In this document: piece after piece, positions 1-64,000 of the stretch
Layout of the letters: every line of letters begins with the position of its first letter
Numbering within the stretch: the stretch's first letter is position 1
Source: a virus
DNA: 64,000 bases
Virus record (IMG/VR): IMGVR_UViG_3300037231_000129
Location: 34,025-98,024 of that record
Direction: 5' to 3' (one strand)
Notes under the pieces: generated by a model
Told to the model about the DNA's origin: nothing
The model's database searches: none
What the model saw: the letters and a program-made list of their open reading frames with translations, nothing else
Translations under genes and position numbers: made by a program

Positions 1-255
1 CTGCTCCGGCGCCTCGATCTCGAGCACCTGGTTCTCCAGTCGGACCGCCCGGCCAACCGTGATCGTCATCATGCCGGTCCCCAGGGACTTCAGCGCTGGA
101 TCCTTCGCGTCGATCGGTTTCCACCACTTCACGATGATCCAACCCCGTTTCGCTGCCATTTCGGGTATCAGATAGAGTTTTGCCGCCATATCCGGCGGTG
201 ACAACGGCCGCTGGTTGGTGTGAAGCACGGGAGTCCTCGATTTATGCTCGGCCAT
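1..255 (-). CDS. hypothetical protein, C-terminus outside the window
   Basis: Partial gene: the ATG at 255 is inside and the frame stays open to base 1, giving 85 codons. The start is 5 bases after the stop of the upstream gene, so it belongs to the same minus-strand operon. The visible part begins MAEHKSRTPVLHTNQRPL and has a basic, Trp-rich stretch (IIVKWWKPID) followed by beta-like sequence. I do not recognise a family. Confidence 0.6.
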   Translation of the reverse strand, partial: MAEHKSRTPVLHTNQRPLSPPDMAAKLYLIPEMAAKRGWIIVKWWKPIDAKDPALKSLGTGMMTITVGRAVRLENQVLEIEAPEQ

Positions 256-260
256 GACGG

Positions 261-554
261 TCACTTCCTTTGCGGGTAAAGCGGTTGGATATCGATGATG
301 CAGGCAATCGGGATGATCGTCCTGCGCTGGGGGTTGAGACGCATCTGGATGACGTTCATGCGCACCTCTTCCGGCAATCCCGTTGCCCGCCAGACCTCGG
401 TGAAGACGGCGTTCAGATAGGTCACCACGACGGGGCGACGATGCGGGATGGTGAGCCGGAACCGTTCGACCAGTCGCCGCTGTACGTTCGGCGCGGCGGC
501 CGGCGGCGGCAGCATATCGAGCCTGGCCTGCTCAGGAGTATCAGCCGGGCTCAT
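261..554 (-). CDS. hypothetical protein (97 aa)
   Basis: Small protein with no recognised domain. A proline- and alanine-rich N-terminus is followed by VERFRLTIPHRRPVVVTYL and a strongly hydrophobic end (RTIIPIACIIDIQPLY). It overlaps the upstream gene by 14 bases and is followed 5 bases later by the next gene. Tight packing on the same strand is the main support; there is no informative motif. Confidence 0.6.
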   Translation of the reverse strand: MSPADTPEQARLDMLPPPAAAPNVQRRLVERFRLTIPHRRPVVVTYLNAVFTEVWRATGLPEEVRMNVIQMRLNPQRRTIIPIACIIDIQPLYPQRK

Positions 555-918
555 CAGACCGCTCGCCAGTGAACGTACCCGCCTCGATGTCGCCTTTCTC
601 CCGGATGATGCTGGCGAGGTAGCCGACAGCGATGGCGTTGCCGTGTTTGGCCTCCGTGTTCAGTACATCCCAGAGTTCGATCAAGCACATCCCGCGCAGC
701 TCGTTGTCGCGGTCCGCCGGCAGATTTTTCGCATAGCTCAGCATCTGGCTACGAAAGCGCTGCACGCCGGCCGCCCGGCGCCAGTCATCCAATTGGGCCG
801 CGGTTTCGCGAAGAATTTCCGCCAACGGCTTATCCCCCAAAACCCGAGCAGCGGTTCGCAAAAAATCTGTCGTCGGCCACCACGGCTGTGGAAAACGAGA
901 TGGGTTCTTGCGCGTCAT
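541..918 (-). CDS. hypothetical protein (125 aa)
   Basis: Mostly helical, soluble-looking protein with an aromatic N-terminus (FPQPWW) and an acidic C-terminus. Its ATG overlaps the stop of the NDP kinase gene (ATGA-type), so the two are probably translationally coupled. No family recognised. The overlap and even composition make it a real gene; its role may relate to nucleotide metabolism only by position. Confidence 0.65.
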   Translation of the reverse strand: MTRKNPSRFPQPWWPTTDFLRTAARVLGDKPLAEILRETAAQLDDWRRAAGVQRFRSQMLSYAKNLPADRDNELRGMCLIELWDVLNTEAKHGNAIAVGYLASIIREKGDIEAGTFTGERSDEPG

Positions 919-1385
919 CGCCAGCTCAGCACGATGCGCGGGAAGAACAGCGCGATCTCGCGCCTAGCCGCGGTGGCATCCTCCGAGCCATGCGCGACGT
1001 TCTCGGCCACCAGGTTGACGTTGCCGTATTCCGCCCGCAGCGTACCTTTGTCGGCGAAGCCTGGATCCGTGGCGCCCAACACCCCGCGCCACGCTTTCAC
1101 TGCATCGCGGCCGCCGATCACCATGGCGACCACCGGGCCCGACACGCTGTCGACCAGCTGCGGCCAGTAGCGTTTTTTCCTGTGCTCGGAGTACAGATCG
1201 AGGATCTGCTCGCTGGTGAGCGTCGCCGCCACCGCGGTCATGATGATCAGCTTTTCCCGCAGGATACGAGAGAGCACGAGGCCGACCAGATTGGCCCTGA
1301 CGGCATGGCTTTTGATCAGGGCGAAGGTGGTTTCCAGAGCAGCTTCACCGGCCGGCGGCTGCGGGATAAGCAGGTTTGGGATCAT
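915..1385 (-). CDS. ndk: nucleoside diphosphate kinase
   Basis: NDP kinase, which transfers the gamma phosphate of ATP to nucleoside diphosphates and so balances dNTP pools. Family landmarks are present: TFALIK near residue 20 (KSHAV where cellular enzymes usually have KPDAV), YSEHRKKRYWPQLV (65-78), the G-A-T-D-P loop (104-108), GTLR (114-117) and the active-site motif N129-V-A-H132-G-S. Length 156 residues is close to the usual 140-150. I chose ATG 1385, which overlaps the upstream stop as ATGA, over the ATG at 1406. Phage-encoded copies are uncommon. The changed KPD motif and an N-terminal extension of about 15 residues make activity likely but not certain. Confidence 0.9.
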   Translation of the reverse strand: MIPNLLIPQPPAGEAALETTFALIKSHAVRANLVGLVLSRILREKLIIMTAVAATLTSEQILDLYSEHRKKRYWPQLVDSVSGPVVAMVIGGRDAVKAWRGVLGATDPGFADKGTLRAEYGNVNLVAENVAHGSEDATAARREIALFFPRIVLSWR

Positions 1386-1651
1386 GACGATTTCCTTATG
1401 ACGCAACGGCAGTTGGGAGGGGTAGAGGCGGTGGGGTCGACCAGGATCGCGAGATACAGCGGCCCTTCGTCAACGAATGGCCGGGGCATCGGCGCACCGG
1501 TTCGATCATCGCGCCAGACCTTGCCGATCCCGCCGCAGGGATCACACCGCTTGGCCGATAACCGATCCCAGTTGCGGAGCAGGCGCATAGACTCAGGAAC
1601 GAAGGCACCGAGGCCTTGGCAGACCGGGCAGACGAAGACCGCGACGTTCAT
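1382..1651 (-). CDS. zinc-ribbon protein with CxxCxGxG motifs
   Basis: 89 residues. It has two DnaJ-type half-motifs, CPVCQGLG near residue 8 and CDPCGGIG near residue 36, plus a late CRC, so it probably binds one zinc. The start at 1651 overlaps the upstream stop as ATGA; a longer in-frame ORF exists upstream but its extra 54 residues look out of frame. The single DnaJ-like zinc centre suggests a small adaptor or nucleic-acid-binding role, but the function is unknown. Confidence 0.7.
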   Translation of the reverse strand: MNVAVFVCPVCQGLGAFVPESMRLLRNWDRLSAKRCDPCGGIGKVWRDDRTGAPMPRPFVDEGPLYLAILVDPTASTPPNCRCVIRKSS

Positions 1652-1839
1652 GTTCCGTAGATCTCTTTGAGCCGCTTTTCGCTGTAATTGTCCGGATGCT
1701 CGCGGTTCAGTTCTTTCAGCTCTGCGACCGATTTGTTGACGACCCCGGCTATGTCCGCGTCGTCGCACATGAAGTCCCCATGCCAGCAGCATGCACACAA
1801 ACACCTTGAGCATACGATCACCATTCGGTCGTCGTTCAT
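1648..1839 (-). CDS. conserved small Cys-rich phage protein
   Basis: 63 residues beginning MNDDRMVIVCSRCLCACCWHG. The VCSRC...CCWHG...CDDA pattern followed by an Asn/Glu-rich helix and a KEIYGT end resembles a small protein found in many phages and prophages of Proteobacteria; I know of no assigned function. Both ends overlap neighbours by 4 bases (ATGA), which fixes the start at 1839 rather than 1896. Confidence 0.7.
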   Translation of the reverse strand: MNDDRMVIVCSRCLCACCWHGDFMCDDADIAGVVNKSVAELKELNREHPDNYSEKRLKEIYGT

Positions 1840-2126
1840 CGCCGGAATTGCTCCGGAATCGGGGTGCCGTCGGGCATCTGCCCGTTGCGGTACCAATCAG
1901 GGGTTTTGTTGGTGGATTCCAGCCGGCCGGGCGGGTAGCCCGCCTGGGTCAGGCGCCTGTTAAAATCGCCCATTTGCTCGCTTTGGTTCTGGAACACCCA
2001 GGCGACCTCGTTGCGGAATTGCTCGTAACGAGCAGTCAGCTTGAACAGCATGACGATCAGGAGGGTCTCGAGCATGACGGACGCGACGATGACAGCGATC
2101 AGGACGATCCAATCGAATAAGGTCAT
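1836..2126 (-). CDS. small membrane protein with one N-terminal transmembrane helix
   Basis: 96 residues. Residues 5-28 (WIVLIAVIVASVMLETLLIV) form one long hydrophobic segment, followed by a charged, soluble C-terminal domain rich in Arg, Gln and Pro. This is an N-anchored membrane protein topology. It could be compared with small phage holin or spanin components, but nothing in the sequence shows a lysis role and no endolysin gene is adjacent. Confidence 0.7.
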   Translation of the reverse strand: MTLFDWIVLIAVIVASVMLETLLIVMLFKLTARYEQFRNEVAWVFQNQSEQMGDFNRRLTQAGYPPGRLESTNKTPDWYRNGQMPDGTPIPEQFRR

Positions 2127-2127
2127 G

Positions 2128-2346
2128 TCACACCCCCTGTGCTGTGCTGATCTGCGGGCAATCGATCACGATCGGCGCCGGCCGGCCGAGGCAAGGCGCG
2201 TTGCCCTCGGTTGACCAGGGTCGCTCGTAGCAGCGCATGCACCGTCCCATGTAGCTGTGCAAATCGCCCCATAAATGGCCGCTTTTGTCGGACGTTAGGG
2301 CGACAGGGAACCGGGGAAACTCGGACGCGAGTGAATCTTGGCTCAT
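2128..2346 (-). CDS. hypothetical Cys-containing protein (72 aa)
   Basis: Small protein with RCMRCYERPW near the middle and two further Cys residues, suggesting a metal site. The ATG at 2346 shares its A with the stop of the upstream gene (TGATG); the GTG one codon earlier is less likely. No family recognised. Confidence 0.6.
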   Translation of the reverse strand: MSQDSLASEFPRFPVALTSDKSGHLWGDLHSYMGRCMRCYERPWSTEGNAPCLGRPAPIVIDCPQISTAQGV

Positions 2347-2609
2347 CACCCGCTGACCCTTGTCTGATTGTGGTAGATATCGAGCCTGATCTGATTTGCC
2401 GCGATCTGCTCTTCGAGGTTGGTTATCGCCCGCTCAAGCCGCTCCACGATTGCTGGGAAATAACCGATAAGCTTAACGCCATCGCAGATCGTTTGCAGAT
2501 CGATCAGCACCAGGTGGTCTTCCATGATCTGGAATGTGAGATCACGGATCATCCGGAATCGCCACATTTCGTCTGCGCGAGCGCTGTGTGGGTAGAGCTG
2601 AGTGACCAT
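2346..2609 (-). CDS. hypothetical coiled-coil protein (87 aa)
   Basis: Largely helical, with a heptad-like stretch near residues 50-75 (VERLERAITNLEEQIAANQ). The ATG at 2609 shares one base with the stop of the upstream Lar-like gene. No family recognised; an oligomeric accessory protein is the most that can be inferred. Confidence 0.6.
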   Translation of the reverse strand: MVTQLYPHSARADEMWRFRMIRDLTFQIMEDHLVLIDLQTICDGVKLIGYFPAIVERLERAITNLEEQIAANQIRLDIYHNQTRVSG

Positions 2610-2833
2610 CAACCCGTGACCTCTTCCGGGGCGTCGTCATCGATGTGGCGCTCATTCCAAGTTGTGCGCCCCAACGCCAACGTTTCAGCAGCTACGTGAG
2701 GTGCTACCAAGCAAAAATCCGCCACACACGAAACCATGACCTTCTCTGGACCACCCCCATGCCAGGATTCGACCTGGGGAATTTCACCGCACCAGGGACA
2801 CCCTTTGAAGCCTTCGACGACGAAGATCGCCAT
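2609..2833 (-). CDS. Lar-like restriction alleviation family protein
   Basis: 74 residues starting MAIFVVEGFKGCPWCG. It has the layout of the Lar family zinc ribbon: CPWCG, a hydrophobic strand, VSCVADFC and a closing A-x-T...WNERH. Rac prophage Lar lowers restriction by EcoKI, but many phage family members have no tested function. The start at 2833 was chosen because the 13 codons upstream do not fit the family and the ribbon begins shortly after this Met. It lies just downstream of the large terminase. Confidence 0.6.
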   Translation of the reverse strand: MAIFVVEGFKGCPWCGEIPQVESWHGGGPEKVMVSCVADFCLVAPHVAAETLALGRTTWNERHIDDDAPEEVTG

Positions 2834-2887
2834 GTCACTCTCCTGCCTTGAACGGCACACGGTCATAGACACCTTTTCGAACCCGGG

Positions 2888-4423
2888 TCAACGGTTGCCC
2901 CGCGGGCCAGTGACCGGCGCCAGCCCCATCGCCTGCCGCAACGCGTTCTCCGATTCCAGCACCTTCTCGGCCTGCGCCTTCAGGAATTCAAACAGTCCGT
3001 CGGTGCCGTTGATGAACATCGCGAAGCCGGACGCGACCGCGTCGACCTGGTCGTCATGCGCGCCGGTGGGGAAGCTCTGGATTTCTTCCAGGAAGTCCTC
3101 GTTCCAGCCCGCCCGGTAGTAGAAGACATTGCCGGCGGAGGCCTGCGACGCCAGCGGCGAGGCGCGAACCGACTTCGAGCCGGTCGCCGGTTCCCATTTC
3201 ACGGTGTAGCCGGCGAGCTGCTTGACCAGGTAAGCGATCTGGTATTTGCCCGCCTGCGCCGGATCCTGCGGAATGAAGATCGGGATCGATTTACCATCCT
3301 GCGCGGCGGTGGTGCTGATCAAGGTCTCGACGCCGCCGGGATCAAACCGTTCCCGAGTAATGTGGCCGATGATGTAGGTCTTGGTCGCCGGATGAAAACC
3401 GAACTTGCAGCCCACCGTCCAGTCCGGATCGGCGCTGCCCATCTTCTCGGTCGCCGCGAGATCCCATGCCCGTACCCAGATAACGCCGTGCGGGATCGCC
3501 TCGAGCGGCTTGAACCAGGCCCGCTTGAATAGACCACCCTCACGCGGCTGCGGCCGCTGCTGCTGCTGTCCGGCCACCGCATAGCCGTCCTGGCCGCCCA
3601 GGTTCTTCCACAGGCCGTCCAGCACCACCTCTGAGAACTTCTCCGGCCACAACGGCTCGCCCTCGGTGGTGCGCCAGTCGAATTCATGGCGATTGGGGTG
3701 CTTGAGCTCAAATCGCGCCGGCAGCACGACGGTGTAGTAACCGCGGCGGATGCACTCGCCGGCGACGTCTTTGTCATTGATCCGCTGCTGCACCACCATC
3801 GACACGCCGCGCTCGGGGGCGTTGAACCGGCCCGACATGGTTTCAAACCAGAAAATCCGCGCCATGGTGATTTCGGCGGGGCTATCTCCCGAAGTGATGT
3901 CGTGCGGATCATCGAAGATATTGAAATCGCTACCATGTCCGGTTACACCGGTGCCGGGCGACCCTACGAAACGAACCCCGCCTTCGGTGGTCTGGTAGTG
4001 CGTCTTGGTGTTCTGATCGCGCCGGAATCGCACTTCCGGCCATCGGGCCTGATACCAGGGGCTTTCGATCAACCGCCGCGACGCGCTGGCATCCCGGGTG
4101 GCGAGCGGCTGGGCGTAGCTCGCGGTGATGAACTTCGCGGACGGCCACCAGGTCCATACCCAGGCGGGAAACGCCACGCTGCAAAGCAGGGACTTCGAAT
4201 AGCGTGGCGGGATGCAGATGACGATTTGCTGGATGTCGCGACGGGCGGCACGCTGCAGGTGGTAGCAAATGACCCGGATATGCCGGCCGTCTTTGAACGG
4301 CTCTGGATCCATAATGGGCCACGCCATCTTGTAGAAATCGATGAACGATCGTCGGCCGAGCTCGCGTTCGACGTCGATCCGATGGCTCAGGAAATCGATG
4401 GTGTCATTGTCAGTGGCGAGCAT
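2888..4423 (-). CDS. terL: terminase large subunit
   Basis: ATPase-nuclease motor that packages and cuts phage DNA. Seen: a Walker A-like PPRYSKS (about residues 72-78), Walker B-like FNIFDDP (167-173), a coupling region, then the RNase H-fold nuclease with WDLAATE (320-326) and a late GAHDDQVDA. Domain order and length (511 aa) match the Terminase_6/6C type. Start is uncertain: ATG 4423 is used here, but TTG 4459 would add 12 residues and sit directly against the divergent gene at 4460; neither has a good Shine-Dalgarno. The small subunit-like gene is not adjacent but about 7 kb away. Confidence 0.93.
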   Translation of the reverse strand: MLATDNDTIDFLSHRIDVERELGRRSFIDFYKMAWPIMDPEPFKDGRHIRVICYHLQRAARRDIQQIVICIPPRYSKSLLCSVAFPAWVWTWWPSAKFITASYAQPLATRDASASRRLIESPWYQARWPEVRFRRDQNTKTHYQTTEGGVRFVGSPGTGVTGHGSDFNIFDDPHDITSGDSPAEITMARIFWFETMSGRFNAPERGVSMVVQQRINDKDVAGECIRRGYYTVVLPARFELKHPNRHEFDWRTTEGEPLWPEKFSEVVLDGLWKNLGGQDGYAVAGQQQQRPQPREGGLFKRAWFKPLEAIPHGVIWVRAWDLAATEKMGSADPDWTVGCKFGFHPATKTYIIGHITRERFDPGGVETLISTTAAQDGKSIPIFIPQDPAQAGKYQIAYLVKQLAGYTVKWEPATGSKSVRASPLASQASAGNVFYYRAGWNEDFLEEIQSFPTGAHDDQVDAVASGFAMFINGTDGLFEFLKAQAEKVLESENALRQAMGLAPVTGPRGNR

Positions 4424-4432
4424 TGGGTCTAC

Positions 4433-4447
4433 GGTAATGGACCAAAG
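4433..4447 (-). promoter_or_regulatory. candidate shared upstream motif (GGTCCA type), copy a
   Basis: On the minus strand this reads CTTTGGTCCATTACC, just upstream of the terL ATG. Similar sequences occur at 18251, 21251 and 33837 near other gene starts. It may be part of a phage promoter or operator, but this is the most divergent of the four copies. Confidence 0.25.
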
Positions 4448-4459
4448 AGGGGTATCCAA

Positions 4460-4972
4460 ATGTCACACTATACCGGTCCTAATCCGGCGGCGATTAAGTT
4501 CGTGGAAAACGTCCCCGATGAATTTGCGGAGATGTGCCGTATTTCCAATGGGATACTGTATTTGCACATTTGGGTGCCCGGACCGGATTCTGAGAAGCGA
4601 TTTGCCGACACAACCGATCGAGATGCTCAAGTGGACCGCTATCTCGTTGAAACCTTCTTCAAATCTCTCGCCAGCCACGAAAACCCGTTCTGTATGCTTT
4701 GCGACACCCGTTTCCATATCGCGGCACCATCGCTTGAACCACCGCCGCTCGTAAATCCGAACATCTATCCCGTCGCCATTGCGATTTTGCGACCCGATCT
4801 CGATGTCGGAAAGAAGCATCGTGAAATGCCCGCCATTATCAGTGGGATATGCGACGATTGTGCCGGGCGTCATCCCGACCTCTACCAGACTCTGGCCCTT
4901 TTTTATGGTCGCTATTACCTTGATGGGGTCCGGCTGATCGACCGCTCGACACACGAGCCCGGTCATGCCTGA
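4460..4972 (+). CDS. hypothetical protein with two CxxC pairs (170 aa)
   Basis: First gene of the plus-strand operon, with a GAGGGG ribosome site 7 bases before the ATG. It contains CMLCDTRF near residue 79 and CDDCAGRHPD near residue 131, so the two pairs probably form a zinc site around a beta domain. The long antisense frame 4463-4987 was rejected because this strand has the ribosome site, the Cys pairs and an 8-base overlap with the next gene. No family recognised. Confidence 0.75.
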   Translation: MSHYTGPNPAAIKFVENVPDEFAEMCRISNGILYLHIWVPGPDSEKRFADTTDRDAQVDRYLVETFFKSLASHENPFCMLCDTRFHIAAPSLEPPPLVNPNIYPVAIAILRPDLDVGKKHREMPAIISGICDDCAGRHPDLYQTLALFYGRYYLDGVRLIDRSTHEPGHA

Positions 4973-5219
4973 TTCACCTATCCGCACAACACAAGAGACG
5001 ATCGCGATCTACGAGCAAGATTGGCGGGATACGCTTGGCCGCGAAATGACCTTCGAAACATACGTTCAGGGAAGGGTCGATCAAACGATGCTCGATCTTC
5101 AAAAAATCCAGGAAATCCTGAAATGGCTGAGAGCAGGCCCATCAAAGCGATCGCGTATCGAGCACGAAAACAGGCTATTTAGCCGCCACATCGTATTTCC
5201 CGAGGTGAACGATGGCTGA
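4965..5219 (+). CDS. hypothetical protein (84 aa)
   Basis: Charged, probably helical protein (YEQDWRDTLGREMTFETYV, then DLQKIQEILKWL). It overlaps both neighbours by 8 bases, so it is translated as part of the 4460-6671 operon. No known family. Confidence 0.65.
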   Translation: MPDSPIRTTQETIAIYEQDWRDTLGREMTFETYVQGRVDQTMLDLQKIQEILKWLRAGPSKRSRIEHENRLFSRHIVFPEVNDG

Positions 5220-5514
5220 CCGACAATTCTTAGAACAGCTGACCAAACAACTCGCCAACGATGGCAAGCTGATCGAATCCGGCTACGTCGCGATGCGGCT
5301 TCACTGCATGGATCGGGACGCGCCGCCCGACCAGGTGCGGGAAATGCGCATGGCGTTCATGGCCGGCGCGCAACATCTGTTCAGCAGCCTCATGGTTACG
5401 CTGGATCCCGAGCATGAGCCGACGGAGGCGGATATGCGGCGGATGGACCTGATCGACAAAGAGCTTCGCGCGTTCATCCCAGAGTTGAACAAGTGGGTGG
5501 CCGCTCATGGCTAA
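5212..5514 (+). CDS. hypothetical helical protein (100 aa)
   Basis: Begins MADRQFLEQLTKQLANDGKL and continues as amphipathic helices rich in Met (MRMAFMAGAQHLFSSLM). Small all-helical proteins of this kind are common in alphaproteobacterial phages; I cannot name a function. Overlaps both neighbours by 8 bases. Confidence 0.65.
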   Translation: MADRQFLEQLTKQLANDGKLIESGYVAMRLHCMDRDAPPDQVREMRMAFMAGAQHLFSSLMVTLDPEHEPTEADMRRMDLIDKELRAFIPELNKWVAAHG

Positions 5515-5731
5515 ATTTGGGAGCATCTTCGATTACGCTGAGCAGGTCACAATCGATGGCGACCACAGTCTCAAAGCGGTGGTAACTGGCTTTCACTTCG
5601 GTCCGCCGGGCTACGAGATGATCGATGTAGCCTGGATTCACAACGGCGAGCAGAAGACCGCGACGGTCCATGCCTGCCGATTGAAATCGACGCTCAATAA
5701 GCCGCTGCCGCCGGGATACCTCAAGCCATGA
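5507..5731 (+). CDS. hypothetical beta-rich protein (74 aa)
   Basis: Alternating hydrophobic pattern (HSLKAVVTGFHFGPPGYEMI, then KTATVHACRL) suggests a small beta barrel or sheet. It overlaps the upstream gene by 8 bases and the downstream gene by 4. No family recognised. Confidence 0.65.
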   Translation: MAKFGSIFDYAEQVTIDGDHSLKAVVTGFHFGPPGYEMIDVAWIHNGEQKTATVHACRLKSTLNKPLPPGYLKP

Positions 5732-6003
5732 ACGAACCCCTCTACGGCTGGTTCGACAAGGCTGACGCACCACCGGTCTACGAGCCGCCCCTCGACACGC
5801 CCTGCCCCTATTGCGGGCTTCCCTGCACGGACGACGATGTCCGCACCCACAGCTTCGTCAGCCTGGAGCGCCGCGCCGGCAGACGGTCGTATTTCTACCG
5901 CACGCACCAGACCTGCGACGACCAGGCCTCGGAGGGAGAGCAGGAATCCATTTTCAACGGCGTGGTCGAGCAGATCGCCGTGATCGAGGGCGAAGAGCCA
6001 TGA
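5728..6003 (+). CDS. hypothetical zinc-binding protein (91 aa)
   Basis: Contains PCPYCGLPC near residue 25 and a later THQTCDD; the first cluster is a typical zinc knuckle. ATG overlaps the previous stop (ATGA-type), and the next ATG overlaps this stop. One of several Cys-rich small proteins in this operon. Function unknown. Confidence 0.65.
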   Translation: MNEPLYGWFDKADAPPVYEPPLDTPCPYCGLPCTDDDVRTHSFVSLERRAGRRSYFYRTHQTCDDQASEGEQESIFNGVVEQIAVIEGEEP

Positions 6004-6179
6004 CGCAATCCATTCCTCCCGCAAGGCCGGCCAACAACAACGATCGGATTCCCAAGAATTTCATAAGCTTCAGCGATCTCGCGACAGGCATGGGACTAGA
6101 TGAAGACGTTCTTCTGCAACGGCTCGCAAAGATTTTCAGCAAGCGAGACATCCCTGCAGCCGAGGGTGAACCGCCGTAA
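6000..6179 (+). CDS. hypothetical protein (59 aa)
   Basis: Starts at the ATGA overlap with the upstream gene. A Pro/Asn-rich N-terminus is followed by FISFSDLATGMGLDEDVLLQ and a charged helix, which could be a small helix-turn-helix-like unit, but it is too short for a firm call. Confidence 0.55.
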   Translation: MTQSIPPARPANNNDRIPKNFISFSDLATGMGLDEDVLLQRLAKIFSKRDIPAAEGEPP

Positions 6180-6198
6180 CCGAACAGGAGACAAACCC

Positions 6199-6408
6199 AT
6201 GGATTACACGGCCTCCCAGCAGCTTGTCGTCGATGAACGCAACGCGCTGGAAGCAAAGATGACGACGCTGGTGGAGTACATCGCGAACTCGGAAGAATTC
6301 GCGCTGCTGCCTGTCGAAGACCGCGGCCGGCTGCGGATCCAGCTGTCGATCATGCGCCAGTACAGCGACATTCTGTTCGTCCGGATTGACCATTTCGCCA
6401 AGCCATGA
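6199..6408 (+). CDS. conserved small helical phage protein (69 aa)
   Basis: A helical hairpin with the pattern EF.LLPVEDRGRLRIQLSIM followed by MRQYSDIL.RI. This layout is common among small proteins in the early regions of many phages, with no agreed function that I know. The ATG is preceded by AGGAG at the proper distance. Overlaps the next gene by 4 bases. Confidence 0.7.
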   Translation: MDYTASQQLVVDERNALEAKMTTLVEYIANSEEFALLPVEDRGRLRIQLSIMRQYSDILFVRIDHFAKP

Positions 6409-6671
6409 GCCGCGCATCTCACCCTGAAGCCACCGCCGACGAAGTCTTCATCGGCAACATCTGGCGCAGCGATTTCTCGAAGATCGGTTGGAAAACCAAG
6501 CGACTTGGCCGGATCGCTTATGCGAGCGATGGCCGGGAAATTCCCAAGCACCAGGCATTCTCGCCTGTCTTCGCGAGTCGCGAAGAGGTTGAGGCCGCTG
6601 GTGTGGCAATCCCCGATACCGGCGTCATCGATCACTGTTGGCACGGCAAACTGAACTCTCGACCCCTCTGA
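6405..6671 (+). CDS. hypothetical protein (88 aa)
   Basis: Last gene of the plus operon. Beta-like, with DEVFIGNIWRSDFSKIGWKT and RIAYASDGREI segments. It starts at an ATGA overlap. Its 3' end overlaps the end of a doubtful minus-strand ORF, marking the convergence point of two transcription units. Confidence 0.65.
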   Translation: MSRASHPEATADEVFIGNIWRSDFSKIGWKTKRLGRIAYASDGREIPKHQAFSPVFASREEVEAAGVAIPDTGVIDHCWHGKLNSRPL

Positions 6672-6910
6672 AACGGCACGCGGGGATGACGCTGATCACG
6701 CCTGCGACGACGCGCCATCTGATTGCCGAGCTGCGCGCTCAGTGCCGGGAAATGCCGGCGCTGGCGTAGCCGGAATGGGCGTAAGCGGTTCATCGCGCGC
6801 CATGTGGCCGTGTCGACCACGACCATCGTTTCCGGCCATGGGACCTTCCACTGATCCCAGAACGCGTGCAGCGCCGCGTCGATCTCGATGATCATCTGGC
6901 TATCTGGCAT
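6632..6910 (-). CDS. doubtful hypothetical protein, possibly frameshifted (92 aa)
   Basis: The first half (MIIEIDAALHAFWDQWKVPW, ETMVVVDTATWRAMNRL) looks like protein; the second half is an Arg-rich run typical of a wrong frame. One lost or gained base near 6795 would explain this. It follows the neighbouring minus-strand gene by 22 bases. Two in-frame ATGs (6910 and 6895) sit in a short repeat of GCCAGATA units. Confidence 0.35.
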   Translation of the reverse strand: MPDSQMIIEIDAALHAFWDQWKVPWPETMVVVDTATWRAMNRLRPFRLRQRRHFPALSAQLGNQMARRRRRDQRHPRVPFQRGREFSLPCQQ

Positions 6911-6932
6911 TCTGGCTATCTGGCTTTCCGTC

Positions 6933-7127
6933 TCAATGGTTCATCGACGGCCGCGCAGCGCGTCCTGTCGGCGTCAGGCGCACCATTGGTCGCGGCCAGT
7001 TAGAGACCTCGATCAAGCTGTTCATGAGAAGCTCCTGGAACGATCTCCACTCAATAAGCCCATAATCGATGGGCTGCCATTCCGGCGTGATCAGCGCCAG
7101 CACGCGACGCCCCGCCGGCGAGATCAA
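6933..7127 (-). CDS. small winged-helix-like protein (64 aa)
   Basis: Layout: MISPAGRRVLALITPEW, a helix, then VRLTPTGRAA. The last element is the wing found in small winged-helix proteins of phages; the gene at 19509 has a similar ending (LLWLTDAGRR). It may bind DNA, but it is short and has no second motif. Confidence 0.55.
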   Translation of the reverse strand: MISPAGRRVLALITPEWQPIDYGLIEWRSFQELLMNSLIEVSNWPRPMVRLTPTGRAARPSMNH

Positions 7128-7140
7128 ATCTTGCGATGAC

Positions 7141-7668
7141 TTAGGTGTCAGCTTTGCTCACGGGAAGCAGAGACACTGACATAGAATCGATCCCGTAGGC
7201 CTTGAGCGTCGTGCGTGCCTCGATCAGCTGCTCGACCACATCCCGCATCTGGTTGTCGGTCCATTCAGGCCGCGTATCAGCGCCAGGCCGGTCTTTCGGC
7301 CCACAGCTTTGCAGCAAGTCTTCCAGCTCGGCGGAGGTAGCCCGCGGTAGCCGCCAATTGAGCCGCGATCGCCGGCGCGAAGTTTCCCTGCTTGCCGCCA
7401 TGCGCCGCAGCTTGATGAGCTGCTCGAGCACGTCCCTCATTTGACCATCGAGCAGCTCTAGGTCGAGTAGTCTGCGGAGTGTTCGGGCATAACAGAGCCA
7501 CGTGTCGCGACTGATGTGCAACGGCACCTCGAGGCGGGAATTGACCGCGAAATGCCAGAGCAGGAACTGAGGATTGTCGAGTTCTGATGGTCTGCCTGCG
7601 TTCTCGGCTTCGATCTGCCAGTGCTCGGCCCCGTCGGTGATATTGGGAACGTGCAAATTGTCGCTCAT
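7141..7668 (-). CDS. hypothetical helical protein with internal repeat (175 aa)
   Basis: The two halves end alike: DGQMRDVLEQLIKLR near residue 93 and DNQMRDVVEQLIEAR near residue 150, suggesting an internal duplication of a helical unit. ATG 7668 overlaps the upstream stop (ATGA), so the longer ORF start at 7725 was rejected. No family name known. Confidence 0.65.
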   Translation of the reverse strand: MSDNLHVPNITDGAEHWQIEAENAGRPSELDNPQFLLWHFAVNSRLEVPLHISRDTWLCYARTLRRLLDLELLDGQMRDVLEQLIKLRRMAASRETSRRRSRLNWRLPRATSAELEDLLQSCGPKDRPGADTRPEWTDNQMRDVVEQLIEARTTLKAYGIDSMSVSLLPVSKADT

Positions 7669-8045
7669 GTGAGCGGCCACGCGAGGCCCAGCGCGGCCGC
7701 GACCTCCATCGACGTGATCTCCCATCCCTCCTCGGTGTCGCCCTCCTGGCGCATGACGTGAAACGCCGGCAGGGCGTCCTCAGGAAACAGGTCGGCGGCG
7801 ATCGGCGTCTCGTCCACCACCTCGACACCGCCATGAAAGCCTTCCACGGGCTCGACGGTGATCGGCGCGTCGTCACCGTTGGGATTGTGGACGATGTGGC
7901 GCAGCTCGCCGCTGAGCAGCGTGACGTCGAACGGTGGTGGCCCGAAGCCGCCCAGCATGAGCGTCACTTTCGGAATTTCGCGCCAGGTGCCGTTTTCGAT
8001 CCAGCCCCAGGCGCGCCCGTCGTCGAGATTGTCGAACTTGGCCAT
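7665..8045 (-). CDS. hypothetical beta-rich protein (126 aa)
   Basis: Begins MAKFDNLDDGRAWGWIENGT, followed by alternating hydrophobic strands (KVTLMLGGFGPPPFDVTLLS) and an acidic C-terminal half. It abuts the upstream gene (stop at 8046) and overlaps the downstream one by 4 bases. A soluble single-domain protein of unknown role. Confidence 0.65.
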   Translation of the reverse strand: MAKFDNLDDGRAWGWIENGTWREIPKVTLMLGGFGPPPFDVTLLSGELRHIVHNPNGDDAPITVEPVEGFHGGVEVVDETPIAADLFPEDALPAFHVMRQEGDTEEGWEITSMEVAAALGLAWPLT

Positions 8046-8282
8046 TTAGCGCTCCAGCCCTTTAGCGTCGGGCACCTCCAGCCGAAAGTTGATGATCGTG
8101 CCGAGGACAGCCTCGACTGGCTGCATAACAAGAACCACAGGCGCCAACCGATTACAGGCTACCCACCCAGACAAAAATGCCCGGCGATGCATGCCTTCCT
8201 CGCGCACGGTCAGGGTTCCAAGGTGTTGCCGATAGGCCGCATAATCTGCGTACATGGCTTTACGCTTTTCGTCATCAGTCAT
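8046..8282 (-). CDS. hypothetical protein (78 aa)
   Basis: Starts MTDDEKRKAMYADYAAYRQH; the ATG at 8282 overlaps the end of the upstream gene by 8 bases. A charged N-terminal helix is followed by GWVACNRLAPVVLVMQPVEA. No motif recognised. Confidence 0.6.
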   Translation of the reverse strand: MTDDEKRKAMYADYAAYRQHLGTLTVREEGMHRRAFLSGWVACNRLAPVVLVMQPVEAVLGTIINFRLEVPDAKGLER

Positions 8283-8547
8283 GAGGAAGATCCTGCCAAG
8301 CATGTTCGACAGCTTCGACCCGCTGCCATCCTTCGAAGTGGATCAGCGTCTCGGCATCGACCTTGCGCGCGAAACGGAGAGCCTTGCTTGCGTCGTTCGT
8401 CCACAAATCGGGCGTCACCAGCGCTTGCTGCCATTCCCATCGCGACGCCGGCCCAGCTGCATACCAGGACGGTGATCCTACTCCTCGTCGCTCGATGAGC
8501 CAGCCGGTTTCAGCAACCGCTGGCGTCGTCTTGCCGAGATCCCCCAT
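8275..8547 (-). CDS. hypothetical protein (90 aa)
   Basis: Mixed alpha/beta pattern: TGWLIERRGVGSPSWYA, WTNDASKALRFARKVDAETL. The strand-turn-strand then 'W T x D A x K A x R F A' helix resembles small proteins found in many phages that carry an incoming-strand plus helix unit; no function is established. It lies 57 bases downstream of the beta-helix gene. Confidence 0.6.
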   Translation of the reverse strand: MGDLGKTTPAVAETGWLIERRGVGSPSWYAAGPASRWEWQQALVTPDLWTNDASKALRFARKVDAETLIHFEGWQRVEAVEHAWQDLPHD

Positions 8548-8604
8548 GACGCACCGCTTTCCAGTTGCGGCGGCCCCCGAGCAGCAACGCGAGGGCCGCG
8601 TTGA

Positions 8605-10185
8605 TCATGCCGCGGCTGCGATGGCCCCGGTGACCGTCGCAAACCCGCTGATCGTCGGCGCCACGGTTCCCTTATGGGTGCAACCAACCAACACCAGTTT
8701 CGAAGTCGGCATATAGCTGCCAGCCTGGATTTCACCAGCAACACCACCGCCGTCGAAAATGACATCTGTCATTGTAACAGTGGCACCCGTCGCCTGGTTT
8801 AAGGCGCTCTCCATGCTGTATCCGAAGAACAGCGTATTCGCCGCATTGGCTCGCAGCGCGATCGTGGTTCCGGTGATCGACACCAGGCCACCGTCAGGGA
8901 TGTCGACGACACTTCCGGAAACCGCGCCGCCGTCGGCCGCGCCGCCCGTCAGCACGCCGCCGGTGATGGTCGTTGTTCCCGCCCGTGATTTGACCGCGTG
9001 TGTGGAAAGCGGACCGGTCGATACAGTCGATGTCCCCAGCACGAATTTTGTGGTCGGACTGCCGCCGACATACATCTCGTGCGTGTAACCATCGCCAGCA
9101 CCATTGCCGTGGATGTTGCTGCCGTTGACCGTGATGTTGCTGGCGAAGGTCAGAATTCCGTCCTGACAGCCGGTGATCTCGACATCGGTCAGCGTGAAGC
9201 CGATCCCGGCCGCGCCGTCTCGCACTCCCGCCGCGTTGTTGCCCAAGGACGCTGGCACCGCCGCACCTTGAATCGTCAGCTTCTCGATCGTCACGCCGGC
9301 CACCGTTGGGACCAAGACGGCCTTGTTCTCATATGGCGGCAAATCGGTGGCGTTGATCGTTGTCACCCCCGTCCCGGCGCCAGTCACGATCCCGGCCACA
9401 TTGATCGCGCCGGTACCGACAAACGTCCCGGCGCCCAAGGTCAGCGTCTGGCCTGTCGCCAGATCCGTTAGAAGCGTGGCAAGCGTTCCCGATTTGGCGA
9501 CACCAGCGATTGTGCCGGCGACGGTGGTCAGCGCGGGCGCAGGCACCGGGATCGGAGCCGCTGGGACGGCACTTTGAGGCAGGAACGTCATATTCGAGCC
9601 GTTCGAGTTGAAAATCGACGTGGCATACGAAGCACTCCCGGTGCCCCGCGAGTTCGCCGCGTCCTGATTACACCACCACGGGATCAGGCCGACGGTTGCC
9701 GCGTTGATCCACAGTCCATTCAAGCCTGGCCCGGTTGCATTGATCTCGAAGCCGGTCATGCCCGTGAAATCGCCGTTGATAGTGAAAACCTGCGATCCGG
9801 TCATGGTCTCGCCAACGTCCGAGGTCACGGTCAGGGGGCCGGCGAGCGCCGTTTGCTCGGTTCCCTGATTCATGATGAGCACGAATTCGCAGCTGCCCGC
9901 CGTGCCCGGGTTGTTCGAAAGGGTGAGCTGGATGCTGTTGGGGCCTTTGCCGAGAGTGACTGGCGCTCCGGCTGCAATTCCCGTCGGCATTGCGAGGGGA
10001 TAAGCGTTGGTGCTGCCGGTGACGACCGGCGTCGTGCCGCCTCCCGTGGTGCCACCTCCCGTGGTACCGCCTCCCGTGCCCGTCCCGCTGCCTGTTACGC
10101 TGGCACCGCCGCCTGTTAAGACGGTGGTCTCGACGGTGGTCGATGAAAGGGTCGTGGTCTTCGTGGTGGTGTTGTTGCCGCTCAT
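8605..10185 (-). CDS. right-handed beta-helix protein (putative tail fibre, spike or depolymerase)
   Basis: 526 residues. The N-terminus is Thr/Gly-rich with a GGGTTGGGTTGGGTT tract (about residues 45-60). The centre and C-terminus consist of short repeating strands (GFTLTDVEITGCQDGIL, NITVNGSNIHGNG, VSITGTTIALRAN) typical of parallel beta-helices in phage spikes and polysaccharide lyases. No catalytic residues can be assigned. ATG 10185 has a GAGGAG site 7 bases upstream. Position away from the tail module, between early-type genes and the tRNAs, is unusual. Confidence 0.7.
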   Translation of the reverse strand: MSGNNTTTKTTTLSSTTVETTVLTGGGASVTGSGTGTGGGTTGGGTTGGGTTPVVTGSTNAYPLAMPTGIAAGAPVTLGKGPNSIQLTLSNNPGTAGSCEFVLIMNQGTEQTALAGPLTVTSDVGETMTGSQVFTINGDFTGMTGFEINATGPGLNGLWINAATVGLIPWWCNQDAANSRGTGSASYATSIFNSNGSNMTFLPQSAVPAAPIPVPAPALTTVAGTIAGVAKSGTLATLLTDLATGQTLTLGAGTFVGTGAINVAGIVTGAGTGVTTINATDLPPYENKAVLVPTVAGVTIEKLTIQGAAVPASLGNNAAGVRDGAAGIGFTLTDVEITGCQDGILTFASNITVNGSNIHGNGAGDGYTHEMYVGGSPTTKFVLGTSTVSTGPLSTHAVKSRAGTTTITGGVLTGGAADGGAVSGSVVDIPDGGLVSITGTTIALRANAANTLFFGYSMESALNQATGATVTMTDVIFDGGGVAGEIQAGSYMPTSKLVLVGCTHKGTVAPTISGFATVTGAIAAAA

Positions 10186-10219
10186 GGGTGTCTCCTCTGA
10201 AATCATAGAAAAATTGCAA

Positions 10220-10456
10220 TTATTCAGTCGGCGTCGCGATCTGGCCCTTGACCATATCGAGTAGAAACTTGTTTAGCCTGTTTTGAGCTATCACGGCTGG
10301 ACCAATTAAAGTGTTGACCTCGGCCTGCGCCGCATCGAGCCGCATGCGAGCGGCCCTTAGCTTCGCCTGATATCGCGCGGCGTCAGCGACCAACGTACGG
10401 ATCTGAGCAAGATCATCGTCAGCCACGACGAACGGCGCGCCGCAGAGCTGCTTCAC
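10220..10456 (-). CDS. hypothetical coiled-coil protein (78 aa)
   Basis: Nearly all helix with heptad pattern (IRTLVADAARYQAKLRAARM, LDAAQAEVNTL). It overlaps the end of the upstream 328-residue gene by 38 bases and precedes the beta-helix gene, so it may be a chaperone or linker for one of them. That is inference from position only. Confidence 0.6.
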   Translation of the reverse strand: MKQLCGAPFVVADDDLAQIRTLVADAARYQAKLRAARMRLDAAQAEVNTLIGPAVIAQNRLNKFLLDMVKGQIATPTE

Positions 10457-11405
10457 GTTGGAGACGCTCCGCCGCGTTTTTCAACTGCTCGACCTGGCCG
10501 GGCGTGACTCGAGCATGCACCAAATCGTCGAGAACCTCGTCGACGCGTTTGGCGACCTTACGAGCCGCTTCGATTTCCTCGGCCTTTTCCACGGCTGCCC
10601 GCGCGACGACGATCTCGCCAGCGACGGATCTGAGTCGTTCTCGACCTGATTGCTGGAGGACCAGTGCGGGATCGTTGTAGATCCCCTCCTGCATGGGATG
10701 ACCTCCCATCGGCACGATCCCGACGCTTTTGCCGTCCGGCGCCATCTCGGCGTGCGTCCCATAAAGGTCACCCGCGCGCAACATACGTTCCGCCTCCGCG
10801 ATCATTTCGTCGGAGAAAGCCTTATCGGTCTCGGAATTACCGAAACGACCGAAACCCTTGCACGATATCGAGTATCTCGGCACAGCGTCAGTGCTCGGCG
10901 GAAGCCGCGCCACCGGATGATCGCTCGCCAGGAAACGTCGTTCGCAGCGCAGCCACGCCTCCGCCGGCTTCGGACTGGGTTTCTGGGACGTGATTCCCGG
11001 TCCAAATGGGTCTGCCGAGGCGATCTGCGACGTTTGGCCGGCGAGAGGCTTGGTGATGACGGCTTCGATCTGCGCCCGCAGCTTCGTCTCCTCATCCTCG
11101 AGATCGTCGAAGATCATCATGCTCGCGCTCAAGCCTGTTAGGCTCGCCGCCGGCGATATCTTCGTCGTCTTCCAACGATACCCGACCGGGATTGGCACCG
11201 TATTGTCCTCTGGGTGAAACACGGAAACGGGCCCATGCTCGAGGCCGACCTCGACGTCTGCGACTCGGAACACGGGCTCGAGCGCTTCCAGTGGGATGCG
11301 AAAATTCTTCCGCAAAACACCGAATCCCTGCGATTTCCCACAATTTAACAAAGCCTGCATCTCGGCCAAAGTCGGGAGAACCTTCGGTGGATCGCCGCAT
11401 GCCAT
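10419..11405 (-). CDS. hypothetical protein (328 aa)
   Basis: No family recognised. The N-terminal half includes LLNCGKSQGFGVLRKNFRIP and a beta-like FRVADVEVGLEHGPVSVF; the C-terminal third is a long charged helix (VEKAEEIEAARKVAKRVDEV) likely to form a coiled coil. It lies next to a coiled-coil gene and upstream of the beta-helix protein, so a virion role is possible. Reads as one intact frame. Confidence 0.65.
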   Translation of the reverse strand: MACGDPPKVLPTLAEMQALLNCGKSQGFGVLRKNFRIPLEALEPVFRVADVEVGLEHGPVSVFHPEDNTVPIPVGYRWKTTKISPAASLTGLSASMMIFDDLEDEETKLRAQIEAVITKPLAGQTSQIASADPFGPGITSQKPSPKPAEAWLRCERRFLASDHPVARLPPSTDAVPRYSISCKGFGRFGNSETDKAFSDEMIAEAERMLRAGDLYGTHAEMAPDGKSVGIVPMGGHPMQEGIYNDPALVLQQSGRERLRSVAGEIVVARAAVEKAEEIEAARKVAKRVDEVLDDLVHARVTPGQVEQLKNAAERLQREAALRRAVRRG

Positions 11406-11445
11406 TTGCCTGCCTCCATTCCTGATCCCAGCATCATAGGCGCAT

Positions 11446-11521
11446 TGGTGCCCAGGGATGGAATCGAACCACCGACTCCCGCGTTTTCGGCGCGGAGCTC
11501 TACCAACTGAGCTACCCGGGC
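11446..11521 (-). tRNA. tRNA-Phe (GAA)
   Basis: 76-nt cloverleaf on the minus strand. Acceptor GCCCGGG pairs with CCTGGGC, D-arm GCTC/GAGC, anticodon stem CCGCG/CGCGG with loop CCGAAAA (anticodon GAA), T-arm loop TTCGATT, and an encoded A-CCA end. Encoded CCA and intact stems indicate a functional phage tRNA. Confidence 0.93.
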
Positions 11522-11526
11522 AACGA

Positions 11527-11625
11527 GCCTGGTGAGGGATTCGAACCCCCGACCTCTCTACAGTCCCACAGCCGTGAAGCTGACCCTGCTTGAGTGCTCT
11601 GACCGAATAACTGAGCTACCCAGAC
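11527..11625 (-). tRNA. tRNA-like element with enlarged anticodon loop (degenerate or interrupted)
   Basis: Acceptor GTCTGGG/ACCAGGC pairs at six of seven positions, D-stem GCTC/GAGC is intact with a 13-nt D-loop, and the T-arm GGGGG-TTCGAAT-CCCTC is good. The anticodon arm is abnormal: CTCAA/TAGAG closes a loop of about 29 nt instead of 7, an excess of about 22 nt. No CCA is encoded. A GTA (Tyr-like, CTGTAGA) and a CAC triplet lie in the loop, but neither sits in a proper 7-nt loop. It is either a decayed tRNA or one interrupted in the anticodon loop. Confidence 0.5.
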
Positions 11626-11658
11626 CCGACGCAACCTTGATCGGCCCATGATCGTGTG

Positions 11659-12783
11659 TCAATCAGGCTTCGGCACTTCCTCCTCCGGATCCATAACTCG
11701 CCGCAGATCCTCAAGACTGTCCGGCGGCGGCGGCCGCGGCGGCTCACTCTCGCGCCGCACCTCGCCGGCGAGCAGCAACTGCCCCGCGCGCACGATGCGC
11801 AGCTCGTCGCTGCGCAGCTTCGACATATCCGCCTGTGGCAGCAACGCCGGATCCGCCGGCGGCACCGTGGGCCCGCGACCACCACCCCCGCCCAGCGCCA
11901 GGCCGGCGATCGCGCGTTCCAGAGTGATTGTGTCCTTCAGCGAGTTGGTGAGCGCCCGCAGCGTCCCCGCCAGCGTGTCGCCCTCGGTCGGCAGCAATAG
12001 CGTCAGCGCAGCCCGCTGCACCTTCAACAGCTTCTCCTGCGCGTCCTCCTCCTCAAGGCCCTCGGTTTTCACGTAATCATGCGGCGTCAGGTAAACCGAC
12101 AATAAATGCGTCACTTCCGCCAAGATCCGCTTATGTCGCTCCACCTGCTGGAGCTGCTGCAGCGACATCATCCCGCGCAGCGTTGAAAGGTGAACCTGGA
12201 GCTCCGCTTGCTCCTCTTTCGACCGCGTTGGGAATATAGTCGCTTCGGGTGGTTTAGGCGGTGGTTTCGCTCCCGGAAACGGGATTACGTGCGCACCCGG
12301 CGCTTTGCCGGCCTTCGCTGGCTTGGCGGAATCCCCGACGGGCTTGGCTGGTTCTTCGGGAGGGGTCTGCTGGGGTGCCGGCGGAACGGGGGGTGGGAAT
12401 GGCGTCCCAGGCCGAACAGCCGGTGGCCCATGCGGCCCTGCCTGCCGCTTTGCGATCCGCTGGGCCTTCTTTGGCATGGGTGGACCGCCGAGGCTCTTGG
12501 CCAGCCCCTGCGCCAGGACTTCGTCGTGCGCCTCCGCCGCGGCATCCTTCACCTGGCGATCGAATTCCGCGGCCTGCTGCTTGGTGAGCTTCTTCATCTC
12601 GCCGGGAGAGGTGTATTTGAGCCAGCCGCCGACCTCGATCCAGTACTCGATGGCCCCCCGGTGAACACCATATTTCCTAGCCAGGTAGCGCTGGGAGCAG
12701 GCGGAGTTTTCGTATTCCCAGCGGCAGGCTGCCAGGTGTGCGTCGGTTAACTTCCGGACAATCCGGGTTGGATGCTTAGCCAT
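11659..12783 (-). CDS. terminase small subunit-like DNA-binding protein
   Basis: 374 residues. The N-terminus has a helix-turn-helix (CSQRYLARKYGVHRGAIEYW, about residues 29-48) followed by EVGGW, the pattern of phage terminase small subunits that select DNA for packaging. A Pro/Ala-rich linker (about 100-190) leads to a helical region and a Gly/Pro-rich end. It is much longer than usual small subunits (about 150-200). It is on the same strand as terL but 7 kb upstream. A transcriptional or other DNA-binding role is possible. Confidence 0.6.
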   Translation of the reverse strand: MAKHPTRIVRKLTDAHLAACRWEYENSACSQRYLARKYGVHRGAIEYWIEVGGWLKYTSPGEMKKLTKQQAAEFDRQVKDAAAEAHDEVLAQGLAKSLGGPPMPKKAQRIAKRQAGPHGPPAVRPGTPFPPPVPPAPQQTPPEEPAKPVGDSAKPAKAGKAPGAHVIPFPGAKPPPKPPEATIFPTRSKEEQAELQVHLSTLRGMMSLQQLQQVERHKRILAEVTHLLSVYLTPHDYVKTEGLEEEDAQEKLLKVQRAALTLLLPTEGDTLAGTLRALTNSLKDTITLERAIAGLALGGGGGRGPTVPPADPALLPQADMSKLRSDELRIVRAGQLLLAGEVRRESEPPRPPPPDSLEDLRRVMDPEEEVPKPD

Positions 12784-12843
12784 GGCAACAATTCAACATT
12801 TTTGTAAGAAAAACGCAACGAGACCTTGAAATTATCATTGATT

Positions 12844-12872
12844 TTGCACCGAAAAACACCACATACTTATAG
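12844..12872 (+). promoter_or_regulatory. sigma-70-like promoter for the 12.9-16.9 kb array
   Basis: TTGCAC, a 17-base spacer and TTATAG lie in an AT-rich segment between divergent genes starting at 12783 and 12944. Directly downstream is a perfect 6-bp hairpin (GACCGA aacgc TCGGTC, 12871-12887). Confidence 0.5.
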
Positions 12873-12943
12873 ACCGAAACGCTCGGTCGGCCCAGCCGGG
12901 ACACCCCCGTTGCTGGGTCTTTGCATATCTAAGGAACACCACC

Positions 12944-13309
12944 ATGTTCAAAAAGTTCTTCCGCAAAATCGTCCCGGCAGTTCCTGGCTCCCCAAGGGGT
13001 CCTTTGGTTCTTGTCGTGACACCTCCGACGGCTCTTGCCGAGCCTGTCGTCGATTTCCTGACCCCGTTCATCCAGTTCTCTCGGATGCGGATCAATTCGC
13101 TTCGGATGTCCAGTTGCTGTCCCACCTCTGTGGTGGCACGGAAGCTGCGAAGGATCGAAGCAAAAATCGATAATTTCCAAAGACTGGTTATCTGCCCAAC
13201 CGGTCTCGATCTTGAACTCTCGATCATCATGGTCGTCGAGCTCATCAACGGGATTACCGCCGATTTGGACCAGGTCGTCAGTGAAATGGGAGTTGTCGAA
13301 ACCGTCTAG
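12944..13309 (+). CDS. hypothetical protein (121 aa)
   Basis: First gene of the plus array. A basic start (MFKKFFRKIVPAVPG) is followed by a hydrophobic stretch (PLVLVVTPPTALAEPVVDFL) that could be a membrane or signal segment, then a helical C-terminus. Its leader differs from those of the next genes but also has hairpins and an AAGGAA ribosome site. An antisense frame is open here but lacks these signals. No family recognised. Confidence 0.6.
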   Translation: MFKKFFRKIVPAVPGSPRGPLVLVVTPPTALAEPVVDFLTPFIQFSRMRINSLRMSSCCPTSVVARKLRRIEAKIDNFQRLVICPTGLDLELSIIMVVELINGITADLDQVVSEMGVVETV

Positions 13310-13387
13310 CGCCGCGTGAGCGGCGTGCCTTCCCTGTGATCAAGCAGGGCAGAGAGCTGGCTGCGCTCCAGCGAAAGGCACACCCCA
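13310..13387 (+). repeat. structured start-associated leader, type 1 (copy 1)
   Basis: Stem A CCCTG/CAGGG (13332-13349), conserved cagaga, stem B GCTGG/CCAGC (13356-13372), then GAAAGGCACACCCCA directly before ATG. A further GCCGC/GCGGC hairpin lies at the 5' end. Confidence 0.75.
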
Positions 13388-13756
13388 ATGTTCAACGCAA
13401 TCCTCCCCGTCGTTCGTCCCGTCGCCATTGCTGGCGCCCGGGTTGCCGGCGGCATCGCCATTGACGTGACCAAGACCGCTGCCGGCGTCGTTGTCGGTAT
13501 CGCGCTCGCGGTCGGTCTGGTTCGTGGTCTCAACAAAATCGAAACCACGTATCAGACGGTCAAGACCCGCCGCCAGGCGCGGCAGATCGCCAAATCGGTG
13601 GCTCAGGAAATCGCAAAACGCAATCTCCTGGCCTCCAACGGCTTTCTGCACCGCGACCAAGTGGCTCCTCAGCTGCACGCTGAGATCCAACGGATGATCG
13701 ACAATGGCCGTCTGGTCCTTGTCGCCGATCCGATCTCCGATGAGCTCGCCGCGTAA
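13388..13756 (+). CDS. hypothetical membrane-associated protein (122 aa)
   Basis: N-terminal 40 residues are hydrophobic (AIAGARVAGGIAIDVTKTA, then GVVVGIALAVGLVRGL), probably one or two membrane segments; the rest is a basic helical domain (KTRRQARQIAKSVAQEIAKR). The same plan, hydrophobic N-terminus plus helical C-terminus, recurs in the genes at 14609 and 14816, so they may be distantly related or act together at the membrane. Confidence 0.65.
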   Translation: MFNAILPVVRPVAIAGARVAGGIAIDVTKTAAGVVVGIALAVGLVRGLNKIETTYQTVKTRRQARQIAKSVAQEIAKRNLLASNGFLHRDQVAPQLHAEIQRMIDNGRLVLVADPISDELAA

Positions 13757-13868
13757 GCGGCGTGCCTTCGGGCCTCCTAAGACCACGCCGCACCATGCGG
13801 CGTGCCTATCCAGCACCGCTGGACAGAGAGCCGAGACCTGTCCGTCTCGGCGAAAGGCACACCCCAAT
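13757..13868 (+). repeat. structured start-associated leader, type 1 (copy 2)
   Basis: Stem A CCAGC/GCTGG, conserved acagaga, stem B GCCGAGA/TCTCGGC, then GAAAGGCACACCCCA before the ATG. Two extra hairpins precede it (GCCGC/GCGGC and CACGCCGC/GCGGCGTG). Confidence 0.75.
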
Positions 13869-14138
13869 ATGCCCACCCCCACAGAAGAAATCCTCGATCC
13901 CTCCGATGAAGAGCTGGTCGAGACCCTACGCTGCATCAACAGCCTGGCTCGGCTCCGTGAAATCATGGGCGGCCGCCTCGGCAGCTCTGATCCAACGGTC
14001 GCACTCTTGGTAGCGGTCATCTTCCGTCTCGAGCGCGACTACCAAACGGATTCGAGCGAGGCTCAGCGTGACGAAATCAGACGCCTGGTGGCTTCGGAAA
14101 AAAGACACGAAATCACCAGCCTGCTGAATTCGCTATAA
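13869..14138 (+). CDS. hypothetical helical protein (89 aa)
   Basis: Acidic N-terminus (MPTPTEEILDPSDEELVETL) followed by helices with regular leucine spacing (LARLREIMGG, VALLVAVIFRLERDY). Soluble and all-helical by pattern. No family recognised. Confidence 0.6.
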   Translation: MPTPTEEILDPSDEELVETLRCINSLARLREIMGGRLGSSDPTVALLVAVIFRLERDYQTDSSEAQRDEIRRLVASEKRHEITSLLNSL

Positions 14139-14220
14139 GAACCTGGCGCAAGCCAGGGCCTTCCCCACCCCGTGGGGCAGAGAGCCGGGACCTGTCAGTT
14201 CTGGCGAAAGGCACACCCCA
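14139..14220 (+). repeat. structured start-associated leader, type 1 (copy 3)
   Basis: Upstream hairpin CCTGGC/GCCAGG, stem A CCCCA/TGGGG, cagaga, stem B GCCGGGA/TTCTGGC (G-T pairs), then GAAAGGCACACCCCA before ATG. Confidence 0.75.
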
Positions 14221-14541
14221 ATGACTTTCAAATCCTTCCTGTCGGCGACCGGCAGCGCGATCGGTGCCACGGCAAAGATCATGAACGACGTCGCCATGAC
14301 CAATGCACGTGGCAATCTCCTGTTGAGGCTTCCGACCGAGATCGACAAGATCGATACCGCATTCGGAACCTTGACAACCGATCTTCACATGCTCGCCGCC
14401 TACGGCAAACCGAGCTCTTCCGAGCAGCTTCGCGCTACGCGGGAGATCTCTGACAAACTGGCAGCTTTGGCCGCCAAGCTTGTCGCAACATCCTCCGAAC
14501 TCGCGGCTTTGGCCGGGGCCAAGAAGATGAGCCCCGCATGA
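14221..14541 (+). CDS. hypothetical helical protein (106 aa)
   Basis: Helical throughout, with long heptad-like runs (LLLRLPTEIDKIDTAFGTL, LRATREISDKLAALAAKLV). Likely a coiled-coil bundle. No signal peptide or metal site. Confidence 0.6.
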   Translation: MTFKSFLSATGSAIGATAKIMNDVAMTNARGNLLLRLPTEIDKIDTAFGTLTTDLHMLAAYGKPSSSEQLRATREISDKLAALAAKLVATSSELAALAGAKKMSPA

Positions 14542-14608
14542 CGGGGCGCCTTTCCAGCACCGCTGGACAGAGAGCCGAGACCTGTCGTCTCGGCGAAAGG
14601 CACACCCA
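14542..14608 (+). repeat. structured start-associated leader, type 1 (copy 4)
   Basis: Stem A CCAGC/GCTGG, acagaga, stem B GCCGAGA/TCTCGGC with a shorter loop than copy 2, then GAAAGGCACACCCA before ATG. Confidence 0.75.
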
Positions 14609-14731
14609 ATGCTCAAAACTCTTACCCGAAAACTCCTGGTCACAGGCGTTGCGCTCCTATCGGGCGCCACGGTGGCCGGGATCACTCTCGCGATCATCTC
14701 CGTCAAGGGCGCGAAAGGCGCACCCGAATAA
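14609..14731 (+). CDS. small membrane protein (40 aa)
   Basis: MLKTLTRKLLVTGVALLSG continues into one hydrophobic helix of about 25 residues, ending in a short basic tail (VKGAKGAPE). It is below most gene-calling limits but has its own type 1 leader with ribosome site and correct spacing, so it is almost certainly translated. Confidence 0.65.
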   Translation: MLKTLTRKLLVTGVALLSGATVAGITLAIISVKGAKGAPE

Positions 14732-14815
14732 CCAAACTGCCCCTCTCGTAGGGGCGCCTTCCCCGCACCGCGGGGCAGAGAGCATCCCTGCAATGGATGC
14801 GAAAGGCACACCCCA
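14732..14815 (+). repeat. structured start-associated leader, type 1 (copy 5)
   Basis: Upstream hairpin GCCCCT/AGGGGC, stem A CCCCGC/GCGGGG, cagaga, stem B GCATCC/GGATGC, then GAAAGGCACACCCCA before ATG. Stem B differs entirely from other copies yet still pairs. Confidence 0.75.
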
Positions 14816-15202
14816 ATGAGTTTTGCTTCATCCTTCGGCCAGCCGCTCGCGCGTACTGGCCTTAATTTGCTTCGTGGGTCCACGATCCAGGCCATCGCCC
14901 GCACTGTGGGCGTTGTCGCTGCCGCGGGTCTCCTCGGAGCAGTCTACCACGTCGTCAACGACGAGGCCCGCAACGTCGTCCAGCTCGCCCGCTTGCGAGG
15001 CCAGTACCGCCGGCACCGCCACGATCGAATACTCGTAGCGACGCTCGGCACGGCTCTGGATCCGCAGCTGCAATACCAGCTGCTCTCGTCGCGGGATGCA
15101 TTCAAACGCATCACACGCCTGCTGGTCGATCCGGCCGTCGACGACGTCTCACGTAACCAGCTGCGCCAAGCCATTGTCATGGCCTGCTCGCAGCCGGTTT
15201 AG
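14816..15202 (+). CDS. hypothetical membrane-associated protein (128 aa)
   Basis: A weakly hydrophobic segment (IARTVGVVAAAGLLGAVYHV, about residues 27-46) is followed by a basic helical domain (LARLRGQYRRHRHDR) and a helical end. Same overall plan as the gene at 13388. No known family. Confidence 0.6.
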   Translation: MSFASSFGQPLARTGLNLLRGSTIQAIARTVGVVAAAGLLGAVYHVVNDEARNVVQLARLRGQYRRHRHDRILVATLGTALDPQLQYQLLSSRDAFKRITRLLVDPAVDDVSRNQLRQAIVMACSQPV

Positions 15203-15329
15203 AACGGGTATCATACCCTTTCTCGTTCCCGCTTTGGTCCACCAAAGCGGGCGGGATACCCTCTCGACTGAGAGGGGAGTCCAGCCGGCCGCTCTGAAAG
15301 CGCCGACGAAATCCCGAAAGGCACACCCA
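15203..15329 (+). repeat. structured start-associated leader, type 1 (copy 6, expanded)
   Basis: Longest copy: hairpin GGGTAT/ATACCC followed by TTT (terminator-like, 15206-15222), CCCGCTTTGG/CCAAAGCGGG, CCCTCTC/GAGAGGG, then a weaker stem and CCCGAAAGGCACACCCA before ATG. Only the 3' end matches the family closely. Confidence 0.65.
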
Positions 15330-15746
15330 ATGGCCAAATCCAAGCTGTCCGAACGCATGCTTCCTGTGCGAGGTTCCAAGCAATCACATGAATTGCTGAT
15401 AGAGCTGGTCGCCGAACTTAAAATGGCGGCCGAAGAAGGCACTGTCTTGCATTATGCGCCTGTTTTGGACGCTTACGTGTCAAAGCGTAAAGCCAAACAG
15501 ATAAACAAATGCTTTGAGGAAATGCTCGACGAAGTTTTGCTTCGAAAATTGACGACCCTCGAATTTTTGTTTGTTGCGGCTAGACTCTGGCATTTCGCCA
15601 AGCTAGAAACAAATATGACGATGCCGATCCAAGCACGTCCATACTTACCCAAGCTGTTCGATCTCGCCGAAGAATTCGGCGTCGCGGCAGCGGATATCGC
15701 ACAAATCGAAATCGACCATGTCGTGAACCCGCCGCCCGATGATTGA
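15330..15746 (+). CDS. hypothetical helical protein (138 aa)
   Basis: Begins MAKSKLSERMLPVRGSKQSH and is helical throughout (LLIELVAELKMAAEEGTVLH). It has lower GC and more AT-rich codons (aaa, ttt, aat) than its neighbours, which may indicate a different origin. No motif recognised. Confidence 0.65.
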   Translation: MAKSKLSERMLPVRGSKQSHELLIELVAELKMAAEEGTVLHYAPVLDAYVSKRKAKQINKCFEEMLDEVLLRKLTTLEFLFVAARLWHFAKLETNMTMPIQARPYLPKLFDLAEEFGVAAADIAQIEIDHVVNPPPDD

Positions 15747-15816
15747 TCGGGCGGGCCTTCCCCGCACCGCGGGGCAGAGAGCCGAGACCTGCACGTCCCG
15801 GCGAAAGGCACACAAA
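15747..15816 (+). repeat. structured start-associated leader, type 1 (copy 7)
   Basis: Stem A CCCCGC/GCGGGG, cagaga, stem B GCCGAGA/TCCCGGC (imperfect), then GAAAGGCACACAAA before ATG; the C-run before the start is mutated to A. Confidence 0.7.
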
Positions 15817-15942
15817 ATGCCGTTCCTCCTCGCCCTGGCATTCATTTACCTGCCGGGTTGGGTCTGGCCCGCGCTCATCATTTTCGCGTTGATCGCGCTG
15901 CTAGTGCCCGGCCTTGCACCCCCCAGAACCGGCGGTAAGTAA
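15817..15942 (+). CDS. small membrane protein (41 aa)
   Basis: MPFLLALAFIYLPGWVWPAL and the following IIFALIALLVPGL make nearly the whole protein hydrophobic: one or two membrane helices with a short Pro/Arg tail. The type 1 leader supports translation. Its role is unknown; holin-like size, but no lysis partner is adjacent. Confidence 0.6.
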   Translation: MPFLLALAFIYLPGWVWPALIIFALIALLVPGLAPPRTGGK

Positions 15943-15984
15943 CCGCCGGCGCCGGCATTCAACCGGCTTGAGAAAGGGACAACC
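15943..15984 (+). repeat. structured start-associated leader, type 2 (copy 1)
   Basis: Stem II GCCGG/CCGGC with loop cattcaa, then TTGAGAAAGGGACAACC before ATG. This is where the array switches from type 1 to type 2. Confidence 0.65.
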
Positions 15985-16260
15985 ATGACCATAGACCCCA
16001 ACCTCCTCCGACCTGGTCATCGTCTGCGGTTCACCCAATCGCTGGACGTCTTCACCCTGGACCACATCTTTCCCAAAGGTGCGGCGGGCACGATCGAAGA
16101 CGCCGAACTCGACGCCCTCCCGGGTCTGCCAATCCTGTATCTGCGCATGGATGACGTCTTTCCCTGCTTGAGCAGCTTCAAGAATGTTCTGCAGATCTTC
16201 CGGTCTAATGACCTGGGTGCGGAGGTGACCGACGCTGAATTCGAACCATGCGGCTTCTAA
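15985..16260 (+). CDS. hypothetical protein (91 aa)
   Basis: Beta-rich small domain: PGHRLRFTQSLDVFTLD, FPKGAAGTIEDAEL, LYLRMDDVFP. The 'strong turn with G-T-I-E' pattern resembles small SH3-like barrels in phage early proteins. Ends close to the next leader. Confidence 0.6.
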   Translation: MTIDPNLLRPGHRLRFTQSLDVFTLDHIFPKGAAGTIEDAELDALPGLPILYLRMDDVFPCLSSFKNVLQIFRSNDLGAEVTDAEFEPCGF

Positions 16261-16304
16261 GCCGCCTGGTGCCAGGACACCCCTGGCTTGATAAGGACAT
16301 CCAC
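16261..16304 (+). repeat. structured start-associated leader, type 2 (copy 2)
   Basis: Stem II GCCAGG/CCTGGC with loop acacc, then TTGATAAGGACATCCAC before ATG 16305. Confidence 0.65.
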
Positions 16305-16910
16305 ATGTTACTCACCGACGACCAGGCCACACGCATCAACGGCCTTCTCCGTGCCACGCGGCCGTTCGCCAAATTGCCGGCGACGAACCAGCGACCCATG
16401 AACACCACGTGGCAAGCACTGAACGACACGTTGATGTCGATGCGGCTCCCCCTCTATCACAGATCCCTGCGCAAGCCGGTTCCCACGGAGAAGGTCTACG
16501 AGGCCGCCGTGCAGAATGGGCTTGCACTCCTCGGCGCGTTCGCGGCGACGCTTGGCACCAAACAGGCCATCGTCAGCAGCCGCGGCCGCTGGATCGACCG
16601 CATCAGCTTTCAGCCCCGTCCCGACGGGATGAACTGGAATGCGGCGCATGCCATCTCCCCGGAGTATCTGGTCCAAAAACGGGCCAGTGATCCGAACCAA
16701 GCTGTCTCGTTGGAGGATTTCCTGTTCATGGCCGCCAAGACTACCTACGTGGTAGCCCGGCGGTCCGCAGGCGCGATCCCCGACATTACCGCTACCTTCG
16801 CCTTCGACGTCGCCTCCGATGGTGCGCCGACGGTCGATGGGGTGGTGCGAGAACACGGCGCCCAGACGCATAACGCGAGCTTGCTGCCGCTTTCTCCTTT
16901 CCGCCTTTGA
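16305..16910 (+). CDS. hypothetical protein (201 aa)
   Basis: Starts MLLTDDQATRINGLLRATRP. A helical N-terminal half (VYEAAVQNGLALLGAFAATL) is followed by a mixed region with a repeat of VASDGAP-like loops. Reads as an intact soluble protein; no family recognised. It is the last gene of the first leader array. Confidence 0.65.
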   Translation: MLLTDDQATRINGLLRATRPFAKLPATNQRPMNTTWQALNDTLMSMRLPLYHRSLRKPVPTEKVYEAAVQNGLALLGAFAATLGTKQAIVSSRGRWIDRISFQPRPDGMNWNAAHAISPEYLVQKRASDPNQAVSLEDFLFMAAKTTYVVARRSAGAIPDITATFAFDVASDGAPTVDGVVREHGAQTHNASLLPLSPFRL

Positions 16911-17780
16911 GAAAGGCGCGCCCTTCGGGGCCGCTTATCCATGCACATCATCATGGACTGAAGACTTGATTTCCCGCCTGATCATTACCATATCAGTTGG
17001 GTCATTAAAATCCGAATGATCTGGGCCCGGTTAGCGCCCTAGAGTGCGGCGCTTCTGCGCGGCTTGAGACGATCCTGGTGCGACGGTCGCACTTGCAATT
17101 TAGCAGGCGAGATGTTGAGGAAGACATCAATAGAGATTCCGCATCGTTGTGGTACTTGCAAGAACGCGGAAAAGGCCAATGCTCGACTGTAAGGCCAGTT
17201 GGGATTTGAGTACGGCAGCACTTGTAACCCTGCCCGAACACGGGGGCGCCACCCTCCAAGCCTAAACCTCTTCTATTTCGTCCAATGAGTATCGACCAAA
17301 ATGGCTCCGCTATAGTCCATCGGCATGCCGGTCATCCGGATTGATGCCAGTTAGAATGCGGTTCCGAGTGCCTGGGGTCTATGGCCCCCAGGCCGCCATG
17401 AGTAGTCGAGCCATCCGTAGTGGTAGAAGTTGGTTTGACTATGGAAATCAAACTGATGGAATTCACCGCGGAGATCCTATCCGGCAAGCCATTGGCGACC
17501 GCAAGGGCGCCGAGAATGCCGAGAGTTCATGCAGGCCCATGAGCAGGATAGGATCTGGTTTCCGTCGCATAACGCGGCGGGCTGAGAACTCGCCCGGGGC
17601 CTGGTCGCAATCCAGTAGCCAGAGCCCCCGGGCGGCAGAAACCAGATATCATTCCCATAGCATAGCGGTCCGAGTAGCTTAGTGCGCTCGACTGCTAAGG
17701 CCGGCAGCTTCTGCTGTGTTTCGAAAGGAACCCGCGTTGGGTGTGCGCGGCGGCCGGCATCTCACCCACCACCCAACTTC
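16911..17780. other. gene-poor region with decayed coding fragments
   Basis: No convincing intact gene. Two plus-strand fragments look like remains of small phage genes. At 17112-17192, 26 codons end in CGTCKNAEKANARL and a stop, after which the same frame continues as GQLGFEYGSTCNPAR, like a Cys-rich protein broken by a stop. At 17441-17542, MEIKLMEFTAEILSGKPLA is a plausible start, and another frame just after reads FMQAHEQDRIWFPS. AT-rich patches lie near 16985 and 17270. The region ends at a strong terminator. Confidence 0.5.
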
Positions 17781-17815
17781 CCCCCTGACAGGACCCCCTG
17801 TCAGGGGGTTTTTTT
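17781..17815. terminator. intrinsic terminator
   Basis: An 11-bp perfect stem, CCCCCTGACAG/CTGTCAGGGGG, is followed by seven T on the plus strand. The stop codon of the minus-strand gene at 17801 lies inside the stem. Confidence 0.85.
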
Positions 17816-18238
17816 GTGCCTTTGACGCCAGCTCGCCAGTCCGTGCAACGCGGCGCGGAGTAATGGCTGCTGGGTGGCCGTGGGCGGGTTTTCCCACACC
17901 ACGCAATTTACCAGCACATTCCAGGAATCCGGGCCGATCGCGTCGTAGGCATGCGCCAGCTGGTGCAACGCGGCTGCCTGCTCAGACGCGCGCGTTGCGT
18001 CTGCTTCAGTGAACGAGGAGCGGCTCAACCGCCCGCGGAGGTTGCCTGTCGTCGCCATTTCGCCAAACCAGGCGGCCGCGCCCAGCAGTTTGGCGACCTC
18101 GTCGCCCAGCTCGCCGGCGTGCGCCATCACCTCGAGCGGTGTGAGCATGCGGCCCGGAATGACGGTTTTCACGACCATCCGGCCATCTTTGATCGTGACG
18201 TCGGCGAATGCCGCCTTGACACGATGTTGATACGCCAT
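17801..18238 (-). CDS. hypothetical helical protein (145 aa)
   Basis: Begins MAYQHRVKAAFADVTIKDGR. The C-terminal half contains a helical region with GPDSWNVLVNCVVWENPP, of the sort seen in small alphaproteobacterial phage proteins with a conserved W-x-V-L core; no function is assigned. GAGGGG ribosome site before the ATG. It is divergent from the gene at 18305. Confidence 0.65.
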   Translation of the reverse strand: MAYQHRVKAAFADVTIKDGRMVVKTVIPGRMLTPLEVMAHAGELGDEVAKLLGAAAWFGEMATTGNLRGRLSRSSFTEADATRASEQAAALHQLAHAYDAIGPDSWNVLVNCVVWENPPTATQQPLLRAALHGLASWRQRHKKTP

Positions 18239-18250
18239 GGAAAACCCCTC

Positions 18251-18264
18251 TATCGTGGACCATG
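18251..18264 (-). promoter_or_regulatory. candidate shared upstream motif (GGTCCA type), copy b
   Basis: Minus strand ATGGTCCACGATAG, 13 bases upstream of the start at 18238. It differs from the copy at 33837 by one base over 14. Candidate promoter or operator element. Confidence 0.4.
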
Positions 18265-18304
18265 ATCTTGCCTACGACTCTAGGAAAGCGGTTAACATCC
18301 GGCC

Positions 18305-18841
18305 ATGAAAGCCCCGACCAGCCTCCCCGTTCTGCCATTAAAAGCCGATATCACGAGCGAGGTGGGTCAGATCGCGATCGCGATCCCACTGGCCACGACG
18401 TATCTGCTTTCACTGATCGATCCGGCCGACAAGAAAGGTAAACGGCATCTGTATAATCAGCGGCACTTGCGAAATTTGACCGGCGGTGGCGACAAGAATG
18501 GCAAAGGCGGCAACGAAGAAGACCGGCTGCACAAGAATTCGATCCTGAAAATCTGGGACCTGCGCAAGATATGGGCGGTCCCTCAGCCAATAAATCCCAC
18601 TTTGGGGAGAGCCTATCGAAAAGCATGCTCAGTGGCTGGTGGTACGCCCACCATGAAGAAACCGAAAATGCACTGGATCGAGGCGAAAGAGGGTGCATCC
18701 GGCTTCATGGGCGAAAGCGGGCGCTACCAATGGCTGTGGAACCCTGAGGTTTCCACCTTCGAGAAGCTGGAGCTGATCCTCGCTGAAGCCCGCCGGCGGG
18801 GGTTTGACGCCGAGGTGGTCAAGATGCGGCAAGCGGCGTGA
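18305..18841 (+). CDS. hypothetical protein (178 aa)
   Basis: Opens the short plus operon 18305-19477. The N-terminal part is basic (DPADKKGKRHLYNQRHLRNL, Gly/Lys-rich loop near residue 60-75); the C-terminal part reads MHWIEAKEGASGFMGESGR and ends in a helical region. AGGAAAG site upstream. No family recognised; a nucleic-acid role is plausible from charge and from the nuclease gene that follows. Confidence 0.6.
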   Translation: MKAPTSLPVLPLKADITSEVGQIAIAIPLATTYLLSLIDPADKKGKRHLYNQRHLRNLTGGGDKNGKGGNEEDRLHKNSILKIWDLRKIWAVPQPINPTLGRAYRKACSVAGGTPTMKKPKMHWIEAKEGASGFMGESGRYQWLWNPEVSTFEKLELILAEARRRGFDAEVVKMRQAA

Positions 18842-19137
18842 GGGATCCCCCGCGTGAGCCCCGAAAACGCCCCATCCTCGCTCACCATCCCTGTTGCGTC
18901 TGCGCCTCTCGATTTGCTCCCTACGGCGTCGGAAAAAGCTTTCCTTGGATCTTCAGTCAGGACTGGGAAACCTACTTCAAATCCATGCTCTGGTACTGTC
19001 CGAAGCACAATCCAGACACCGCGGCGTCGCAACCATTACGAACGCCGGCTGCAAATCTACCTCGTGCGTCAGTTCCGCCGCCTGGTCGATCCACTGGACG
19101 CGAGCCTGATCGCGATCGAGAACGGCGAAGACCGTAG
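18838..19137 (+). CDS. zinc-finger protein, 3' part probably out of frame (99 aa)
   Basis: GTG start overlaps the upstream stop (GTGA). Residues 17-56 form a small zinc domain: HHPCCVCASRFAPYGVG and LWYCPKH. After about residue 62 the sequence becomes Pro/Arg-rich and looks like a shadow of the nuclease frame. Similar Cys-rich proteins often sit directly before a phage VRR-NUC gene, so either this protein ends later than it should or a frameshift fuses it to the nuclease. Confidence 0.5.
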   Translation: MRDPPREPRKRPILAHHPCCVCASRFAPYGVGKSFPWIFSQDWETYFKSMLWYCPKHNPDTAASQPLRTPAANLPRASVPPPGRSTGREPDRDRERRRP

Positions 19138-19477
19138 CCCGGAGACGCTCGAGCTGCTCGATGCCATGGGGTTGGAGGCCGGTATCACCGACCTGGTGCT
19201 GCTCGCCACAGGCGCACGGGCGCACTGGATCGAGATCAAGCTGGCCAAGACGGATCTGCATGCAGCGACCGACGTGCGGCCCAACCAGCAGGTGATCCAC
19301 AACCTGCTCCGCTATTATCGCTTCCAGGTCAGCGTGGTGCGGACGGCGGACGAATTCTGGGCAATCGTGGATGCGATGCAGATCCACCATTTGCCGCGGC
19401 CGCCGGTGCATGAGCAGCTGCACCTGCCGGTGATGCGCCGGCGGCGGCTGAAGCGCCCGACGGCCGAGGCGGCCTAG
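18854..19477 (+). CDS. VRR-NUC domain nuclease
   Basis: PD-(D/E)XK-type nuclease domain: NHYERRLQIYLVRQFRRL, then GITDLVLLATGARAHWIEIK with the catalytic D-x-(11)-E-x-K, and a late VSVVRTADEFWAIVD. Such phage proteins are about 100-150 aa. The open frame starts at GTG 18854, but its first 58 codons overlap the zinc-finger gene and look non-coding; the domain begins near 19030, with GTG 19064 the only later in-frame start. Translation may rely on a +1 frameshift from the upstream gene, or the sequence carries an error. Confidence 0.7.
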   Translation: MSPENAPSSLTIPVASAPLDLLPTASEKAFLGSSVRTGKPTSNPCSGTVRSTIQTPRRRNHYERRLQIYLVRQFRRLVDPLDASLIAIENGEDRSPETLELLDAMGLEAGITDLVLLATGARAHWIEIKLAKTDLHAATDVRPNQQVIHNLLRYYRFQVSVVRTADEFWAIVDAMQIHHLPRPPVHEQLHLPVMRRRRLKRPTAEAA

Positions 19478-19508
19478 CCGATCGGCTTAGCCGGCGGCCG
19501 CGATTCCA

Positions 19509-19739
19509 TCAGTTGTCCCGTTTTTCCATGCGAGAGAGTCGGCCGGGACGGTTTCCCCTGAGCCTGCGGCCTGCATCCGTCAGCCAAAGCAACCGGTTCT
19601 CCGTCCTGGTGACGAGGCCGGCTGACGTCGCGGCGGCGACGATCGCCCGGTCATCCGGCAGGCTACGCGATTCCCACCATTCGGCGAACAGCGTGCTGTC
19701 AGCGATGACGGCCTGGGGCGTCGGATCTTGCGTCATCAT
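19509..19739 (-). CDS. small winged-helix-like protein (76 aa)
   Basis: Starts MMTQDPTPQAVIADSTLFAE at an ATGA overlap with the upstream gene; the longer ORF start at 19835 would overlap that gene by 100 bases. The RAIVAAATSAGLVTRTENRL and LLWLTDAGRR segments form a recognition helix and wing of a small winged-helix domain. Probably DNA-binding; function unknown. Confidence 0.6.
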   Translation of the reverse strand: MMTQDPTPQAVIADSTLFAEWWESRSLPDDRAIVAAATSAGLVTRTENRLLWLTDAGRRLRGNRPGRLSRMEKRDN

Positions 19740-19972
19740 GGCAAATCCGTATTCGAGGCGCTGGACAGCGAGCACCATCCGTCCCACTCGGTCATCGTCG
19801 ACGTCGTCCAGAGCATGCAGCCATCCGCCAGACACCGTGTCGCGACGATGACGTTCGCCGTCTGTTGGCTGCTCATCGTCGGTCCTGGCCGGTTGATGGC
19901 TGGCCCCTCATCCTGCATCGACAGGGTGCGCGACCATGGGCACCATTTCTTCTTTGCTTCGTCGGGGCTCAT
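19736..19972 (-). CDS. conserved small phage protein with KWCP...RC...C motifs
   Basis: 78 residues: KKKWCPWSRTL near the start, then VATRCLADGCMLW and DGWCSL. This spacing of Cys and Trp is shared by a small protein found in many phages and prophages, with no known function but a probable metal site. Overlaps the coiled-coil zinc gene upstream and the winged-helix gene downstream by 4 bases each. Confidence 0.7.
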   Translation of the reverse strand: MSPDEAKKKWCPWSRTLSMQDEGPAINRPGPTMSSQQTANVIVATRCLADGCMLWTTSTMTEWDGWCSLSSASNTDLP

Positions 19973-20520
19973 TCTTCGGTTTCCTCTGGTTCTGGAGCGT
20001 CGGCGGCGAGCACCTCTTCAGGGTGCTTTTGCGCCATGTGGGCACTGAGATCAGCGAAGCTGGTATCGCAGTGCAGGCAGATGCCGTGAGCCGCCTGCTT
20101 CTCCGCTCGCCGCAGCGCCTTGTTGGCGTCGCGGGCCTTGCGACGCGCCCGATCGCGCGCCTCGATCGCCACGCTGAAGGCTTCTACCGCGCGGAATTGG
20201 CGGCCCTGCGCCTCGGTCGCAATTCGCTGGAGGCGCTCGATCTCTTCCGCCTGGCGGGCGGTCTCCTGCTTCAGCCGATCACGCTCGCGGCGCGTCATCT
20301 CGTCCTGGCAGTTGTCTTTGTCCCAGCCCCAGCCGTGCCCATTCGGACAGTAATTGTAGCCGCCCTTGTTGTGCCGGTGGTCATAAACCTTGATCGGAAC
20401 GACATAGAGAACGCCACAGCTGCCGCATTCGGTGATCCGGTAGGACTGGTCGCGGATCTCGATCAGGTCGCAGCTAAGAGATCGTGTCGGCGGGATCACC
20501 GCCAGATTTTGCCGTCCCAT
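19969..20520 (-). CDS. zinc-finger and coiled-coil protein (183 aa)
   Basis: Three parts: an N-terminal zinc ribbon (ITECGSCGVLYVVP ... YNYCPNGHGW), a central coiled coil (about residues 75-140, RRERDRLKQETARQAEEIER), and a C-terminal C2H2-type finger (CLHCDTSFADLSAHMAQKH). Such two-finger coiled-coil proteins occur next to phage replication genes. It overlaps the DUF1643-like gene by 47 bases. Confidence 0.75.
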   Translation of the reverse strand: MGRQNLAVIPPTRSLSCDLIEIRDQSYRITECGSCGVLYVVPIKVYDHRHNKGGYNYCPNGHGWGWDKDNCQDEMTRRERDRLKQETARQAEEIERLQRIATEAQGRQFRAVEAFSVAIEARDRARRKARDANKALRRAEKQAAHGICLHCDTSFADLSAHMAQKHPEEVLAADAPEPEETEE

Positions 20521-21223
20521 ATTGCACCTCCCTGGTGATCGGGAATGTCTGCCACCGCTGGAGCGTCACATGCTCGGGCGGCGCGGTGCGGCCGCGCCCA
20601 GCCGGCGGCAGGGGCCACCCTTCATCGGTGCAGCCGATACAGTACCACCGCGTCTTGCGCCGCTTGCGCGCGGTGCGGAACCACGCAAGCCAGTCGTCGA
20701 AATCGCTGACCTCCGCATCAGTCAGCGGGCCGGTAGCGACAACGATATCGGTGCAGTGGGTGTTTTTCGAGGCCACCCCAGCGAGAGTGGCCGCGTTTAC
20801 CACCAAGTTCCACATATTGGGGCCACTGGCCCGCCAAACCTGCACGTGGCCACGATCTGGCATCATCACCGGATAGAGGCTGACGATCATCAGGCCGCCG
20901 TAGCCCAGCCGATAACTCCACCGAATCATACGCTTGACCGCCAAATTACTGACGTCAGCGGTCGACGGGTCGGCGTTGTAGGTAACCCAGCAAAGCTTCG
21001 GACCTGACCCCCAGGTATGGATCAACAGCTCGCGCCAGCGGGTCATATCGCTATCGTCCCAGCGTGGCTCCTCGTTGTCGTCACGCCACCGTCTCATGCC
21101 ACCACCATGAAATACCACGTGGCGCATCACTGGCTTGACCGGCCTATCGCGAGAACGAACCACGGGCGGCAACGTCACGCCGCTGCGTTTCAGCATTTCC
21201 TCGATGTCAACGATCGCGTCCAT
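20474..21223 (-). CDS. DUF1643 family protein
   Basis: 249 residues. Core CWVTYNADPSTADVSNLA followed by KRMIRWSYRLGYGGLMIVSL, a helical part, then WYCIGCTDEGWPLPP, matches the DUF1643 layout (N-PSTAD near the first strand, C-x-G-x-T-x-x-G-x-P near the end). The family is common in phages and near restriction genes; its activity is unknown to me. ATG 21223 has a GGAGG site; the TTG at 21286 is less likely. Confidence 0.75.
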   Translation of the reverse strand: MDAIVDIEEMLKRSGVTLPPVVRSRDRPVKPVMRHVVFHGGGMRRWRDDNEEPRWDDSDMTRWRELLIHTWGSGPKLCWVTYNADPSTADVSNLAVKRMIRWSYRLGYGGLMIVSLYPVMMPDRGHVQVWRASGPNMWNLVVNAATLAGVASKNTHCTDIVVATGPLTDAEVSDFDDWLAWFRTARKRRKTRWYCIGCTDEGWPLPPAGRGRTAPPEHVTLQRWQTFPITREVQYGTAKSGGDPADTIS

Positions 21224-21250
21224 GCCGCCTCCTGCCACGGATGTGTCCAT

Positions 21251-21264
21251 GATCATAGACCAAA
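21251..21264 (-). promoter_or_regulatory. candidate shared upstream motif (GGTCCA type), copy c
   Basis: Minus strand TTTGGTCTATGATC, 27 bases upstream of the start at 21223, similar to the copies at 18251 and 33837. Confidence 0.3.
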
Positions 21265-21282
21265 AATCCGGATGGTCCAGCC

Positions 21283-23214
21283 TCAATCATCGTAGCGATC
21301 CTGCCATGACTGCCCCACCGGCTCGCGGAGAGCGTCAACCGACACCAGCTGCGGCGTGATCCGGGTATTGCTGAGGTTGTAGCGCATCATCGTGTCGCCC
21401 ACGGTCACGTAGTAAGACTCCTTTGACTTCCAGCTTCGCACCAGCATGTCGGAGTTTTCAAAGTTCGGGCGATGAATTGTCAGGCCGAAATCGCAGCGCG
21501 AATAGAAATTCTGTCCCCCACCGATGTCGTAACCGACGGGCACCGGATAACTGCCATCCTTGTTTTTCTCGCGCATGGTATGCGGGTGCACGATCAATAC
21601 GATATTAGTGCGAAGCTCTACCGCGAGCCCGACGCAGCCTTGCAAGACAACGCCCAGCCAATCGGTTTGCGTCTTGCGCCAGCCCTGTGGCATTTCGTCG
21701 TCGATTTCCTGCCACGGATCCCAGATTACCAGCTTGGCCCCGGTGCGCTTCACCGCTGAGCGTGTTGTTTCTTTCAACCAGGTGAGCGGGGCCGGTTTGC
21801 CGCGTTCCGGCCATGCGATGAAGCTCCAATATTTGTGGACCCATTCCTGATTGGTCATCAACGCGGTGGCGCGATCCATACGCTCGAGATGGGCATTGCT
21901 GAAAAATGGCTGTTGGGTGCGTTGGGAAATCAAATCGACGCTGACGCGTTTGTTGCTGACCTCGGCCGAGAACATGATCGTGTGAAACGGCCGGGCGAAT
22001 TGATTGACCTGCATCTGATCAATCGCATGTTCGGTCACCATGGTGCTGTAGGCTGTCCAGAATGCCGATTTGCCATGGCCTGGAATCCCCGTAGTGACCC
22101 AAAAACGTCCGTCGTCCGCCAGACTTATCCGTTGATCCAACGCCGCAACCCCGGTGATGAACCGCCCGCGTCCGATCCCGTCGTAGAGATTGCCGACTTC
22201 CTCGTCGGTGACGACTTCGATGCCCTCAAGCGGGTAAGGCTCGGCATGGTCGATCGCGAACCGCACGGCGTCACGGCCACGCTTGGACAAGGTATCCTTG
22301 GCGTCCTTGCAGCCTTCGGGCCAGCGGACCAGCCAACAGCGCTCCTTGCCCAGCCGGCGGGCGATCTCCTCGTGATGATTGGATCCGGCCAAATCCATGT
22401 CACCAGCGAGAATGATCTGCTTGAGGCGCTTCAGCTTTTGGTTGCTATGGAGGCAAATATACCTCTGATCGTCATCCGTGACCGGATCGTAGACCTTCGA
22501 CAGCTTCGCCGGGCTGCCGTCTGGCAAACTCGTGGTCTGGCGAAAGCCGGCCTCGACGCATGCCGCAACGTCGTCCTCGCCCTCCACGATGATACCGGTT
22601 TCATCGCTGACGAAGCTGTCGACATTGTAGAGCGATTGCTCGGCGTCCGGTTCCTGGCTGAACCGCTTCACCCCGCTGCTGTACACCGCCTTGTATTTGA
22701 CGTTCAGCAACGCGCCATCTTCGCGGTAGGGATAGGCGATCACCGGGCGCATGCGGCCGGCGCCGTCGATCTGCTTGCCGGCCTTGTCGATCGCCGGCAT
22801 GAAGCGCTGGCTCCGGTAGATGCCGAGCATCTGCACGGTAGCCTCGGAGATCCCGAACTTCGCGAACCAGGTCAGCAGCGATGCCGGGCGATCGATATCT
22901 TCCGGTGGTACCGGCCGCCGATAGACCTTCGGGGCCTGCTGGCGGCGCGGTGGTGATCCGGAGAGCCGGCGGCCGCCGGTGATGCCGCAGTTGTTCGCCC
23001 GGTGGCATACCCAGGTGAAGCCCTGCCCATCATCGTCGATCCGGACGTAGAAATTCTTCTCCCGCTGCTTGCCACCACCGCATTCGGGGCAGAACAGCTT
23101 GGAGCGACCACCGCCGTGGTTCTTGCCGGGTCGCGGCGCTTCGTGAAGCTCGATCCGCTCATCGTCGAGTAGCTCCTGCAGCGTTTCGCACGGCTGCTCG
23201 CCCTTCCGCGCCAC
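21283..23214 (-). CDS. DNA primase-helicase (T7 gp4 type)
   Basis: Replicative protein that unwinds DNA and makes primers. Zinc-binding primase domain: C42, C45, C70, C76 (FCPECGGGKQREKNFYV). TOPRIM: IIVEGEDD (208-215) and LAGDMD (269-274). RecA-like DnaB/gp4 helicase: Walker A GIPGHGKSAF (376-385), catalytic Glu near 418 (FSAEVS), Walker B LVIWDPW (495-501), and a later VLIVHPH. 643 residues fit the family. It starts 3 bases after the stop of the replication-initiation-like gene. Confidence 0.92.
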   Translation of the reverse strand: MARKGEQPCETLQELLDDERIELHEAPRPGKNHGGGRSKLFCPECGGGKQREKNFYVRIDDDGQGFTWVCHRANNCGITGGRRLSGSPPRRQQAPKVYRRPVPPEDIDRPASLLTWFAKFGISEATVQMLGIYRSQRFMPAIDKAGKQIDGAGRMRPVIAYPYREDGALLNVKYKAVYSSGVKRFSQEPDAEQSLYNVDSFVSDETGIIVEGEDDVAACVEAGFRQTTSLPDGSPAKLSKVYDPVTDDDQRYICLHSNQKLKRLKQIILAGDMDLAGSNHHEEIARRLGKERCWLVRWPEGCKDAKDTLSKRGRDAVRFAIDHAEPYPLEGIEVVTDEEVGNLYDGIGRGRFITGVAALDQRISLADDGRFWVTTGIPGHGKSAFWTAYSTMVTEHAIDQMQVNQFARPFHTIMFSAEVSNKRVSVDLISQRTQQPFFSNAHLERMDRATALMTNQEWVHKYWSFIAWPERGKPAPLTWLKETTRSAVKRTGAKLVIWDPWQEIDDEMPQGWRKTQTDWLGVVLQGCVGLAVELRTNIVLIVHPHTMREKNKDGSYPVPVGYDIGGGQNFYSRCDFGLTIHRPNFENSDMLVRSWKSKESYYVTVGDTMMRYNLSNTRITPQLVSVDALREPVGQSWQDRYDD

Positions 23215-23217
23215 CGG

Positions 23218-24537
23218 TTAGAACTCGGATCCCGCCCAGTCTGGAGGAGGATCCCCGGCATTGCCGCTATGCCCGTTATTTTGCCCGTACAGCGGGTCTG
23301 GCGTTTTCCCCACCTGCTGACCGGCGAAATCGTCGGACCGTGCTGAGGCGCCAAAAATCTCTGCCCGCAGAACCGGATCACGCTCGACCGCCTGCCACAT
23401 AAACGAGCCTGGTTTGCTGGGATCGTATCCCCAAGCCTCTTTGAGGGCGGCATTCTGATCACTGACGAACGTGATCTTCACCATCGAGAAATCGCTGCAA
23501 TGAAGGGGATCAATGCCCGGCGGTATGTCAACCAGGATCGCTGGATTACGCGAAAGATCGACCAGGTTGGCGTAATTGTCGCGGATCAGAGCGTAGAGAT
23601 CGAGCTGGCGCAGCCGTTCCTCCGACACGTTGGCCAATGTTTTCAGCGGCAAGCTGGCCCACCACCGGCTGATGTTTTCGCTGGTGGCGATTTGGCGAAT
23701 TGACGCTGGATAGCCGCCTCGACGATCGCCGCGGAAGAATGGGTCCTTCGCAGCCCAGCGACAGCAGCGTGCCCAACGATCAAGCTTGTTCTCGATGCTG
23801 GTATGTTTCATCGCCTGCTGGAGCATGATGCACTCGCCGCGGGTCGGCGTTCCCACCATCGGGATCAGCGGCGATCCTGCGATTTCGCGATTCCAGACTT
23901 CGATGATCTCGGCCGGGCTCGGCATGCGGGGTGCTGGAGGTGGCGGCTCGACCCCCGGCAGCGACGGCTCGGCGATCGGAGCGGTGGTCGCATCCACCGG
24001 CGCTGGGCGCGCCCCCTGCCCGTCCGATGGATCGACAGGCCCTTCATGCACGAAGGAGCTCTTCGGGGGGGCCGCCGGCGAAGCCGGTGGCGGCGCGGTG
24101 GCGCAGTCCGGATCGGCCTCGAAAATTGGTCGCGCGCTCTCTTTCTCTTTCTTGTTTATTTCCTTGATTGATTCGTAGGACTCTGTGACCGGTGCAAACG
24201 TCGTTCGAGTCCAGTCGGTCCTGTCGTCGGAGTCCGTTTTCACCGGCCGGGACGTAAACCCGACGATTTGGTAAGTGCTGGCAGTGCGGCGTCCCTGCCC
24301 ACTGACCAGAATTCGTAGCAGACCCATTTCGACCAATTGATCGATGGTGCGCCGGACGCTGCGCTCGTTGGCATGGACCATCTCGGCCAGCCGGTTGATC
24401 GTTGGATAACTGATGCCCTGGCAATTGGCGTGCTGACCAAAGGCTTGCAGGAGGTAACCTTGCAGCTGTGTTCGCACCTGTTGTGCCCATGCCCATTGAG
24501 CGCCCGCTACGTTGACGTAAGTCGTGGTGCAGCTCAT
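23218..24537 (-). CDS. winged-helix replication protein (helix-turn-helix 36 type)
   Basis: 439 residues. N-terminal winged helix (about 20-95): GISYPTINRLAEMVHANERS, VRRTIDQLVEMGLLRIL, ending in TYQIVG. A Pro/Ala-rich linker (about 140-205) leads to a C-terminal helical domain. This plan matches phage O-like replication or helicase-loading proteins. It sits immediately upstream of the primase-helicase, which supports a loader or initiator role. The ATG overlaps the stop of its smaller paralog. Confidence 0.75.
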   Translation of the reverse strand: MSCTTTYVNVAGAQWAWAQQVRTQLQGYLLQAFGQHANCQGISYPTINRLAEMVHANERSVRRTIDQLVEMGLLRILVSGQGRRTASTYQIVGFTSRPVKTDSDDRTDWTRTTFAPVTESYESIKEINKKEKESARPIFEADPDCATAPPPASPAAPPKSSFVHEGPVDPSDGQGARPAPVDATTAPIAEPSLPGVEPPPPAPRMPSPAEIIEVWNREIAGSPLIPMVGTPTRGECIMLQQAMKHTSIENKLDRWARCCRWAAKDPFFRGDRRGGYPASIRQIATSENISRWWASLPLKTLANVSEERLRQLDLYALIRDNYANLVDLSRNPAILVDIPPGIDPLHCSDFSMVKITFVSDQNAALKEAWGYDPSKPGSFMWQAVERDPVLRAEIFGASARSDDFAGQQVGKTPDPLYGQNNGHSGNAGDPPPDWAGSEF

Positions 24538-24887
24538 GGGACGAGCTCCTCGCTTGAGGAGTCGGGTGGAAAACCGATTATTTGGTAGATGATGATTTGC
24601 TCCGCGTCGCCGCGGCGCTCACCCGTATCGGCAATAAAGTTGCCGGCTATGAGACGTTCTGGAATTCTGGTGAGAGTTTTCTCGCTCACATTTGTGACGC
24701 TGCCTAGCATCTGGTTTTTATCCGGTGCGCTGATGCCATTTTCATCGGCCCAAGAAGCGAGGCTGAAAAGGATGAATTTTTCCTTGTGATTGCCCGGTTG
24801 CTTGGGAATTACGTATGCTATCGCATCTGCGTTGATCGGACGTTCCTTAGCAGGGAGTGCCAAAATGGCTGTTTGGTCCACGTTCAT
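24534..24887 (-). CDS. winged-helix protein, paralog of the downstream replication gene
   Basis: 117 residues containing only the winged helix: KEKFILFSLASWADENGISA, LGSVTNVSEKTLTRIPERLI, ending in IYQIIG like the gene at 23218. ATG 24887 has AAGGGGCGG upstream; the next gene follows at ATGA. Tandem wHTH genes are usual in phage initiator loci; this one may be the origin-binding or regulatory partner. Confidence 0.75.
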   Translation of the reverse strand: MNVDQTAILALPAKERPINADAIAYVIPKQPGNHKEKFILFSLASWADENGISAPDKNQMLGSVTNVSEKTLTRIPERLIAGNFIADTGERRGDAEQIIIYQIIGFPPDSSSEELVP

Positions 24888-24901
24888 GTTCCGCCCCTTC
24901 A

Positions 24902-25183
24902 TCACAATCGATTTGCGACGCGGCGTGAAACTGAAACGAGGGCTTGCAGCCCAGACATATAACCACTAATTTGCCAGACGAGGTCATGGCAGACCAGGTG
25001 CTTCAACGCGGACGAGGGCCCGCGAAGTGTCTGAGCGTCGAATCCGTCGCCACGGTTTCCCGCTTCGTCAGTCAAGTCAGGGGCGGTCGGGTTAGCTGGC
25101 CGACCGCCCCACCTCTTCATCAAACTCCAGACTGTAATCAGCGAGTCCCAATCACGCAATATCCATGATTCCAGCTGCGACAC
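24902..25183 (-). CDS. doubtful hypothetical protein (93 aa)
   Basis: GTG start at 25183 and a stop just before the winged-helix gene. Contains MKRWGGRPANPTAPDLTDEA and ALKHLVCHDLVWQIS. Composition is plausible and the position at the head of the minus operon fits, but the opposite strand is also open over part of it and there is no motif. Confidence 0.4.
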   Translation of the reverse strand: MSQLESWILRDWDSLITVWSLMKRWGGRPANPTAPDLTDEAGNRGDGFDAQTLRGPSSALKHLVCHDLVWQISGYMSGLQALVSVSRRVANRL

Positions 25184-25418
25184 ATTTGCTGTATTTTCAA
25201 TACCTAAACGATTCCAGTCGCTTGATCGCCAGAGTCGGCATCACCATATCTATTGGGCAATAACCACACGCAAAAATTTACCACCGGGACTCGGTTTTTT
25301 GTGCCGATCCATAGAACGGCCGGTCTGCATGCACGCATGCGAATCGTCTGTGTTCCCGTTTTGAACGTGGTTTTCATATCCGAAACCGCTCCGTGGCCGT
25401 GCCTCCCTCCCATGACCA
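25184..25418. promoter_or_regulatory. divergent control region between replication operon and second leader array
   Basis: No gene seen. AT-rich segment with two short palindromes, GTATT ttc AATAC (25191-25203) and TATTG gg CAATA (25251-25262), and a GCATGCACGCATGC repeat near 25327. Its place between the divergent starts at 25183 and 25465 suggests promoters and operators for both; no clear -35/-10 pair can be fixed. Confidence 0.4.
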
Positions 25419-25464
25419 CGGGACGATCCGCCGGCGATCAAGCCGGCACTGATGAGGATACCCC
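25419..25464 (+). repeat. structured start-associated leader, type 2 (copy 3)
   Basis: Stem II GCCGGC/GCCGGC with loop gatcaa (25430-25447), then ACTGATGAGGATACCCC before ATG 25465. Confidence 0.75.
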
Positions 25465-25698
25465 ATGACAACACGCATCCCGCAGGTCGTTCTGGACGCT
25501 TACGTCGCGCGTTGGTCGCATCTCGGGATATTGGCCGGGAAGGTCAATGATCCTGCTGTCACCGGCCTGCGCGCCGCACGCACATTCGCCCAGACGGTTT
25601 GCTGTCTCGAATCACCTCCCACGGTCACCATCAACCAGGTTCGCGGGCTTGCCCGCGTGGCCAATGGCGAACCCTGGGAAGCGATCCCCGACGTTTGA
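25465..25698 (+). CDS. hypothetical protein (77 aa)
   Basis: MTTRIPQVVLDAYVARWSHL opens an all-helical small protein; C-terminal part VTINQVRGLARVANGEPW. First gene of the second leader array. No family recognised. Confidence 0.6.
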   Translation: MTTRIPQVVLDAYVARWSHLGILAGKVNDPAVTGLRAARTFAQTVCCLESPPTVTINQVRGLARVANGEPWEAIPDV

Positions 25699-25756
25699 AA
25701 CCCCGGCCCGCCGGGTTCCCGGCGCAATCTGGCGCCGGACTGATGAGGAACACCCC
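25699..25756 (+). repeat. structured start-associated leader, type 2 (copy 4)
   Basis: Stem I CCCGGC/GCCGGG, stem II CCGGCGC/GGCGCCGG with loop aatct, then ACTGATGAGGAACACCCC before ATG. Confidence 0.75.
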
Positions 25757-26002
25757 ATGCCACCAAGAAGACGCGTTGAATGGCTCGCGGCGAAAGCCGA
25801 GGGTCAATGCAACGACGTGCCCTACGACACCGAGCTGGTGAACAGCAACGGCGTCTCCATCCATTTTTGGCTGGGCGACCGTGAACCCACCGACGAACTG
25901 CTCGACGATCTCTCACGACGTGCCTGCAATCGGCGGGACATCGTGCGGATCCAATTCTCCGAGGGTCAGCCCACCGGCTTCTGGGCTCACTCCGATTTCT
26001 GA
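25757..26002 (+). CDS. hypothetical protein (81 aa)
   Basis: Mixed alpha/beta: MPPRRRVEWLAAKAEGQ, VSIHFWLGDREPTDELLDDL, IVRIQFSEGQPTGFWAH. Polar and soluble; no recognised family. Start set by the leader. Confidence 0.6.
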   Translation: MPPRRRVEWLAAKAEGQCNDVPYDTELVNSNGVSIHFWLGDREPTDELLDDLSRRACNRRDIVRIQFSEGQPTGFWAHSDF

Positions 26003-26064
26003 CGAAACCCCGGCTCAGCCGGGTTTCCGGCGCAATCCTGCGTCGGGCTGATGAAAGGAATCAC
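26003..26064 (+). repeat. structured start-associated leader, type 2 (copy 5)
   Basis: Stem I CCCGGCT/AGCCGGG, stem II CCGGCGCA/TGCGTCGG (one G-T), then GCTGATGAAAGGAATCAC before ATG. Confidence 0.7.
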
Positions 26065-26577
26065 ATGCCCCTTACCGTCCTTCGCGACGGTGCAGCACCG
26101 GTCATTCTTTCCAACCGGACTGTCTTTGATCAACTTCCCGACGAGATTGACGTAGCCGAGCTGATGAGCTCGATCCGCGCCGGCGACACCGTGCCCGTTA
26201 CCTTACGGGAGATCGGTGCTGTCCGGCTGACGTCGCCAGGCATGGTGCCAACGCTGGATTACAATCCGCCCCAGCAATCGTTGGCTCTGTCCACGGCGCA
26301 TCCCATGCCCGTGGATCGGCCGTTCGAACTCGAATGCCGGATCCTGGTTCCAATCGATGCCATGATCAATTGCCATGCCCCCTCCAAAAAGGAGGCTATG
26401 GAATTGGCCAACAAGGTTTTCGATGGTGTCAGGCAGGCGCCTTCGAGTTTCCAGGTGGTGGTGAACCGCGATGATATAGCGGAAATCTTCCACGATCTGG
26501 AGAACGGCATGTCGCGCAGACGCTTCGACCTGATTGGCGCCCACAACCTGGTGGTCAATCGAACGGAAGAACGATGA
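26065..26577 (+). CDS. hypothetical protein (170 aa)
   Basis: Beta-rich N-terminus (LTVLRDGAAPVILSNRTVFD) followed by a helical C-terminal part (KKEAMELANKVFDGVRQAPS). It is followed by the next gene after only 13 bases without a leader, so the pair 26065/26591 is probably co-translated. Confidence 0.6.
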   Translation: MPLTVLRDGAAPVILSNRTVFDQLPDEIDVAELMSSIRAGDTVPVTLREIGAVRLTSPGMVPTLDYNPPQQSLALSTAHPMPVDRPFELECRILVPIDAMINCHAPSKKEAMELANKVFDGVRQAPSSFQVVVNRDDIAEIFHDLENGMSRRRFDLIGAHNLVVNRTEER

Positions 26578-26590
26578 AAGAATCCAGCCC

Positions 26591-27166
26591 ATGGCAAATC
26601 TGACTGTTTACCGCCAGCAAGAGCCACCGTTTTCAATGACGATGGCCAACTGCCTGGCGGCCGCTGCCACCCAGGAAGACACCGATCTGATTGCCCTGTC
26701 CATGCGCACCAAGCGCCCTGCTCTGGTGGGCCTCGACAGCCGGTCGTCGATCATTCTACCCGGTGGAGACCTCGACGGACGTACCACGTTCGAAGATCTC
26801 TACGACACCTGCCTGACATTGGTCGACCTGCAGCACATGCGGGAGGCCAATGTTAGCAACCCTGAGGATGTGCCACTGCGAGCCTACAGGCTCGAAGTGT
26901 TGTTTGCGATCGATGGCACCTGCCAAATACCGATTGCTCTTCTCGCCAGTTCTATCGGCGATGCACGCCCCCGTTTGCGTACTCTCCTCGCCAAGGATGT
27001 TATGTTCCGCGAAGCCCTGTTTGACGCTGTCATTCAGGCTATCGACCGGAACTTTCGGGCTGAGGAGGATATCGTATTCCGGGTGCGGGAGAGCAGCATG
27101 GACGATCGCTCCATCATCCCGCCCCTGCTCCCAGGGGCCGGGCCAGAGTGGCGCATTCTTGAGTAA
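26591..27166 (+). CDS. hypothetical protein (191 aa)
   Basis: Starts MANLTVYRQQEPPFSMTMAN. Mixed helices and strands, including YRLEVLFAIDGTCQIPIALL. No metal or catalytic motif seen. It lacks its own leader and depends on the gene at 26065. Confidence 0.6.
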   Translation: MANLTVYRQQEPPFSMTMANCLAAAATQEDTDLIALSMRTKRPALVGLDSRSSIILPGGDLDGRTTFEDLYDTCLTLVDLQHMREANVSNPEDVPLRAYRLEVLFAIDGTCQIPIALLASSIGDARPRLRTLLAKDVMFREALFDAVIQAIDRNFRAEEDIVFRVRESSMDDRSIIPPLLPGAGPEWRILE

Positions 27167-27239
27167 GTGAAAACCCCGTAGCGGATACCGCCGCGGGGTT
27201 TTGCTTGCATTCAGCAAGCATTGATAAGGAACACACCCA
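27167..27239 (+). repeat. structured start-associated leader, type 2 (copy 6) with terminator-like stem I
   Basis: Stem I AACCCCG/CGGGGTT followed by TTT (27173-27201, terminator-like), stem II GCTTGC/GCAAGC with loop attca, then ATTGATAAGGAACACACCCA before ATG. Confidence 0.75.
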
Positions 27240-27482
27240 ATGTCTGACGAACCCAAGATCCTTGACGGGATCGCTATGCCCCCGATCCACCCCTCGATCA
27301 CCATGGACTTGGTTCTCGAAGCCATGGATCGCTCACCAAGCGAGACAGACGCCCTCGGCTTCTGCCTGGCGTGTGGCGAGAGCGTGCGAGAGATCGCTAC
27401 GAGCACCAGGCGCGAGACATGCGGCTTCTGCGGTTGCCCTGCCGTCTTCGGCGCCGAGGAAATCATGTTCATTCTCGCCTGA
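27240..27482 (+). CDS. small zinc-ribbon protein, tandem paralog 1 (80 aa)
   Basis: GFCLACGESVRE followed by CGFCGCPAVFGAEE: four Cys in a two-pair zinc ribbon with a common phage ending 'C-G-x-P-A-V-F-G-A-E-E'. The gene at 27541 has the same plan. Similar small ribbon proteins are widespread in proteobacterial phages, function unknown. Confidence 0.7.
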   Translation: MSDEPKILDGIAMPPIHPSITMDLVLEAMDRSPSETDALGFCLACGESVREIATSTRRETCGFCGCPAVFGAEEIMFILA

Positions 27483-27540
27483 TCCGAACCTGGGCCACGC
27501 CCGGGCGCGGGCATTTCGCCCGCTTGAAAAGGAACACCCC
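27483..27540 (+). repeat. structured start-associated leader, type 2 (copy 7)
   Basis: Stem I CCTGGGC/GCCCGGG (one G-T), stem II GCGGGC/GCCCGC with loop atttc, then TTGAAAAGGAACACCCC before ATG. Confidence 0.75.
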
Positions 27541-27786
27541 ATGTCGAAAACCGCTCAGGAGATCCTGGATGCCCTGCCCCTGCCGCCGATCCATTCGAGC
27601 GTCACGCCCGAGCGGCTCACCGAGGCGCTCACCCGCTATCAGCAGACCTTGGATAACCCAGGGTTTTGTTTGAGTTGCGGCGCCGAGGCCGAGGGCTGCG
27701 AACCCGATGCCCGTCGCTACCACTGCGACGAGTGCGGACAGCCCGCCGTCTTCGGCGCCGAGGAACTCGTGCTGATGACGATGTAG
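27541..27786 (+). CDS. small zinc-ribbon protein, tandem paralog 2 (81 aa)
   Basis: GFCLSCGAEAEG, then YHCDECGQPAVFGAEE. It shares MPPIH/PPIHSS, VT and ribbon spacing with the gene at 27240, so the pair arose by tandem duplication. Ends 9 bases before the next gene, which has no leader of its own. Confidence 0.75.
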   Translation: MSKTAQEILDALPLPPIHSSVTPERLTEALTRYQQTLDNPGFCLSCGAEAEGCEPDARRYHCDECGQPAVFGAEELVLMTM

Positions 27787-27795
27787 GAGGCAGCC

Positions 27796-28017
27796 ATGGC
27801 AGCGCGTCTCTGGAATCCTCACATTGGCACCCTGAAAGGCGGCCTACATCATAGTGTGGCCTACATCATTCAGATGCGGGTGCCACGCGATGAAGGCTAT
27901 GGCTCGCCCATGGTCGCCCTGTCCGATTACACCACTTCCCGCCGTACGGCGGATAGCTGGTTGGCGGATGCTCGGGTGAAGGCCGGCCGCTATCTCAGGG
28001 ATACCCGAAACAAATAA
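27796..28017 (+). CDS. hypothetical protein (73 aa)
   Basis: MAARLWNPHIGTLKGGLHHS, VAYIIQMRVPRDE, then a basic helix. AGGAGG site just before ATG. Probably co-translated with the gene at 27541. No family recognised. Confidence 0.55.
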   Translation: MAARLWNPHIGTLKGGLHHSVAYIIQMRVPRDEGYGSPMVALSDYTTSRRTADSWLADARVKAGRYLRDTRNK

Positions 28018-28075
28018 CCGAACCCGGGCTACACCCGGGTGCGAGCATCCCGCTCGCTTGAAAAGGAAACACCCC
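28018..28075 (+). repeat. structured start-associated leader, type 2 (copy 8)
   Basis: Stem I ACCCGGG/CCCGGGT, stem II GCGAGC/GCTCGC with loop atccc, then TTGAAAAGGAAACACCCC before ATG. Confidence 0.75.
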
Positions 28076-28669
28076 ATGGCTTCCTATCGTGAACTCGCGG
28101 CCGCCATCGAGGCGCTCTGCCGCGCTATTCGTGCTCGAACGATATCGCCTGCCTCGGCGTTGCTCACGTCATGTGAAGCGCTTGCCGCGGCCGCTCGCCG
28201 TGGCATCGTTGCTCAATCGCCCTGGACGCCCTTCGAGCCAGCGACAGCGCCGCCGATCTCCGAACGGGCACTGCAGCTCACCGCTGAAAGACTGAACCTG
28301 CCCCTTGAGGACGTCCGTCGTGAGTTGACCGACGAAATCCAGGGACCGCAGATCTTCATCAACAGCCGCTACCAGGTCGCCATGCGGCTTTGGGAACCCG
28401 GCGTCATGTATCTGTCGATCAAGCGTCTGGACCAGCAACCCATCCGGTCCTGGCGCGACCTGCAGCGGATCAAGACCGAACTGGTTGGCCCCGAAAACGA
28501 AGGGGTCGAACTGTTCCCCGCGGAATCGCGGCTCATCGATCGGGCCAACCAGTTCCACCTGTTCATTTTGACCGATCCAGCGGCGCGGTTCCCGTTCGGT
28601 TACAAGCACACCCGCGACGTCGGCCCTCCCGTTGGCCTTGGCGAGGCGCAGGAACCATTCGAGGCATAA
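28076..28669 (+). CDS. DUF7694-like phage protein (197 aa)
   Basis: The C-terminal half has the conserved run MYLSIKRLDQQPIRSWRDLQ, RIKTELVGPENEGVELFP, AESRLIDRANQFHLFIL, known from a widespread phage protein family (DUF7694 in my memory) with no established function. The N-terminal half is helical and variable. Intact. Confidence 0.7.
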   Translation: MASYRELAAAIEALCRAIRARTISPASALLTSCEALAAAARRGIVAQSPWTPFEPATAPPISERALQLTAERLNLPLEDVRRELTDEIQGPQIFINSRYQVAMRLWEPGVMYLSIKRLDQQPIRSWRDLQRIKTELVGPENEGVELFPAESRLIDRANQFHLFILTDPAARFPFGYKHTRDVGPPVGLGEAQEPFEA

Positions 28670-28723
28670 TCCGAACCCCTTCGGGGGTGCGAGCAATCAA
28701 GCTCGCTTGAAAAGGCTACACCC
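28670..28723 (+). repeat. structured start-associated leader, type 2 (copy 9)
   Basis: Stem I ACCCC/GGGGT, stem II GCGAGC/GCTCGC with loop aatcaa, then TTGAAAAGGCTACACCC before ATG. Confidence 0.75.
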
Positions 28724-28926
28724 ATGTCGAGGCACCCTCAATTCAGAATGGGATTTAAGACCGGCAACAATGCTTTCGATTACGGTCTGGGCATCCTGGA
28801 ATCCATCGCATTTTGACCGAGATCAACGCCAAAATCGCTGATGGCGATCGAATAGGTAAGATCATGGACAGCAACGGCAATTCCATCGGCCAGTGGTCAC
28901 TGGAATTGCCGGACGATAAAGATTGA
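28724..28926 (+). pseudogene. small conserved phage protein, split by a -1 frameshift
   Basis: The first frame (28724-28816) gives 30 residues with FKTGNNAFDYGLGILESIA and stops at TGA 28814-28816. The -1 frame continues TEINAKIADGDRIGKIMDSN, GNSIGQWSLEL and stops at 28924-28926. Together they match a well-known small phage protein pattern (F-K-T-G-N-x-A-F ... G-K-I-x-D-x-N-G-N-x-x-G-x-W). A TTG at 28813 overlaps the stop (TTGA), so re-initiation is possible; a mutation or sequencing error is equally likely. Confidence 0.6.
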
Positions 28927-28988
28927 GCCGAACCCGCGGCGCAAGCCCGGGCGCGAGCGATCAAGCTCGCTTGATAAGGAAACACCCA
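28927..28988 (+). repeat. structured start-associated leader, type 2 (copy 10)
   Basis: Stem I CCCG/CGGGC-like, stem II GCGAGC/GCTCGC with loop gatcaa, then TTGATAAGGAAACACCCA before ATG. Confidence 0.7.
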
Positions 28989-29423
28989 ATGGGATACACA
29001 CATTTTTGGTTTGCACCCGAAGCAATCAGACCCCGCATCTGGTGGGTCGTGATGGCCGACGCGCTTAAGTTGGTGGAAGCATTCCCAGGCCCTGGTGGCC
29101 TCTGCATGGGCATCGAGAACCAAGCCCAGCGAGCCTTCGTCTCACGCGAGGAAATCCGCTTCAATGGCGGACCAGGCGCGCAGGCGGAGGATTTCAGGCT
29201 CACCCGGGAAGCCGGCAAACGGTATAGCTCCTGCAAGACCCAGCATCAGCCCTATGAACGGCTGGTCTGTGCTATACTTGCCTCCACCGCTGATCGTACT
29301 CGGCTCATTCGCGTCACCAGCGATGGCAATCATCACGATTGGTTACCATATATAGAGTGGGCGTCCACGGTGTTGCGGCGTCCACTCCCGATGCCGATCC
29401 ATACCAACGAAATCACAGGGTAA
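28989..29423 (+). CDS. conserved phage protein of the MGYTHxW type (144 aa)
   Basis: Opens MGYTHFWFAPEAIRPRIWWV, then EIRFNGGPGAQAEDFRL and KTQHQPYERLVCAIL. These marks (MGYTH-x-W start, FNG, K-T-x-x-x-P-Y) define a common phage protein with a predicted alpha/beta fold; function not known to me. Confidence 0.75.
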   Translation: MGYTHFWFAPEAIRPRIWWVVMADALKLVEAFPGPGGLCMGIENQAQRAFVSREEIRFNGGPGAQAEDFRLTREAGKRYSSCKTQHQPYERLVCAILASTADRTRLIRVTSDGNHHDWLPYIEWASTVLRRPLPMPIHTNEITG

Positions 29424-29481
29424 CGAACCCCACCGCCCGGTGGGGACGCCGGCGATCAAGCCGGCACTGAGGAGTAACCCT
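29424..29481 (+). repeat. structured start-associated leader, type 2 (copy 11)
   Basis: Stem I CCCCACC/GGTGGGG, stem II GCCGGC/GCCGGC with loop gatcaa, then ACTGAGGAGTAACCCT before ATG. Confidence 0.75.
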
Positions 29482-30303
29482 ATGGCAGATCTCGACATTA
29501 TCGAACTCATGCGGAGCCCGCTGACCCAAAGCGGGAAATCCTCGAACTTCCTGCGCCTGGTGCTGTCCGAAGCCGCAAGCTACGGCATGCCGGCGCAGGT
29601 GGTTGCTACACTCGACGACATAGCGGCGATGCTCGGCTACTACCGGCCCCTGCCAGAGGGGCAGGCCGTGCATCTGGCGGGTCCTCTTGTGCAATGGCGT
29701 ACCGACCGGCAACAGCCGGTGCTGGAACGCATCACGGAAATCGAAGGCCTGGCGCTCAAACAGCGTGCCCTCGTTGCTTTCGGCGGCGCACCACCCGACC
29801 ACCGGGTAGGCACCGCGGAGATCATCGTCGCGCTGTCCAACTGCCATAAGAGCTTCATGCCAAAGCCCTATTATGAGATTTGGGCATGGGCTTGTACCAC
29901 CGTCATGGCGCATCTGACCGGCGAAAACCCCGAGAAGATCCGCAAGACGAATGAGTGGCCGCAAGTTTTCGACAACGATGTGCTCCGCCCCGGCGGCCGT
30001 CTGCACCCCACTTACACGGAGATCGCCACCTCTATTCGTCGCGTCAGCATTGATTCGATGCGAGGCGATGAAGAAAACCCACGGGTCCGGCTGCGGCCCC
30101 TTGCTCTGGTGTTTCTCCACGCGCATCAACGGTATCTCAACGAAGCCAAGCACGAAGCTGGTTCCGTCGAGTTGCTACAGGTTGAGGCGGTGGAAAACGC
30201 GATCAAGTCGATCCACAGCATGTTTCCCGATATCACTCAGGACGAGATCAACGCCGTTGATTTCACTGAGGAAGTCTCAAAGCTCGCAGAGCTGAGCATT
30301 TAG
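29482..30303 (+). CDS. hypothetical protein, paralog of the gene at 33192 (273 aa)
   Basis: MADLDIIELMRSPLTQSGKS, then a region alignable with the protein at 33192: VGTAEIIVALSNCHKSFMPK, helix, TGENPEKIRKTNEWPQVFDN, YTEIATSIRRVS. The C-terminal helical extension (about 70 residues) is unique to this copy. Start set by the leader at ATG 29482, not at 29440. Function unknown. Confidence 0.65.
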   Translation: MADLDIIELMRSPLTQSGKSSNFLRLVLSEAASYGMPAQVVATLDDIAAMLGYYRPLPEGQAVHLAGPLVQWRTDRQQPVLERITEIEGLALKQRALVAFGGAPPDHRVGTAEIIVALSNCHKSFMPKPYYEIWAWACTTVMAHLTGENPEKIRKTNEWPQVFDNDVLRPGGRLHPTYTEIATSIRRVSIDSMRGDEENPRVRLRPLALVFLHAHQRYLNEAKHEAGSVELLQVEAVENAIKSIHSMFPDITQDEINAVDFTEEVSKLAELSI

Positions 30304-30394
30304 CCGAACAACCGCCCGGGCCCAGCGCCTGGGTGGTTTAGCGCCAACACGGCGCCAGACGAGGCAATTCTGCTCGCTGCACCGGGATATCCCG
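30304..30394 (+). repeat. structured start-associated leader, type 2 (copy 12, divergent)
   Basis: Stem I CCCGGG.../CCTGGG, stem II GCGCC/GGCGC with loop aacac, then a long non-matching segment before the ATG at 30395. The GAGG-type ribosome site is displaced. Confidence 0.5.
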
Positions 30395-30703
30395 ATGGCT
30401 GATCACAAACGAAAACCCGCCAAAACCACGAAATTTCCGAAAAAGTTTCGCATGAAACTGGAAAAAATCGTGGAGGCCAAAGCCGGGCGGGCATCGGAAG
30501 CGACGAGAGAAGAGGCATTCGACAAGATTGCCGACGTTCTCGGCCGCGAACTGCTGACGCCCGGCTCGGTCTACGCGACGCACACGGTGATCGACGAAGC
30601 GAATTTTCGTCTAACCTCGCGTCACTGGATCCAGCCGATCGACAAGCTTCGCTACCTGTCGGTTCCTGCTCCCTGGCTTCCCGAAACCCCGGCCTCCTCG
30701 TGA
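30395..30703 (+). CDS. hypothetical basic protein (102 aa)
   Basis: The first 35 residues are Lys-rich (MADHKRKPAKTTKFPKKFRM); the rest is helix plus strands (SVYATHTVIDEANFRLTSRH). Possibly nucleic-acid-binding by charge only. No strong ribosome site. Confidence 0.55.
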   Translation: MADHKRKPAKTTKFPKKFRMKLEKIVEAKAGRASEATREEAFDKIADVLGRELLTPGSVYATHTVIDEANFRLTSRHWIQPIDKLRYLSVPAPWLPETPASS

Positions 30704-30750
30704 GGCCGGGATATGCCGGCGATCAAGCCGACACTGATGAGGAACACCCC
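30704..30750 (+). repeat. structured start-associated leader, type 2 (copy 13)
   Basis: Stem I CCCCGGCCTC/GAGGCCGGG, stem II GCCGGC/GCCGAC (one mismatch) with loop gatcaa, then ACTGATGAGGAACACCCC before ATG. Stem I is shared with the orphan copy at 31075. Confidence 0.75.
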
Positions 30751-31074
30751 ATGAGATACTGCAAAATCATCAACGGATTGCTCTACGACACCGAGACTGC
30801 CGACCTGATCTGCGACATAACTCCGAAAGAGGCCGGCCAATCTCGCAGCGATTTCAACTACGATGACACTGGGCTCTACCGCACCCCCGGCAAGAGGTTT
30901 TTCATCGCCGGGGAAGGAGGTCCCACTTCCCGCTGGAGCACGCCTGTGAACAACGGTCTTTTCGAAGGCAATGGCCTGAGAGAAATTACCGAAGAAGAGG
31001 CAAAAGCGTTCGTCGAGGAATTCGCCTCGGTCGAGATGTATATCGCAGTTTTCGGCGAGCCCGATTCTGCTTAA
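30751..31074 (+). CDS. conserved phage protein (107 aa)
   Basis: MRYCKIINGLLYDTETADLI, then GLYRTPGKRFFIAGEGGP and LREITEEEAKAFVEEF. The 'L-Y-R-T-P...F-x-x-G-E-G-G-P-x-S-R-W' pattern marks a family found in many phages and some bacterial chromosomes; role unknown. Last gene before the minus-strand island. Confidence 0.7.
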   Translation: MRYCKIINGLLYDTETADLICDITPKEAGQSRSDFNYDDTGLYRTPGKRFFIAGEGGPTSRWSTPVNNGLFEGNGLREITEEEAKAFVEEFASVEMYIAVFGEPDSA

Positions 31075-31137
31075 GCGAAACCCCGGCCTCCTCGTGAGGC
31101 CGGGATATGCCGGTATTTCGCCGGCGCTGATGAGGCC
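31075..31137 (+). repeat. orphan structured leader, type 2 (copy 14), no gene follows
   Basis: Stem I CCCCGGCCTC/GAGGCCGGG identical to copy 13, stem II GCCGG/CCGGC with loop tatttcg, then CGCTGATGAGG, cut off by the 3' end of the minus-strand gene at 31138. No ATG follows. It may act as a terminator for the upstream gene. Confidence 0.75.
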
Positions 31138-31905
31138 CTAAGCCGGCAACGATGCCACGTCCGCCGAGAGCGACGCCCAATCCAGGTCGGATGGAGCGAG
31201 CCCCGTGGTGGTGATCCAGAACCGCGACAGCGCGACGTCGGTGGCGAGCCAATACCTGGAGAGAAAATCAGGGTGCATCCACACCTGCTCCGCCCACGTC
31301 TCGCCATTGAGATAGCCGTCGCGCTGGCCGCCCACGGCAATGCTGTGCTGACCCCAGCCACCAGGCTCCCAGCCTGTCCCGGTGCCAGGCGCATCCCCCC
31401 AAGCACTCACCGGGGCCTGCAGCAGCGCCTCGGGCAGCGCCAGGGTGATGCGGACCGGGCCGGCCAGATCGATCGCCACCGGGGTGTCCGCCAGGTCAGC
31501 GTGCGTCCAGCCGATGACGTCGAGGTCGTTGGCCGGATTGCCGAGCGGCAACCCTTGCGTCGCCCACCAGGCCATGAACTCATTGGTGTTGGTGCCCGAG
31601 CCCATACCGGGTGGCGTGTAGCCCGTGCGCTGGGTGTACAGGCCGAGACAGCCGGCCGTCGTCGGCAAGTAGCTGTTCGGTCCCCAGGCATGATGTGCCC
31701 GGGCGCGGGCGATCTGGAAGGCGCTCACCTCGACGCAATTACCGGCGTCATTGTTGCCCAGCATGGGATCGGGGCCGCTAGCGAAATCGATCCCGTCGAA
31801 CCAGTCGGTTTCCGGTTTGGTCTGGGGCAGCTGCAGCAGTGAAGCGAAAGCGCGAATCACGGCGGGCCGGGGCGTATGGATCGCCCCGGTGCAACGTTCG
31901 ATCAT
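31138..31905 (-). CDS. papain-like cysteine peptidase-fold protein
   Basis: 255 residues. GNNDAGNCVEVSAFQ (Cys57 with upstream Asn/Asp) and GGWGQHSIAVGGQRDGYLN (His187, Asn200) give the Cys-His-Asn order of papain-like folds such as C39-like peptidases. No signal peptide. Ends a three-gene minus-strand island that follows a lipoprotein and a small protein. Substrate unknown; it could cleave peptidoglycan or host proteins. ATG 31905 starts one base after the lipoprotein stop. Confidence 0.6.
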   Translation of the reverse strand: MIERCTGAIHTPRPAVIRAFASLLQLPQTKPETDWFDGIDFASGPDPMLGNNDAGNCVEVSAFQIARARAHHAWGPNSYLPTTAGCLGLYTQRTGYTPPGMGSGTNTNEFMAWWATQGLPLGNPANDLDVIGWTHADLADTPVAIDLAGPVRITLALPEALLQAPVSAWGDAPGTGTGWEPGGWGQHSIAVGGQRDGYLNGETWAEQVWMHPDFLSRYWLATDVALSRFWITTTGLAPSDLDWASLSADVASLPA

Positions 31906-31906
31906 C

Positions 31907-32443
31907 TTACTGTACCGAAGCAACTTGCAGGTAAGCCAGACCCAGCAGGCTGAACATGCTGGCTTCGGTGGGATTCTTGTCGATGCCGGCGAGGTGGGTG
32001 ATGTGGTTGATCATCTCCGCCTGCTTGTTCGCGGTGGCGACGTCGGCCTTCAATTTCTGGAAGTCGAACATCGCCTTGGCATCGACCGGCGCGGTCACGG
32101 TGCCAGGCATTGGCGCGAGAACCGCAACCAATCCCAGGATCGAGGGCAGGAAGCTGCCCAACTGGCTGATCGTGTTGGTGACATCCGTCAGCACGGACGA
32201 AGCCGTGGTGCCGGAGGTTCCCAAGTTCAGCGCTGCCACGTCCGTGGACAGTTTCGACGTGGCCGCGGCGACCTGCTGGAGCTCCGTCGTGGTGAGCGGC
32301 TGGCCGTTGGCGTCGGCCTCGATGTCAGTGATCAGCGTCGCGGTGTCGCCGGCGACGGCGCTGATTGCGGTCGAGCTGGTCGAGCTGCAAGACGCGACCA
32401 GCAGCGCGGCCGTGGATGCGCCGACGAGGAGAACTTTTTTCAT
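31907..32443 (-). CDS. predicted lipoprotein (178 aa)
   Basis: Signal peptide MKKVLLVGASTAALLVASC with lipobox LVASC, so Cys19 should be lipidated and anchored in the outer membrane or periplasm. The rest is Thr/Ala/Ser-rich with helical segments (LTTTELQQVAAATSKLSTDV). Sits between a small protein and the papain-like gene. Phage lipoproteins can be lysis spanins or superinfection factors; this one is longer than usual o-spanins. Confidence 0.75.
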   Translation of the reverse strand: MKKVLLVGASTAALLVASCSSTSSTAISAVAGDTATLITDIEADANGQPLTTTELQQVAAATSKLSTDVAALNLGTSGTTASSVLTDVTNTISQLGSFLPSILGLVAVLAPMPGTVTAPVDAKAMFDFQKLKADVATANKQAEMINHITHLAGIDKNPTEASMFSLLGLAYLQVASVQ

Positions 32444-32479
32444 CCGAGTGGCCTTTCTACGATGTGGCGATGGGTCGCC

Positions 32480-32791
32480 TTATGAGCCGGTGGCGGGTGC
32501 CGGCGACGGTGCGGGTTGCGAGAGCGAAGCGGCAAACGCGGTTGCGGCGGCCAGGACCGTCTCGCCGGCGTTCTCGATCTGCACCACGGGCACGCCGTGT
32601 GCCTCGGCCGACGCAATGCCGGCGGCCAGGGCCTCCGAGATCAGCGGCGAGCTTGCCGTCAGGGTCGTCAGGCTCTCCTCGGCCACCGCGACCTTGCCGA
32701 CCAGCCAAACCGCCGCGTGTTCGACCGCGGTCAGCCCTTCGTGGCCAATTTGTTCAAGCTTCTGGACGATTGTCATCGAGGGATCGGACAT
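32480..32791 (-). CDS. hypothetical helical protein (103 aa)
   Basis: First gene of the island; GGAGG site before ATG 32791. Helical (VQKLEQIGHEGLTAVEHAAV, ending in a Pro/Ala tail), without a clear membrane segment. Could be a holin-like or regulatory protein; nothing decides. Confidence 0.6.
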   Translation of the reverse strand: MSDPSMTIVQKLEQIGHEGLTAVEHAAVWLVGKVAVAEESLTTLTASSPLISEALAAGIASAEAHGVPVVQIENAGETVLAAATAFAASLSQPAPSPAPATGS

Positions 32792-32904
32792 GGGAATCCT
32801 CCAAATATATTAGGTTTATCCAGCGGATTGTTCATGCGCGCATTTTTGGTTTGCGGCGAGTCACAAAATCACAGGGTAGTGTTTCAATTTGATCTGTGAA
32901 AGCC

Positions 32905-32957
32905 CCGCATTTTACTAGGAGCTCTGCCGGCACCCCGCCGGCGCTGATGAGGACACC
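32905..32957 (+). repeat. structured start-associated leader, type 2 (copy 15)
   Basis: Stem II GCCGGC/GCCGGC with loop acccc (32917-32933), then GCTGATGAGGACACC before ATG 32958. Stem I is missing: the sequence upstream belongs to the island boundary. Confidence 0.7.
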
Positions 32958-33125
32958 ATGAAATACGCTGTGATTCCCAGCTCCTGGCTCACCACCGGCT
33001 GGGGCTGGAGCGCCCGCCGTCTCATTGTCCTGCAACGGATGGCGATGCGATACGAACTGCCGTTGGACGATCCAACGCGGCTGGAAGGCCTGTATCGCCA
33101 CGTCTGCTTTGAGATATGGCCTTAG
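32958..33125 (+). CDS. hypothetical small protein (55 aa)
   Basis: MKYAVIPSSWLTTGWGWSAR, then RRLIVLQRMAMRYELPL and a Cys-containing end. Too short for family assignment; supported by its type 2 leader with correct spacing. Confidence 0.6.
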   Translation: MKYAVIPSSWLTTGWGWSARRLIVLQRMAMRYELPLDDPTRLEGLYRHVCFEIWP

Positions 33126-33191
33126 TGCGAACCCCTGCCTCCCGATCGGCAGGGGTCCGGGACAATCAAGTCCCGACTGATGAGCACCCCC
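33126..33191 (+). repeat. structured start-associated leader, type 2 (copy 16)
   Basis: Stem I CCCCTGCC/GGCAGGGG, stem II GGGAC/GTCCC with loop aatcaa, then GACTGATGAGCACCCCC before ATG 33192. Confidence 0.75.
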
Positions 33192-33779
33192 ATGAAAAAC
33201 CAACCCTGCTACGTCTCCGCGGACGACAACAACATCAAATTGTTCCGGACCATGGCCGCCGTCGGTTTACCGATGAGCCTGCTGGGCCAATTGATCGCAA
33301 CGCTCCGCGTCGACCTGAATATTCCGATCGCGATGCTACGCTACGTGTTCGGACCGCTGGTCATACATGTGCCACCCGGCACCCCAAGCGGCGATATGGC
33401 ATGGCTTGACCGCAAAACCATCGATCGCTGGAAACCACGGGTTTACGTCGAACGACTGGAGATCCTGTGTGGCGAAGTACCAGACATCGTCTCGGCGACG
33501 GAAATCTGGCTGGTCACCACGAACGCACTTCATGAAGCACCACCGCGGCATCAGCTGGCGGAGGTTGTTCTATGGGCCGCGAATCGTGCGCTGATCCGCT
33601 CCGGTCAGGAGAACCCCTTGACCAAGGCCGACAACACCTATCGGCTGGCGTCGGATGAAGATGTCATCGAGGGCAACTATTCGATGGAATATCGCGAATT
33701 GTCCCGTCAGATCATCGCCAAGGTGATTGCACACAGCCAGATCGAGCGACGACCGCGCCGCGCCGCCGCGGCGGAATGA
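33192..33779 (+). CDS. hypothetical protein, paralog of the gene at 29482 (195 aa)
   Basis: Starts MKNQPCYVSADDNNIKLFRT. Shared with the 29482 protein: VSATEIWLVTTNALHEAPP, a helix ALIRSGQENPLTKADNTYRL and YRELSRQIIAKVI. It lacks the C-terminal extension. Function unknown; both are array genes with leaders. Confidence 0.65.
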   Translation: MKNQPCYVSADDNNIKLFRTMAAVGLPMSLLGQLIATLRVDLNIPIAMLRYVFGPLVIHVPPGTPSGDMAWLDRKTIDRWKPRVYVERLEILCGEVPDIVSATEIWLVTTNALHEAPPRHQLAEVVLWAANRALIRSGQENPLTKADNTYRLASDEDVIEGNYSMEYRELSRQIIAKVIAHSQIERRPRRAAAAE

Positions 33780-33783
33780 GACA

Positions 33784-33814
33784 AGCCCCTACGTTTTCAA
33801 CGTGGGGGCTTTTC
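33784..33814 (+). terminator. intrinsic terminator after the second leader array
   Basis: AGCCCCtACGTT ttc AACGTgGGGGCT followed by TTT; a 12-bp stem with one mismatch pair. It closes the array before the recombination operon. Confidence 0.8.
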
Positions 33815-33836
33815 CTCTTGCGCGATCGGTGTTTAT

Positions 33837-33850
33837 ATGGTCCATGATAG
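33837..33850 (+). promoter_or_regulatory. candidate shared upstream motif (GGTCCA type), copy d
   Basis: ATGGTCCATGATAG upstream of the gene at 33924 and the recombination operon, inside an AT-rich stretch (TTTATATGG...GTGATAAAAC). Confidence 0.4.
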
Positions 33851-33923
33851 TGTGATAAAACTGGAACCCGGGGGAAAGCTGCCCATGTTAGGGAGTGGCC
33901 ACGCAAGGCTCTTGGAGGTTGTC

Positions 33924-34067
33924 ATGGCCGGTAAGACCCGCAAGACAGCCGGGAGGGAAGAGTATCGCAAGGCTCGACGCGATCTGGCGAGCAGCATGTT
34001 TGAGCCGCTGCTGCTGGCTCTCGTCCTCTACCTGCTAGCGCGGTGGCTTTTCTCCGCGGTTTTCTAG
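33924..34067 (+). CDS. small membrane protein (47 aa)
   Basis: Basic N-terminus (MAGKTRKTAGREEYRKARRD) followed by one hydrophobic helix (PLLLALVLYLLARWLFSAVF). GGAGG site 7 bases before ATG 33924; the in-frame ATG at 33885 is less well placed. A C-tail-anchored small protein of unknown role at the head of the recombination operon. Confidence 0.6.
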   Translation: MAGKTRKTAGREEYRKARRDLASSMFEPLLLALVLYLLARWLFSAVF

Positions 34068-34098
34068 GCGCCGTCTTCCGTCCGGAAGGCGGCGTTTG
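34068..34098 (+). terminator. hairpin between the small membrane gene and ERF gene
   Basis: CGCCGtCTTCC gtcc GGAAGgCGGCG followed by TTT; a 10-bp stem with one mismatch. Possible attenuator or terminator before the ERF gene. Confidence 0.55.
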
Positions 34099-34130
34099 CG
34101 TATGAGCTGTCTGCAACGAGGAGATTGTCG

Positions 34131-35285
34131 ATGAGCGATCACGGAATTCCGTCCGGCTATAACGACCGCCACGACGTCGCCACGCGCGATCCCGAGATTC
34201 TTCGCCCCAAACCGGCCAGCTTGGTCTCGGTCAGCCCGGAGCTGGTCCAGGAGATCATCCGCAAGCTGACCGAGGGCGGCGCGGACGCGACGATCGTCAA
34301 GGCGATGATGGCCGCGTTGAACGCCGCCGGCGGCCAGTCCGAGCCGCTGCCGATCATGACCAACCCGGAGCTCGTCGCCAAAGCGATCATCGGTGTGATG
34401 GGGAAGGTCAAGGAAGTTGCGAAGAGCGGATACAACAAGGAAGGCAAGTACGGCTACGTCTACTTCGGTGATGTTAGAGCGTTGTTACAAGACGCTTTTG
34501 TCTCGGTCGGGCTTACCCTCAACCAACGGCAGGTCGGTAATCCCCGCGTCGTCGGCAAGACGTTGATGATCAAATACACCTTCGACGCTTTCACAGCGGA
34601 CGGCGGCATTATTCTCGGGATAACGACCACGACAGGCGCCTGTCGTTTCGAGTTCAAGAGCGGCACTTTTGACGACAAAGCGCCGAACAAGGCCTTCACG
34701 GCGGGTGAAAAATCGGCCATGACGGCGCTGTTCAAGATCGCGCCGGACGATAATCAAAGCGAACGAACCCTCGACGCGGATCCCGACACGCAAGGCATGT
34801 ATGACGAAGAGCCGGCCGAGCGTACCAACTTTCGCGGTCCGGATGATCGAGGTCGTGATCGTGGTCGTGATGAGCCCCGGCGGGGGGGCGATCGCCCGCG
34901 CGATGAACCGCGTGATCGCGGCCGGCGCGACGACCCACCGCGGGATGACCCGCCTCGAGGTGGCTACGATAATCGCGACGATCCGCCGAGCGATCGGGGT
35001 CGTGGCAGTCCCGATCGCGGCCGAGGCGGCGGCAACGCCGATGAACCGCCGGACGGACGATGGGATGACGGCCCTCGCGAGCCGCCGCCGTCCGACGTCA
35101 CCGCCGGCCACCGCGACCTGGTAACCGATTTCCAGCGCAAGCAGGATGCCTGCAGCTCGGAGGAGGATGCCGCCGCCTTGTGGCGGGATGATGCCGCATT
35201 GCTCACCGAGACGAACGACCGGACCTACACTCACCTGGTCGACACATACGAAAAACGGTGGGGCATTCGCCCGCCGGCAATCTAG
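34131..35285 (+). CDS. erf: ERF-family single-strand annealing protein
   Basis: Recombinase that anneals complementary single strands. Residues 80-205 carry the ERF layout: IIGVMGKVKEVAKSGYNKEG, KYGYVYFGDVRALLQDAFVS, strands with TLMIKYTFDAF, DDKAPNKAFTAGEKSAMTAL. Residues 235-315 are a low-complexity Arg/Asp/Gly/Pro region (RGRDRGRDEPRRGG-type), then an acidic helix and a C-terminal domain. 384 residues, longer than typical ERF. GAGGAG site before ATG 34131. The SSB gene follows 24 bases later, as expected for a recombination pair. Confidence 0.8.
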   Translation: MSDHGIPSGYNDRHDVATRDPEILRPKPASLVSVSPELVQEIIRKLTEGGADATIVKAMMAALNAAGGQSEPLPIMTNPELVAKAIIGVMGKVKEVAKSGYNKEGKYGYVYFGDVRALLQDAFVSVGLTLNQRQVGNPRVVGKTLMIKYTFDAFTADGGIILGITTTTGACRFEFKSGTFDDKAPNKAFTAGEKSAMTALFKIAPDDNQSERTLDADPDTQGMYDEEPAERTNFRGPDDRGRDRGRDEPRRGGDRPRDEPRDRGRRDDPPRDDPPRGGYDNRDDPPSDRGRGSPDRGRGGGNADEPPDGRWDDGPREPPPSDVTAGHRDLVTDFQRKQDACSSEEDAAALWRDDAALLTETNDRTYTHLVDTYEKRWGIRPPAI

Positions 35286-35309
35286 CCCTCGATCACAAGG
35301 AAACATGCC

Positions 35310-35948
35310 ATGGCTTCCAGCGCCGCGAATATCACTGTCGTCGGTTACGTCGGACAGGATCCGGAAATCCGTAAACTCGATGGTGGTCGCGAGGTCTGCA
35401 CGATCTCGATTGCCGTCTCCGGTAAGACCGGGGGCGATGAGTGGACCAATTGGTACCGCTGCTCAATCTGGCGCGAAAACGACATAGATTTTATCGATAA
35501 ATACATCAAAAAAGGCGCCTACGTCGCGGTGTTCGGCGAGTTGCACAGCCGCGAATACCGCGACCGCGAGGGCTACGACAGGACGTCGATGGACGTCAAC
35601 GCGCAACGATTTATGTCGCTCGACAAGGGCGATGGCGGCGGCCGGAGCGGCGGCGATCGCGATCGCGGGCGCGGCGGTGACGATCGGACCCGGTCTGGCG
35701 GTGGGCGCGGCGACACCCGTGGTGCTGATCGGGGCCGGGGCGGTGATGACCGAGGCGGCGGGCGTGGTGATGACCGTGGCCGCGGCGACACCCGTGGTGC
35801 TGATCGGGGCCGGGGCGGTGATGACCGTGGCCGCGGCGGCGACGCGCGTGGCGCCGATCGGGGTCGCGATACCGGTGGCCGTGGCGGCGATACCGGGCGC
35901 CCGAATGCGCAGCGGGATGCTGACCTGGACGATGAGATTCCATTTTGA
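35310..35948 (+). CDS. ssb: single-stranded DNA-binding protein
   Basis: OB-fold domain (about 1-105): ITVVGYVGQDPEIRKLDGG, ISIAVSGKTGGDEWTNWY, RCSIWRENDIDFIDKYIKKG, AYVAVFGELHSREYRDREG. A long Arg/Gly/Asp tail (about 110-200) made of repeats such as GDTRGADRGRGGDDRG, then an acidic tip ending DLDDEIPF, the usual docking peptide for replication partners. The repeat tail is far longer and more ordered than in cellular SSB and resembles the ERF linker upstream. Confidence 0.9.
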   Translation: MASSAANITVVGYVGQDPEIRKLDGGREVCTISIAVSGKTGGDEWTNWYRCSIWRENDIDFIDKYIKKGAYVAVFGELHSREYRDREGYDRTSMDVNAQRFMSLDKGDGGGRSGGDRDRGRGGDDRTRSGGGRGDTRGADRGRGGDDRGGGRGDDRGRGDTRGADRGRGGDDRGRGGDARGADRGRDTGGRGGDTGRPNAQRDADLDDEIPF

Positions 35949-35994
35949 CCGTTCTAATAGTTACGGTCTAGGAACTATCTGAGGGAGGTATGTC

Positions 35995-36063
35995 ATGTCA
36001 GTATCTGCAATACAAGTGAATTCGGCTCGGCGCGCGTCGAAGCTGGTGAAAACCAATGACTGA
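35995..36063 (+). CDS. leader-like micro-ORF (22 aa)
   Basis: GGGAGGTATGTC ribosome site, ATG 35995, MSVSAIQVNSARRASKLVKT-ND, stop overlapping the next ATG by 8 bases. It may couple translation to the gene at 36056. Short, so uncertain. Confidence 0.45.
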   Translation: MSVSAIQVNSARRASKLVKTND

Positions 36064-36478
36064 CGAAGATCTGCGCAACCTTCGGGCAATGCTGGAAACC
36101 CGACGTTCCAGCAGTATCGAAATCATCCAAAAGTTTCCGTCGCCAGCACGGTTCGGCAGCAGTTCCGAGGAACTTCTCGTCGTCGTCCGTGAAGCCATGG
36201 CTTGGCGGGCGGCGGTGCGGTCGCAATCGCACGAACCGTTCACCACAATCCATGTTCTGCCGGGGGCCGCGCTGCGCCTGTTGCTCGAACCGACAGAGCT
36301 GGTCAGTGAAACCACCGGTCCAGTCGAGGTTCGGCTCTGGAAAGGCCTGACGAACCGCGGCACCGACGTGGCGGCCTTCATCATGGCCATCGGCTCGCAG
36401 TCGCCGGAATTCGATGCCGAGGTCGGTGCCCTGCTGCGTTCGACCGAGCCACCACCGATCGTGGAGTCCCCGCTCTGA
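36056..36478 (+). CDS. hypothetical protein (140 aa)
   Basis: Helical N-terminus (LRNLRAMLETRRSSSIEIIQ), then VVVREAMAWRAAV and beta-like TIHVLPGAALRLLLEP. No family recognised. Follows the SSB gene and the micro-ORF in the operon. Confidence 0.65.
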   Translation: MTDEDLRNLRAMLETRRSSSIEIIQKFPSPARFGSSSEELLVVVREAMAWRAAVRSQSHEPFTTIHVLPGAALRLLLEPTELVSETTGPVEVRLWKGLTNRGTDVAAFIMAIGSQSPEFDAEVGALLRSTEPPPIVESPL

Positions 36479-36490
36479 AGGAAAGCCCTG

Positions 36491-36892
36491 TTGGCTGATC
36501 GTCGTCCAACCTACCGCGATGTCGAGCCCGTCCGCCACGCGGTGACGTACGAGGAAATGCAGGAAGCCAAGGTCTTTGTCGATCGCACGGCCAACGAGTT
36601 CGGGCGGCTGAAGGCGCGGTCAAAATACGAGAAGCTGGTGCTGGATGCCCTCCTGCACCGGCTCATCCGCGATTCAGACGCCAAGACGTACAAAATGCGC
36701 GAAGACGACGCCGAGGCCTCGCCGATCTATTTGCGCCAGGCCGAGCAATGGCTCGCGGTCGAGACACAGTGGAACCAGCTCGAGGCGAAGACCAAGGTCG
36801 AGTACACGAAAATCGAGATTTGGCGGACGATCAGCGCCAACGAGCGGATCCGCGAGCAATCGCCTGATTCAACCCGCGAAAGGAGATCATGA
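36491..36892 (+). CDS. hypothetical helical protein (133 aa)
   Basis: TTG start with GAAGGAAAG upstream. Mostly charged helices (EAKVFVDRTANEFGRLKARS, QWNQLEAKTKVEYTKIEIW). Helical and soluble; no motif known to me. Confidence 0.6.
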   Translation: MADRRPTYRDVEPVRHAVTYEEMQEAKVFVDRTANEFGRLKARSKYEKLVLDALLHRLIRDSDAKTYKMREDDAEASPIYLRQAEQWLAVETQWNQLEAKTKVEYTKIEIWRTISANERIREQSPDSTRERRS

Positions 36893-37615
36893 ATGCCAGG
36901 ATCAAAATCCCCGCGATCACCGGAATTCGTCAAGGAATTCACGCAATTATGGGAGGCAAAGACTGGCCCGAAGTGGACCTATACGACCTCCGATATGGGC
37001 CACCGACTGGGCATCACCAAAAATACCGTCTGCGGCCTGCGCAAGCGTTTGGACCTTCCGGAACGCGGGACCCCTCTGAGAGGAAACCTGACGTTCGTGA
37101 ACGGGAAACTGGTGCGCGAAAAAATGCCGCCCAGGCCACGAAAACCACCGCTAACCGTTGAAATCCCTGGCGAACCGATCCAAATCCCAAGAGCGCGGTG
37201 GCTTGAATGGTTCAACCGCCTCGAGTCTCCCCAGAAACAGCGAATAGCCGCCGCGATCCATCCCAGAGGCTGCGCCATGCTGGCGTCCGGTGGTGGCATG
37301 TGGGAATGCACCTGTGGCCTGTCGCTGCCCGGTACCGCGCTGGCGCGCACCGCATCGAAGCGCGAATGCGTGGCCGATGTGCCGGCGGAAGCGATCGCCG
37401 GGCTGGCATCGTCACCACCGTCTAAACGCAGGTCTCACACCGTCGCCGCAACTAGGCCGAGTCCCTTCCGGCGAACGGAGCCATGCTGTTGGCCGAATGG
37501 CCCCTGCGACGCCGAGGCGGTGCCAGGCAAGCCCTACTGCGTTGAACACTGGGAGCTGACCCACCAGAAATCGAGGCAGCCTGAGCGGCAGGAAGCTGCT
37601 CACGAGTCGGCGTAG
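36893..37615 (+). CDS. GcrA-like transcription regulator
   Basis: GcrA is the alphaproteobacterial cell-cycle regulator that binds RNA polymerase sigma70 and methylated promoters. The N-terminal part has a helix-turn-helix (TSDMGHRLGITKNTVCGLRK, about residues 32-51). The C-terminal part has CCWPNGPCDAEAVPGKPYCV (Cys/Trp-Pro then PYC-x-x-H), the typical GcrA ending. 240 residues, longer than host GcrA, with a second Cys cluster in the middle (CAMLASGGGMWECTCGLSLP). The phage may use it to redirect host or phage promoters. Confidence 0.65.
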   Translation: MPGSKSPRSPEFVKEFTQLWEAKTGPKWTYTTSDMGHRLGITKNTVCGLRKRLDLPERGTPLRGNLTFVNGKLVREKMPPRPRKPPLTVEIPGEPIQIPRARWLEWFNRLESPQKQRIAAAIHPRGCAMLASGGGMWECTCGLSLPGTALARTASKRECVADVPAEAIAGLASSPPSKRRSHTVAATRPSPFRRTEPCCWPNGPCDAEAVPGKPYCVEHWELTHQKSRQPERQEAAHESA

Positions 37616-37617
37616 CC

Positions 37618-37938
37618 ATGCCCGGGCGCTGCGCTAGCTGCCGCTCATGGGACGGTCATACGCAGGCTCGGTTGCGGCAGATGGGCAGTTGCGATCTCGA
37701 TGGCCAGCTCGTGCATGCTGGCTACGGCTGTCCATCGCACAGGCCCAGCGTGCGATCCCTCCAAGTTATTGTCGGCATGACCCTCACCGACCTGGTGCGT
37801 CTACGCCAAGACCACGGCGACGCGGCCGACCAGCTGCGCGAAGCGTGGCTCATCCTCTGGAAAAAACCTGACGACGATCCGACACGCTGGATGTTCGAAC
37901 GGCTGCTACGCGACTACCGCAACATACCGCCCTCCTGA
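37618..37938 (+). CDS. Cys-rich zinc-binding protein (106 aa)
   Basis: CASCRSWDGHTQARLRQMGS-C, then GYGCPSHRP, a four-Cys zinc site as in many small phage proteins, followed by a helical C-terminus (VRLRQDHGDAADQLREAWLI). Three bases after the GcrA-like gene. Confidence 0.65.
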   Translation: MPGRCASCRSWDGHTQARLRQMGSCDLDGQLVHAGYGCPSHRPSVRSLQVIVGMTLTDLVRLRQDHGDAADQLREAWLILWKKPDDDPTRWMFERLLRDYRNIPPS

Positions 37939-37989
37939 AACAGCAATGTCCGCCGGTGATCAAGCCGGCACTGACGAGGAGCACATCCC
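37939..37989 (+). repeat. structured start-associated leader, type 2 (copy 17)
   Basis: Stem II GCCGG/CCGGC with loop tgatcaag, then ACTGACGAGGAGCACATCCC before a GTG start. Solitary copy about 4.7 kb downstream of the main array. Confidence 0.7.
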
Positions 37990-38292
37990 GTGCATCATCT
38001 TATCATCCACAATCCAGAAGGGTTCGCAGCGTTCACCGCCGCGGCCCACGAACGCGGCAAGTCAGCCGATTTCGCGCTGGCCTGGACGCGCTTGACCTGT
38101 CTGTTATTTGGCTATTTCGACCCGGACAATCCGGGGCGATCCATCGAGATCACATTTCCCGTGGATCAGACCCGCTCGATCCTCTGGGCGGTCTTCGATC
38201 CCTCGTACACACGCGGCCCCCGGCCGGGCATTCGGCTCGCCGGGGCCATGCTCTTTCACGAATCCGATCAGACCTGGGGGATCCACACATGA
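37990..38292 (+). CDS. hypothetical protein (100 aa)
   Basis: GTG start set by the leader. MHHLIIHNPEGFAAFTAAAH, then SIEITFPVDQTRSILWAVFD and beta strands. A mixed alpha/beta fold. Overlaps the next gene by 4 bases. Confidence 0.6.
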   Translation: MHHLIIHNPEGFAAFTAAAHERGKSADFALAWTRLTCLLFGYFDPDNPGRSIEITFPVDQTRSILWAVFDPSYTRGPRPGIRLAGAMLFHESDQTWGIHT

Positions 38293-38630
38293 ATTCCACG
38301 GTCATCGGGCTCGATCATCCGGAGGTCATCAAACTCCGGACCGAGTTCAAAAACATCTGCACAAACGCTGCCGGTAAGGGGGCCGAGGCCATGAAAGCCG
38401 AGCTCATTCGAAAACCGGCGCTGTACTGGCCCTCGAGGATGACAGCCGCAAATCGCGACCGTCTCATCGAAATCTACATGCGAGCATTCGACGCCGAAAT
38501 GCAGCGTCGCCTGCCACAGCTCGCAAATATCGACCATGACCTGCATGCGCTCTGTGCCGAATGGCCGCTCCACAGCATCGAGGAGCTGCTCAAACGGCCC
38601 GATCCGCCGAAAGTCGGAGGTTTCGGATGA
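38289..38630 (+). CDS. hypothetical helical protein (113 aa)
   Basis: All-helical (VIKLRTEFKNICTNAAGKGA, RDRLIEIYMRAFDAEMQRRL). ATGA overlap with both neighbours. No family recognised. Confidence 0.6.
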   Translation: MNSTVIGLDHPEVIKLRTEFKNICTNAAGKGAEAMKAELIRKPALYWPSRMTAANRDRLIEIYMRAFDAEMQRRLPQLANIDHDLHALCAEWPLHSIEELLKRPDPPKVGGFG

Positions 38631-38821
38631 GACGCATCACACGGGCCATGCACGATCGCTGCCTCCGGCTCGCCATCGAGAAGAAGACGAGCTTGACCGA
38701 GGCCGATATGCGGACGCTCAACCTGGTCGCTTCCGGCTGGGCGGCCGATCTCGAAGTGACCGCGCTCGAATACGACGCGGCCAAAGCTATTCTCAAGCGA
38801 AATGAAGGGACTACCCCATGA
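38627..38821 (+). CDS. hypothetical protein (64 aa)
   Basis: MRRITRAMHDRCLRLAIEKK, TSLTEADMRTLNLVASGWAA. Short helical protein overlapping both neighbours by 4 bases. Confidence 0.6.
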   Translation: MRRITRAMHDRCLRLAIEKKTSLTEADMRTLNLVASGWAADLEVTALEYDAAKAILKRNEGTTP

Positions 38822-39042
38822 CCGAAACCTACGCTGAACACCTGGCCTGGGCGAAAGCCCGGGCTCTGGAATACATGGACCTTGGCGAGCTCGAGATGGC
38901 CGTCTCGTCCATGACGAACGACATGACCAAGCATATGGACAGCGACCAGGCCGTTGCCCAGGCCATGGCAGGCACCCGCCTGCTGCTGGCCGAGAGCCTC
39001 TCGGAAAAGGCGATCCGCGCTTGGATCGAGGCATTCCGATGA
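38818..39042 (+). CDS. conserved small helical phage protein (74 aa)
   Basis: LAWAKARALEYMDLGELEMA, SSMTNDMTKHMDSD, AMAGTRLLLAESLS, FR end. This 'L-A-W-x-K-x-R-A-L-E-Y-x-D...A-x-x-S-M' pattern belongs to a widespread phage family of unknown function. Overlaps both neighbours by 4 bases. Confidence 0.7.
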   Translation: MTETYAEHLAWAKARALEYMDLGELEMAVSSMTNDMTKHMDSDQAVAQAMAGTRLLLAESLSEKAIRAWIEAFR

Positions 39043-39272
39043 ACGACAATTCCGACGGCGGCTACGTTTTCGGTCTGTCTGACTGCCTGATCTGCCAGAA
39101 GTCCTTCCCCTACAACCCACATCGGGTCCCGAGTTTTCGGATCGATGGGGTGAAGGAACCGGTCTGCGGATCCTGTATGGTCGAGGTCAACGCCGAGCGG
39201 GAGAAGCTGGGTCTCGAAGCGTTCGTCATCCCGACGGACGCCTACGAGCCGATCCCGGTGGGCGAGCTATGA
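39039..39272 (+). CDS. zinc-ribbon protein (77 aa)
   Basis: DCLICQKSFPYNPHRVPSFR, then VCGSCMVEVN: two CxxC pairs with an intervening PYNP-x-x-VP-S beta segment, as in a small phage protein seen in many genomes. Overlaps both neighbours by 4 bases. Confidence 0.7.
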   Translation: MNDNSDGGYVFGLSDCLICQKSFPYNPHRVPSFRIDGVKEPVCGSCMVEVNAEREKLGLEAFVIPTDAYEPIPVGEL

Positions 39273-39670
39273 GGAAACGCAATTACGATGGTTGCCTTCG
39301 CGGTCGCATGACCGTGGCGGAAAAAACAGCCATCGAGGATCTGGCCGACCAGGGATGGAAGGCCGCTCGCATTGCTCAGCGGCTCAACCGTCATCCCGGC
39401 ACCGTTTCCCACCATATGACGGTGAACGGGTTTCGCCTGGTCATCATGCGGCCGCTCAAACCTTACGTCCGCAACGGCTCGACCGTTGTTTCCTTCACGA
39501 AGGTTGAAGACACCTTCATTGAGGAACGCGCACTCGCCGGCCTGAAAAACCGTCAGATCTGCGCGGAAATCTACCGGCGCTTCGGCCACACGCGCAGTCC
39601 TCATACGATCGCCTATCGGCTTCGTATGATCGCGGCGACGGCCGAATTCGAAGCGGAGCATGCAGCATGA
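39269..39670 (+). CDS. double helix-turn-helix DNA-binding protein (133 aa)
   Basis: Two HTH units: MTVAEKTAIEDLADQGWKAA with RIAQRLNRHPGTVSHHM (about 14-50), and KNRQICAEIYRRFGHTRSPH with TIAYRLRMI (about 92-120). Homeodomain-like arrangement as in transposase or resolvase DNA-binding parts, but no catalytic domain, so a regulator is likely. Confidence 0.7.
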   Translation: MRKRNYDGCLRGRMTVAEKTAIEDLADQGWKAARIAQRLNRHPGTVSHHMTVNGFRLVIMRPLKPYVRNGSTVVSFTKVEDTFIEERALAGLKNRQICAEIYRRFGHTRSPHTIAYRLRMIAATAEFEAEHAA

Positions 39671-39858
39671 CCGAAACCGCAACTCCGAAGCCTCAGTTGA
39701 GAGAAGCCTTAGACGATCTGGACGAAGTGTTCGGTGCCGTCTTCGGTCACAACGCAGGCGATGAGCCCAATCTCTTTGCTGACTATGATCGGGCCGTCGA
39801 AATGCAAGGCAAGATGCGGCGGGCGATTGCCACGCTGCGGGGGGCCGAGCATGGTTGA
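39667..39858 (+). CDS. hypothetical acidic protein (63 aa)
   Basis: MTETATPKPQLREALDDLDE, then FGAVFGHNAGDEPNLFADYD. Acidic, helical. Overlaps the upstream gene by 4 bases and the next by 8. Confidence 0.6.
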   Translation: MTETATPKPQLREALDDLDEVFGAVFGHNAGDEPNLFADYDRAVEMQGKMRRAIATLRGAEHG

Positions 39859-40684
39859 TGCTCCGAAACTGCCGTTCAATGACGCCCTGGAAAAGGTCGA
39901 GGTCAGCTATGACCTCGGCAATGGCACCGTCATAACCATGACGTTGCTTCAAGGCGACACCCCGGCCGGTGGCCGGCGCTGTGGCAGCTGCTCGCTATGC
40001 TGCCGCCTGGTGCCGGTCGCCACGCTCGGCAAACCGGGCAACACCAAATGTCGCTTCAGCCGCCAGCACCCGAAAGGGTGCTGCTCGGTCTATGCGACAC
40101 CTCAGCAGCCCATGGCCTGTCAAACCTGGTCCTGCCGCTGGTTGATCGACAAGGCGATCGACACGTCACGCCCCGATCGCGCCCACTACGTGATCGACGT
40201 GATGCCTGATCTCATCAAATCGGTCCGTGAGGACGGTGAGGTCAGGGAAGCGCCTGTGGTGCAGATCTGGCTCGATCCTGCCTATCCACTGGCACATCGC
40301 GATCCCAGGCTACGCGCCTGGGTCGAGGCCAACGCCCGGGAAACCGGGATGGCCGCGATCGTTCGGGTCAGTGCGCGAGACGCGTTTTTGCTGATCCCGC
40401 CGTACCTGCATTCCGATGGGGTGTGGGAGGAACGGGGCGCGAAGATTGTGGCAAAGACCGGCATGTGGAGCGAGGAATCCGGCGTCCTCACCAGGACCGA
40501 GGAAGCCTTGACGGAAGGATCCGTCTTGTTCCCGGTGCTGGATGAGGGCCGCAAGGACTTCAAACGCGCCGAGACGCTTTACCGCGACGACAGCTGTCTT
40601 GAACGAGACTGCGATCGTTGTGGCAAGCGGTATCGAGGCCCGGCGGTCTATTGCTGCCTGGCCTGCGCACTCGCCGACGCATGA
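39851..40684 (+). CDS. CxxCxxCC zinc/iron-chelating domain protein (277 aa)
   Basis: RRCGSCSLCCRLVPV (Cys44, 47, 50, 51), CRFSRQHPKGCCSVY and ACQTWSCRW match the YkgJ-type CxxCxxCC metal-binding family (Pfam CxxCxxCC), whose bacterial members are of uncertain function. The C-terminal part has another four-Cys site (DCDRCGKRYRGPAVYCCLAC). The unusual load of Cys and the two sites suggest a metalloprotein. It is the penultimate gene of the operon. Confidence 0.65.
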   Translation: MVDAPKLPFNDALEKVEVSYDLGNGTVITMTLLQGDTPAGGRRCGSCSLCCRLVPVATLGKPGNTKCRFSRQHPKGCCSVYATPQQPMACQTWSCRWLIDKAIDTSRPDRAHYVIDVMPDLIKSVREDGEVREAPVVQIWLDPAYPLAHRDPRLRAWVEANARETGMAAIVRVSARDAFLLIPPYLHSDGVWEERGAKIVAKTGMWSEESGVLTRTEEALTEGSVLFPVLDEGRKDFKRAETLYRDDSCLERDCDRCGKRYRGPAVYCCLACALADA

Positions 40685-40709
40685 CAATCCCAACCAAAGG
40701 AACGTCACC

Positions 40710-40865
40710 ATGAAACCGTTGGAAATTTATGCGGTGCTTGAAGAAGTCTATGAGAAAGTGCGGACGTTGTCCGGCAATTTCGAAAACGTCTCAGCTAATA
40801 GTGCCTTCGCGATAGGCGAAGCTTTGCGGCGTGCTCAGCAAAGCGAAAGCTCTTGTCGGGCGTGA
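40710..40865 (+). CDS. hypothetical protein (51 aa)
   Basis: MKPLEIYAVLEEVYEKVRTL, then a helical end with two Ser/Cys. AAGGAACG site upstream. Last gene before the bidirectional terminator. Confidence 0.55.
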   Translation: MKPLEIYAVLEEVYEKVRTLSGNFENVSANSAFAIGEALRRAQQSESSCRA

Positions 40866-40900
40866 CATCGAAGACATACGCGAGCGCGACGCCTAAGACG

Positions 40901-40933
40901 AAAAGCCCCCAGGTTCGCGCCTGGGGGCTTTTT
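40901..40933. terminator. bidirectional intrinsic terminator
   Basis: AAAA, GCCCCCAGG ttcgcg CCTGGGGGC, TTTTT: 9-bp perfect stem with A-run and T-run, so it can serve both the plus recombination operon and the minus structural operon that converge here. Confidence 0.9.
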
Positions 40934-40990
40934 CGCGTCCATGTCGATTTTTGCCACCACAAATGAGGGGGCAAAACCGGAAGTAGCGCC

Positions 40991-41317
40991 CTATTTGAGC
41001 GCGCGAAGCCCGGCGGCGATGGCCTCGAGCGACGCGATATGTGTTCTGAATGTCGGCTCCAGACCGGCGATCTGGGTCAGGATCGCCGCCCGCGTCGGCG
41101 TTCCGGCGGCCGTCTGGGCCGTTGCACCGGTGATGGTGGAAGCGGCGGCCGGCATCGTCAGCGAGATGCGGATCGTGGCGAGCAGCTGGGTGAGCTGCTT
41201 CATCAGGAGAGCGCCCTGCATGGCTTGCCCGGCGAGCATCGTCGGCGTTGTGGCGGGTGCTGGCAGCAGGGCCCTGACCAGGTGCGGCGGCCGGCGCGGC
41301 AGTGGTGGCACGCTCAT
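40991..41317 (-). CDS. hypothetical protein (108 aa), last gene of the structural operon
   Basis: Pro/Arg-rich N-terminus (MSVPPLPRRPPHLVRALLPA), then an Ala/Thr-rich helical region ending IASLEAIAAGLRALK. Position 10 bases after the discoidin-like protein suggests a fibre-associated or chaperone role. No family recognised. Confidence 0.6.
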   Translation of the reverse strand: MSVPPLPRRPPHLVRALLPAPATTPTMLAGQAMQGALLMKQLTQLLATIRISLTMPAAASTITGATAQTAAGTPTRAAILTQIAGLEPTFRTHIASLEAIAAGLRALK

Positions 41318-41327
41318 TGGGCACTCC

Positions 41328-42239
41328 TTACGTGATGACGCTGACGGCGGTCTCGATCAAAGGTGGAACAATGCTAGTGACCGTGAAAGTCTGCGATGTG
41401 CCGGCAACCCACGGCGCCGAGACGAAGGACGTAACCGTGGTCCATGTCGTCCCATCGGGCGAACTTTGCAGCGACCAGGCCTCAGGGGCCTGCGGCGGGG
41501 TGCCCGACGGTGGCGTAACGGGTAGTATGGTGACTTCAGCGATTGAGACGGATGCGCCAAACCCATAGGCCCACCAATTTGGTAACAAATTTCCAACCCA
41601 AGCGGTGGTCGTGTTGCCGTCGGAGGCTTGGGACGGCGGATAGAAGGTCGGCCAGCTGCCATCGTAAATGTCCTGAGCAAATGCAACACCACTGCCGATC
41701 AGGTTGGGACCTCCCACAGAAGCCGCCATCGAAACTTCAGCAAGGGCCGGGTAACTTCCGTAGACACTGCTTGTGAAGTAAATGCGCCAGAAACTATCGG
41801 CTAGAGGGGCAGCATTGAAGAGTGAATTGACTTCGAAGGTTTGTGTTGTTCCAGCAACCCATGTCGCGGATTGGAAAAATCCGATGGCCACCCAGTTAGT
41901 GTTATCGTCGGAATACTCAAGTTCCCAGACTTTTGGTGTTGTCGACGGGGTATCGGCTCGAGGCAAGATGACAACCTCAGCCACTGCCACCGCCGATCCA
42001 AAATCGTATGCCCACCATTGTTGCGTCACGGAACTCGACGCATTCCAATAGGTGGTGCCGTTACCGTCGCAGGCCTCCGCTGCCGTGGTGCCACCGGCGA
42101 AACTGGAAGCGGACGGCGTGCCGCTGCCGATCTGGTTAGCGCCTCCAACGGTCGCGGACATGCTTACTTCGGCGAGGCAAGGATAACTGCCGTAGTCATT
42201 GCTCTCGATGTAGATGCGCCAGTACCGGTGCGCGGTCAT
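41328..42239 (-). CDS. tail-fibre protein with two discoidin (F5/8 type C)-like domains
   Basis: 303 residues in two repeats of about 140. Each has HRYWRIYIESNDYGSYPCLA or SFWRIYFTSSVYGSYPALAE, a W/Y-A-Y-x-F-G core (QWWAYDFGSAVAVAEVVILP; NWWAYGFGASVSIAEVTILP) and a closing Q-T-F-x-V strand. These are discoidin-like beta-sandwich domains used to bind carbohydrates, so this is a likely receptor-binding tip. It starts at ATG 42239 within an ATGA overlap with the collagen-like fibre, which is upstream. Confidence 0.75.
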   Translation of the reverse strand: MTAHRYWRIYIESNDYGSYPCLAEVSMSATVGGANQIGSGTPSASSFAGGTTAAEACDGNGTTYWNASSSVTQQWWAYDFGSAVAVAEVVILPRADTPSTTPKVWELEYSDDNTNWVAIGFFQSATWVAGTTQTFEVNSLFNAAPLADSFWRIYFTSSVYGSYPALAEVSMAASVGGPNLIGSGVAFAQDIYDGSWPTFYPPSQASDGNTTTAWVGNLLPNWWAYGFGASVSIAEVTILPVTPPSGTPPQAPEAWSLQSSPDGTTWTTVTSFVSAPWVAGTSQTFTVTSIVPPLIETAVSVIT

Positions 42240-43984
42240 GCCCGTGTGCCCGCCAGCGTCGCACCGAACAACGCCAGCGTCGTATCCGGCGTCGTAGGGC
42301 CAATCCAGCGCATGAAATCGCCTGTGGCAAAGGCGGGTGTGCCGCCGCCCACGGTGGCGAAGGTCGCGGTGTGGCCGCCGGCGGCCATTGTCATCGTGCC
42401 CACCGTGGTCCAGGAGCCGGACACCGTTGGGTCGTCGGCGGCCGGGCAATGGTCGATGTTGATGACGGCACTCGCCGTGGCGTCGATGAAGCTACCGCCC
42501 GAAGAGGCCGGACCCATTGGCGTGGCGCCGAAATTGACTGGAAACGTCACAGCGATGCCGAAACAATGGGCCAGAATGATCTGGCTGGCGGTGAATGGCG
42601 TGGCGCCGGTCGAGCCAGCCACGATGTAGGGCTGTTGGGCGATATGACCAGCAACGAGCGTGGTTATATTTGCAATATCTATAGTAGCTCCGCCGACGAC
42701 CTGAAGATTATCTAAGCCATTTTGAACGGTCGTGCCAATCATGACCACATTGCGAATTGACAGCTTCGTAGTGGCAACAGTAGTTCCGGTGTTAATGGTA
42801 TTAAAATTCAGTCCGGAACCGTTGTTGGTCGGCGTCCAATTCTCTGTTGCCAGCATATTAAGACCTGTGCCACTTACCCAAGCCGTTCCATTATAGCCTG
42901 CTCCAGAATATTGAAATAGATTATTACTATTGGATGTGGCCGTTGGCGCAGCTTGAGTTCCTCCCGATTGATATCCAACTAGCCGAGCGTTTGAGCCGTA
43001 GCCGTGTATGACTATCTGAGCAAGTTCCCCATCTTTGCCGAAAATCTCCTCGACCGATCCGGTCAAACCTGAAAGTGCAACTACGCTGTTGGCATTGATA
43101 ACCAGTGGCGCCGTAGTCGCTACCACGGCGAAGGTCGGCGACGGTTCGATAACAAGGCTGCCCCCGGAGAAACCAAGGTTGCCACCAACAGGAATCAAGC
43201 TTGCAGCGGCGGCGGTGCCTCCTGGATTGCCGATCAAGCTTTGCGCGGCAATCGTCGGCGACGAGATCGTGCCGGGGTTGCCGATCGAGCCGCCATTGAG
43301 AAACACGCTGGCAAGAACATCGATCGCGACCGTACCGGCTGGGCCAATTGAGCCGGGCGCGCCGGGGGTCCCGGGGGTGCCGGGTGGCCCGATGATGTTG
43401 CCTTCCAGATCGTAAGTGCCGGCGGCGTTCTGGTAGACGTTGCCCGTATTTACGTCGAGGTAGAGATCGGTATTCACCCCCAGCGTACCGGGCGGAACGC
43501 CGGTCCCGGTGTGCCACAACGAACCGGCGAGGCCTGTTAGACCGGTGGAACCCGTGAGACCGATGGAGCCTGGAACGCCAATCGATCCCTGCGGCCCCGG
43601 GCCGCCCGAGGCGAAGACGATGCAATTGGTGCCATCGCATTCGATCTGACCAGTGCTGCCGGCTGCCAGGACAACCGTCAAACCGGTGGGACCACCAACG
43701 GTCAGGCTTTCCGACGAGGAATTGTTGCGCACCGTGAAGACGCGCTGCGTCAGCGGGATCGTCAACGTGCCGGCTGCCGTCTGACCCGAACAAACAAAGA
43801 CCGCCGCGCGGGTGTACTGCGCCGCGCTGAGCGTTACCTCGTTGCTAATGGCGAAGCTGACCGGGATCTGTCCCTGGGTCGCAGCCTCGAGTGCCAGAAT
43901 CCCGTCGTTCTGGGTCGTCGTCTTGTTGGTTTGATCCGGCGCGGTCAGCGGAATGGCCAGGATCGGGGATACGGTGAGCGACAT
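42236..43984 (-). CDS. collagen-like tail fibre protein (582 aa)
   Basis: N-terminal domain (about 1-120) for attachment, then Gly-x-y runs near 127-155 (GPGPQGSIGVPGSIGLTGST) and 200-220 (GPPGTPGTPGAPGSIGPAG) separated by LYLDVNTGNVYQNAAGTYDL. The C-terminal half is beta-rich with Thr/Gly loops (VVGGATIDIANITTL, GSWTTVGTMTMAAGG). Typical for siphophage side or tip fibres. ATG 43984 is preferred to TTG 43990. Follows the tail hub gene by 11 bases. Confidence 0.75.
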   Translation of the reverse strand: MSLTVSPILAIPLTAPDQTNKTTTQNDGILALEAATQGQIPVSFAISNEVTLSAAQYTRAAVFVCSGQTAAGTLTIPLTQRVFTVRNNSSSESLTVGGPTGLTVVLAAGSTGQIECDGTNCIVFASGGPGPQGSIGVPGSIGLTGSTGLTGLAGSLWHTGTGVPPGTLGVNTDLYLDVNTGNVYQNAAGTYDLEGNIIGPPGTPGTPGAPGSIGPAGTVAIDVLASVFLNGGSIGNPGTISSPTIAAQSLIGNPGGTAAAASLIPVGGNLGFSGGSLVIEPSPTFAVVATTAPLVINANSVVALSGLTGSVEEIFGKDGELAQIVIHGYGSNARLVGYQSGGTQAAPTATSNSNNLFQYSGAGYNGTAWVSGTGLNMLATENWTPTNNGSGLNFNTINTGTTVATTKLSIRNVVMIGTTVQNGLDNLQVVGGATIDIANITTLVAGHIAQQPYIVAGSTGATPFTASQIILAHCFGIAVTFPVNFGATPMGPASSGGSFIDATASAVINIDHCPAADDPTVSGSWTTVGTMTMAAGGHTATFATVGGGTPAFATGDFMRWIGPTTPDTTLALFGATLAGTRA

Positions 43985-43995
43985 GTTCAATGACC

Positions 43996-46900
43996 TCAGA
44001 AGGGCGCGAGGGCTGCGTAAGCCTGGAATCCGCGACCGATCGCAGCGGAAATCTGGTAGCCGACCAGGTAGAGCGTCTCCGTCGCCGGCGTGAAGCCGTC
44101 CGCGGTCATCATCGCCGCGGTATAGGTGACCGTGGGCCCCGGAATTGCCAGGAAGCTCCGGACATAGGTCGCAGGTACTGTCGGATCGAACGCCGCCAGC
44201 GCCGCGGCATTCGCCAGCAGGTAGACCTGATACTGCTCGCTTTCCTCGCTCAGCGGCACCGTGTCGATGCCGTCCTGCTGCAGGCCTCCGATCCGGGTGC
44301 GCCGAACCCAGCTCAGCACCAGGTCGGCACCGCTCGCTGCTCGGGCGAACTGCACCGGGGCATACGGCTTCAGATCGTAGCCCTGGTAGACGAAGCTCTC
44401 GGTCGGGGTCTGTCCGGGCGTTCGGCCGGCCGGCGTCAGCTTCCAGAATTCGCCGACATTGAGTTGGGCCAGCGGCAGCTTGTTGCCGTAAACCGGGCCT
44501 GGCGCCAGAAACAGCACGGTTTCGCCCTCGCCATGGTCAGCGGCCGCCCAGTCCGTGCCGCGCACGCCGCGCAGCAGCGTCGAGAGGGTGAGTGAGCCGT
44601 CGGTGTTTTCGGTGACCGTTTGGAACTGGATGATCTCCGAACCGACCAGCGCCGGATTCACACCGTTCATCAGGTCGAGGTAGGCGCAGCTGCTGGGCGG
44701 CATCGCTCCCGGTGGCAACACCACCGTCAGGGTGCTGACATAATCGGTGGCGAACACCGCCGGCGGCGCGGCGAGGATGTTGCGCGCGCGGCCCCAGCTG
44801 ATGAACTGGGTCAGCGTGTCGAACGGCGGGAACGTCGAGCCATCGGTGCTTTTGTAGAGGTATTCGGCGGTGCCGGCCGCCAGGATCGTGCCGGAGCCTG
44901 CGGCGTAGTAGATCCGCGAGGCCGTCCCACCCAGGTCGTCGCTGTCCTCGAGCAGCGGCACGTTGAACAGGAACAACTCGCAGAAGACACCCGGGGTCAG
45001 CGTCTGGTTGGTGAAACTGACCGATGCGCCTGGCAGGGCTGACGGTTGGTAGACCGTGGAATTTTCCGACATCAGCGACAGCTGCATCGAAAAGTCGGCG
45101 CCGATCGCGTTCTCCTCGGCCCGCACGGTGTAGCTGTTGCCGTTGTCCAGCACGACAGTGATGACGTCGGTGGGATCGAGCGCCAGGTATTTCGGACTTA
45201 GAACAGTCGAGTACGTCTTGCGCTGGGCCCATAGCGTATAGAGCCATTTTTCGGCGATTTGCATCGCTTCGAGGTTGGTGGCGACGACCGGTAGATCGAC
45301 GGACTTCACCCGGCGGGAGAACTGCGTCGGTACCGGCAACGCGGTGCGCTTGGCGTAAGCCCCGCCGGGCTGGTAATCGAGATCGGGATCGGTATAGCGA
45401 ATGTTGAGCTGGAGCGGCAGCTCCTGCTCCTGCGCATCCTTGCCCTGCCAGAACTTCGATGGGTCGGCGGCATCGGTCGAACCCAGATCATCCTGGGTAA
45501 TGGTGAGAATCGAACCCTGACCTTTCGGCACGAATTTCAGCGTGTAGTCGCTCTCCACCATGTCGATTTGGTAGACGTTTAGCAGATCGGCGATGCATGC
45601 ACCGGCCGATTTGTTCTCGGTGATCGCGTAGCCGATGGTGGTCGCGGTGACCAGGCTGACGTCGATCTGTTCGGGGGAGAGGCCTGCCTTGGTGCATTGA
45701 TCGACGATGATCGAGGCGACCGGGTATTCGGCCCCGCTGTTTCGTTGCAAATAGATCAGATACAAGTTACCGCTGCCCGCGGCATTGATGATCGCGGAAC
45801 TGGAATTGCTGGAATAGGCGAAGGTGAAGGCGGGCAGGATCAGCGGATCTGGTCCGTCAAAGGCCGTGACAGCGCCGGCGTTGAGGTCGCCCTGCCAGTA
45901 GCCGCCGCCCGCGGTGCCCAGGTCGGTTTCGAAGTACTGGCCGCTAATCGGGGTCATCGGGAAACCGGCCGACGACCATTCAACCCCGCCGCCCGTGTTG
46001 AGCTTGATGGTGCGTCCCAGGGTCAGGTCAGTGATGAGCATGGTGTTGTCGGCGGCGTCGTAGACAGCGACGGTGCTCGGCCGCCATCCATACGGTGTTT
46101 CCACGCCGAAATCCGCAGCATGGTATGTGCCAACCGGGACCAGGGAAGTGTAGAAGGGAACGCCTCCCAGGGTCAGTCCAACCGAGGCGGCGACGGCGGT
46201 CACGGTCGAGATATAGACGTTGAGCTGGGGTCCATCGAGACCGATCTCCAGCGCACTGCCGCACATCCACCAAATATCGACCGTGCCCGCCGTCGGGTTT
46301 TGGTTGCCGACAATGGCGTCAGCCCAGCCACCTGCCCCCGAGTAAGGCATCGGCAGCGCAATTCCGGTGCCGTTGCTGAAATCGACGACCGAGAGATAGG
46401 CAAAGACCGATACGCAGGCGATGATCTCGAGCGAATTGCCGGTCGCGCTGGCCAGAGTCACGGCCGTCATTCTATCGATGTAATCGCCGCTTCCGGTTCC
46501 GGAAACGATGCTGACGCCTTCGCCGTTGGTTGGCGCGATGGTGGTGTGAACTTCCAGCGAATTCGGATCGACCAACGAAATTGTCGGCTGGGACCAGCCG
46601 ATGCCTTCGAAAGCGTCGCCGCCATAGAGGCTGACCCCGAGCTCGAGATCAACCGCAGCAATCGCTACCGAGGGAAACAAGGGATCGCCGGTGGAAAAGT
46701 AAGCTAACTCGACGCTGCTACCCGATACATAGACATTCCCGCCCTGGGCGCATGCCATGGTTTCCAGCGTGGGAAAGATGACGGAGTAGCCGACCATCAG
46801 CTGGGCGGTCTGTTGCGCTATGGCGCCGAAACAGATGCCGGTGGACATCGTAAAGCCGCGGATCGTGCCGTCGCCCGACAGCTGATAAACCACGCCGCGC

Positions 46901-47619
46901 ACCCAGTCGGTGACCACCGACTGCAAGCCGGTGTCCAGGGAGACATCCGGACTGGGCCGCACCAGCGGCGTGACCAGGGTGATATTGGCGACATTGCTCG
47001 ACACCGTTGCCGTGACGTTCGGGAACCGGTTGCCGAAATGGATCAGGTTGATCCCGGAAAACACCACGTACATCAGGCCGCGATAGGCCGGGCATGAGTA
47101 CGGCGGGCTGACGTGCTGGGCGACCCAGGCCGCCATCTCCACGTCCTGCATCTGATCTTCGCCGCCCTCGTAGATCCGCATCGGGAAGCTGTAGGACACC
47201 AGCTCTATCGGGTTCGCCGCGGTGCCGTCGTAGAACAGGTTCCCGTCGGTCCAGATCTGCAGCAGCTTGGCCGGCCCGACGCAGAATCCCAGCGCCGCGC
47301 TCTGGTAATAGTTGTAGGTCGAGGCCCCCATGCCCTTGCCGGCCTGCGGCGACGTGGTGATGGTCGATTCCCAGAAGATCGTCGCCGGAAGCCGCACGGT
47401 GCCGTAGATGATCGGAATGATGTGGCCGTACGAGCTGCCGGCGAATTGCATGTCCGGGATCAGCGGCTTGAGCGAGCGGTTGAACAGCATCGAGCCGACC
47501 AGGCCGCCTGCCATACCGCCGATCGCGCCACCGATCGGACCGCCGAGGAACGAGCCGGCAATGCTGCCGACCAGGCTTAGCGCGGTGGTTGCCAGTGAGC
47601 CGCCGCCGCCCTGCCCCAT
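43996..47619 (-). CDS. tail tip hub protein (GTA/phage host-specificity type)
   Basis: 1207 residues. Gly-rich hydrophobic N-terminus (SLVGSIAGSFLGGPIGGAIG), then ITPIIYGTVRLPATIF-like start of the hub, a beta-propeller-like repeat (about 200-600), and a central domain with KSAGACIADLLNVYQIDMVE and DYTLKFVPKGQGSILTITQD followed by AEKWLYTLWAQRKTYSTVLS, as in phage tail protein PF13550-type hubs. C-terminal part has fibronectin-like strands. Counterpart of lambda gpJ: the tip that contacts the host. Follows the NlpC/P60 gene. Confidence 0.85.
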   Translation of the reverse strand: MGQGGGGSLATTALSLVGSIAGSFLGGPIGGAIGGMAGGLVGSMLFNRSLKPLIPDMQFAGSSYGHIIPIIYGTVRLPATIFWESTITTSPQAGKGMGASTYNYYQSAALGFCVGPAKLLQIWTDGNLFYDGTAANPIELVSYSFPMRIYEGGEDQMQDVEMAAWVAQHVSPPYSCPAYRGLMYVVFSGINLIHFGNRFPNVTATVSSNVANITLVTPLVRPSPDVSLDTGLQSVVTDWVRGVVYQLSGDGTIRGFTMSTGICFGAIAQQTAQLMVGYSVIFPTLETMACAQGGNVYVSGSSVELAYFSTGDPLFPSVAIAAVDLELGVSLYGGDAFEGIGWSQPTISLVDPNSLEVHTTIAPTNGEGVSIVSGTGSGDYIDRMTAVTLASATGNSLEIIACVSVFAYLSVVDFSNGTGIALPMPYSGAGGWADAIVGNQNPTAGTVDIWWMCGSALEIGLDGPQLNVYISTVTAVAASVGLTLGGVPFYTSLVPVGTYHAADFGVETPYGWRPSTVAVYDAADNTMLITDLTLGRTIKLNTGGGVEWSSAGFPMTPISGQYFETDLGTAGGGYWQGDLNAGAVTAFDGPDPLILPAFTFAYSSNSSSAIINAAGSGNLYLIYLQRNSGAEYPVASIIVDQCTKAGLSPEQIDVSLVTATTIGYAITENKSAGACIADLLNVYQIDMVESDYTLKFVPKGQGSILTITQDDLGSTDAADPSKFWQGKDAQEQELPLQLNIRYTDPDLDYQPGGAYAKRTALPVPTQFSRRVKSVDLPVVATNLEAMQIAEKWLYTLWAQRKTYSTVLSPKYLALDPTDVITVVLDNGNSYTVRAEENAIGADFSMQLSLMSENSTVYQPSALPGASVSFTNQTLTPGVFCELFLFNVPLLEDSDDLGGTASRIYYAAGSGTILAAGTAEYLYKSTDGSTFPPFDTLTQFISWGRARNILAAPPAVFATDYVSTLTVVLPPGAMPPSSCAYLDLMNGVNPALVGSEIIQFQTVTENTDGSLTLSTLLRGVRGTDWAAADHGEGETVLFLAPGPVYGNKLPLAQLNVGEFWKLTPAGRTPGQTPTESFVYQGYDLKPYAPVQFARAASGADLVLSWVRRTRIGGLQQDGIDTVPLSEESEQYQVYLLANAAALAAFDPTVPATYVRSFLAIPGPTVTYTAAMMTADGFTPATETLYLVGYQISAAIGRGFQAYAALAPF

Positions 47620-47620
47620 C

Positions 47621-48052
47621 TCAGTCTTCCACGCCCGGGAAGGCGAACAGCCCGATGAGCCGCAGCGAATCTTTCAGAACCGCGTTCCACGGCTCCTCGA
47701 CCACGCGGGCCGGGATCATGCGGGCATGCACTAGGTGCAGCATGCCATGCTTGACGGTGAAGATCCCGACATGGCCTGGCAGCCGCGCCTCGGCGAACAC
47801 GCCGACCGTGCCGGGCAGCGGCGTGTCGGTGTAGGCGATTGGGATCAGATCCTGGCTGAGACGACGCAGGATCAGCAGATCAGCGCTGGGCGTGCTCTTG
47901 TAGCCCGGTTCGTCGACATGCGGGACGGCGAGCGCCCGGCCGATCATCACCAGAAGCCCCAGGCAATCGACCCCGCGCATGCTGCGGCCCTGATCGCGAT
48001 ACCGGACGCCGTCCCACTTGCGCGCCTCGGCGACGATTTGGTCGCGGGTCAT
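47621..48052 (-). CDS. NlpC/P60 tail tip peptidase
   Basis: 143 residues. VDCLGLLVMIGRALAVP (nucleophile Cys30), PGHVGIFTVKHG (His94), and LVHA at the end of the domain give the NlpC/P60 Cys-His set. Such proteins cut host peptidoglycan during DNA entry and are placed at the tail tip, here between DUF2163 and the hub as in gene transfer agents. Overlaps the DUF2163 gene by 4 bases. Confidence 0.88.
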   Translation of the reverse strand: MTRDQIVAEARKWDGVRYRDQGRSMRGVDCLGLLVMIGRALAVPHVDEPGYKSTPSADLLILRRLSQDLIPIAYTDTPLPGTVGVFAEARLPGHVGIFTVKHGMLHLVHARMIPARVVEEPWNAVLKDSLRLIGLFAFPGVED

Positions 48053-49449
48053 TGCGACATGTCCGGATAGGACAGGATGGCATCCATACCCGGCATGTCG
48101 GGCTCGGAGCGATTATTCAGGATATTGCCGTATTTCTCCTGGCAGGTGATCCGCGTCTTGTCGCAGCCGGCGTCGAAGAAAAATGTGTCGCCGGCCTGGA
48201 TCGGGAAGTTCATCGCCAGCCAGAGCGTGACTTGGCTGCTGCTCGAATTATAGAGCTTCAGCTCCATGGCGGTGCCGGCATTTGCGCCGGTGATCCAGAC
48301 GATGGTGGAACTGGTCAGCGGCGAAGTGCCGAAATCCTGGATGGTGAAGCCGCCCAGATAATCGCCGGTTTTGAGGATGCTGCCCGGCTGGCCCGAGTTG
48401 TTGGTCAGATAGATGGCGTCGCCGACCAGCGCATAGGTCATGTCGAGATCGGAGGCCGGATACAGGCCACCGGAATACTCGCCGCCGGCGAGCTGCGCAT
48501 ACAGCGACGACAGGGCGTTCTGATTGCCCTCGTTGGCCTTCAGGTCGGAATAGGTGTGCCAGGCGAAGGTGTTGATCCCGTCGGAGATCTCGAGGCTGGT
48601 GCCGGCCGAGATGTTGTTCCAGACGGTGATGATGGCGCTGGTGGTGGAAACCGAGGCCACGCCCGGGAGCGTCAGCGGTCCGGAGACGAAGTTGGACTCG
48701 TCGGTTACCGAGACGACGGTGCCGATGCCGCGGAAATACGGCATCGACAGCCAGGTGATCGATCCATCGACGGTGGTGGCGCCGATCGCGGTGTTCCAGA
48801 CCGGTTCGGTGGATCCCGAGGTGCCGCTGTTCTGCGCCTGGAAGATCGCCACCTGCAGCGCCCCCGATGACGCCACCAACGGCCGCACAAAGGGCAGCGT
48901 GGTGTCCACCGCCGGCTCGTAGAGAGTGTTGGGTTGCCATTGCTGCGGAAAAACCGGGATCTTGCAGAGCGTGTCGCCGAAGTCGGCGCGGCAGGTCGGC
49001 GAGTAGACATTCCCGAATTCCTGCACCAGCGCCTGGGTCAGCCCGCGCAGCTCGGCGATGAACATGCCGTCCGGCGCGAGGATCGTCTCACCGAGCCAGC
49101 CGTGCCGCAACCGGCAAATGCCCTGGGTCAGATCCATCCAGTTCACGGCGAAGATGTAGACGGACGCGTAATAATAGAGCCCGTTCTCCATGTCCTGCTG
49201 GGTAATTGCGTCGTCGGAGAAGAAGCCGATGCATTCGAGGTTGTCGACCGAGCCGCGCGAGCCGGTCGAGATCGCGGACCGCGAAAAGCCGACGGTGGAC
49301 TGATAGGTGACGCCGCTGACGACGAGATCTTCGTCGAACGAGGTGAACGCGAAGGTGACGCCGTCGGTTCGCACCACCATCCAGCATACGGTCATGGTCG
49401 TCAGCGGTTGTGCCAGGTGGGCCGCGAGTTCCGCGGTGATTGTTTTCAT
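48049..49449 (-). CDS. DUF2163/BR0599-family tail protein
   Basis: 466 residues. N-terminal DUF2163 part: YQSTVGFSRSAISTGSRGSV, DNLECIGFFSDDAITQQDME, YYASVYIFAVNWMDLTQGIC, LGETILAPDGMFIAELRGLT. C-terminal BR0599 part with FFFDAGCDKTRITCQEKYGN. Between them is an insert of about 230 residues with beta-rich repeats. In gene transfer agents this is a distal tail protein linked to the hub. ATG 49449 overlaps the upstream stop; the 14-codon extension was rejected. Confidence 0.85.
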   Translation of the reverse strand: MKTITAELAAHLAQPLTTMTVCWMVVRTDGVTFAFTSFDEDLVVSGVTYQSTVGFSRSAISTGSRGSVDNLECIGFFSDDAITQQDMENGLYYYASVYIFAVNWMDLTQGICRLRHGWLGETILAPDGMFIAELRGLTQALVQEFGNVYSPTCRADFGDTLCKIPVFPQQWQPNTLYEPAVDTTLPFVRPLVASSGALQVAIFQAQNSGTSGSTEPVWNTAIGATTVDGSITWLSMPYFRGIGTVVSVTDESNFVSGPLTLPGVASVSTTSAIITVWNNISAGTSLEISDGINTFAWHTYSDLKANEGNQNALSSLYAQLAGGEYSGGLYPASDLDMTYALVGDAIYLTNNSGQPGSILKTGDYLGGFTIQDFGTSPLTSSTIVWITGANAGTAMELKLYNSSSSQVTLWLAMNFPIQAGDTFFFDAGCDKTRITCQEKYGNILNNRSEPDMPGMDAILSYPDMSQ

Positions 49450-50105
49450 CAGAGGATGTCCCTGATCTCGACAATAGGAATTGGTCCCCAAGCGAAATTA
49501 TCGGTGGTGGTGGTGGTGACCTTCATGTCGTCCGTGTCGAACCGCACGGGCGTGTCGAACTCGGTATAGCCGGCAATGGCATGTCCGGTCGTCGCGGCGA
49601 GCGCGAAGCTCAGGTGGACTATTCCCTGGGTCAGATCCACAGAGTAGTCCGGACCTTCAACCATTGGCTCGCCATTGTTGAAAAAGGCGTAGCTGCCCGC
49701 CACCGGCTTCTGGATCAGCCGGACGTAGGAACCGCCGACGTCGGTATAGATCTTCACCAGTTGGAACGTCACGGTGGTTCCATCGGTGGTGAGAAAGACC
49801 GGGAACGGGAATAGATCGCCGGGGACCGCATACCACCGTGGCAGCCGATAATCCGACCAGTCCTTGAACCGGAAGCCCCATGCTTTGCCGTTGCGGGCAT
49901 GGAAGAAGTCGAGCAGCTCCTCGATCTGCTGCTGGGTTTTCAGGCCGGTTGAGACATCCCACTCGCCGCGGCGGTTGGCCCAGTTGATGTTGCGATGCTC
50001 GTAGCCGGACGACAGGGTTTGCACGGTGGTGCTGAACCTCGGGCCGCCGACGGCGCCCTGGCTGATAAAGGGCGGAAATTGCACTTCCTGGAAGGAGATC
50101 CCCAT
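49449..50105 (-). CDS. DUF2460 tail protein
   Basis: 218 residues, FQEVQFPPFISQGAVGGPRF start, HRNINWANRRGEWDVSTGLK, FFHARNGKAWGFRFKDWSDY. These match DUF2460 (TIGR02217) of phages and gene transfer agents, a distal tail component. Shares its first base with the tape-measure stop region and overlaps the next gene by one base. Confidence 0.9.
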   Translation of the reverse strand: MGISFQEVQFPPFISQGAVGGPRFSTTVQTLSSGYEHRNINWANRRGEWDVSTGLKTQQQIEELLDFFHARNGKAWGFRFKDWSDYRLPRWYAVPGDLFPFPVFLTTDGTTVTFQLVKIYTDVGGSYVRLIQKPVAGSYAFFNNGEPMVEGPDYSVDLTQGIVHLSFALAATTGHAIAGYTEFDTPVRFDTDDMKVTTTTTDNFAWGPIPIVEIRDIL

Positions 50106-53100
50106 TACCCTGACCGTCCCTGATTCCGCTGCAATTGCGCGGACGCCTTCGCATGCAGCTGGGATTGCGTCGCCATGAAGCTGTTGGCATCCGGCGTGGT
50201 GATGTTGAAATTGACCACGGGCGCCGCGCCGCTGCCACCATGCGCGGTGACCCCGAGCTGGCCGCTGGGACCGCGTTTCAGCGGCATGATCGCCTCCGAG
50301 CCTGCCTCGCCCATAAGGCCGACCGAAGCACCGTTGGCGAAGCGGAAGAACGTCGGAAAATGCACGACCTGGTTCTCGTAATCGGCGATGCCGCGGCCTT
50401 TGCCCGGCCGTCTCGACGAGTAGACGTTGCCCATGGCGCTATCGAACACGTCGTCCAGTGCGCTGGCATCCACGCCACTGGCGCCGGCGCCGGTGGCCGC
50501 ATCGCCGACCGCGCCCGCATCCCAGGCCCCGCTGTCGATCCCGTTGTCGGCCGCGCTGGATGCGACGCCGCTGCCGTCATCCCAGGATCCGCTGTCGATG
50601 CCGCTGTTGGCATTGTTGCCTGATCCGCTGCCGCTGCCTTTGAACAGCGAGCCGATCAGGCCACCGCCTTTGTAGTAGCCCTGGCCGGCGATCGCATCGA
50701 CCAGGCTGCCGGTCAGACCACCGGCATGGGAGAAAAGGCCAGCGAGGCCACCAGACGAACTACTGCTGCCGCTTCCGCTTCCACCACCGCCTGAGCCACC
50801 GCCTGAGCCGCCGCCGCCTCCGCCACCACTGCCGCCACCGCTTGCCCGGCCACCACCGCCACTGTCAGCCCCTGACCCGGTCTGCGCATCGTAGGCGGCG
50901 CTGTCGGCCGCCGCAGCGGTAGGGTCATCCCATGATCCGGTATCGACGCCACCACCGCCGCCGCCGCCTCCACCACCACCGCCGAACAGACGGCCGAGAG
51001 CACCGAATATACCGCCGCTGGAGCTGCCGCCGCCCGATCCGCCTCCACCACCGCCGGATCCACCCCCGCCGCCCCCAGCGAGGCCCTTGGCGGCCGCTCC
51101 GATGTCCGAGCCGACACCACCGCCGCCCGAGCCACCGCCGCCGCCTCCGCCGCCTCCGCCGCTTTTGGTGCCACCCGCCGGATCGCCGCCACCGAACAGC
51201 GACGAGATCATGTTCTCGAAGGGCTTGTAGACCACCGCCTTCAGGGCGATGCCCTCGAGATCCTTGGCGAGTCCCTGCAAGGCTTGATGACCATGCTCGC
51301 CGCCGATCGCCACCGCCGAGAACATGGATTCGAAAGCGCCTTCCGTGCTGGCGATCGTGTCGCGGGTCTGGGCCAGCTGCTTATTCTGAGCGGCCAGCGC
51401 ATCGGCGGCCTTGTTGTCGCTCAACATCTGCTGGCCTTCCGGCGTTTGCTCGAGTCCGGGATTTGCGTCGAATTTCTGCTGGGTGGTGATGCTGCGTTGC
51501 GCGGAGGCCTGCTGCTCGGGAGAGGCGAAGGGGCCCAGGCTGTTGACGCCGCTCTGCACCGCCTGGCTGTTTTCGGTGGCGACGTTGGTCTGGGCCTGCT
51601 CCTTACGCGCGGCGGCGAGCTGTTCGTTGAACAGCTCCTGACTGCGCGCGGCGGCATCCACCACGCCAGAGCCACGCGCCAGGGTCTCCTGATGCACCTG
51701 CAGCTCTCGGTCGAACGCCGCCAGCGCGGCTTGACCACGGCCGTAGCCGCTGCTGAGGGCGTCGGCCTCGCCGGCTGAAGCTGCGGTGCGGCTGGTGGTT
51801 TCATACGAGGCGACGCCTTGTTCGCCCTGCTGGCCGGTGATGATGCCCTGTTGCTGTCGGGCGCCTTCTCGTGCGCCGAGATCAGTAGGCAGGTTGGGAT
51901 TGAGCTCGATGACCCGCGCGGCATTGCCGGTTTGGCCCTGGGCGTTGAACGCGTTGCGCCGGATCGCGGCACTCTGTTGCACGTCAAATCGTTCCCGTGC
52001 CTGCTGGTCAGTGTATTCCTGGTCGGTGCGGGTGTTCGACTGGTTCTGGTTCACGAGGCCAGTCTGCGCGTCGACTTCGCCCGGGGTTTGACCGGGCATC
52101 GCCACTGGCTGTCCGGAAGCCATGTTGGCAGCCAACAACGAGGCGGCGACCTGCTGCTGACGTGCCGGTGATCCGGTGACGGTACCGTAGGACCGCCCGG
52201 CTGCCACAACATCGCCGCCGGCGGCCGTCAGGCGAGCGCGATACTCGCGGGCGGCCGCCTCGATCGAGGTTGCCGGATCGTATTTGTCGCCACCGCCCAG
52301 ATAGACATTCCCGTCGATCTGCTGGCCCAGCCCGCCGGCGGTGCTCGCCGGCGCACCACCGGGGCCGGATCCGTTGCGCACATTCCGAAAACTGGATTCA
52401 TTCCCGATGATCTCGGCAAGCATCGTCGGCGTGAGGTTGTTGTTGGCGGCCGATTTGTTGATATCTCCCATGTAGGGCTGTGCCGCGGGATTATTGATCC
52501 AGAGCGGGCTGCGGGCCGCGCCGGCGGTCGGCACCGGCGCCTGGGAGGCCGTCATAGACTGGACGTAGACCTGGCGGTTGGCCTCGAGGGCGGCGCGCTG
52601 GGACGGCGGCGCGGCCATCAGCATGCGGGTGAAGGTCTCATTCATCGCGCCGGTTCGCGTGGCGTCCACATTTTGCGCCGCCTGAGCCGTGAGATCCTGC
52701 TCGCGGCGCAGCTCCTTCATGACTTGCAGCTTGCTTTCGAGGATTCCCTGGTCCCGGGTGTTGGCGTCGGCGATCGCCGCCGTCAGGGTTTTCTGGTCCT
52801 GCAGGATCTGCGCGGCCTGCCCGGCTGTCGCATTCTGATCGTGCATGATCTTCAGCAGATCGTCGGCGTCGGTGACCTGACCGCGCAGCGCGGTTTCCGC
52901 GCCGGCGGCGGTGACGGCGGTTTGGTTATGCTGCGCGGTGGTCGCGGCATGTGCGGCGTCCTGGCGCACCATTTGCGACTGGATCGACCTGTCACTGGGC
53001 AGTTGGCCGCCTCTGACCTGGCCCGCAACTTGTTGCCTGACCGCCAGTTGCTGCTGTGCAATCAGCCGCGTCGCATCGTTGGCGCCACTGGTGTTCAGCC

Positions 53101-54994
53101 GCCGGGCGAGATCGATCTGTTCGGCGATGTCGCTGTTCGCGCTCTGCGTTGCATCGTTGGTCGATCGGCCCTGGGTGATGCGCTGGGCAATCGTCAGCAC
53201 GCCGGCCTCGATCGCCGCCTTCGCCGCCTGGTCGTCGGTAGCGCCGATCCGCAACGCTTGATTGCGTGCATTCCACGCCCGGGTGAAATCTTCCGCTGCG
53301 CTACGGCCCTTCTGCACCGCAACGGCGAGGCCTTCTTGCAGCTCGATCTGCTTGTCGGTGTCTTCGGACTCGCCTTGCAGCTGGCCGGCCACCTGTTGGC
53401 GGAAGGCCCCCTGGCCGACATCGGCTTCGCCGCGCGACAGCTGGGCGCTGCGGGTGATACCCCCCAATGGCGTATCAACCGGCATGTTGGTGGCAGCCTC
53501 GCCACGGATCTGACCGAGATAGCGCAGCCCGAATTCGGCCGCGGCCCGGTCATTCGGCGATTGCGCCATGAGCAATGCCTGGCGGCCGGTTTCGTCGGCC
53601 GTCCGCATTTGAGGGGCGCGGGCGTAGATACTGTCCTGTTGCAGCGTGCCCAGCTGCGCGGCGGCGCGGCGCGTGCCCTGGGCATCGCCGAACGCCTGGC
53701 GGTACCGCCGCAGTGTATCGTCGGTGGCAAAATCGGTTACCCGCTGGTCGGCCTGGTTCATCGCTTCCAGCGAGCTGTCGCCCAGGTTCGACAGGATCCC
53801 GCCGGACTGCTCGCGCAAATAGCGCTCCTCGGACGGCGAGCGCCGCCGGTTATCCTGCAACAGCATCGGGTTGTAGCCGCCGAACAGGTTCTCAACCCGG
53901 CGTCCGGCTGCATACAAGGTCGCCCGGCCGCTACCATATTCCACGGCATCCATCTGCCGGCGGGCGGCGATTTCGTTCTGATTCGAGGAAAAGGTGCCGG
54001 AGGTGAAATTCCGTAGCATGTTCATCGGGCCGCTGTTCTCGATGCCCCGGCCGATGGTGCTCAAATAGGTCCGGTGCGCCTCCGCGTTGGGACCGGCGGC
54101 GATCGCCTCCGACGCGCGGCGTTGCGCGTTGTCGGTCTGGAACAAGCCGCCGGCAAAGGGATTGAGGCCAAGCCGGCTGAGGAAGCCTGTCCCCTGGGTG
54201 AACTGGGAACTGAGATCCTGCCGGCGTGCCTCGTTGCGGCTCAGATCGGTCAGCGCGCGGGCGATCTGCATCTGCTGGGAATCGATCTGCGCGGCCGCGC
54301 CGCTGCTCCGATCGGTCTGCCGGCGCTGAAAGTCGGTGATGTAAGGCTGGCTCTGCAACGCCGTCAGCTGCTGCGCGCCGAACGATGGCCCGAAGATCTG
54401 CTGGGCCGCCATCACGGTGCCCTGGTCCATGCGGTAGCCACGCAACTGGTCGGCGACGCGCTGCATCAGCTGGTCCGGCCGGTTTTGCGTGATGCCCTGC
54501 ATCGAGACGCCGAGCTGCGTCAGCGCCGTACGCGCTTGCAGGCCTTCGACCGTCTGGTTCTTCAGCGCCGCGGTGATCCGTTCGAAGCCGGTGCCCAGAT
54601 CGGCGATCGTCACGCGCAGCTCCCGCGCCTTGCTCATGTAGCGATCGAGCCCGTCGACCGTCGCGTTGAACGTCGTGGCGGCCGAGGCCGCGGCGACCAT
54701 GGTGACAGTGTACGCGGCCAGCGACTGTTGGCTGTCGTTCATCGCCTGGCGCTGCGCGTTCAACCGGACGTTCAAGCCGGTCAGCGTGCCGTCGAAGGTC
54801 CGCGTGGCGTCGACCAATTTGCCGATCCGGTCGCGCTGCTGGTCGTAGGCCTGCGACAGGTTGTTGGTCGCCGCGGTCTGCTGATTGACCTGCTGCTGGA
54901 CGCCGGCGGAGGTGGCTTTCAGTGATTCAAGGATCGCGATCGCCCGCTGCGCCTGGCTGGAATCAACCGCGAATTGGAGAGACGCGTCAGTCAT
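50105..54994 (-). CDS. tape measure protein with lytic transglycosylase domain
   Basis: 1629 residues; sets tail length and enters the host with DNA. N-terminal half is helical and Gln/Ala-rich (QVNQQTAATNNLSQAYDQQR). A lytic transglycosylase-like domain lies near 830-960: LTPTMLAEIIGNESSFRNVR (catalytic Glu in NESSF), TAGGLGQQIDGN, PATSIEAAAREYRARLTAAG. A Gly/Ser low-complexity part (about 1270-1440) contains long Gly runs and repeats of GIDSGSWDD type. The short C-terminus ends in NRNQGRSG-like residues. The gene is downstream of the frameshifted chaperone as in most siphophages. Confidence 0.9.
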   Translation of the reverse strand: MTDASLQFAVDSSQAQRAIAILESLKATSAGVQQQVNQQTAATNNLSQAYDQQRDRIGKLVDATRTFDGTLTGLNVRLNAQRQAMNDSQQSLAAYTVTMVAAASAATTFNATVDGLDRYMSKARELRVTIADLGTGFERITAALKNQTVEGLQARTALTQLGVSMQGITQNRPDQLMQRVADQLRGYRMDQGTVMAAQQIFGPSFGAQQLTALQSQPYITDFQRRQTDRSSGAAAQIDSQQMQIARALTDLSRNEARRQDLSSQFTQGTGFLSRLGLNPFAGGLFQTDNAQRRASEAIAAGPNAEAHRTYLSTIGRGIENSGPMNMLRNFTSGTFSSNQNEIAARRQMDAVEYGSGRATLYAAGRRVENLFGGYNPMLLQDNRRRSPSEERYLREQSGGILSNLGDSSLEAMNQADQRVTDFATDDTLRRYRQAFGDAQGTRRAAAQLGTLQQDSIYARAPQMRTADETGRQALLMAQSPNDRAAAEFGLRYLGQIRGEAATNMPVDTPLGGITRSAQLSRGEADVGQGAFRQQVAGQLQGESEDTDKQIELQEGLAVAVQKGRSAAEDFTRAWNARNQALRIGATDDQAAKAAIEAGVLTIAQRITQGRSTNDATQSANSDIAEQIDLARRLNTSGANDATRLIAQQQLAVRQQVAGQVRGGQLPSDRSIQSQMVRQDAAHAATTAQHNQTAVTAAGAETALRGQVTDADDLLKIMHDQNATAGQAAQILQDQKTLTAAIADANTRDQGILESKLQVMKELRREQDLTAQAAQNVDATRTGAMNETFTRMLMAAPPSQRAALEANRQVYVQSMTASQAPVPTAGAARSPLWINNPAAQPYMGDINKSAANNNLTPTMLAEIIGNESSFRNVRNGSGPGGAPASTAGGLGQQIDGNVYLGGGDKYDPATSIEAAAREYRARLTAAGGDVVAAGRSYGTVTGSPARQQQVAASLLAANMASGQPVAMPGQTPGEVDAQTGLVNQNQSNTRTDQEYTDQQARERFDVQQSAAIRRNAFNAQGQTGNAARVIELNPNLPTDLGAREGARQQQGIITGQQGEQGVASYETTSRTAASAGEADALSSGYGRGQAALAAFDRELQVHQETLARGSGVVDAAARSQELFNEQLAAARKEQAQTNVATENSQAVQSGVNSLGPFASPEQQASAQRSITTQQKFDANPGLEQTPEGQQMLSDNKAADALAAQNKQLAQTRDTIASTEGAFESMFSAVAIGGEHGHQALQGLAKDLEGIALKAVVYKPFENMISSLFGGGDPAGGTKSGGGGGGGGGGSGGGGVGSDIGAAAKGLAGGGGGGSGGGGGGSGGGSSSGGIFGALGRLFGGGGGGGGGGGGVDTGSWDDPTAAAADSAAYDAQTGSGADSGGGGRASGGGSGGGGGGGSGGGSGGGGSGSGSSSSSGGLAGLFSHAGGLTGSLVDAIAGQGYYKGGGLIGSLFKGSGSGSGNNANSGIDSGSWDDGSGVASSAADNGIDSGAWDAGAVGDAATGAGASGVDASALDDVFDSAMGNVYSSRRPGKGRGIADYENQVVHFPTFFRFANGASVGLMGEAGSEAIMPLKRGPSGQLGVTAHGGSGAAPVVNFNITTPDANSFMATQSQLHAKASAQLQRNQGRSG

Positions 54995-55828
54995 CTGCTT
55001 CGTCTCCGGCCAGATCTTCCTGGCTGATCGTCTTCTTACGCACTATCGCCAGCCAAATGTCATCCAGTGCGGTGATCGCTTCGAGTTCCCATGGCCGCAA
55101 CGGCGTTCGGTAGAGGCGCGACCACGATTCGATGTCCGTCCAGCGCAGCGGCAGGAAATTCGCCCCGTTGATCGGCCGGTGCCGGCTGACCTGGACGAAC
55201 ATATTCCAGATGTAGCGCATCTCCGGCGGCAATACCGGAGCTTCTCGGTCATGCGGCAGCCGCTTGCCCTTGGTGGCCTTGCGGTAGGCTACGAAGAGAT
55301 CGTGGAGTGTTCCGCCGGTCGGGAGGGGTCGTCTGACAAGGAACTGATATCGGGCGAATTTTTTGAGGTTCCGAAGACGGATGGCAAAAAATTTGCGTCA
55401 CCCAGCATGAAATCGAGCCCCTGCTGGCGGAAGAACGGCCAGCGCTTGCCGATCCAGAAGGTCCGCATGTTCTCGGGCGAGCAGTGAAACGGCTTGCCGT
55501 CGAGCACGGTGATCGTCCATTCGCGGGTGCAGGCGCAGAGCAGATCGGTGTTCTCGCGGTCGATGCGCTCCTGCGGAACCGGCGGGATCGGCATTCCGGG
55601 GTATTGTGCGGCAAACGTTTTTTGGTCGGTGGCGCGGACTTCGTTGATCGTCTTGATGGCAGCGGCGAACGCGGTGCTGTGGCGTCCCAGCAAAGTCACG
55701 GTCCAGGGGGTTTTTTCCTCGCTGTCCTCGTCGCGCAGCGCCACGCCGGTGAAGGGATGCCGCAGCGGCATGGCAACGCCCTTCTCGGATAGCGGCAAGA
55801 TATCGAACGAAGCGAGATCAGTTGCCAT
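54987..55828 (-). CDS. tail assembly chaperone G-T fusion, made by -1 frameshift
   Basis: Composite of the 55289-55828 frame up to the slippery site and the -1 frame down to 54987. After the shift the protein reads FARYQFLVRRPLPTGGTLHD, LFVAYRKATKGKRLPHDREA, RYIWNMFVQVSRHRPI and an acidic end. The downstream frame has no good start of its own (TTG at 55232 only), and its coding signal begins exactly at the slippery site. This is the G/GT arrangement of siphophages, in which the two forms chaperone the tape measure during tail assembly. Confidence 0.8.
55289..55828 (-). CDS. tail assembly chaperone, short form (G)
   Basis: 179 residues from ATG 55828 (MATDLASFDILPLSEKGVAM). PLRHPFTGVALRDEDS at the N-terminus is common to this type of chaperone, then helices and a cysteine pair in LLCACTREW. 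The short frame ends shortly after the A AAA AAT site; its last 20 residues are non-conserved looking. Overlaps the Cys-rich gene at 55818 by 11 bases. Confidence 0.8.
   Translation of the reverse strand: MATDLASFDILPLSEKGVAMPLRHPFTGVALRDEDSEEKTPWTVTLLGRHSTAFAAAIKTINEVRATDQKTFAAQYPGMPIPPVPQERIDRENTDLLCACTREWTITVLDGKPFHCSPENMRTFWIGKRWPFFRQQGLDFMLGDANFLPSVFGTSKNSPDISSLSDDPSRPAEHSTISS
55358..55364 (-). promoter_or_regulatory. programmed -1 frameshift slippery site (A AAA AAT)
   Basis: On the minus strand the zero frame reads TCA AAA AAT, so both tRNAs can slip to AAA AAA. The downstream coding pattern continues in the -1 frame. Confidence 0.8.
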
Positions 55829-56000
55829 GCGAATCGTCTCCCTGAATGGGCGGGAGCCTATGAGCATGGACTATCGATAACAATGGCTTGGTATCCGGCG
55901 CTTGTTCATCGACGAAAAGATGACAGGCGCCGCAATAGCGTTCGCGGGCGTCCACAGGGTGGTGGCTGGTGCGCCCGCAATAGGGACAGGTAAACGCCAT
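55818..56000 (-). CDS. zinc-ribbon protein of the tail region (60 aa)
   Basis: MAFTCPYCGRTSHHPVDARE, then YCGACHLFV: two CxxC pairs. Small CPYCG-type zinc proteins occur in several phage tail clusters and bacterial genomes. Shares one base with the upstream gene and overlaps the chaperone gene by 11 bases; probably regulatory or assembly-related. Confidence 0.7.
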   Translation of the reverse strand: MAFTCPYCGRTSHHPVDARERYCGACHLFVDEQAPDTKPLLSIVHAHRLPPIQGDDSHGN

Positions 56001-56305
56001 TAATCCGTGGCGACGCGCGCACCCGGGATCGATGATGCGCCGCCGATGCTGCTGGCGCCGGCGATCGTGGTTTTCTGCTCCAGCGGCGCCGCAGCAGGTA
56101 CTGAAGCGGCGCCGGCGAGCGTTGCCCCGCCGATCGTGGAAGCACCACCCACAGAGGCCGCGCCGGTGACCGTGCTTGGCGCTTCCAGGTTGAAAGCCAT
56201 GATGGCGGTGACAGTGGCCGTCTGGAGATCCTTCGCCCCGACATGCGCCTGGATCTGCTTGAGCCGAGTGAACTGAGCTTCGGTCAGCGTGGTGGTAAAC
56301 AGCAT
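56000..56305 (-). CDS. hypothetical Ala/Gly/Ser-repeat protein (101 aa)
   Basis: N-terminal helical part (LTEAQFTRLKQIQAHVGAKD) and a repeat region GAASVGGASTIGGATLAGAA with further GGASS units. It follows the tail tube gene; may be a tail accessory or decoration protein. GAGGAG site before ATG 56305. Confidence 0.6.
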   Translation of the reverse strand: MLFTTTLTEAQFTRLKQIQAHVGAKDLQTATVTAIMAFNLEAPSTVTGAASVGGASTIGGATLAGAASVPAAAPLEQKTTIAGASSIGGASSIPGARVATD

Positions 56306-56327
56306 GGCAATCTCCTCGGGATGAAGG

Positions 56328-57521
56328 TCAGGCGGCACTGTCTTGAATGACCAGGGTGGTCATGTCGATAGTGTCGTCCGCCAGGTTCAGCAGCGCCGTA
56401 TAGGTGAACGACTGCACCAGGCTCATTTGCCCATCGGATTTCTGCTGACCCATCAGCTTCACCCGCGGCAGGGTGAACCGCATGAAGTCGTCGGTTTCGT
56501 CGCCCATCGTCAGCATGATGCTGATGCCGACTTCGATTTCGTTGTAGAATGTGTCGGCGATCACCTGGTTTTCGAACAGCGCGGTGAAGCTTCCGGTCAC
56601 GATCATCGTACCGAGGAAGATCCAGGGCACCACATTCGAGCCGATGACCGGGGGCGCCTCCATCGCCGGCGCGATGCTGATGGTGGCGCCGGTGATGATT
56701 ACCTCGTCGACGTTGTTGTAGCTCATCGAGCCATTGACCGCGGCCAATGCGCTGGTGGTAGTTGGACCGGTCGGATCGGTGAGCTGCTGCGACACCCCGC
56801 TGGTCATGTTCTGCCCCATCATTTGCGAGGTGAACGTGACCAGGCCGGTGGCCGGCAGCTGGATCGTCGTCTGGCCGATCCGGCAACCGGTGAAGAGTTC
56901 GGAGACCTCGATGTCGGAGAACCAGTGCTCGATCGCGTAGCTGGCGTAGATCTGGCCGCTGGTTGGCATGATCAGCTTCTTGCCCACCACCGTCACTGTC
57001 AGGCCGACCAGCGCGCCCAGGGTCAGCCCCTCGGGCAGGTCGCGGGTGGTGATGACGGTGTCCGACAGGCCGTTGATTCGCAGATTGACGCCGTTCAAGG
57101 CGGTGTTGGGCGCGATGGCGCCGCTGATCTGAACGACGTCCTCGCGCAGCAGCCCGGCCGCGAGCAGGCCGCCGCCGACCAGTGTCAGCGTGCCGGCGAT
57201 GACGTTCAAGGTCAGATCGACGGTCGACAAGATCGAGCCGGTGGCGAACGTCCCGCGCAGCAGCCCCTGCCAGAAGGCGTCGAAGCTGCCCGGGCTCATC
57301 TGGCCTGAGAAGGTGCCGGCGGGCCGGCGAACGCCGTGGCGGGCGTCCTCGATCTGCTGGGAGGGCAGGATTTCCTGGCTCTGGTAGCTGTCGATGTTGA
57401 GCACCAGGTCGGAACTGGTGCGCCGCAGGTAGACGCCACCGGTGACCGGGCTCGTTCCGAAGACTTCTTCCAGAGCGATCGCCACCTTTTTGGCGACGCC
57501 TGTAGCGAAAGTGCCAGACAT
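56328..57521 (-). CDS. major tail tube protein
   Basis: 397 residues. Starts MSGTFATGVAKKVAIALEEV; LRRTSSDLVLNIDSYQSQEI and RPAGTFSGQMSPGSFDAFWQ are typical of the phage tail tube fold, with an inserted Ig-like-like part near 190-260 and a closing MQRFTLPR-like strand (DDFMRFTLPRVKLMGQQKSD). Position between tail terminator and chaperone supports the tube. Long (397) versus about 200 for simple tube proteins, so it has an extra domain. ATG 57521 chosen over a 84-codon extension. Confidence 0.8.
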   Translation of the reverse strand: MSGTFATGVAKKVAIALEEVFGTSPVTGGVYLRRTSSDLVLNIDSYQSQEILPSQQIEDARHGVRRPAGTFSGQMSPGSFDAFWQGLLRGTFATGSILSTVDLTLNVIAGTLTLVGGGLLAAGLLREDVVQISGAIAPNTALNGVNLRINGLSDTVITTRDLPEGLTLGALVGLTVTVVGKKLIMPTSGQIYASYAIEHWFSDIEVSELFTGCRIGQTTIQLPATGLVTFTSQMMGQNMTSGVSQQLTDPTGPTTTSALAAVNGSMSYNNVDEVIITGATISIAPAMEAPPVIGSNVVPWIFLGTMIVTGSFTALFENQVIADTFYNEIEVGISIMLTMGDETDDFMRFTLPRVKLMGQQKSDGQMSLVQSFTYTALLNLADDTIDMTTLVIQDSAA

Positions 57522-57541
57522 GTTCGTCTCCTTAAAAGGCG

Positions 57542-57958
57542 TTACGGGGCTTCCGTCGCGAACCAGTGGATCTGCACGGGCAGGATCGACCAGTCGCCGA
57601 AAGCGGTAGGCATCGGCGCCGTGCTGTATTCGATCGTCAGGACGTTGCCGCCGAACGTCGGCAGGTTGGCGCCGCGGGCGAAGGTGTTCATGACCCTCTG
57701 CGCCCAGATTTCTTGCGATCGTGTGCCGGCGTCGCGCGGCACCGTCACGCCGACCTGGTAGATGCCGACCCACTGAATGATGCCGTCGGCGCCGATGCCC
57801 AGCGGGGTCTTATTCCGGCCGGCGTTTTCGACGCCGAGATAGGGAATACCCTTCTTCGGGGTATAGATCTTGTTCGGCCACGCGATCTCGTTGGTGATAC
57901 CCGCCTCGGTCAGCGCGGTGTTCAGTGCATCGGTGTAATAGCGGAGATCAACGCTCAC
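57542..57958 (-). CDS. tail terminator-like protein (DUF4128 type)
   Basis: 138 residues. YYTDALNTALTEAGITNEIA, then PKKGIPYLGVENAGRNKTPL, and a YQVGVTVPRDAGTRSQEIWA strand-helix. Resembles tail terminator proteins that cap the tube. Overlaps the upstream gene by 4 bases. Confidence 0.75.
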   Translation of the reverse strand: MSVDLRYYTDALNTALTEAGITNEIAWPNKIYTPKKGIPYLGVENAGRNKTPLGIGADGIIQWVGIYQVGVTVPRDAGTRSQEIWAQRVMNTFARGANLPTFGGNVLTIEYSTAPMPTAFGDWSILPVQIHWFATEAP

Positions 57959-58380
57959 GGCTGCACCGCCGATCCGCCGCCGAGCACGCGCTGTTTCGCC
58001 TTTTCAGCGATCTCGGGCATTTCGGTCATGGTCTGGGTCATCATGTGCCGACCCTGCTGATTGTAGTAACGGCCGAGGCTGTCTTCGCCGACGAAGCCGA
58101 ATTCTATGCGGCGGGCGTAGGCCACCGGGTTGATGATCAGGATGACGTCGCCCACCTCGGCGTCAGCGATCGCCACACCTGGCGGCGACACGCGGCCGGC
58201 CACCGGCTCGGCATCGCCCTTGCGGATGGCGGTCCAGTTCGACCGCAGGAATCCGGTTTTGACTGGGGTCAGCTCCTGCACCCGCATGACTGCGTCGAAG
58301 GCGATTGCCTGGAAGACGTCGGAAGCGAGCCCCTTGGCCTCGTTGCACCATTTGCTGACGTCTGAGGTGAAATCGGCCAT
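57955..58380 (-). CDS. HK97 gp10-like head-tail joining protein
   Basis: 141 residues. IAFDAVMRVQELTPVKTGFL, RSNWTAIRKGDAEPVAGRVS, then beta strands and a helical end. The K-T-G-x-L-R-x-x-W pattern is the hallmark of the HK97 gp10 / minor tail family, which joins head and tail. Confidence 0.8.
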   Translation of the reverse strand: MADFTSDVSKWCNEAKGLASDVFQAIAFDAVMRVQELTPVKTGFLRSNWTAIRKGDAEPVAGRVSPPGVAIADAEVGDVILIINPVAYARRIEFGFVGEDSLGRYYNQQGRHMMTQTMTEMPEIAEKAKQRVLGGGSAVQP

Positions 58381-58381
58381 C

Positions 58382-59131
58382 TCAATGGCACTGCAGCGAA
58401 TAGAGGAAGTTCACGCCGTTGCGGAAGATCGGACCCACCGCCATGATCGAGCGCTCTTCGCCGTTGACGTAGATCAGATCGTCCACCGCCGGCAGCGCGA
58501 CCGGTACGCCGTTGGCCATGGCGGCGATGTTGAGGCCGAGCGTGTTGACCTGGGTCCAGCCTTTCTGGGTCATCTCCTCGAGCGTGAGCACCCGGCCGAA
58601 AACCTGCTCATCTGCCAGGAAATCGAAGGTGACCGGCTGGCCTATCATCTGCACCGGAAGCAGCGGTCCCGGTGAGGTGACACATATCACCGGAAAGGCG
58701 TTGTTCGCGGCCAGCGTGTCGGCATTGTAGATCGTGGGGACACCAAACGACGGTTGGCTGCCGCCTCTGCCGGTGTTGAATCCCAATGGAATGCCATCGC
58801 TGTCGGTCAGGACATCAGTCGGCATTGTTTGCACTGTCCAAGCCACGCCGTTGACGAGGATCTGGTCGCCGGCGACCAGACGTCCGCTGAGCGTCGTCGC
58901 GGCCAATCCGAGGTAGGTGTTACTGTCGGTGCCGGTGACTGCCCCTGTGACGGCTATGTCGGTGCTGTAGGAGGGCGGGTTCGAATAGGGGACGGCCCCA
59001 CCGCCGGCGAGCAGACTGACACGGCGCAGGGTCATCGGTTCGCCGCGGGCAAGCATTCGTGTCGCCACCCGCTGCTGGACGTAGCCGTTACGGGATCCCT
59101 GCGCGCCACCGGGCCAGAGGGGGGCTGCCAT
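58382..59131 (-). CDS. putative head completion (neck) protein
   Basis: 249 residues, beta-rich: TDIAVTGAVTGTDSNTYLGL, VAGDQILVNGVAWTVQTMPT, NNAFPVICVTSPGPLLPVQM. No specific family, but it occupies the head-closure slot between the connector and the gp10-like gene. One base before the gp10-like gene. Confidence 0.65.
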   Translation of the reverse strand: MAAPLWPGGAQGSRNGYVQQRVATRMLARGEPMTLRRVSLLAGGGAVPYSNPPSYSTDIAVTGAVTGTDSNTYLGLAATTLSGRLVAGDQILVNGVAWTVQTMPTDVLTDSDGIPLGFNTGRGGSQPSFGVPTIYNADTLAANNAFPVICVTSPGPLLPVQMIGQPVTFDFLADEQVFGRVLTLEEMTQKGWTQVNTLGLNIAAMANGVPVALPAVDDLIYVNGEERSIMAVGPIFRNGVNFLYSLQCH

Positions 59132-59148
59132 GGCTTACCCGCGGCATT

Positions 59149-59757
59149 TCATGGTGCGGTCCTCTTGTAGTTCCGCAGCAGTGACTGAGCGCCGCGCGGG
59201 ACCCCGCCGGCGCCTTGGTCGTCGTACGTTCCTGAAAACACGCCAGCGGTCGATTCGGAACGCAGGTTGGTGTCGGCCGCCTGGGCGTTGTAGATCGCGT
59301 TCGCGGTCAATTTTAACGCCAGGTAGATGTTGGCTGGCATCGCCGGCGGCACCCCGCCGGGGGCCAGCGACATGTCGTAGCCGGCCGTGTAGCTGACCGA
59401 AATGTTTAGAATGCCACGCGGAAGCCTGCCGTAGCCGGCGAACACCAGCTTGCGCGGGTTTTCCGGTGCGATCCGATAGCCGGGTTTGTTCGGGCCGGCT
59501 GGCACCAGGTTTGATCCGAAGGGCCAATCCGAGATCGTCACGCTGCTGACCGATTGAACCGGCCAGTTGTTGAGCAGGATATAATCGGTGCCGTTGCTGT
59601 TGTAGAGCTCGCCGGTATAGGTCTGCAGCGCGAGATCACGTTCGATATGATCCCGGACCGCATCCGAAGCGGCATTCGCGATGACGCCGGCGGAGATGTC
59701 ATCGATCCCCGGCCCGAGCCACGTTTCCACATCAGCGATCGATACCCAGAGCGCCAT
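59149..59757 (-). CDS. head-tail connector protein (gp6 type)
   Basis: 202 residues. VSIADVETWLGPGIDDISAG, AASDAVRDHIERDLALQTYT, WPVQSVSSVTISDWPFGSNL, ISVSYTAGYDMSLAPGGVPP, helix with KLTANAIYNAQ. This is the gp6/YqbG-type head-tail connector pattern. Confidence 0.75.
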   Translation of the reverse strand: MALWVSIADVETWLGPGIDDISAGVIANAASDAVRDHIERDLALQTYTGELYNSNGTDYILLNNWPVQSVSSVTISDWPFGSNLVPAGPNKPGYRIAPENPRKLVFAGYGRLPRGILNISVSYTAGYDMSLAPGGVPPAMPANIYLALKLTANAIYNAQAADTNLRSESTAGVFSGTYDDQGAGGVPRGAQSLLRNYKRTAP

Positions 59758-59758
59758 C

Positions 59759-60127
59759 TTACCGGATCGACTCGTTCAGCACGGCGCTGGCGCCGGATGT
59801 CCGTGCCTGGCGTTCGCTGTAATCGGCCCACATGCCGCGCAGCTGCTTCAGCGACCGGCGTCGGTCGACCTTGGGACCCACCGCGTCCAGTTTGGTGAAG
59901 AGGGTCTGGCGTTCGGTCTCGTCCATTTCAGAGTTGGCGCGCATTTCATCCATGGCGACCTTGTCCGTCGGATCGATCGCCCTGCAGCCATGCTCGGCGA
60001 GGGCCTTTTTCAGCCCGGGCGAGAAGGCATGGACCTCGAGCACACCATCGGCATTGACCTTGTGCTCGATCCCATCGACGGAAAGCGATGTCATGCCCGG
60101 ATTTCCGAGCGCGTAATGCATCGGCAT
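59759..60127 (-). CDS. hypothetical protein after the capsid gene (122 aa)
   Basis: MPMHYALGNPGMTSLSVDGI, HKVNADGVLEVHAFSPGLKK, and a helical end. GAGGAG before ATG 60127 rules out the longer frame. Its place after the major capsid gene suggests a head accessory role. Confidence 0.65.
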   Translation of the reverse strand: MPMHYALGNPGMTSLSVDGIEHKVNADGVLEVHAFSPGLKKALAEHGCRAIDPTDKVAMDEMRANSEMDETERQTLFTKLDAVGPKVDRRRSLKQLRGMWADYSERQARTSGASAVLNESIR

Positions 60128-60183
60128 TGGCTGTCTCCTCAGCGGTTGCGGGGAGACCACAATGGCCTCCCCCACGCCGAACG

Positions 60184-61695
60184 TTAGCCCGGCGCGATGT
60201 TGGTGATAAATCCAAGCGACGGCGGGAAATAATGTTGCAATACCTGATCGGCGTAGACACCGTATTCGTACTTGCGGGTCCTCAGCGGCCACTCGATCTG
60301 GTAGTACTCCTTCCGGCTTTTGATCTGGTACACGTTTTGCACATCGTTCAACGCGTACGGCAGCTCATCCGTCAGGAACATGATGTTGCCCGGCGGCAGG
60401 TTCGGATGGAGTTTGATCGGCAGATCCTGCGACGGGCCCATTCCGAACGGGTTGGTGTAGCCGGCGATGCGGCTGCCGCCTTTCAGGCCGTCCCGATCGG
60501 TGGTGACGGTGAACCGCGACAGCGGCACAGCGCCGGCGCTGGGCGAAGTCAGCACCTTCCTACGCATGTAATTTTGTTCCTGAGAGCTCACCCACATGGT
60601 GGTCGGCGACAGCCGGTAGTTGTTCCAGAAGGACTCGAGCGCCGCATCCAGCTCGATGATGCCACCGGTGCCGTCGGGCGTCAGTGGAGTCCCAATGCCG
60701 TTCGGCCCGGTGGGCTGCGCCGCCCAGTAGGAGCCGGAACCCGGTGTCGCGGCGATCGAGGAGAACCCGTTGAACACCAAGTGGTTCACCGAATTGTCGC
60801 CCGACAGCGCGGAGAACAATTGGCCGCTGACCGGCAACGCGGTGATCGAGATCGAATTGATGTTGGTGACGGCGTACATGTACACGTTCGCGCCGACGCC
60901 GACATACCAGGCATAGCCGAAAGCGCCGATCACCGGGGCCACCGAGGCGGTGACGGTGGACGACGCCGCGGCGGTGAGCACGCTGGCGGTTGCTGACGGA
61001 CCAGCCGCGCCGCAGCCATAGGTCTCGACAGAGCCGTCCGCGTTGGTGCGGGTCAGGATGCCGGCGGGAGAACCGGGAATGCCGCCGGCAACGGTGACGT
61101 TGCGCAGGCCTTCCATGGTCAGCGCGACGCAGCCGACGACCACGGTGGTGGCGTTGGCAATGGCGCCGCCGGAGCCGATCGCCGCGACAACCGGGGTCGG
61201 CGTGGTGCCGAGTCCGGTGATGCCGCTGCCACCCAAAATAATGAATTCTTCCTCGATCATCAAAGCGCGCAGCAGTGATTGCACCGCGGTCGCCTTCAGA
61301 TCCTGGAAGCCCTCGGCGGACATGTCCGCTTCGAACGTGACGTAGTTGTCAAAGCCGATCCCGGCGAACGCCGCCAGGTAGCTCATCACGGTTTCCTGGA
61401 TGACAGCGCCACGGTTGCCCTGGCCAAGACCACCGGAAAGTGAGGTGGTGTTCACCCCGGTGATGGCCCGCCAATTCGCCTGGATGCCGCGGCCGCCGCC
61501 GACTCGCGGGATCATGTTCCGCAGTGGAGTCAGGACCGGGTAGAGCAGTTTGGCAGGGGCTTCGAGGTCATAAACCTGTAGGCCGGTGGTGGCTGAGCCG
61601 GGTTGCACCCAGGCTTTCGCCAGATCGCCCATTTGGCCAGAGTTGGCCGCGATCGTCTCGCGGATGAGCCGCAAGGAGTCCGAAGTTACACCCAT
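60184..61695 (-). CDS. major capsid protein
   Basis: 503 residues. DLAKAWVQPGSATTGLQVYD, LYPVLTPLRNMIPRVGGGRG, GQGNRGAVIQETVMSYLAAF, TFEADMSAEGFQDLKATAVQ, SLLRALMIEEEFIILGGSG form the N-arm and A-domain of the capsid; an inserted domain with repeated Thr/Val/Gly strands (about 225-320) may be Ig-like; the C-terminus (NDVQNVYQIKSRKEYYQIEW, FPPSLGFITNIAPG) is typical of large HK97-fold capsid proteins. No protease or portal gene is in the window. Confidence 0.82.
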   Translation of the reverse strand: MGVTSDSLRLIRETIAANSGQMGDLAKAWVQPGSATTGLQVYDLEAPAKLLYPVLTPLRNMIPRVGGGRGIQANWRAITGVNTTSLSGGLGQGNRGAVIQETVMSYLAAFAGIGFDNYVTFEADMSAEGFQDLKATAVQSLLRALMIEEEFIILGGSGITGLGTTPTPVVAAIGSGGAIANATTVVVGCVALTMEGLRNVTVAGGIPGSPAGILTRTNADGSVETYGCGAAGPSATASVLTAAASSTVTASVAPVIGAFGYAWYVGVGANVYMYAVTNINSISITALPVSGQLFSALSGDNSVNHLVFNGFSSIAATPGSGSYWAAQPTGPNGIGTPLTPDGTGGIIELDAALESFWNNYRLSPTTMWVSSQEQNYMRRKVLTSPSAGAVPLSRFTVTTDRDGLKGGSRIAGYTNPFGMGPSQDLPIKLHPNLPPGNIMFLTDELPYALNDVQNVYQIKSRKEYYQIEWPLRTRKYEYGVYADQVLQHYFPPSLGFITNIAPG

Positions 61696-61844
61696 GATTT
61701 TGGTCTCGCCGCCGCGCCCTGTTGCAGCGTAACGGGAATGTCAGCCTGATGCTGATCATGCGGGCCGGTGCCTGGGCGGCAGTCTCGGCAACGCTCCGGA
61801 TCGAAACCGGAGTCGGGTAGCCACTCAGAAAGCGGCCACCCGTG
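61686..61844 (-). other. ORF remnant without start codon, overlapping the capsid start
   Basis: 52 sense codons on the minus strand, from a stop at 61845-61847 to TAA 61686-61688. The translation (SEWLPDSGFDPERCRDCRPG, then TGPHDQHQADIPVTLQQ) looks protein-like but has no ATG, GTG or TTG. It could be the 3' end of a gene truncated upstream, or chance. Overlaps the capsid ATG as real neighbours often do. Confidence 0.3.
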
Positions 61845-61923
61845 TCATCTCATAACTAAGACACCGGCGCAAGCGGTTTCGGCTCACGCCGGCGCAGCCG
61901 GTTAGTACCCCTGACGCGAAATA

Positions 61924-62598
61924 TTAGGCCCGGCGACGATGCCGAACCAGTCCGAGAGAAATCAGACCAAAGCCCAGCACAGCCAGCGAAACCGGCTCAG
62001 GAATCGACGAAATGTCGATCGTGTCGTTTGCCGTGCAAGGATGGCCGACGGAACAAGCTCCCATTGTGAGCGCGTATTCCACCGTTTCGCTGTACGGTGA
62101 CGACAGCGCCGACGACGTGTTGATTATGTTCATCGCGTCTGTTTCATGGGTGAACGTAGCCGTCGCCAACTGGGCACCGGCAAATAGAAGATTGCCGGTA
62201 GACAGATAGGTGGTTTCCACCACCGACACGACGTCGTTCGTCCACGTATTCGACGTGAAGCCGCTCAAAAACGAACTGACTCCGAGCGGTGACGAAAGTC
62301 CTTGCTCCGTCACCCATACATACAGCGTTGAGCCAGCGTGAGTTGTTGAGACATTGACCGATGTCGTGTCCAGGTTTGCCTCCGGGAAACCGAGTGCCGG
62401 AAAACCTTGTGCGCTGACGTTGTACGAAGTGTCAGTCGGGCTTGAGATGTAGTCGACAAAGCCACTGCCGCTATCCGTTGCCACCGTCGAAGGCGTCGAA
62501 CCGATGCCGATCGAAATAAGGCTCGCTTCGGCGAACCCGGCTGACAACCCGATACCGAGCGCCGCCAAGGCAACCATTCGCAAAAGATGCTTTTTCAT
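61924..62598 (-). CDS. PEP-CTERM sorting-signal protein
   Basis: 224 residues. N-terminal signal peptide (MKKHLLRMVALAALGIGLSA, cleavage after about AEA). C-terminal tripartite signal: SIPEPVSLAVLG, a hydrophobic helix FGLISLGLV and basic RHRRRA, which is the PEP-CTERM signature recognised by exosortase/EpsH systems in bacteria. The middle is Thr/Ser-rich with beta strands. Such proteins are anchored or exported in host biofilm contexts; presence in a phage structural operon is striking. ATG 62598 preferred to 62667. Confidence 0.85.
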   Translation of the reverse strand: MKKHLLRMVALAALGIGLSAGFAEASLISIGIGSTPSTVATDSGSGFVDYISSPTDTSYNVSAQGFPALGFPEANLDTTSVNVSTTHAGSTLYVWVTEQGLSSPLGVSSFLSGFTSNTWTNDVVSVVETTYLSTGNLLFAGAQLATATFTHETDAMNIINTSSALSSPYSETVEYALTMGACSVGHPCTANDTIDISSIPEPVSLAVLGFGLISLGLVRHRRRA

Positions 62599-62640
62599 AC
62601 CCCTGTATCCTTTCGTAGGAGCACACCTTGCACTCCCGAA

Positions 62641-62662
62641 AAGATTGCAGAGCAATCTTCGT
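62641..62662 (-). terminator. hairpin between the coiled-coil and PEP-CTERM genes
   Basis: Perfect 8-bp stem AAGATTGC tct GCAATCTT followed by TTC on the minus strand. It could terminate transcription from 63106 or be an operator. A TTGACA lies upstream (62683-62688) as a possible -35 for the PEP-CTERM gene, without a clear -10. Confidence 0.5.
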
Positions 62663-62797
62663 GCCAAAAACGAAAATGAATATATGTCAATCTGTTATGC
62701 TGACTTTGGTCGAACCCGTGACAACCGACCTGTAAAGAATTCCGACACCTTGGAAACCAACTGGATGGGTTATCACGGTTTCGGTCAGCCGATGGTT
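62663..62797. other. AT-rich spacer upstream of the PEP-CTERM gene
   Basis: No gene seen. More AT-rich than flanking sequence, with TTGACA on the minus strand and CGATGGTTTCAGCCGATGGTTT, a short direct repeat of CAGCCGATGGTTT near 62797-62818. Probably promoter for the PEP-CTERM gene. Confidence 0.4.
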
Positions 62798-63106
62798 TCA
62801 GCCGATGGTTTGCAGCCGTTCGACTTTCTCGTCCAGCCGGCTGACAGCTTCCTCGAGCGCATCCAGATCCATATGCAGGTTGGCCAGCACGCCCTCTTTG
62901 GAGACCATCGCCATTTGTCCGGCTTGCAAAGTGGCCCCTTCGTTATGCACCCGGCTGATGATACTCTGAGCGGCGTCAGCGGTATTGTTGATACGCGTGG
63001 TCAGCGCCGAAATGCGATTCCGGATGTATCCGAGATCCGTGTCCCTGGGTGAGGCACTCGCTCTGCCTGAGACTTGAGTCGAACGACCTAATGTGGCGGT
63101 TTCCAT
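62798..63106 (-). CDS. hypothetical coiled-coil protein (102 aa)
   Basis: METATLGRSTQVSGRASASP, then YIRNRISALTTRINNTADAA and LDALEEAVSRLDEKVERL: mostly coiled coil. GAAAGG site before ATG 63106. Resembles small coiled-coil proteins near phage head genes in layout only. No family recognised. Confidence 0.6.
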   Translation of the reverse strand: METATLGRSTQVSGRASASPRDTDLGYIRNRISALTTRINNTADAAQSIISRVHNEGATLQAGQMAMVSKEGVLANLHMDLDALEEAVSRLDEKVERLQTIG

Positions 63107-63153
63107 TTGATGGCCTTTCCTGTGATGCAGGCCAATCAGCGGAGGATTCCCCA

Positions 63154-63798
63154 ATGACCTACCCAGACATGTTGCCGGTGTTTCTGCTCACCGAGCAACC
63201 ACTGCGCCGACGCTGGTTGCGCCGGCTCAGCGCCGGCCTCGCGAAATGCGATATTTGCGAGCGCGGCTATCACCAGGCAAAAAATCTGATCGGCGATTTT
63301 GCCAATGATCTGCGCAAACATAGCAACGGAGGCAAAGTCTATCCCGATCCGCCACCACGCTCAGCCTATGAGCTGGATCCGCGCTGGCCCATGCGGGCGG
63401 CGTGCGGCTACATCTTCGAGGCGACCGACAATTGGCAGGTTTTCGAACGCGCGCTCTACAGCACGCCGACCGGCGAGCTGATCACTTTGGACGAGGCGGC
63501 GATCGGCGCCTGCTGGGATGCCTGGTGGTACAAGCGCAAAGGGCCTGACGGCCGGGCGCTGGTGGTGAAATGCCCGGATGGCTACGAATGGGCCGTCGAT
63601 CAGCGCTGCCGGGCCTGCACGCTACCGACTGAAAGCCACCACCATTGTTGGGTACGGCACGGCAGCCCGGAAGACGGCTCGCTGCACATCGACAAGGACG
63701 GCCTTACCTGCGGCGCCGGCGCCGGCTCGATCATGACCGGCAAATGGCACGGCTACCTCGACCACGGCCTGCTACGCCTCGAGCGCGCGCTCGTTTAG
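63154..63798 (+). CDS. conserved phage protein (214 aa)
   Basis: GGAGGATTCCCC before ATG 63154. N-terminal part with CDICERGYH; C-terminal part with VKCPDGYEWAVDQRCRACTL, HHHCWVRHGSPEDGSLHIDK, DGLTCGAGAGSIMTGKWHGY. The latter pattern (C-x-W-V-R-H-G ... C-G-A-G-x-G-S-I ... H-G-x-L) is seen in several phage proteins and resembles the DUF6527 group in layout. Divergent from the coiled-coil gene. Function unknown. Confidence 0.6.
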   Translation: MTYPDMLPVFLLTEQPLRRRWLRRLSAGLAKCDICERGYHQAKNLIGDFANDLRKHSNGGKVYPDPPPRSAYELDPRWPMRAACGYIFEATDNWQVFERALYSTPTGELITLDEAAIGACWDAWWYKRKGPDGRALVVKCPDGYEWAVDQRCRACTLPTESHHHCWVRHGSPEDGSLHIDKDGLTCGAGAGSIMTGKWHGYLDHGLLRLERALV

Positions 63799-64000
63799 CG
63801 GTGATGGCAGGATCGAGCCGTCCTGCCGGGTGCGTCTGTCCACATCGTCGCGGAATTCATGCACCACGTACGAGTTTTCACCCGGACCGTGCAGGGGCGC
63901 GAAGGGTTTCTCACCATCGACGTTGAACCATTCGCCCAGTTCATGATTTTCCACGCCGCGGCAGCATTCGAAGATCCAGCGCCGCCAGGTCTTTTCGTTG
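63772..64000 (-). CDS. hypothetical protein, N-terminus outside the window
   Basis: Partial: the frame is open to the end of the window. Visible part includes EKTWRRWIFECCRGVENHEL, NVDGEKPFAPLHGPGENSYV and a basic end. It overlaps the end of the convergent gene by 27 bases. No family recognised. Confidence 0.5.
   Translation of the reverse strand, partial: NEKTWRRWIFECCRGVENHELGEWFNVDGEKPFAPLHGPGENSYVVHEFRDDVDRRTRQDGSILPSPLNERALEA

Follow-up and report, generated by a model that had tools for sequence, protein, structure and literature searches.

Structured leaders fused to the translation starts of a phage gene array are probably divergent type II hammerhead ribozymes

What is the structured segment that recurs, with one plan, before successive plus-strand genes of this viral DNA, and what might it do at those sites? 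We analysed a window of 64,000 nucleotides (positions 34,025 to 98,024 of IMG/VR record IMGVR_UViG_3300037231_000129, a 98-kb contig), in which the original prediction had described leaders composed of two hairpins, a constant 3' tail and a start codon, and had proposed a selected RNA structure on the basis of compensatory changes. Our analysis makes it likely that these leaders are type II (stem-II-open) hammerhead ribozymes, of a divergent lineage whose copies are joined to translation starts. The leader elements were all found as described, together with the five sequences listed for the stem then numbered II and, around 15943, 16261 and 37939, the additional copies; the array, for its part, starts slightly upstream of the 25419 given before, its first putative ribozyme extending from 25378.

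In hammerhead terms, the former hairpin I corresponds to stem III and the former hairpin II to stem I, and "GAAC" plus "TGATGAGG" form the catalytic core and stem II. The idea of a selected RNA structure is supported, but not its extent, as the segments taken as unpaired also belong to the hammerhead, and the whole leader would be a ribozyme fold. A 3' tail does exist, but its earlier consensus was loose, because TGATGAGGAACACCCC occurs exactly at only 2 places, with 2 near matches; the actual tails include TTGAAAAGGAAACACC, CTGAGGAGTAACCC and CTGATGAGCACCCCC.

A hammerhead structural descriptor recovered 13 copies on the + strand and 0 on the - strand of the window, while the other 34 kb of the contig gave 0 matches and 60 dinucleotide shuffles averaged 0.1 matches each (maximum 1). 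Curated by hand, the set comprises 16 copies that have a hammerhead core; a 17th, at 30306, is divergent. The six best places for Rfam Hammerhead_II (RF02276) in the whole 98-kb contig were leaders, all on the + strand; the top match scored 25.8 bits, with a genome-wide E of 2.2e-4, and no copy attained the gathering threshold of 37 bits.

All copies lie on the + strand, and are described here with the predicted cut and the start codon in brackets. The copy at 15922..15978 has core UUGAGAA, C15.1-G16.1 and a weak stem II, with A-A at 10.1/11.1 (15950/15951; ATG 15985), and that at 16239..16298 has core UUGAUAA with C15.1-G16.1 (16270/16271; ATG 16305). Core CUGAUGA is found at 25378..25459, with A15.1-U16.1, a long stem III and a 4-bp stem II, AUCC/GGAU (25428/25429; ATG 25465; RF02276 17.5 bits); at 25693..25750, the best Rfam match mentioned above (25717/25718; ATG 25757); and at 26000..26058, where stem II is unpaired (26025/26026; ATG 26065). 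These are followed by 27165..27231, core UUGAUAA with A15.1-U16.1 (27201/27202; ATG 27240), and by three UUGAAAA cores with C15.1-G16.1 at 27482..27534 (27506/27507; ATG 27541), 28016..28068 (28040/28041; ATG 28076) and 28669..28717 (28688/28689; ATG 28724). Pair C15.1-G16.1 is also present at 28926..28981, core UUGAUAA (28952/28953; ATG 28989), and at 29421..29477, core CUGAGGA (29446/29447; ATG 29482). The divergent 17th copy, 30302..30366, shows core CAGACGA (U4A), a C15.1xU16.1 mismatch and stem II GCC/GGC, its start codon at 30395 being 32 nt downstream. Core CUGAUGA returns at 30679..30744, with A15.1-U16.1 and an AUA cut site (30713/30714; ATG 30751); at 31073..31137 (31107/31108), an orphaned copy with no full-length gene after it; at 32894..32954, with A15.1-U16.1 (32924/32925; ATG 32958; RF02276 21.6 bits); and at 33125..33187, with C15.1-G16.1 and a 4-bp stem II, GUGC/GCAC (33156/33157; ATG 33192; RF02276 22.2 bits). 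The last copy, 37933..37981, has core CUGACGA and a 3-bp stem III with a GCAA loop (37950/37951; GTG 37990).

Across a 14-pair alignment, 84% of cells were paired (shuffles, 56%; slid controls, 38-46%), with double changes at 13 of the 14 pairs and a covariation score of 0.68 vs 0.22, counts that are not independent events because the copies are paralogues within one genome. Fixed-position composites took the place of a covariance model, because in the MAFFT alignment positions 1.1/2.1 fall out of register between the two classes of core. The three-way junction is present, stems I and III being paired, with covariation, in 92.5% and 91% of cells; stem II, of 2-4 bp and closed by two flanks, is weak (64% of cells), with several copies pairing poorly or not at all there, and positions 1.1-2.1 repeatedly show C-A mismatches. 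Covariation reaches the catalytic core: pair 3-8 is present in 16/16 copies (9 C-G, 7 U-A), as is pair 15.1-16.1 (8 C-G, 8 A-U), of which half are canonical. The core consensus is [C/U]UGAN[G/A]A, N7 taking all four bases; U4, G5, A6, A9, G12, A13 and A14 are invariant in the 16 copies, GAA (G12 A13 A14) having itself been a search criterion, and H17 is never G, being G in 0/13 window copies even in a scan that did not impose the H17 rule. A loss of >100-fold is reported for single changes of A15.1, and U16.1G arose as a mutation that inactivates the ribozyme, the paired double change not being among those tested there (PMC4075628). No loop I-to-tail pseudoknot, the contact that accelerates known type II hammerheads, was detected (p=0.26 in the window vs 0.0005 in 75 canonical phage copies), and loop sequences vary (GAUCAA, AAUCAA, AUUCA, AUUUC, ACCCC).

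Each type II leader occupies the whole interval between a stop codon and the following start codon. The upstream stop lies at most 4 nt before G12, overlaps G12 or falls inside stem III for nearly all copies; the start codon follows 7-12 nt past position 10.1 in 15/16 copies, and the Shine-Dalgarno (SD) sequence is carried within the hammerhead core and stem II (positions 8-10.2). An opposite-strand cassette interrupts the array behind the copy at 31073..31137. Promoter-like sites at the array did not exceed chance. Leaders acting as intrinsic terminators were rejected, stem III having no following T-run except at the array end, where the one strong candidate, a hairpin with a T-rich tail (33783..33811, +), resembles an intrinsic terminator and is possibly that of the operon. 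A translation switch by SD release was not supported either, because partition-function folding shows no general gain in SD accessibility after cleavage (mean unpaired ~0.47 before vs 0.45 after).

A second leader class, with core CAGAGA, corresponds to the type III (stem-III-open) hammerhead-like permutation. Six such leaders are found in this phage at 13.3-15.8 kb, all on the + strand (13327..13379, 13804..13858, 14158..14212, 14548..14601, 14756..14807 and 15755..15809), and in 3/4 relatives leaders of this class precede homologues of five array genes. Among the homologue matches in 3 of the 4 fetched relatives, 11/13 carry a type III-permuted leader instead of type II; in orthologous genes the stop-to-start position is thereby still occupied by a hammerhead-like module, despite the swapped permutation. 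H17 was G in 0/43 second-class leaders, again with no such rule imposed. The relatives include one fully canonical type III hammerhead, CUGACGA...GAAA (G017:33098), and also hold type II copies with CAGAAGA cores, the same U4A core class as the divergent 17th copy. Elsewhere, an IMG/VR pattern search with exact tails returned coding coincidences only, variant-core patterns gave no real copies in IMG/VR or in bacterial genomes, and no DNA match to the array was found in named phages. Brevundimonas phages Polewnik and Strzyga, whose major capsid protein shows 46-47% identity, and Microcystis phage Mwe-JY26 had no Hammerhead_II match; a replication-initiator query found no relatives, and primase relatives (top identity 36%) mostly had no hammerheads.

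Phage hammerhead clusters and U3-A8 cores were published in 2011, when processing to single-gene mRNAs was proposed (Perreault et al., 2011, PMC3088659), and cleavage by tandem phage hammerheads occurs both in vitro and in E. coli (PMC3088659). The leaders share with type II hammerheads of bacteria and phages an open stem II, stems I and III as hairpins, core CUGANGA/GAAA and a very short stem II (PMC3088659; RF02276), as well as clustering between phage genes, U3-A8 variants and the proposed single-gene mRNA processing (PMC3088659). Unlike those, they do not show the loop I-tail pseudoknot, a majority feature there, half have C15.1-G16.1, the SD lies inside the core and stem II and the start codon comes 7-12 nt later, there are 16-17 copies in one phage, and scores fall under the Rfam gathering threshold. 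The HHphage variant of haloviruses HF1/HF2 is likewise located shortly before a phage start codon, at 13 nt, with a mapped transcript 5' end at most 3 nt from the predicted cut (PMC3088659); however, it is a single copy with insertions next to C3, in an archaeal high-salt host. The canonical type II arrays of phages in IMG/VR (L055, L086, L016, L032 and L103) resemble this one in that a contig carries 4-11 copies in tandem, lying between small genes on a single strand, but differ in their canonical cores, in that most contigs have copies above the Rfam cut-off, and in an SD usually separate and downstream of the ribozyme. A start codon lies within 13 nt in only 15/81 of their copies, those of L032 being alike in this to the leaders described here. 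The comparison originally drawn, with the start-associated sequences (SAS/ESAS) of cluster K mycobacteriophages, holds for position, as a repeated element before many phage start codons, but not for anatomy: SAS is a linear, asymmetric 13-bp repeat, GGGATAGGAGCCC, about half with an upstream 17-bp inverted repeat (PMC3203893), with no hammerhead core and unrelated in sequence, and it is absent from every leader here.

With a hammerhead catalytic architecture before at least 16 genes, the phage probably has long mRNAs that are self-cut into one-gene pieces, each probably beginning just 5' of the ribosome landing site. In the polycistronic transcript, each leader would fold as a stem III hairpin, a cut site after H17, a stem I hairpin, the core and a short stem II, and self-cleavage would sever the message of each gene from that of the next. 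Of the two products at a boundary, the upstream mRNA would carry the stem III hairpin and a 2',3'-cyclic phosphate at its 3' end, and the downstream one would have its 5'-OH immediately at the stem I hairpin, with the SD and the start codon after it; single-gene mRNAs, capped by hairpins at both ends, would arise without promoters, terminators or RNase sites. Going beyond the architecture, core identity, covariation, position, strand bias and permutation swap present in the DNA itself, we infer cleavage, an effect on RNA stability and hindrance of the fold by ribosomes finishing the upstream gene. A bolder reading, offered tentatively and judged somewhat short of probable, is that, in a lineage of ~100-kb phages, transcripts of accessory genes are cut at almost all gene boundaries by start-fused hammerheads of two interchangeable permutations. 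Their cores would be active variants that are not known from nature (for type II, C15.1-G16.1 combined with U3-A8; for type III, a U4A core lacking N7, CAGAGA/UAGAAA), and the timing of cleavage would be set by ribosomes that terminate at the upstream stop and initiate at the core-built SD.

The leaders might instead be hammerhead-derived and catalytically inert, the fold being retained as an element for translation initiation, in the form of a 5' hairpin, or as an RNase landing pad. The C15.1-G16.1 pair in half of the copies, the weak stem II, the absent pseudoknot and Rfam scores below gathering fit this view, yet a hairpin-only role would not keep G5, A6, A9, G12, A13 and A14 invariant, H17 non-G and 3-8 covarying in two permutations, and we consider this unlikely. 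A second alternative, a new kind of structured RNA to which a phage or host protein binds to control translation, would agree with the fixed position before start codons and with constant loops such as GAUCAA; it seems very improbable, as the hammerhead already accounts for every conserved position, loops vary among copies and a canonical hammerhead core occupies the same place in relatives. The originally suggested control by a phage protein found no specific support.

As for recombination points for gene shuffling, with the repeats as homology between modules, mosaic sharing of 5' and 3' halves among copies is a faint hint: the copies at 30683 and 31077 (30679.. and 31073..) have a common 5' half and differ in the other, those at 25382, 29425 and 37937 (25378.., 29421.. 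and 37933..) have a common 3' half, and the opposite-strand cassette interrupts the array behind copy 31077. Homology between copies is short, however, because most stem sequences differ, and selection on the catalytic core and the exact spacing to start codons are left unexplained, so that we find this scarcely credible. Among the three roles proposed at the outset, mRNA processing sites are the best supported.

What is new relative to published hammerheads is how densely the copies are placed, their fusion to translation starts, the loss of the pseudoknot, the variant cores and the exchange of one permutation for another. The covarying catalytic pairs offer ribozyme chemistry a set of natural core variants; the module, compact in having stop, ribozyme, SD and start in ~60 nt, could serve as a part for obtaining single-gene mRNAs from one transcript. 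On the question, dating from the cluster reports of 2011, of what role hammerheads have in phages, the permutation swap at the same stop-to-start site provides strong comparative evidence that it is a cut, or the hammerhead fold, at gene boundaries that is selected, and not a particular RNA.

Each leader reads, 5' to 3', as a short flank (often CC), GAA(A/C), a G+C-rich hairpin, a single non-G nucleotide, a second hairpin, [C/T]TGAN[G/A]A and GG. This order corresponds in hammerhead numbering to 11.2-11.1, G12 A13 A14, stem III, H17 and the predicted cut, stem I, 3-9 and 10.1-10.2, and by its sequence the leader is a hammerhead ribozyme of the type II (stem-II-open) permutation. The Rfam Hammerhead_II model matched leaders, all below its gathering threshold, and in a scan of the complete contig its six top-ranking places were leaders, all on the plus strand (best E = 2.2e-4). 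A hammerhead descriptor located 13 copies on the plus strand of the window, with a mean of 0.1 per shuffle (60 shuffles), none on the minus strand of the window and none in the other 34 kb of the contig.

The 98,024-base virus contig that contains the window belongs, judging from its marker genes (tail, portal, head-morphogenesis and primase), to a tailed phage that encodes a tail length tape-measure protein. Proteins resembling its tail protein turn up most often in phages of Caulobacter, Rhodobacter and Brevundimonas. At 11449-11625 (minus strand), a tRNA-Phe gene adjoins a weaker tRNA-like match (30.5 bits, just above the Rfam cut-off, with no ARAGORN call). The structured start-associated leader of the original prediction was confirmed 5' of sixteen small genes or gene slots on the plus strand, between 15.9 and 38.0 kb, each leader filling the space between the preceding stop codon and the start codon. 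Promoter-like sites are scarcer in the array region than in shuffles (one site), and the only strong terminator lies at 33783-33811, as expected for a single long transcript.

The start codon lies 7-12 nt 3' of position 10.1 in 15 of the 16 copies, a condition satisfied by a random plus-strand position in the region 11% of the time, whereas among canonical phage type II ribozymes only 15/81 have a start within 13 nt and the rest lie further away. Canonical type II hammerheads also occur, 4-11 per contig, in seven IMG/VR phage contigs (L055, L086, L016, L054, L060, L032 and L103); in L032, a stretch of about 1 kb holds four that are fused to start codons. The upstream stop codon is found 0-4 nt 5' of G12, overlapping G12 (its TGA shares GA with G12 A13 at copies 25697, 32898 and 37937) or inside stem III (copies 15926, 16243 and 30683). 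The sixteenth copy, 31077, is followed, where its gene would be, by three opposite-strand ORFs within the array (31138-32791, minus strand), a stretch that looks like an insertion and separates this ribozyme from any gene. At 32841-32878, short fragments match the start and end of gene 28989-29423 (14/14 and 15/16 bases), apparently the deletion remnant of a duplicate. The adjoining array genes 27240-27482 and 27541-27786 encode similar proteins with cysteine pairs and match the same gene in the related contig G016, which suggests a tandem duplication of a gene plus its ribozyme.

In a fixed-position alignment of the 16 type II copies, G5, A6, A9, G12, A13 and A14 were invariant, and all four bases were found at N7. 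The compensatory stem variation originally noted was borne out, with 84% of cells paired against 56% in shuffles and 38-46% with partners slid. Nine copies carry C-G at 3-8 and seven carry U-A; at 15.1-16.1 the copies divide equally between C-G and A-U (eight each), and neither pair shows a mismatch. As copies within one genome are related, these pairing counts represent consistency rather than independent events. C-G at 15.1-16.1 mostly accompanies U-A at 3-8 (6/7 copies), and A-U mostly accompanies C-G (7/9). U3-A8 has been known from natural hammerheads since a 2011 report, and ribozymes carrying it show activity in vitro (PMC3088659). In other hammerheads, a single change at 15.1 is highly detrimental (PMC4075628); thus, activity of the half of the copies with C15.1-G16.1 cannot be assumed. 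Ribozymes 30679-30716 and 31073-31110 have an identical 5' half and differing 3' halves, while other copies have 3' halves in common, and from this swapped sharing of halves the ribozymes look mosaic.

In most published type II hammerheads, loop I forms a pseudoknot with the tail 3' of stem II. The window leaders lack a detectable one: a statistical test that recovered the pseudoknot among 75 canonical IMG/VR phage copies (p = 0.0005) gave no such signal for them (p = 0.26). Most window copies have a stem II of about 2 bp; in two it reaches 4 bp (AUCC/GGAU at 25378 and GUGC/GCAC at 33125) and in two its first position is unpaired. A C-A mismatch recurs at 1.1-2.1.

Four large relatives, found through the major capsid protein (68-70% identity), were all examined. 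Homologues of five array genes (16305, 27240/27541, 29482 and 30395) are present in three of them, and 11/13 homologue matches are preceded by a different leader with the constant segment GCAGAGA, a class that the window itself carries in six plus-strand copies at 13.3-15.8 kb (13327-15809). Its plan, namely GCC U16.1 H17, stem I hairpin, C A G A - G A, stem II hairpin, G A A A, GGC, Shine-Dalgarno (SD) sequence and start codon, fits a putative type III (stem-III-open) hammerhead with the core CAGAGA (U4A, no N7). Pairing reaches 95% of cells among 39 distinct composites, compared with 73% for shuffles and 35-46% for slid partners. Two copies (UAGAAA) have changed to U-A at the presumed 3-8 pair, and none of 43 leaders has G at H17. 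This class has no match in Rfam 15; it numbers tens of copies in related phages, and a pattern scan of IMG/VR encountered it only in these relatives. Within an array of CAGAGA-class leaders, directly 5' of an ATG, one relative has a fully canonical type III hammerhead (CUGACGA ... GAAA, cut after UA; G017:33098 = L444:13199, plus strand), and the same relatives' arrays contain an intermediate core, CAGAUGA (G018:3461), as well as type II copies with U4A cores (CAGAAGA, UAGACAA), a class to which the divergent window copy 30306 (CAGACGA) belongs by its core sequence. Neither type II nor second-class leaders occur in the fourth relative, G019 (75 kb).

Type II hammerheads were described by Perreault et al. 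(2011; PMC3088659), who also reported clusters flanking single genes in prophages, tandem arrays that cleave in vitro and, for one, in E. coli, as well as a halovirus hammerhead located 13 nt 5' of a start codon. New with respect to the open-access literature are the number of copies that a single phage carries (16-17, with six more of the second class) and, as read from the sequence, an SD that forms part of the ribozyme core, the probable loss of the pseudoknot, the putative U4A and N7-less cores, the predicted C15.1-G16.1 pair, for which we found no report, and the exchange of one permutation for another 5' of orthologous genes.

Partition-function folding of the leaders gave no sign of SD exposure by cleavage. 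The best-supported reading is that the polycistronic phage mRNA would cleave itself at each gene boundary. Ribosomes terminating at the upstream stop would occupy the 5' half of the ribozyme, and therefore folding and cutting would have to occur between ribosomes. Cutting would leave the upstream product with the stem III hairpin and a cyclic phosphate at its 3' end. The downstream product would start at the stem I hairpin itself, bearing a 5'-OH, and the SD and start codon would follow closely; such hairpins should shield the RNA ends from exonucleases and 5'-monophosphate-dependent RNases.
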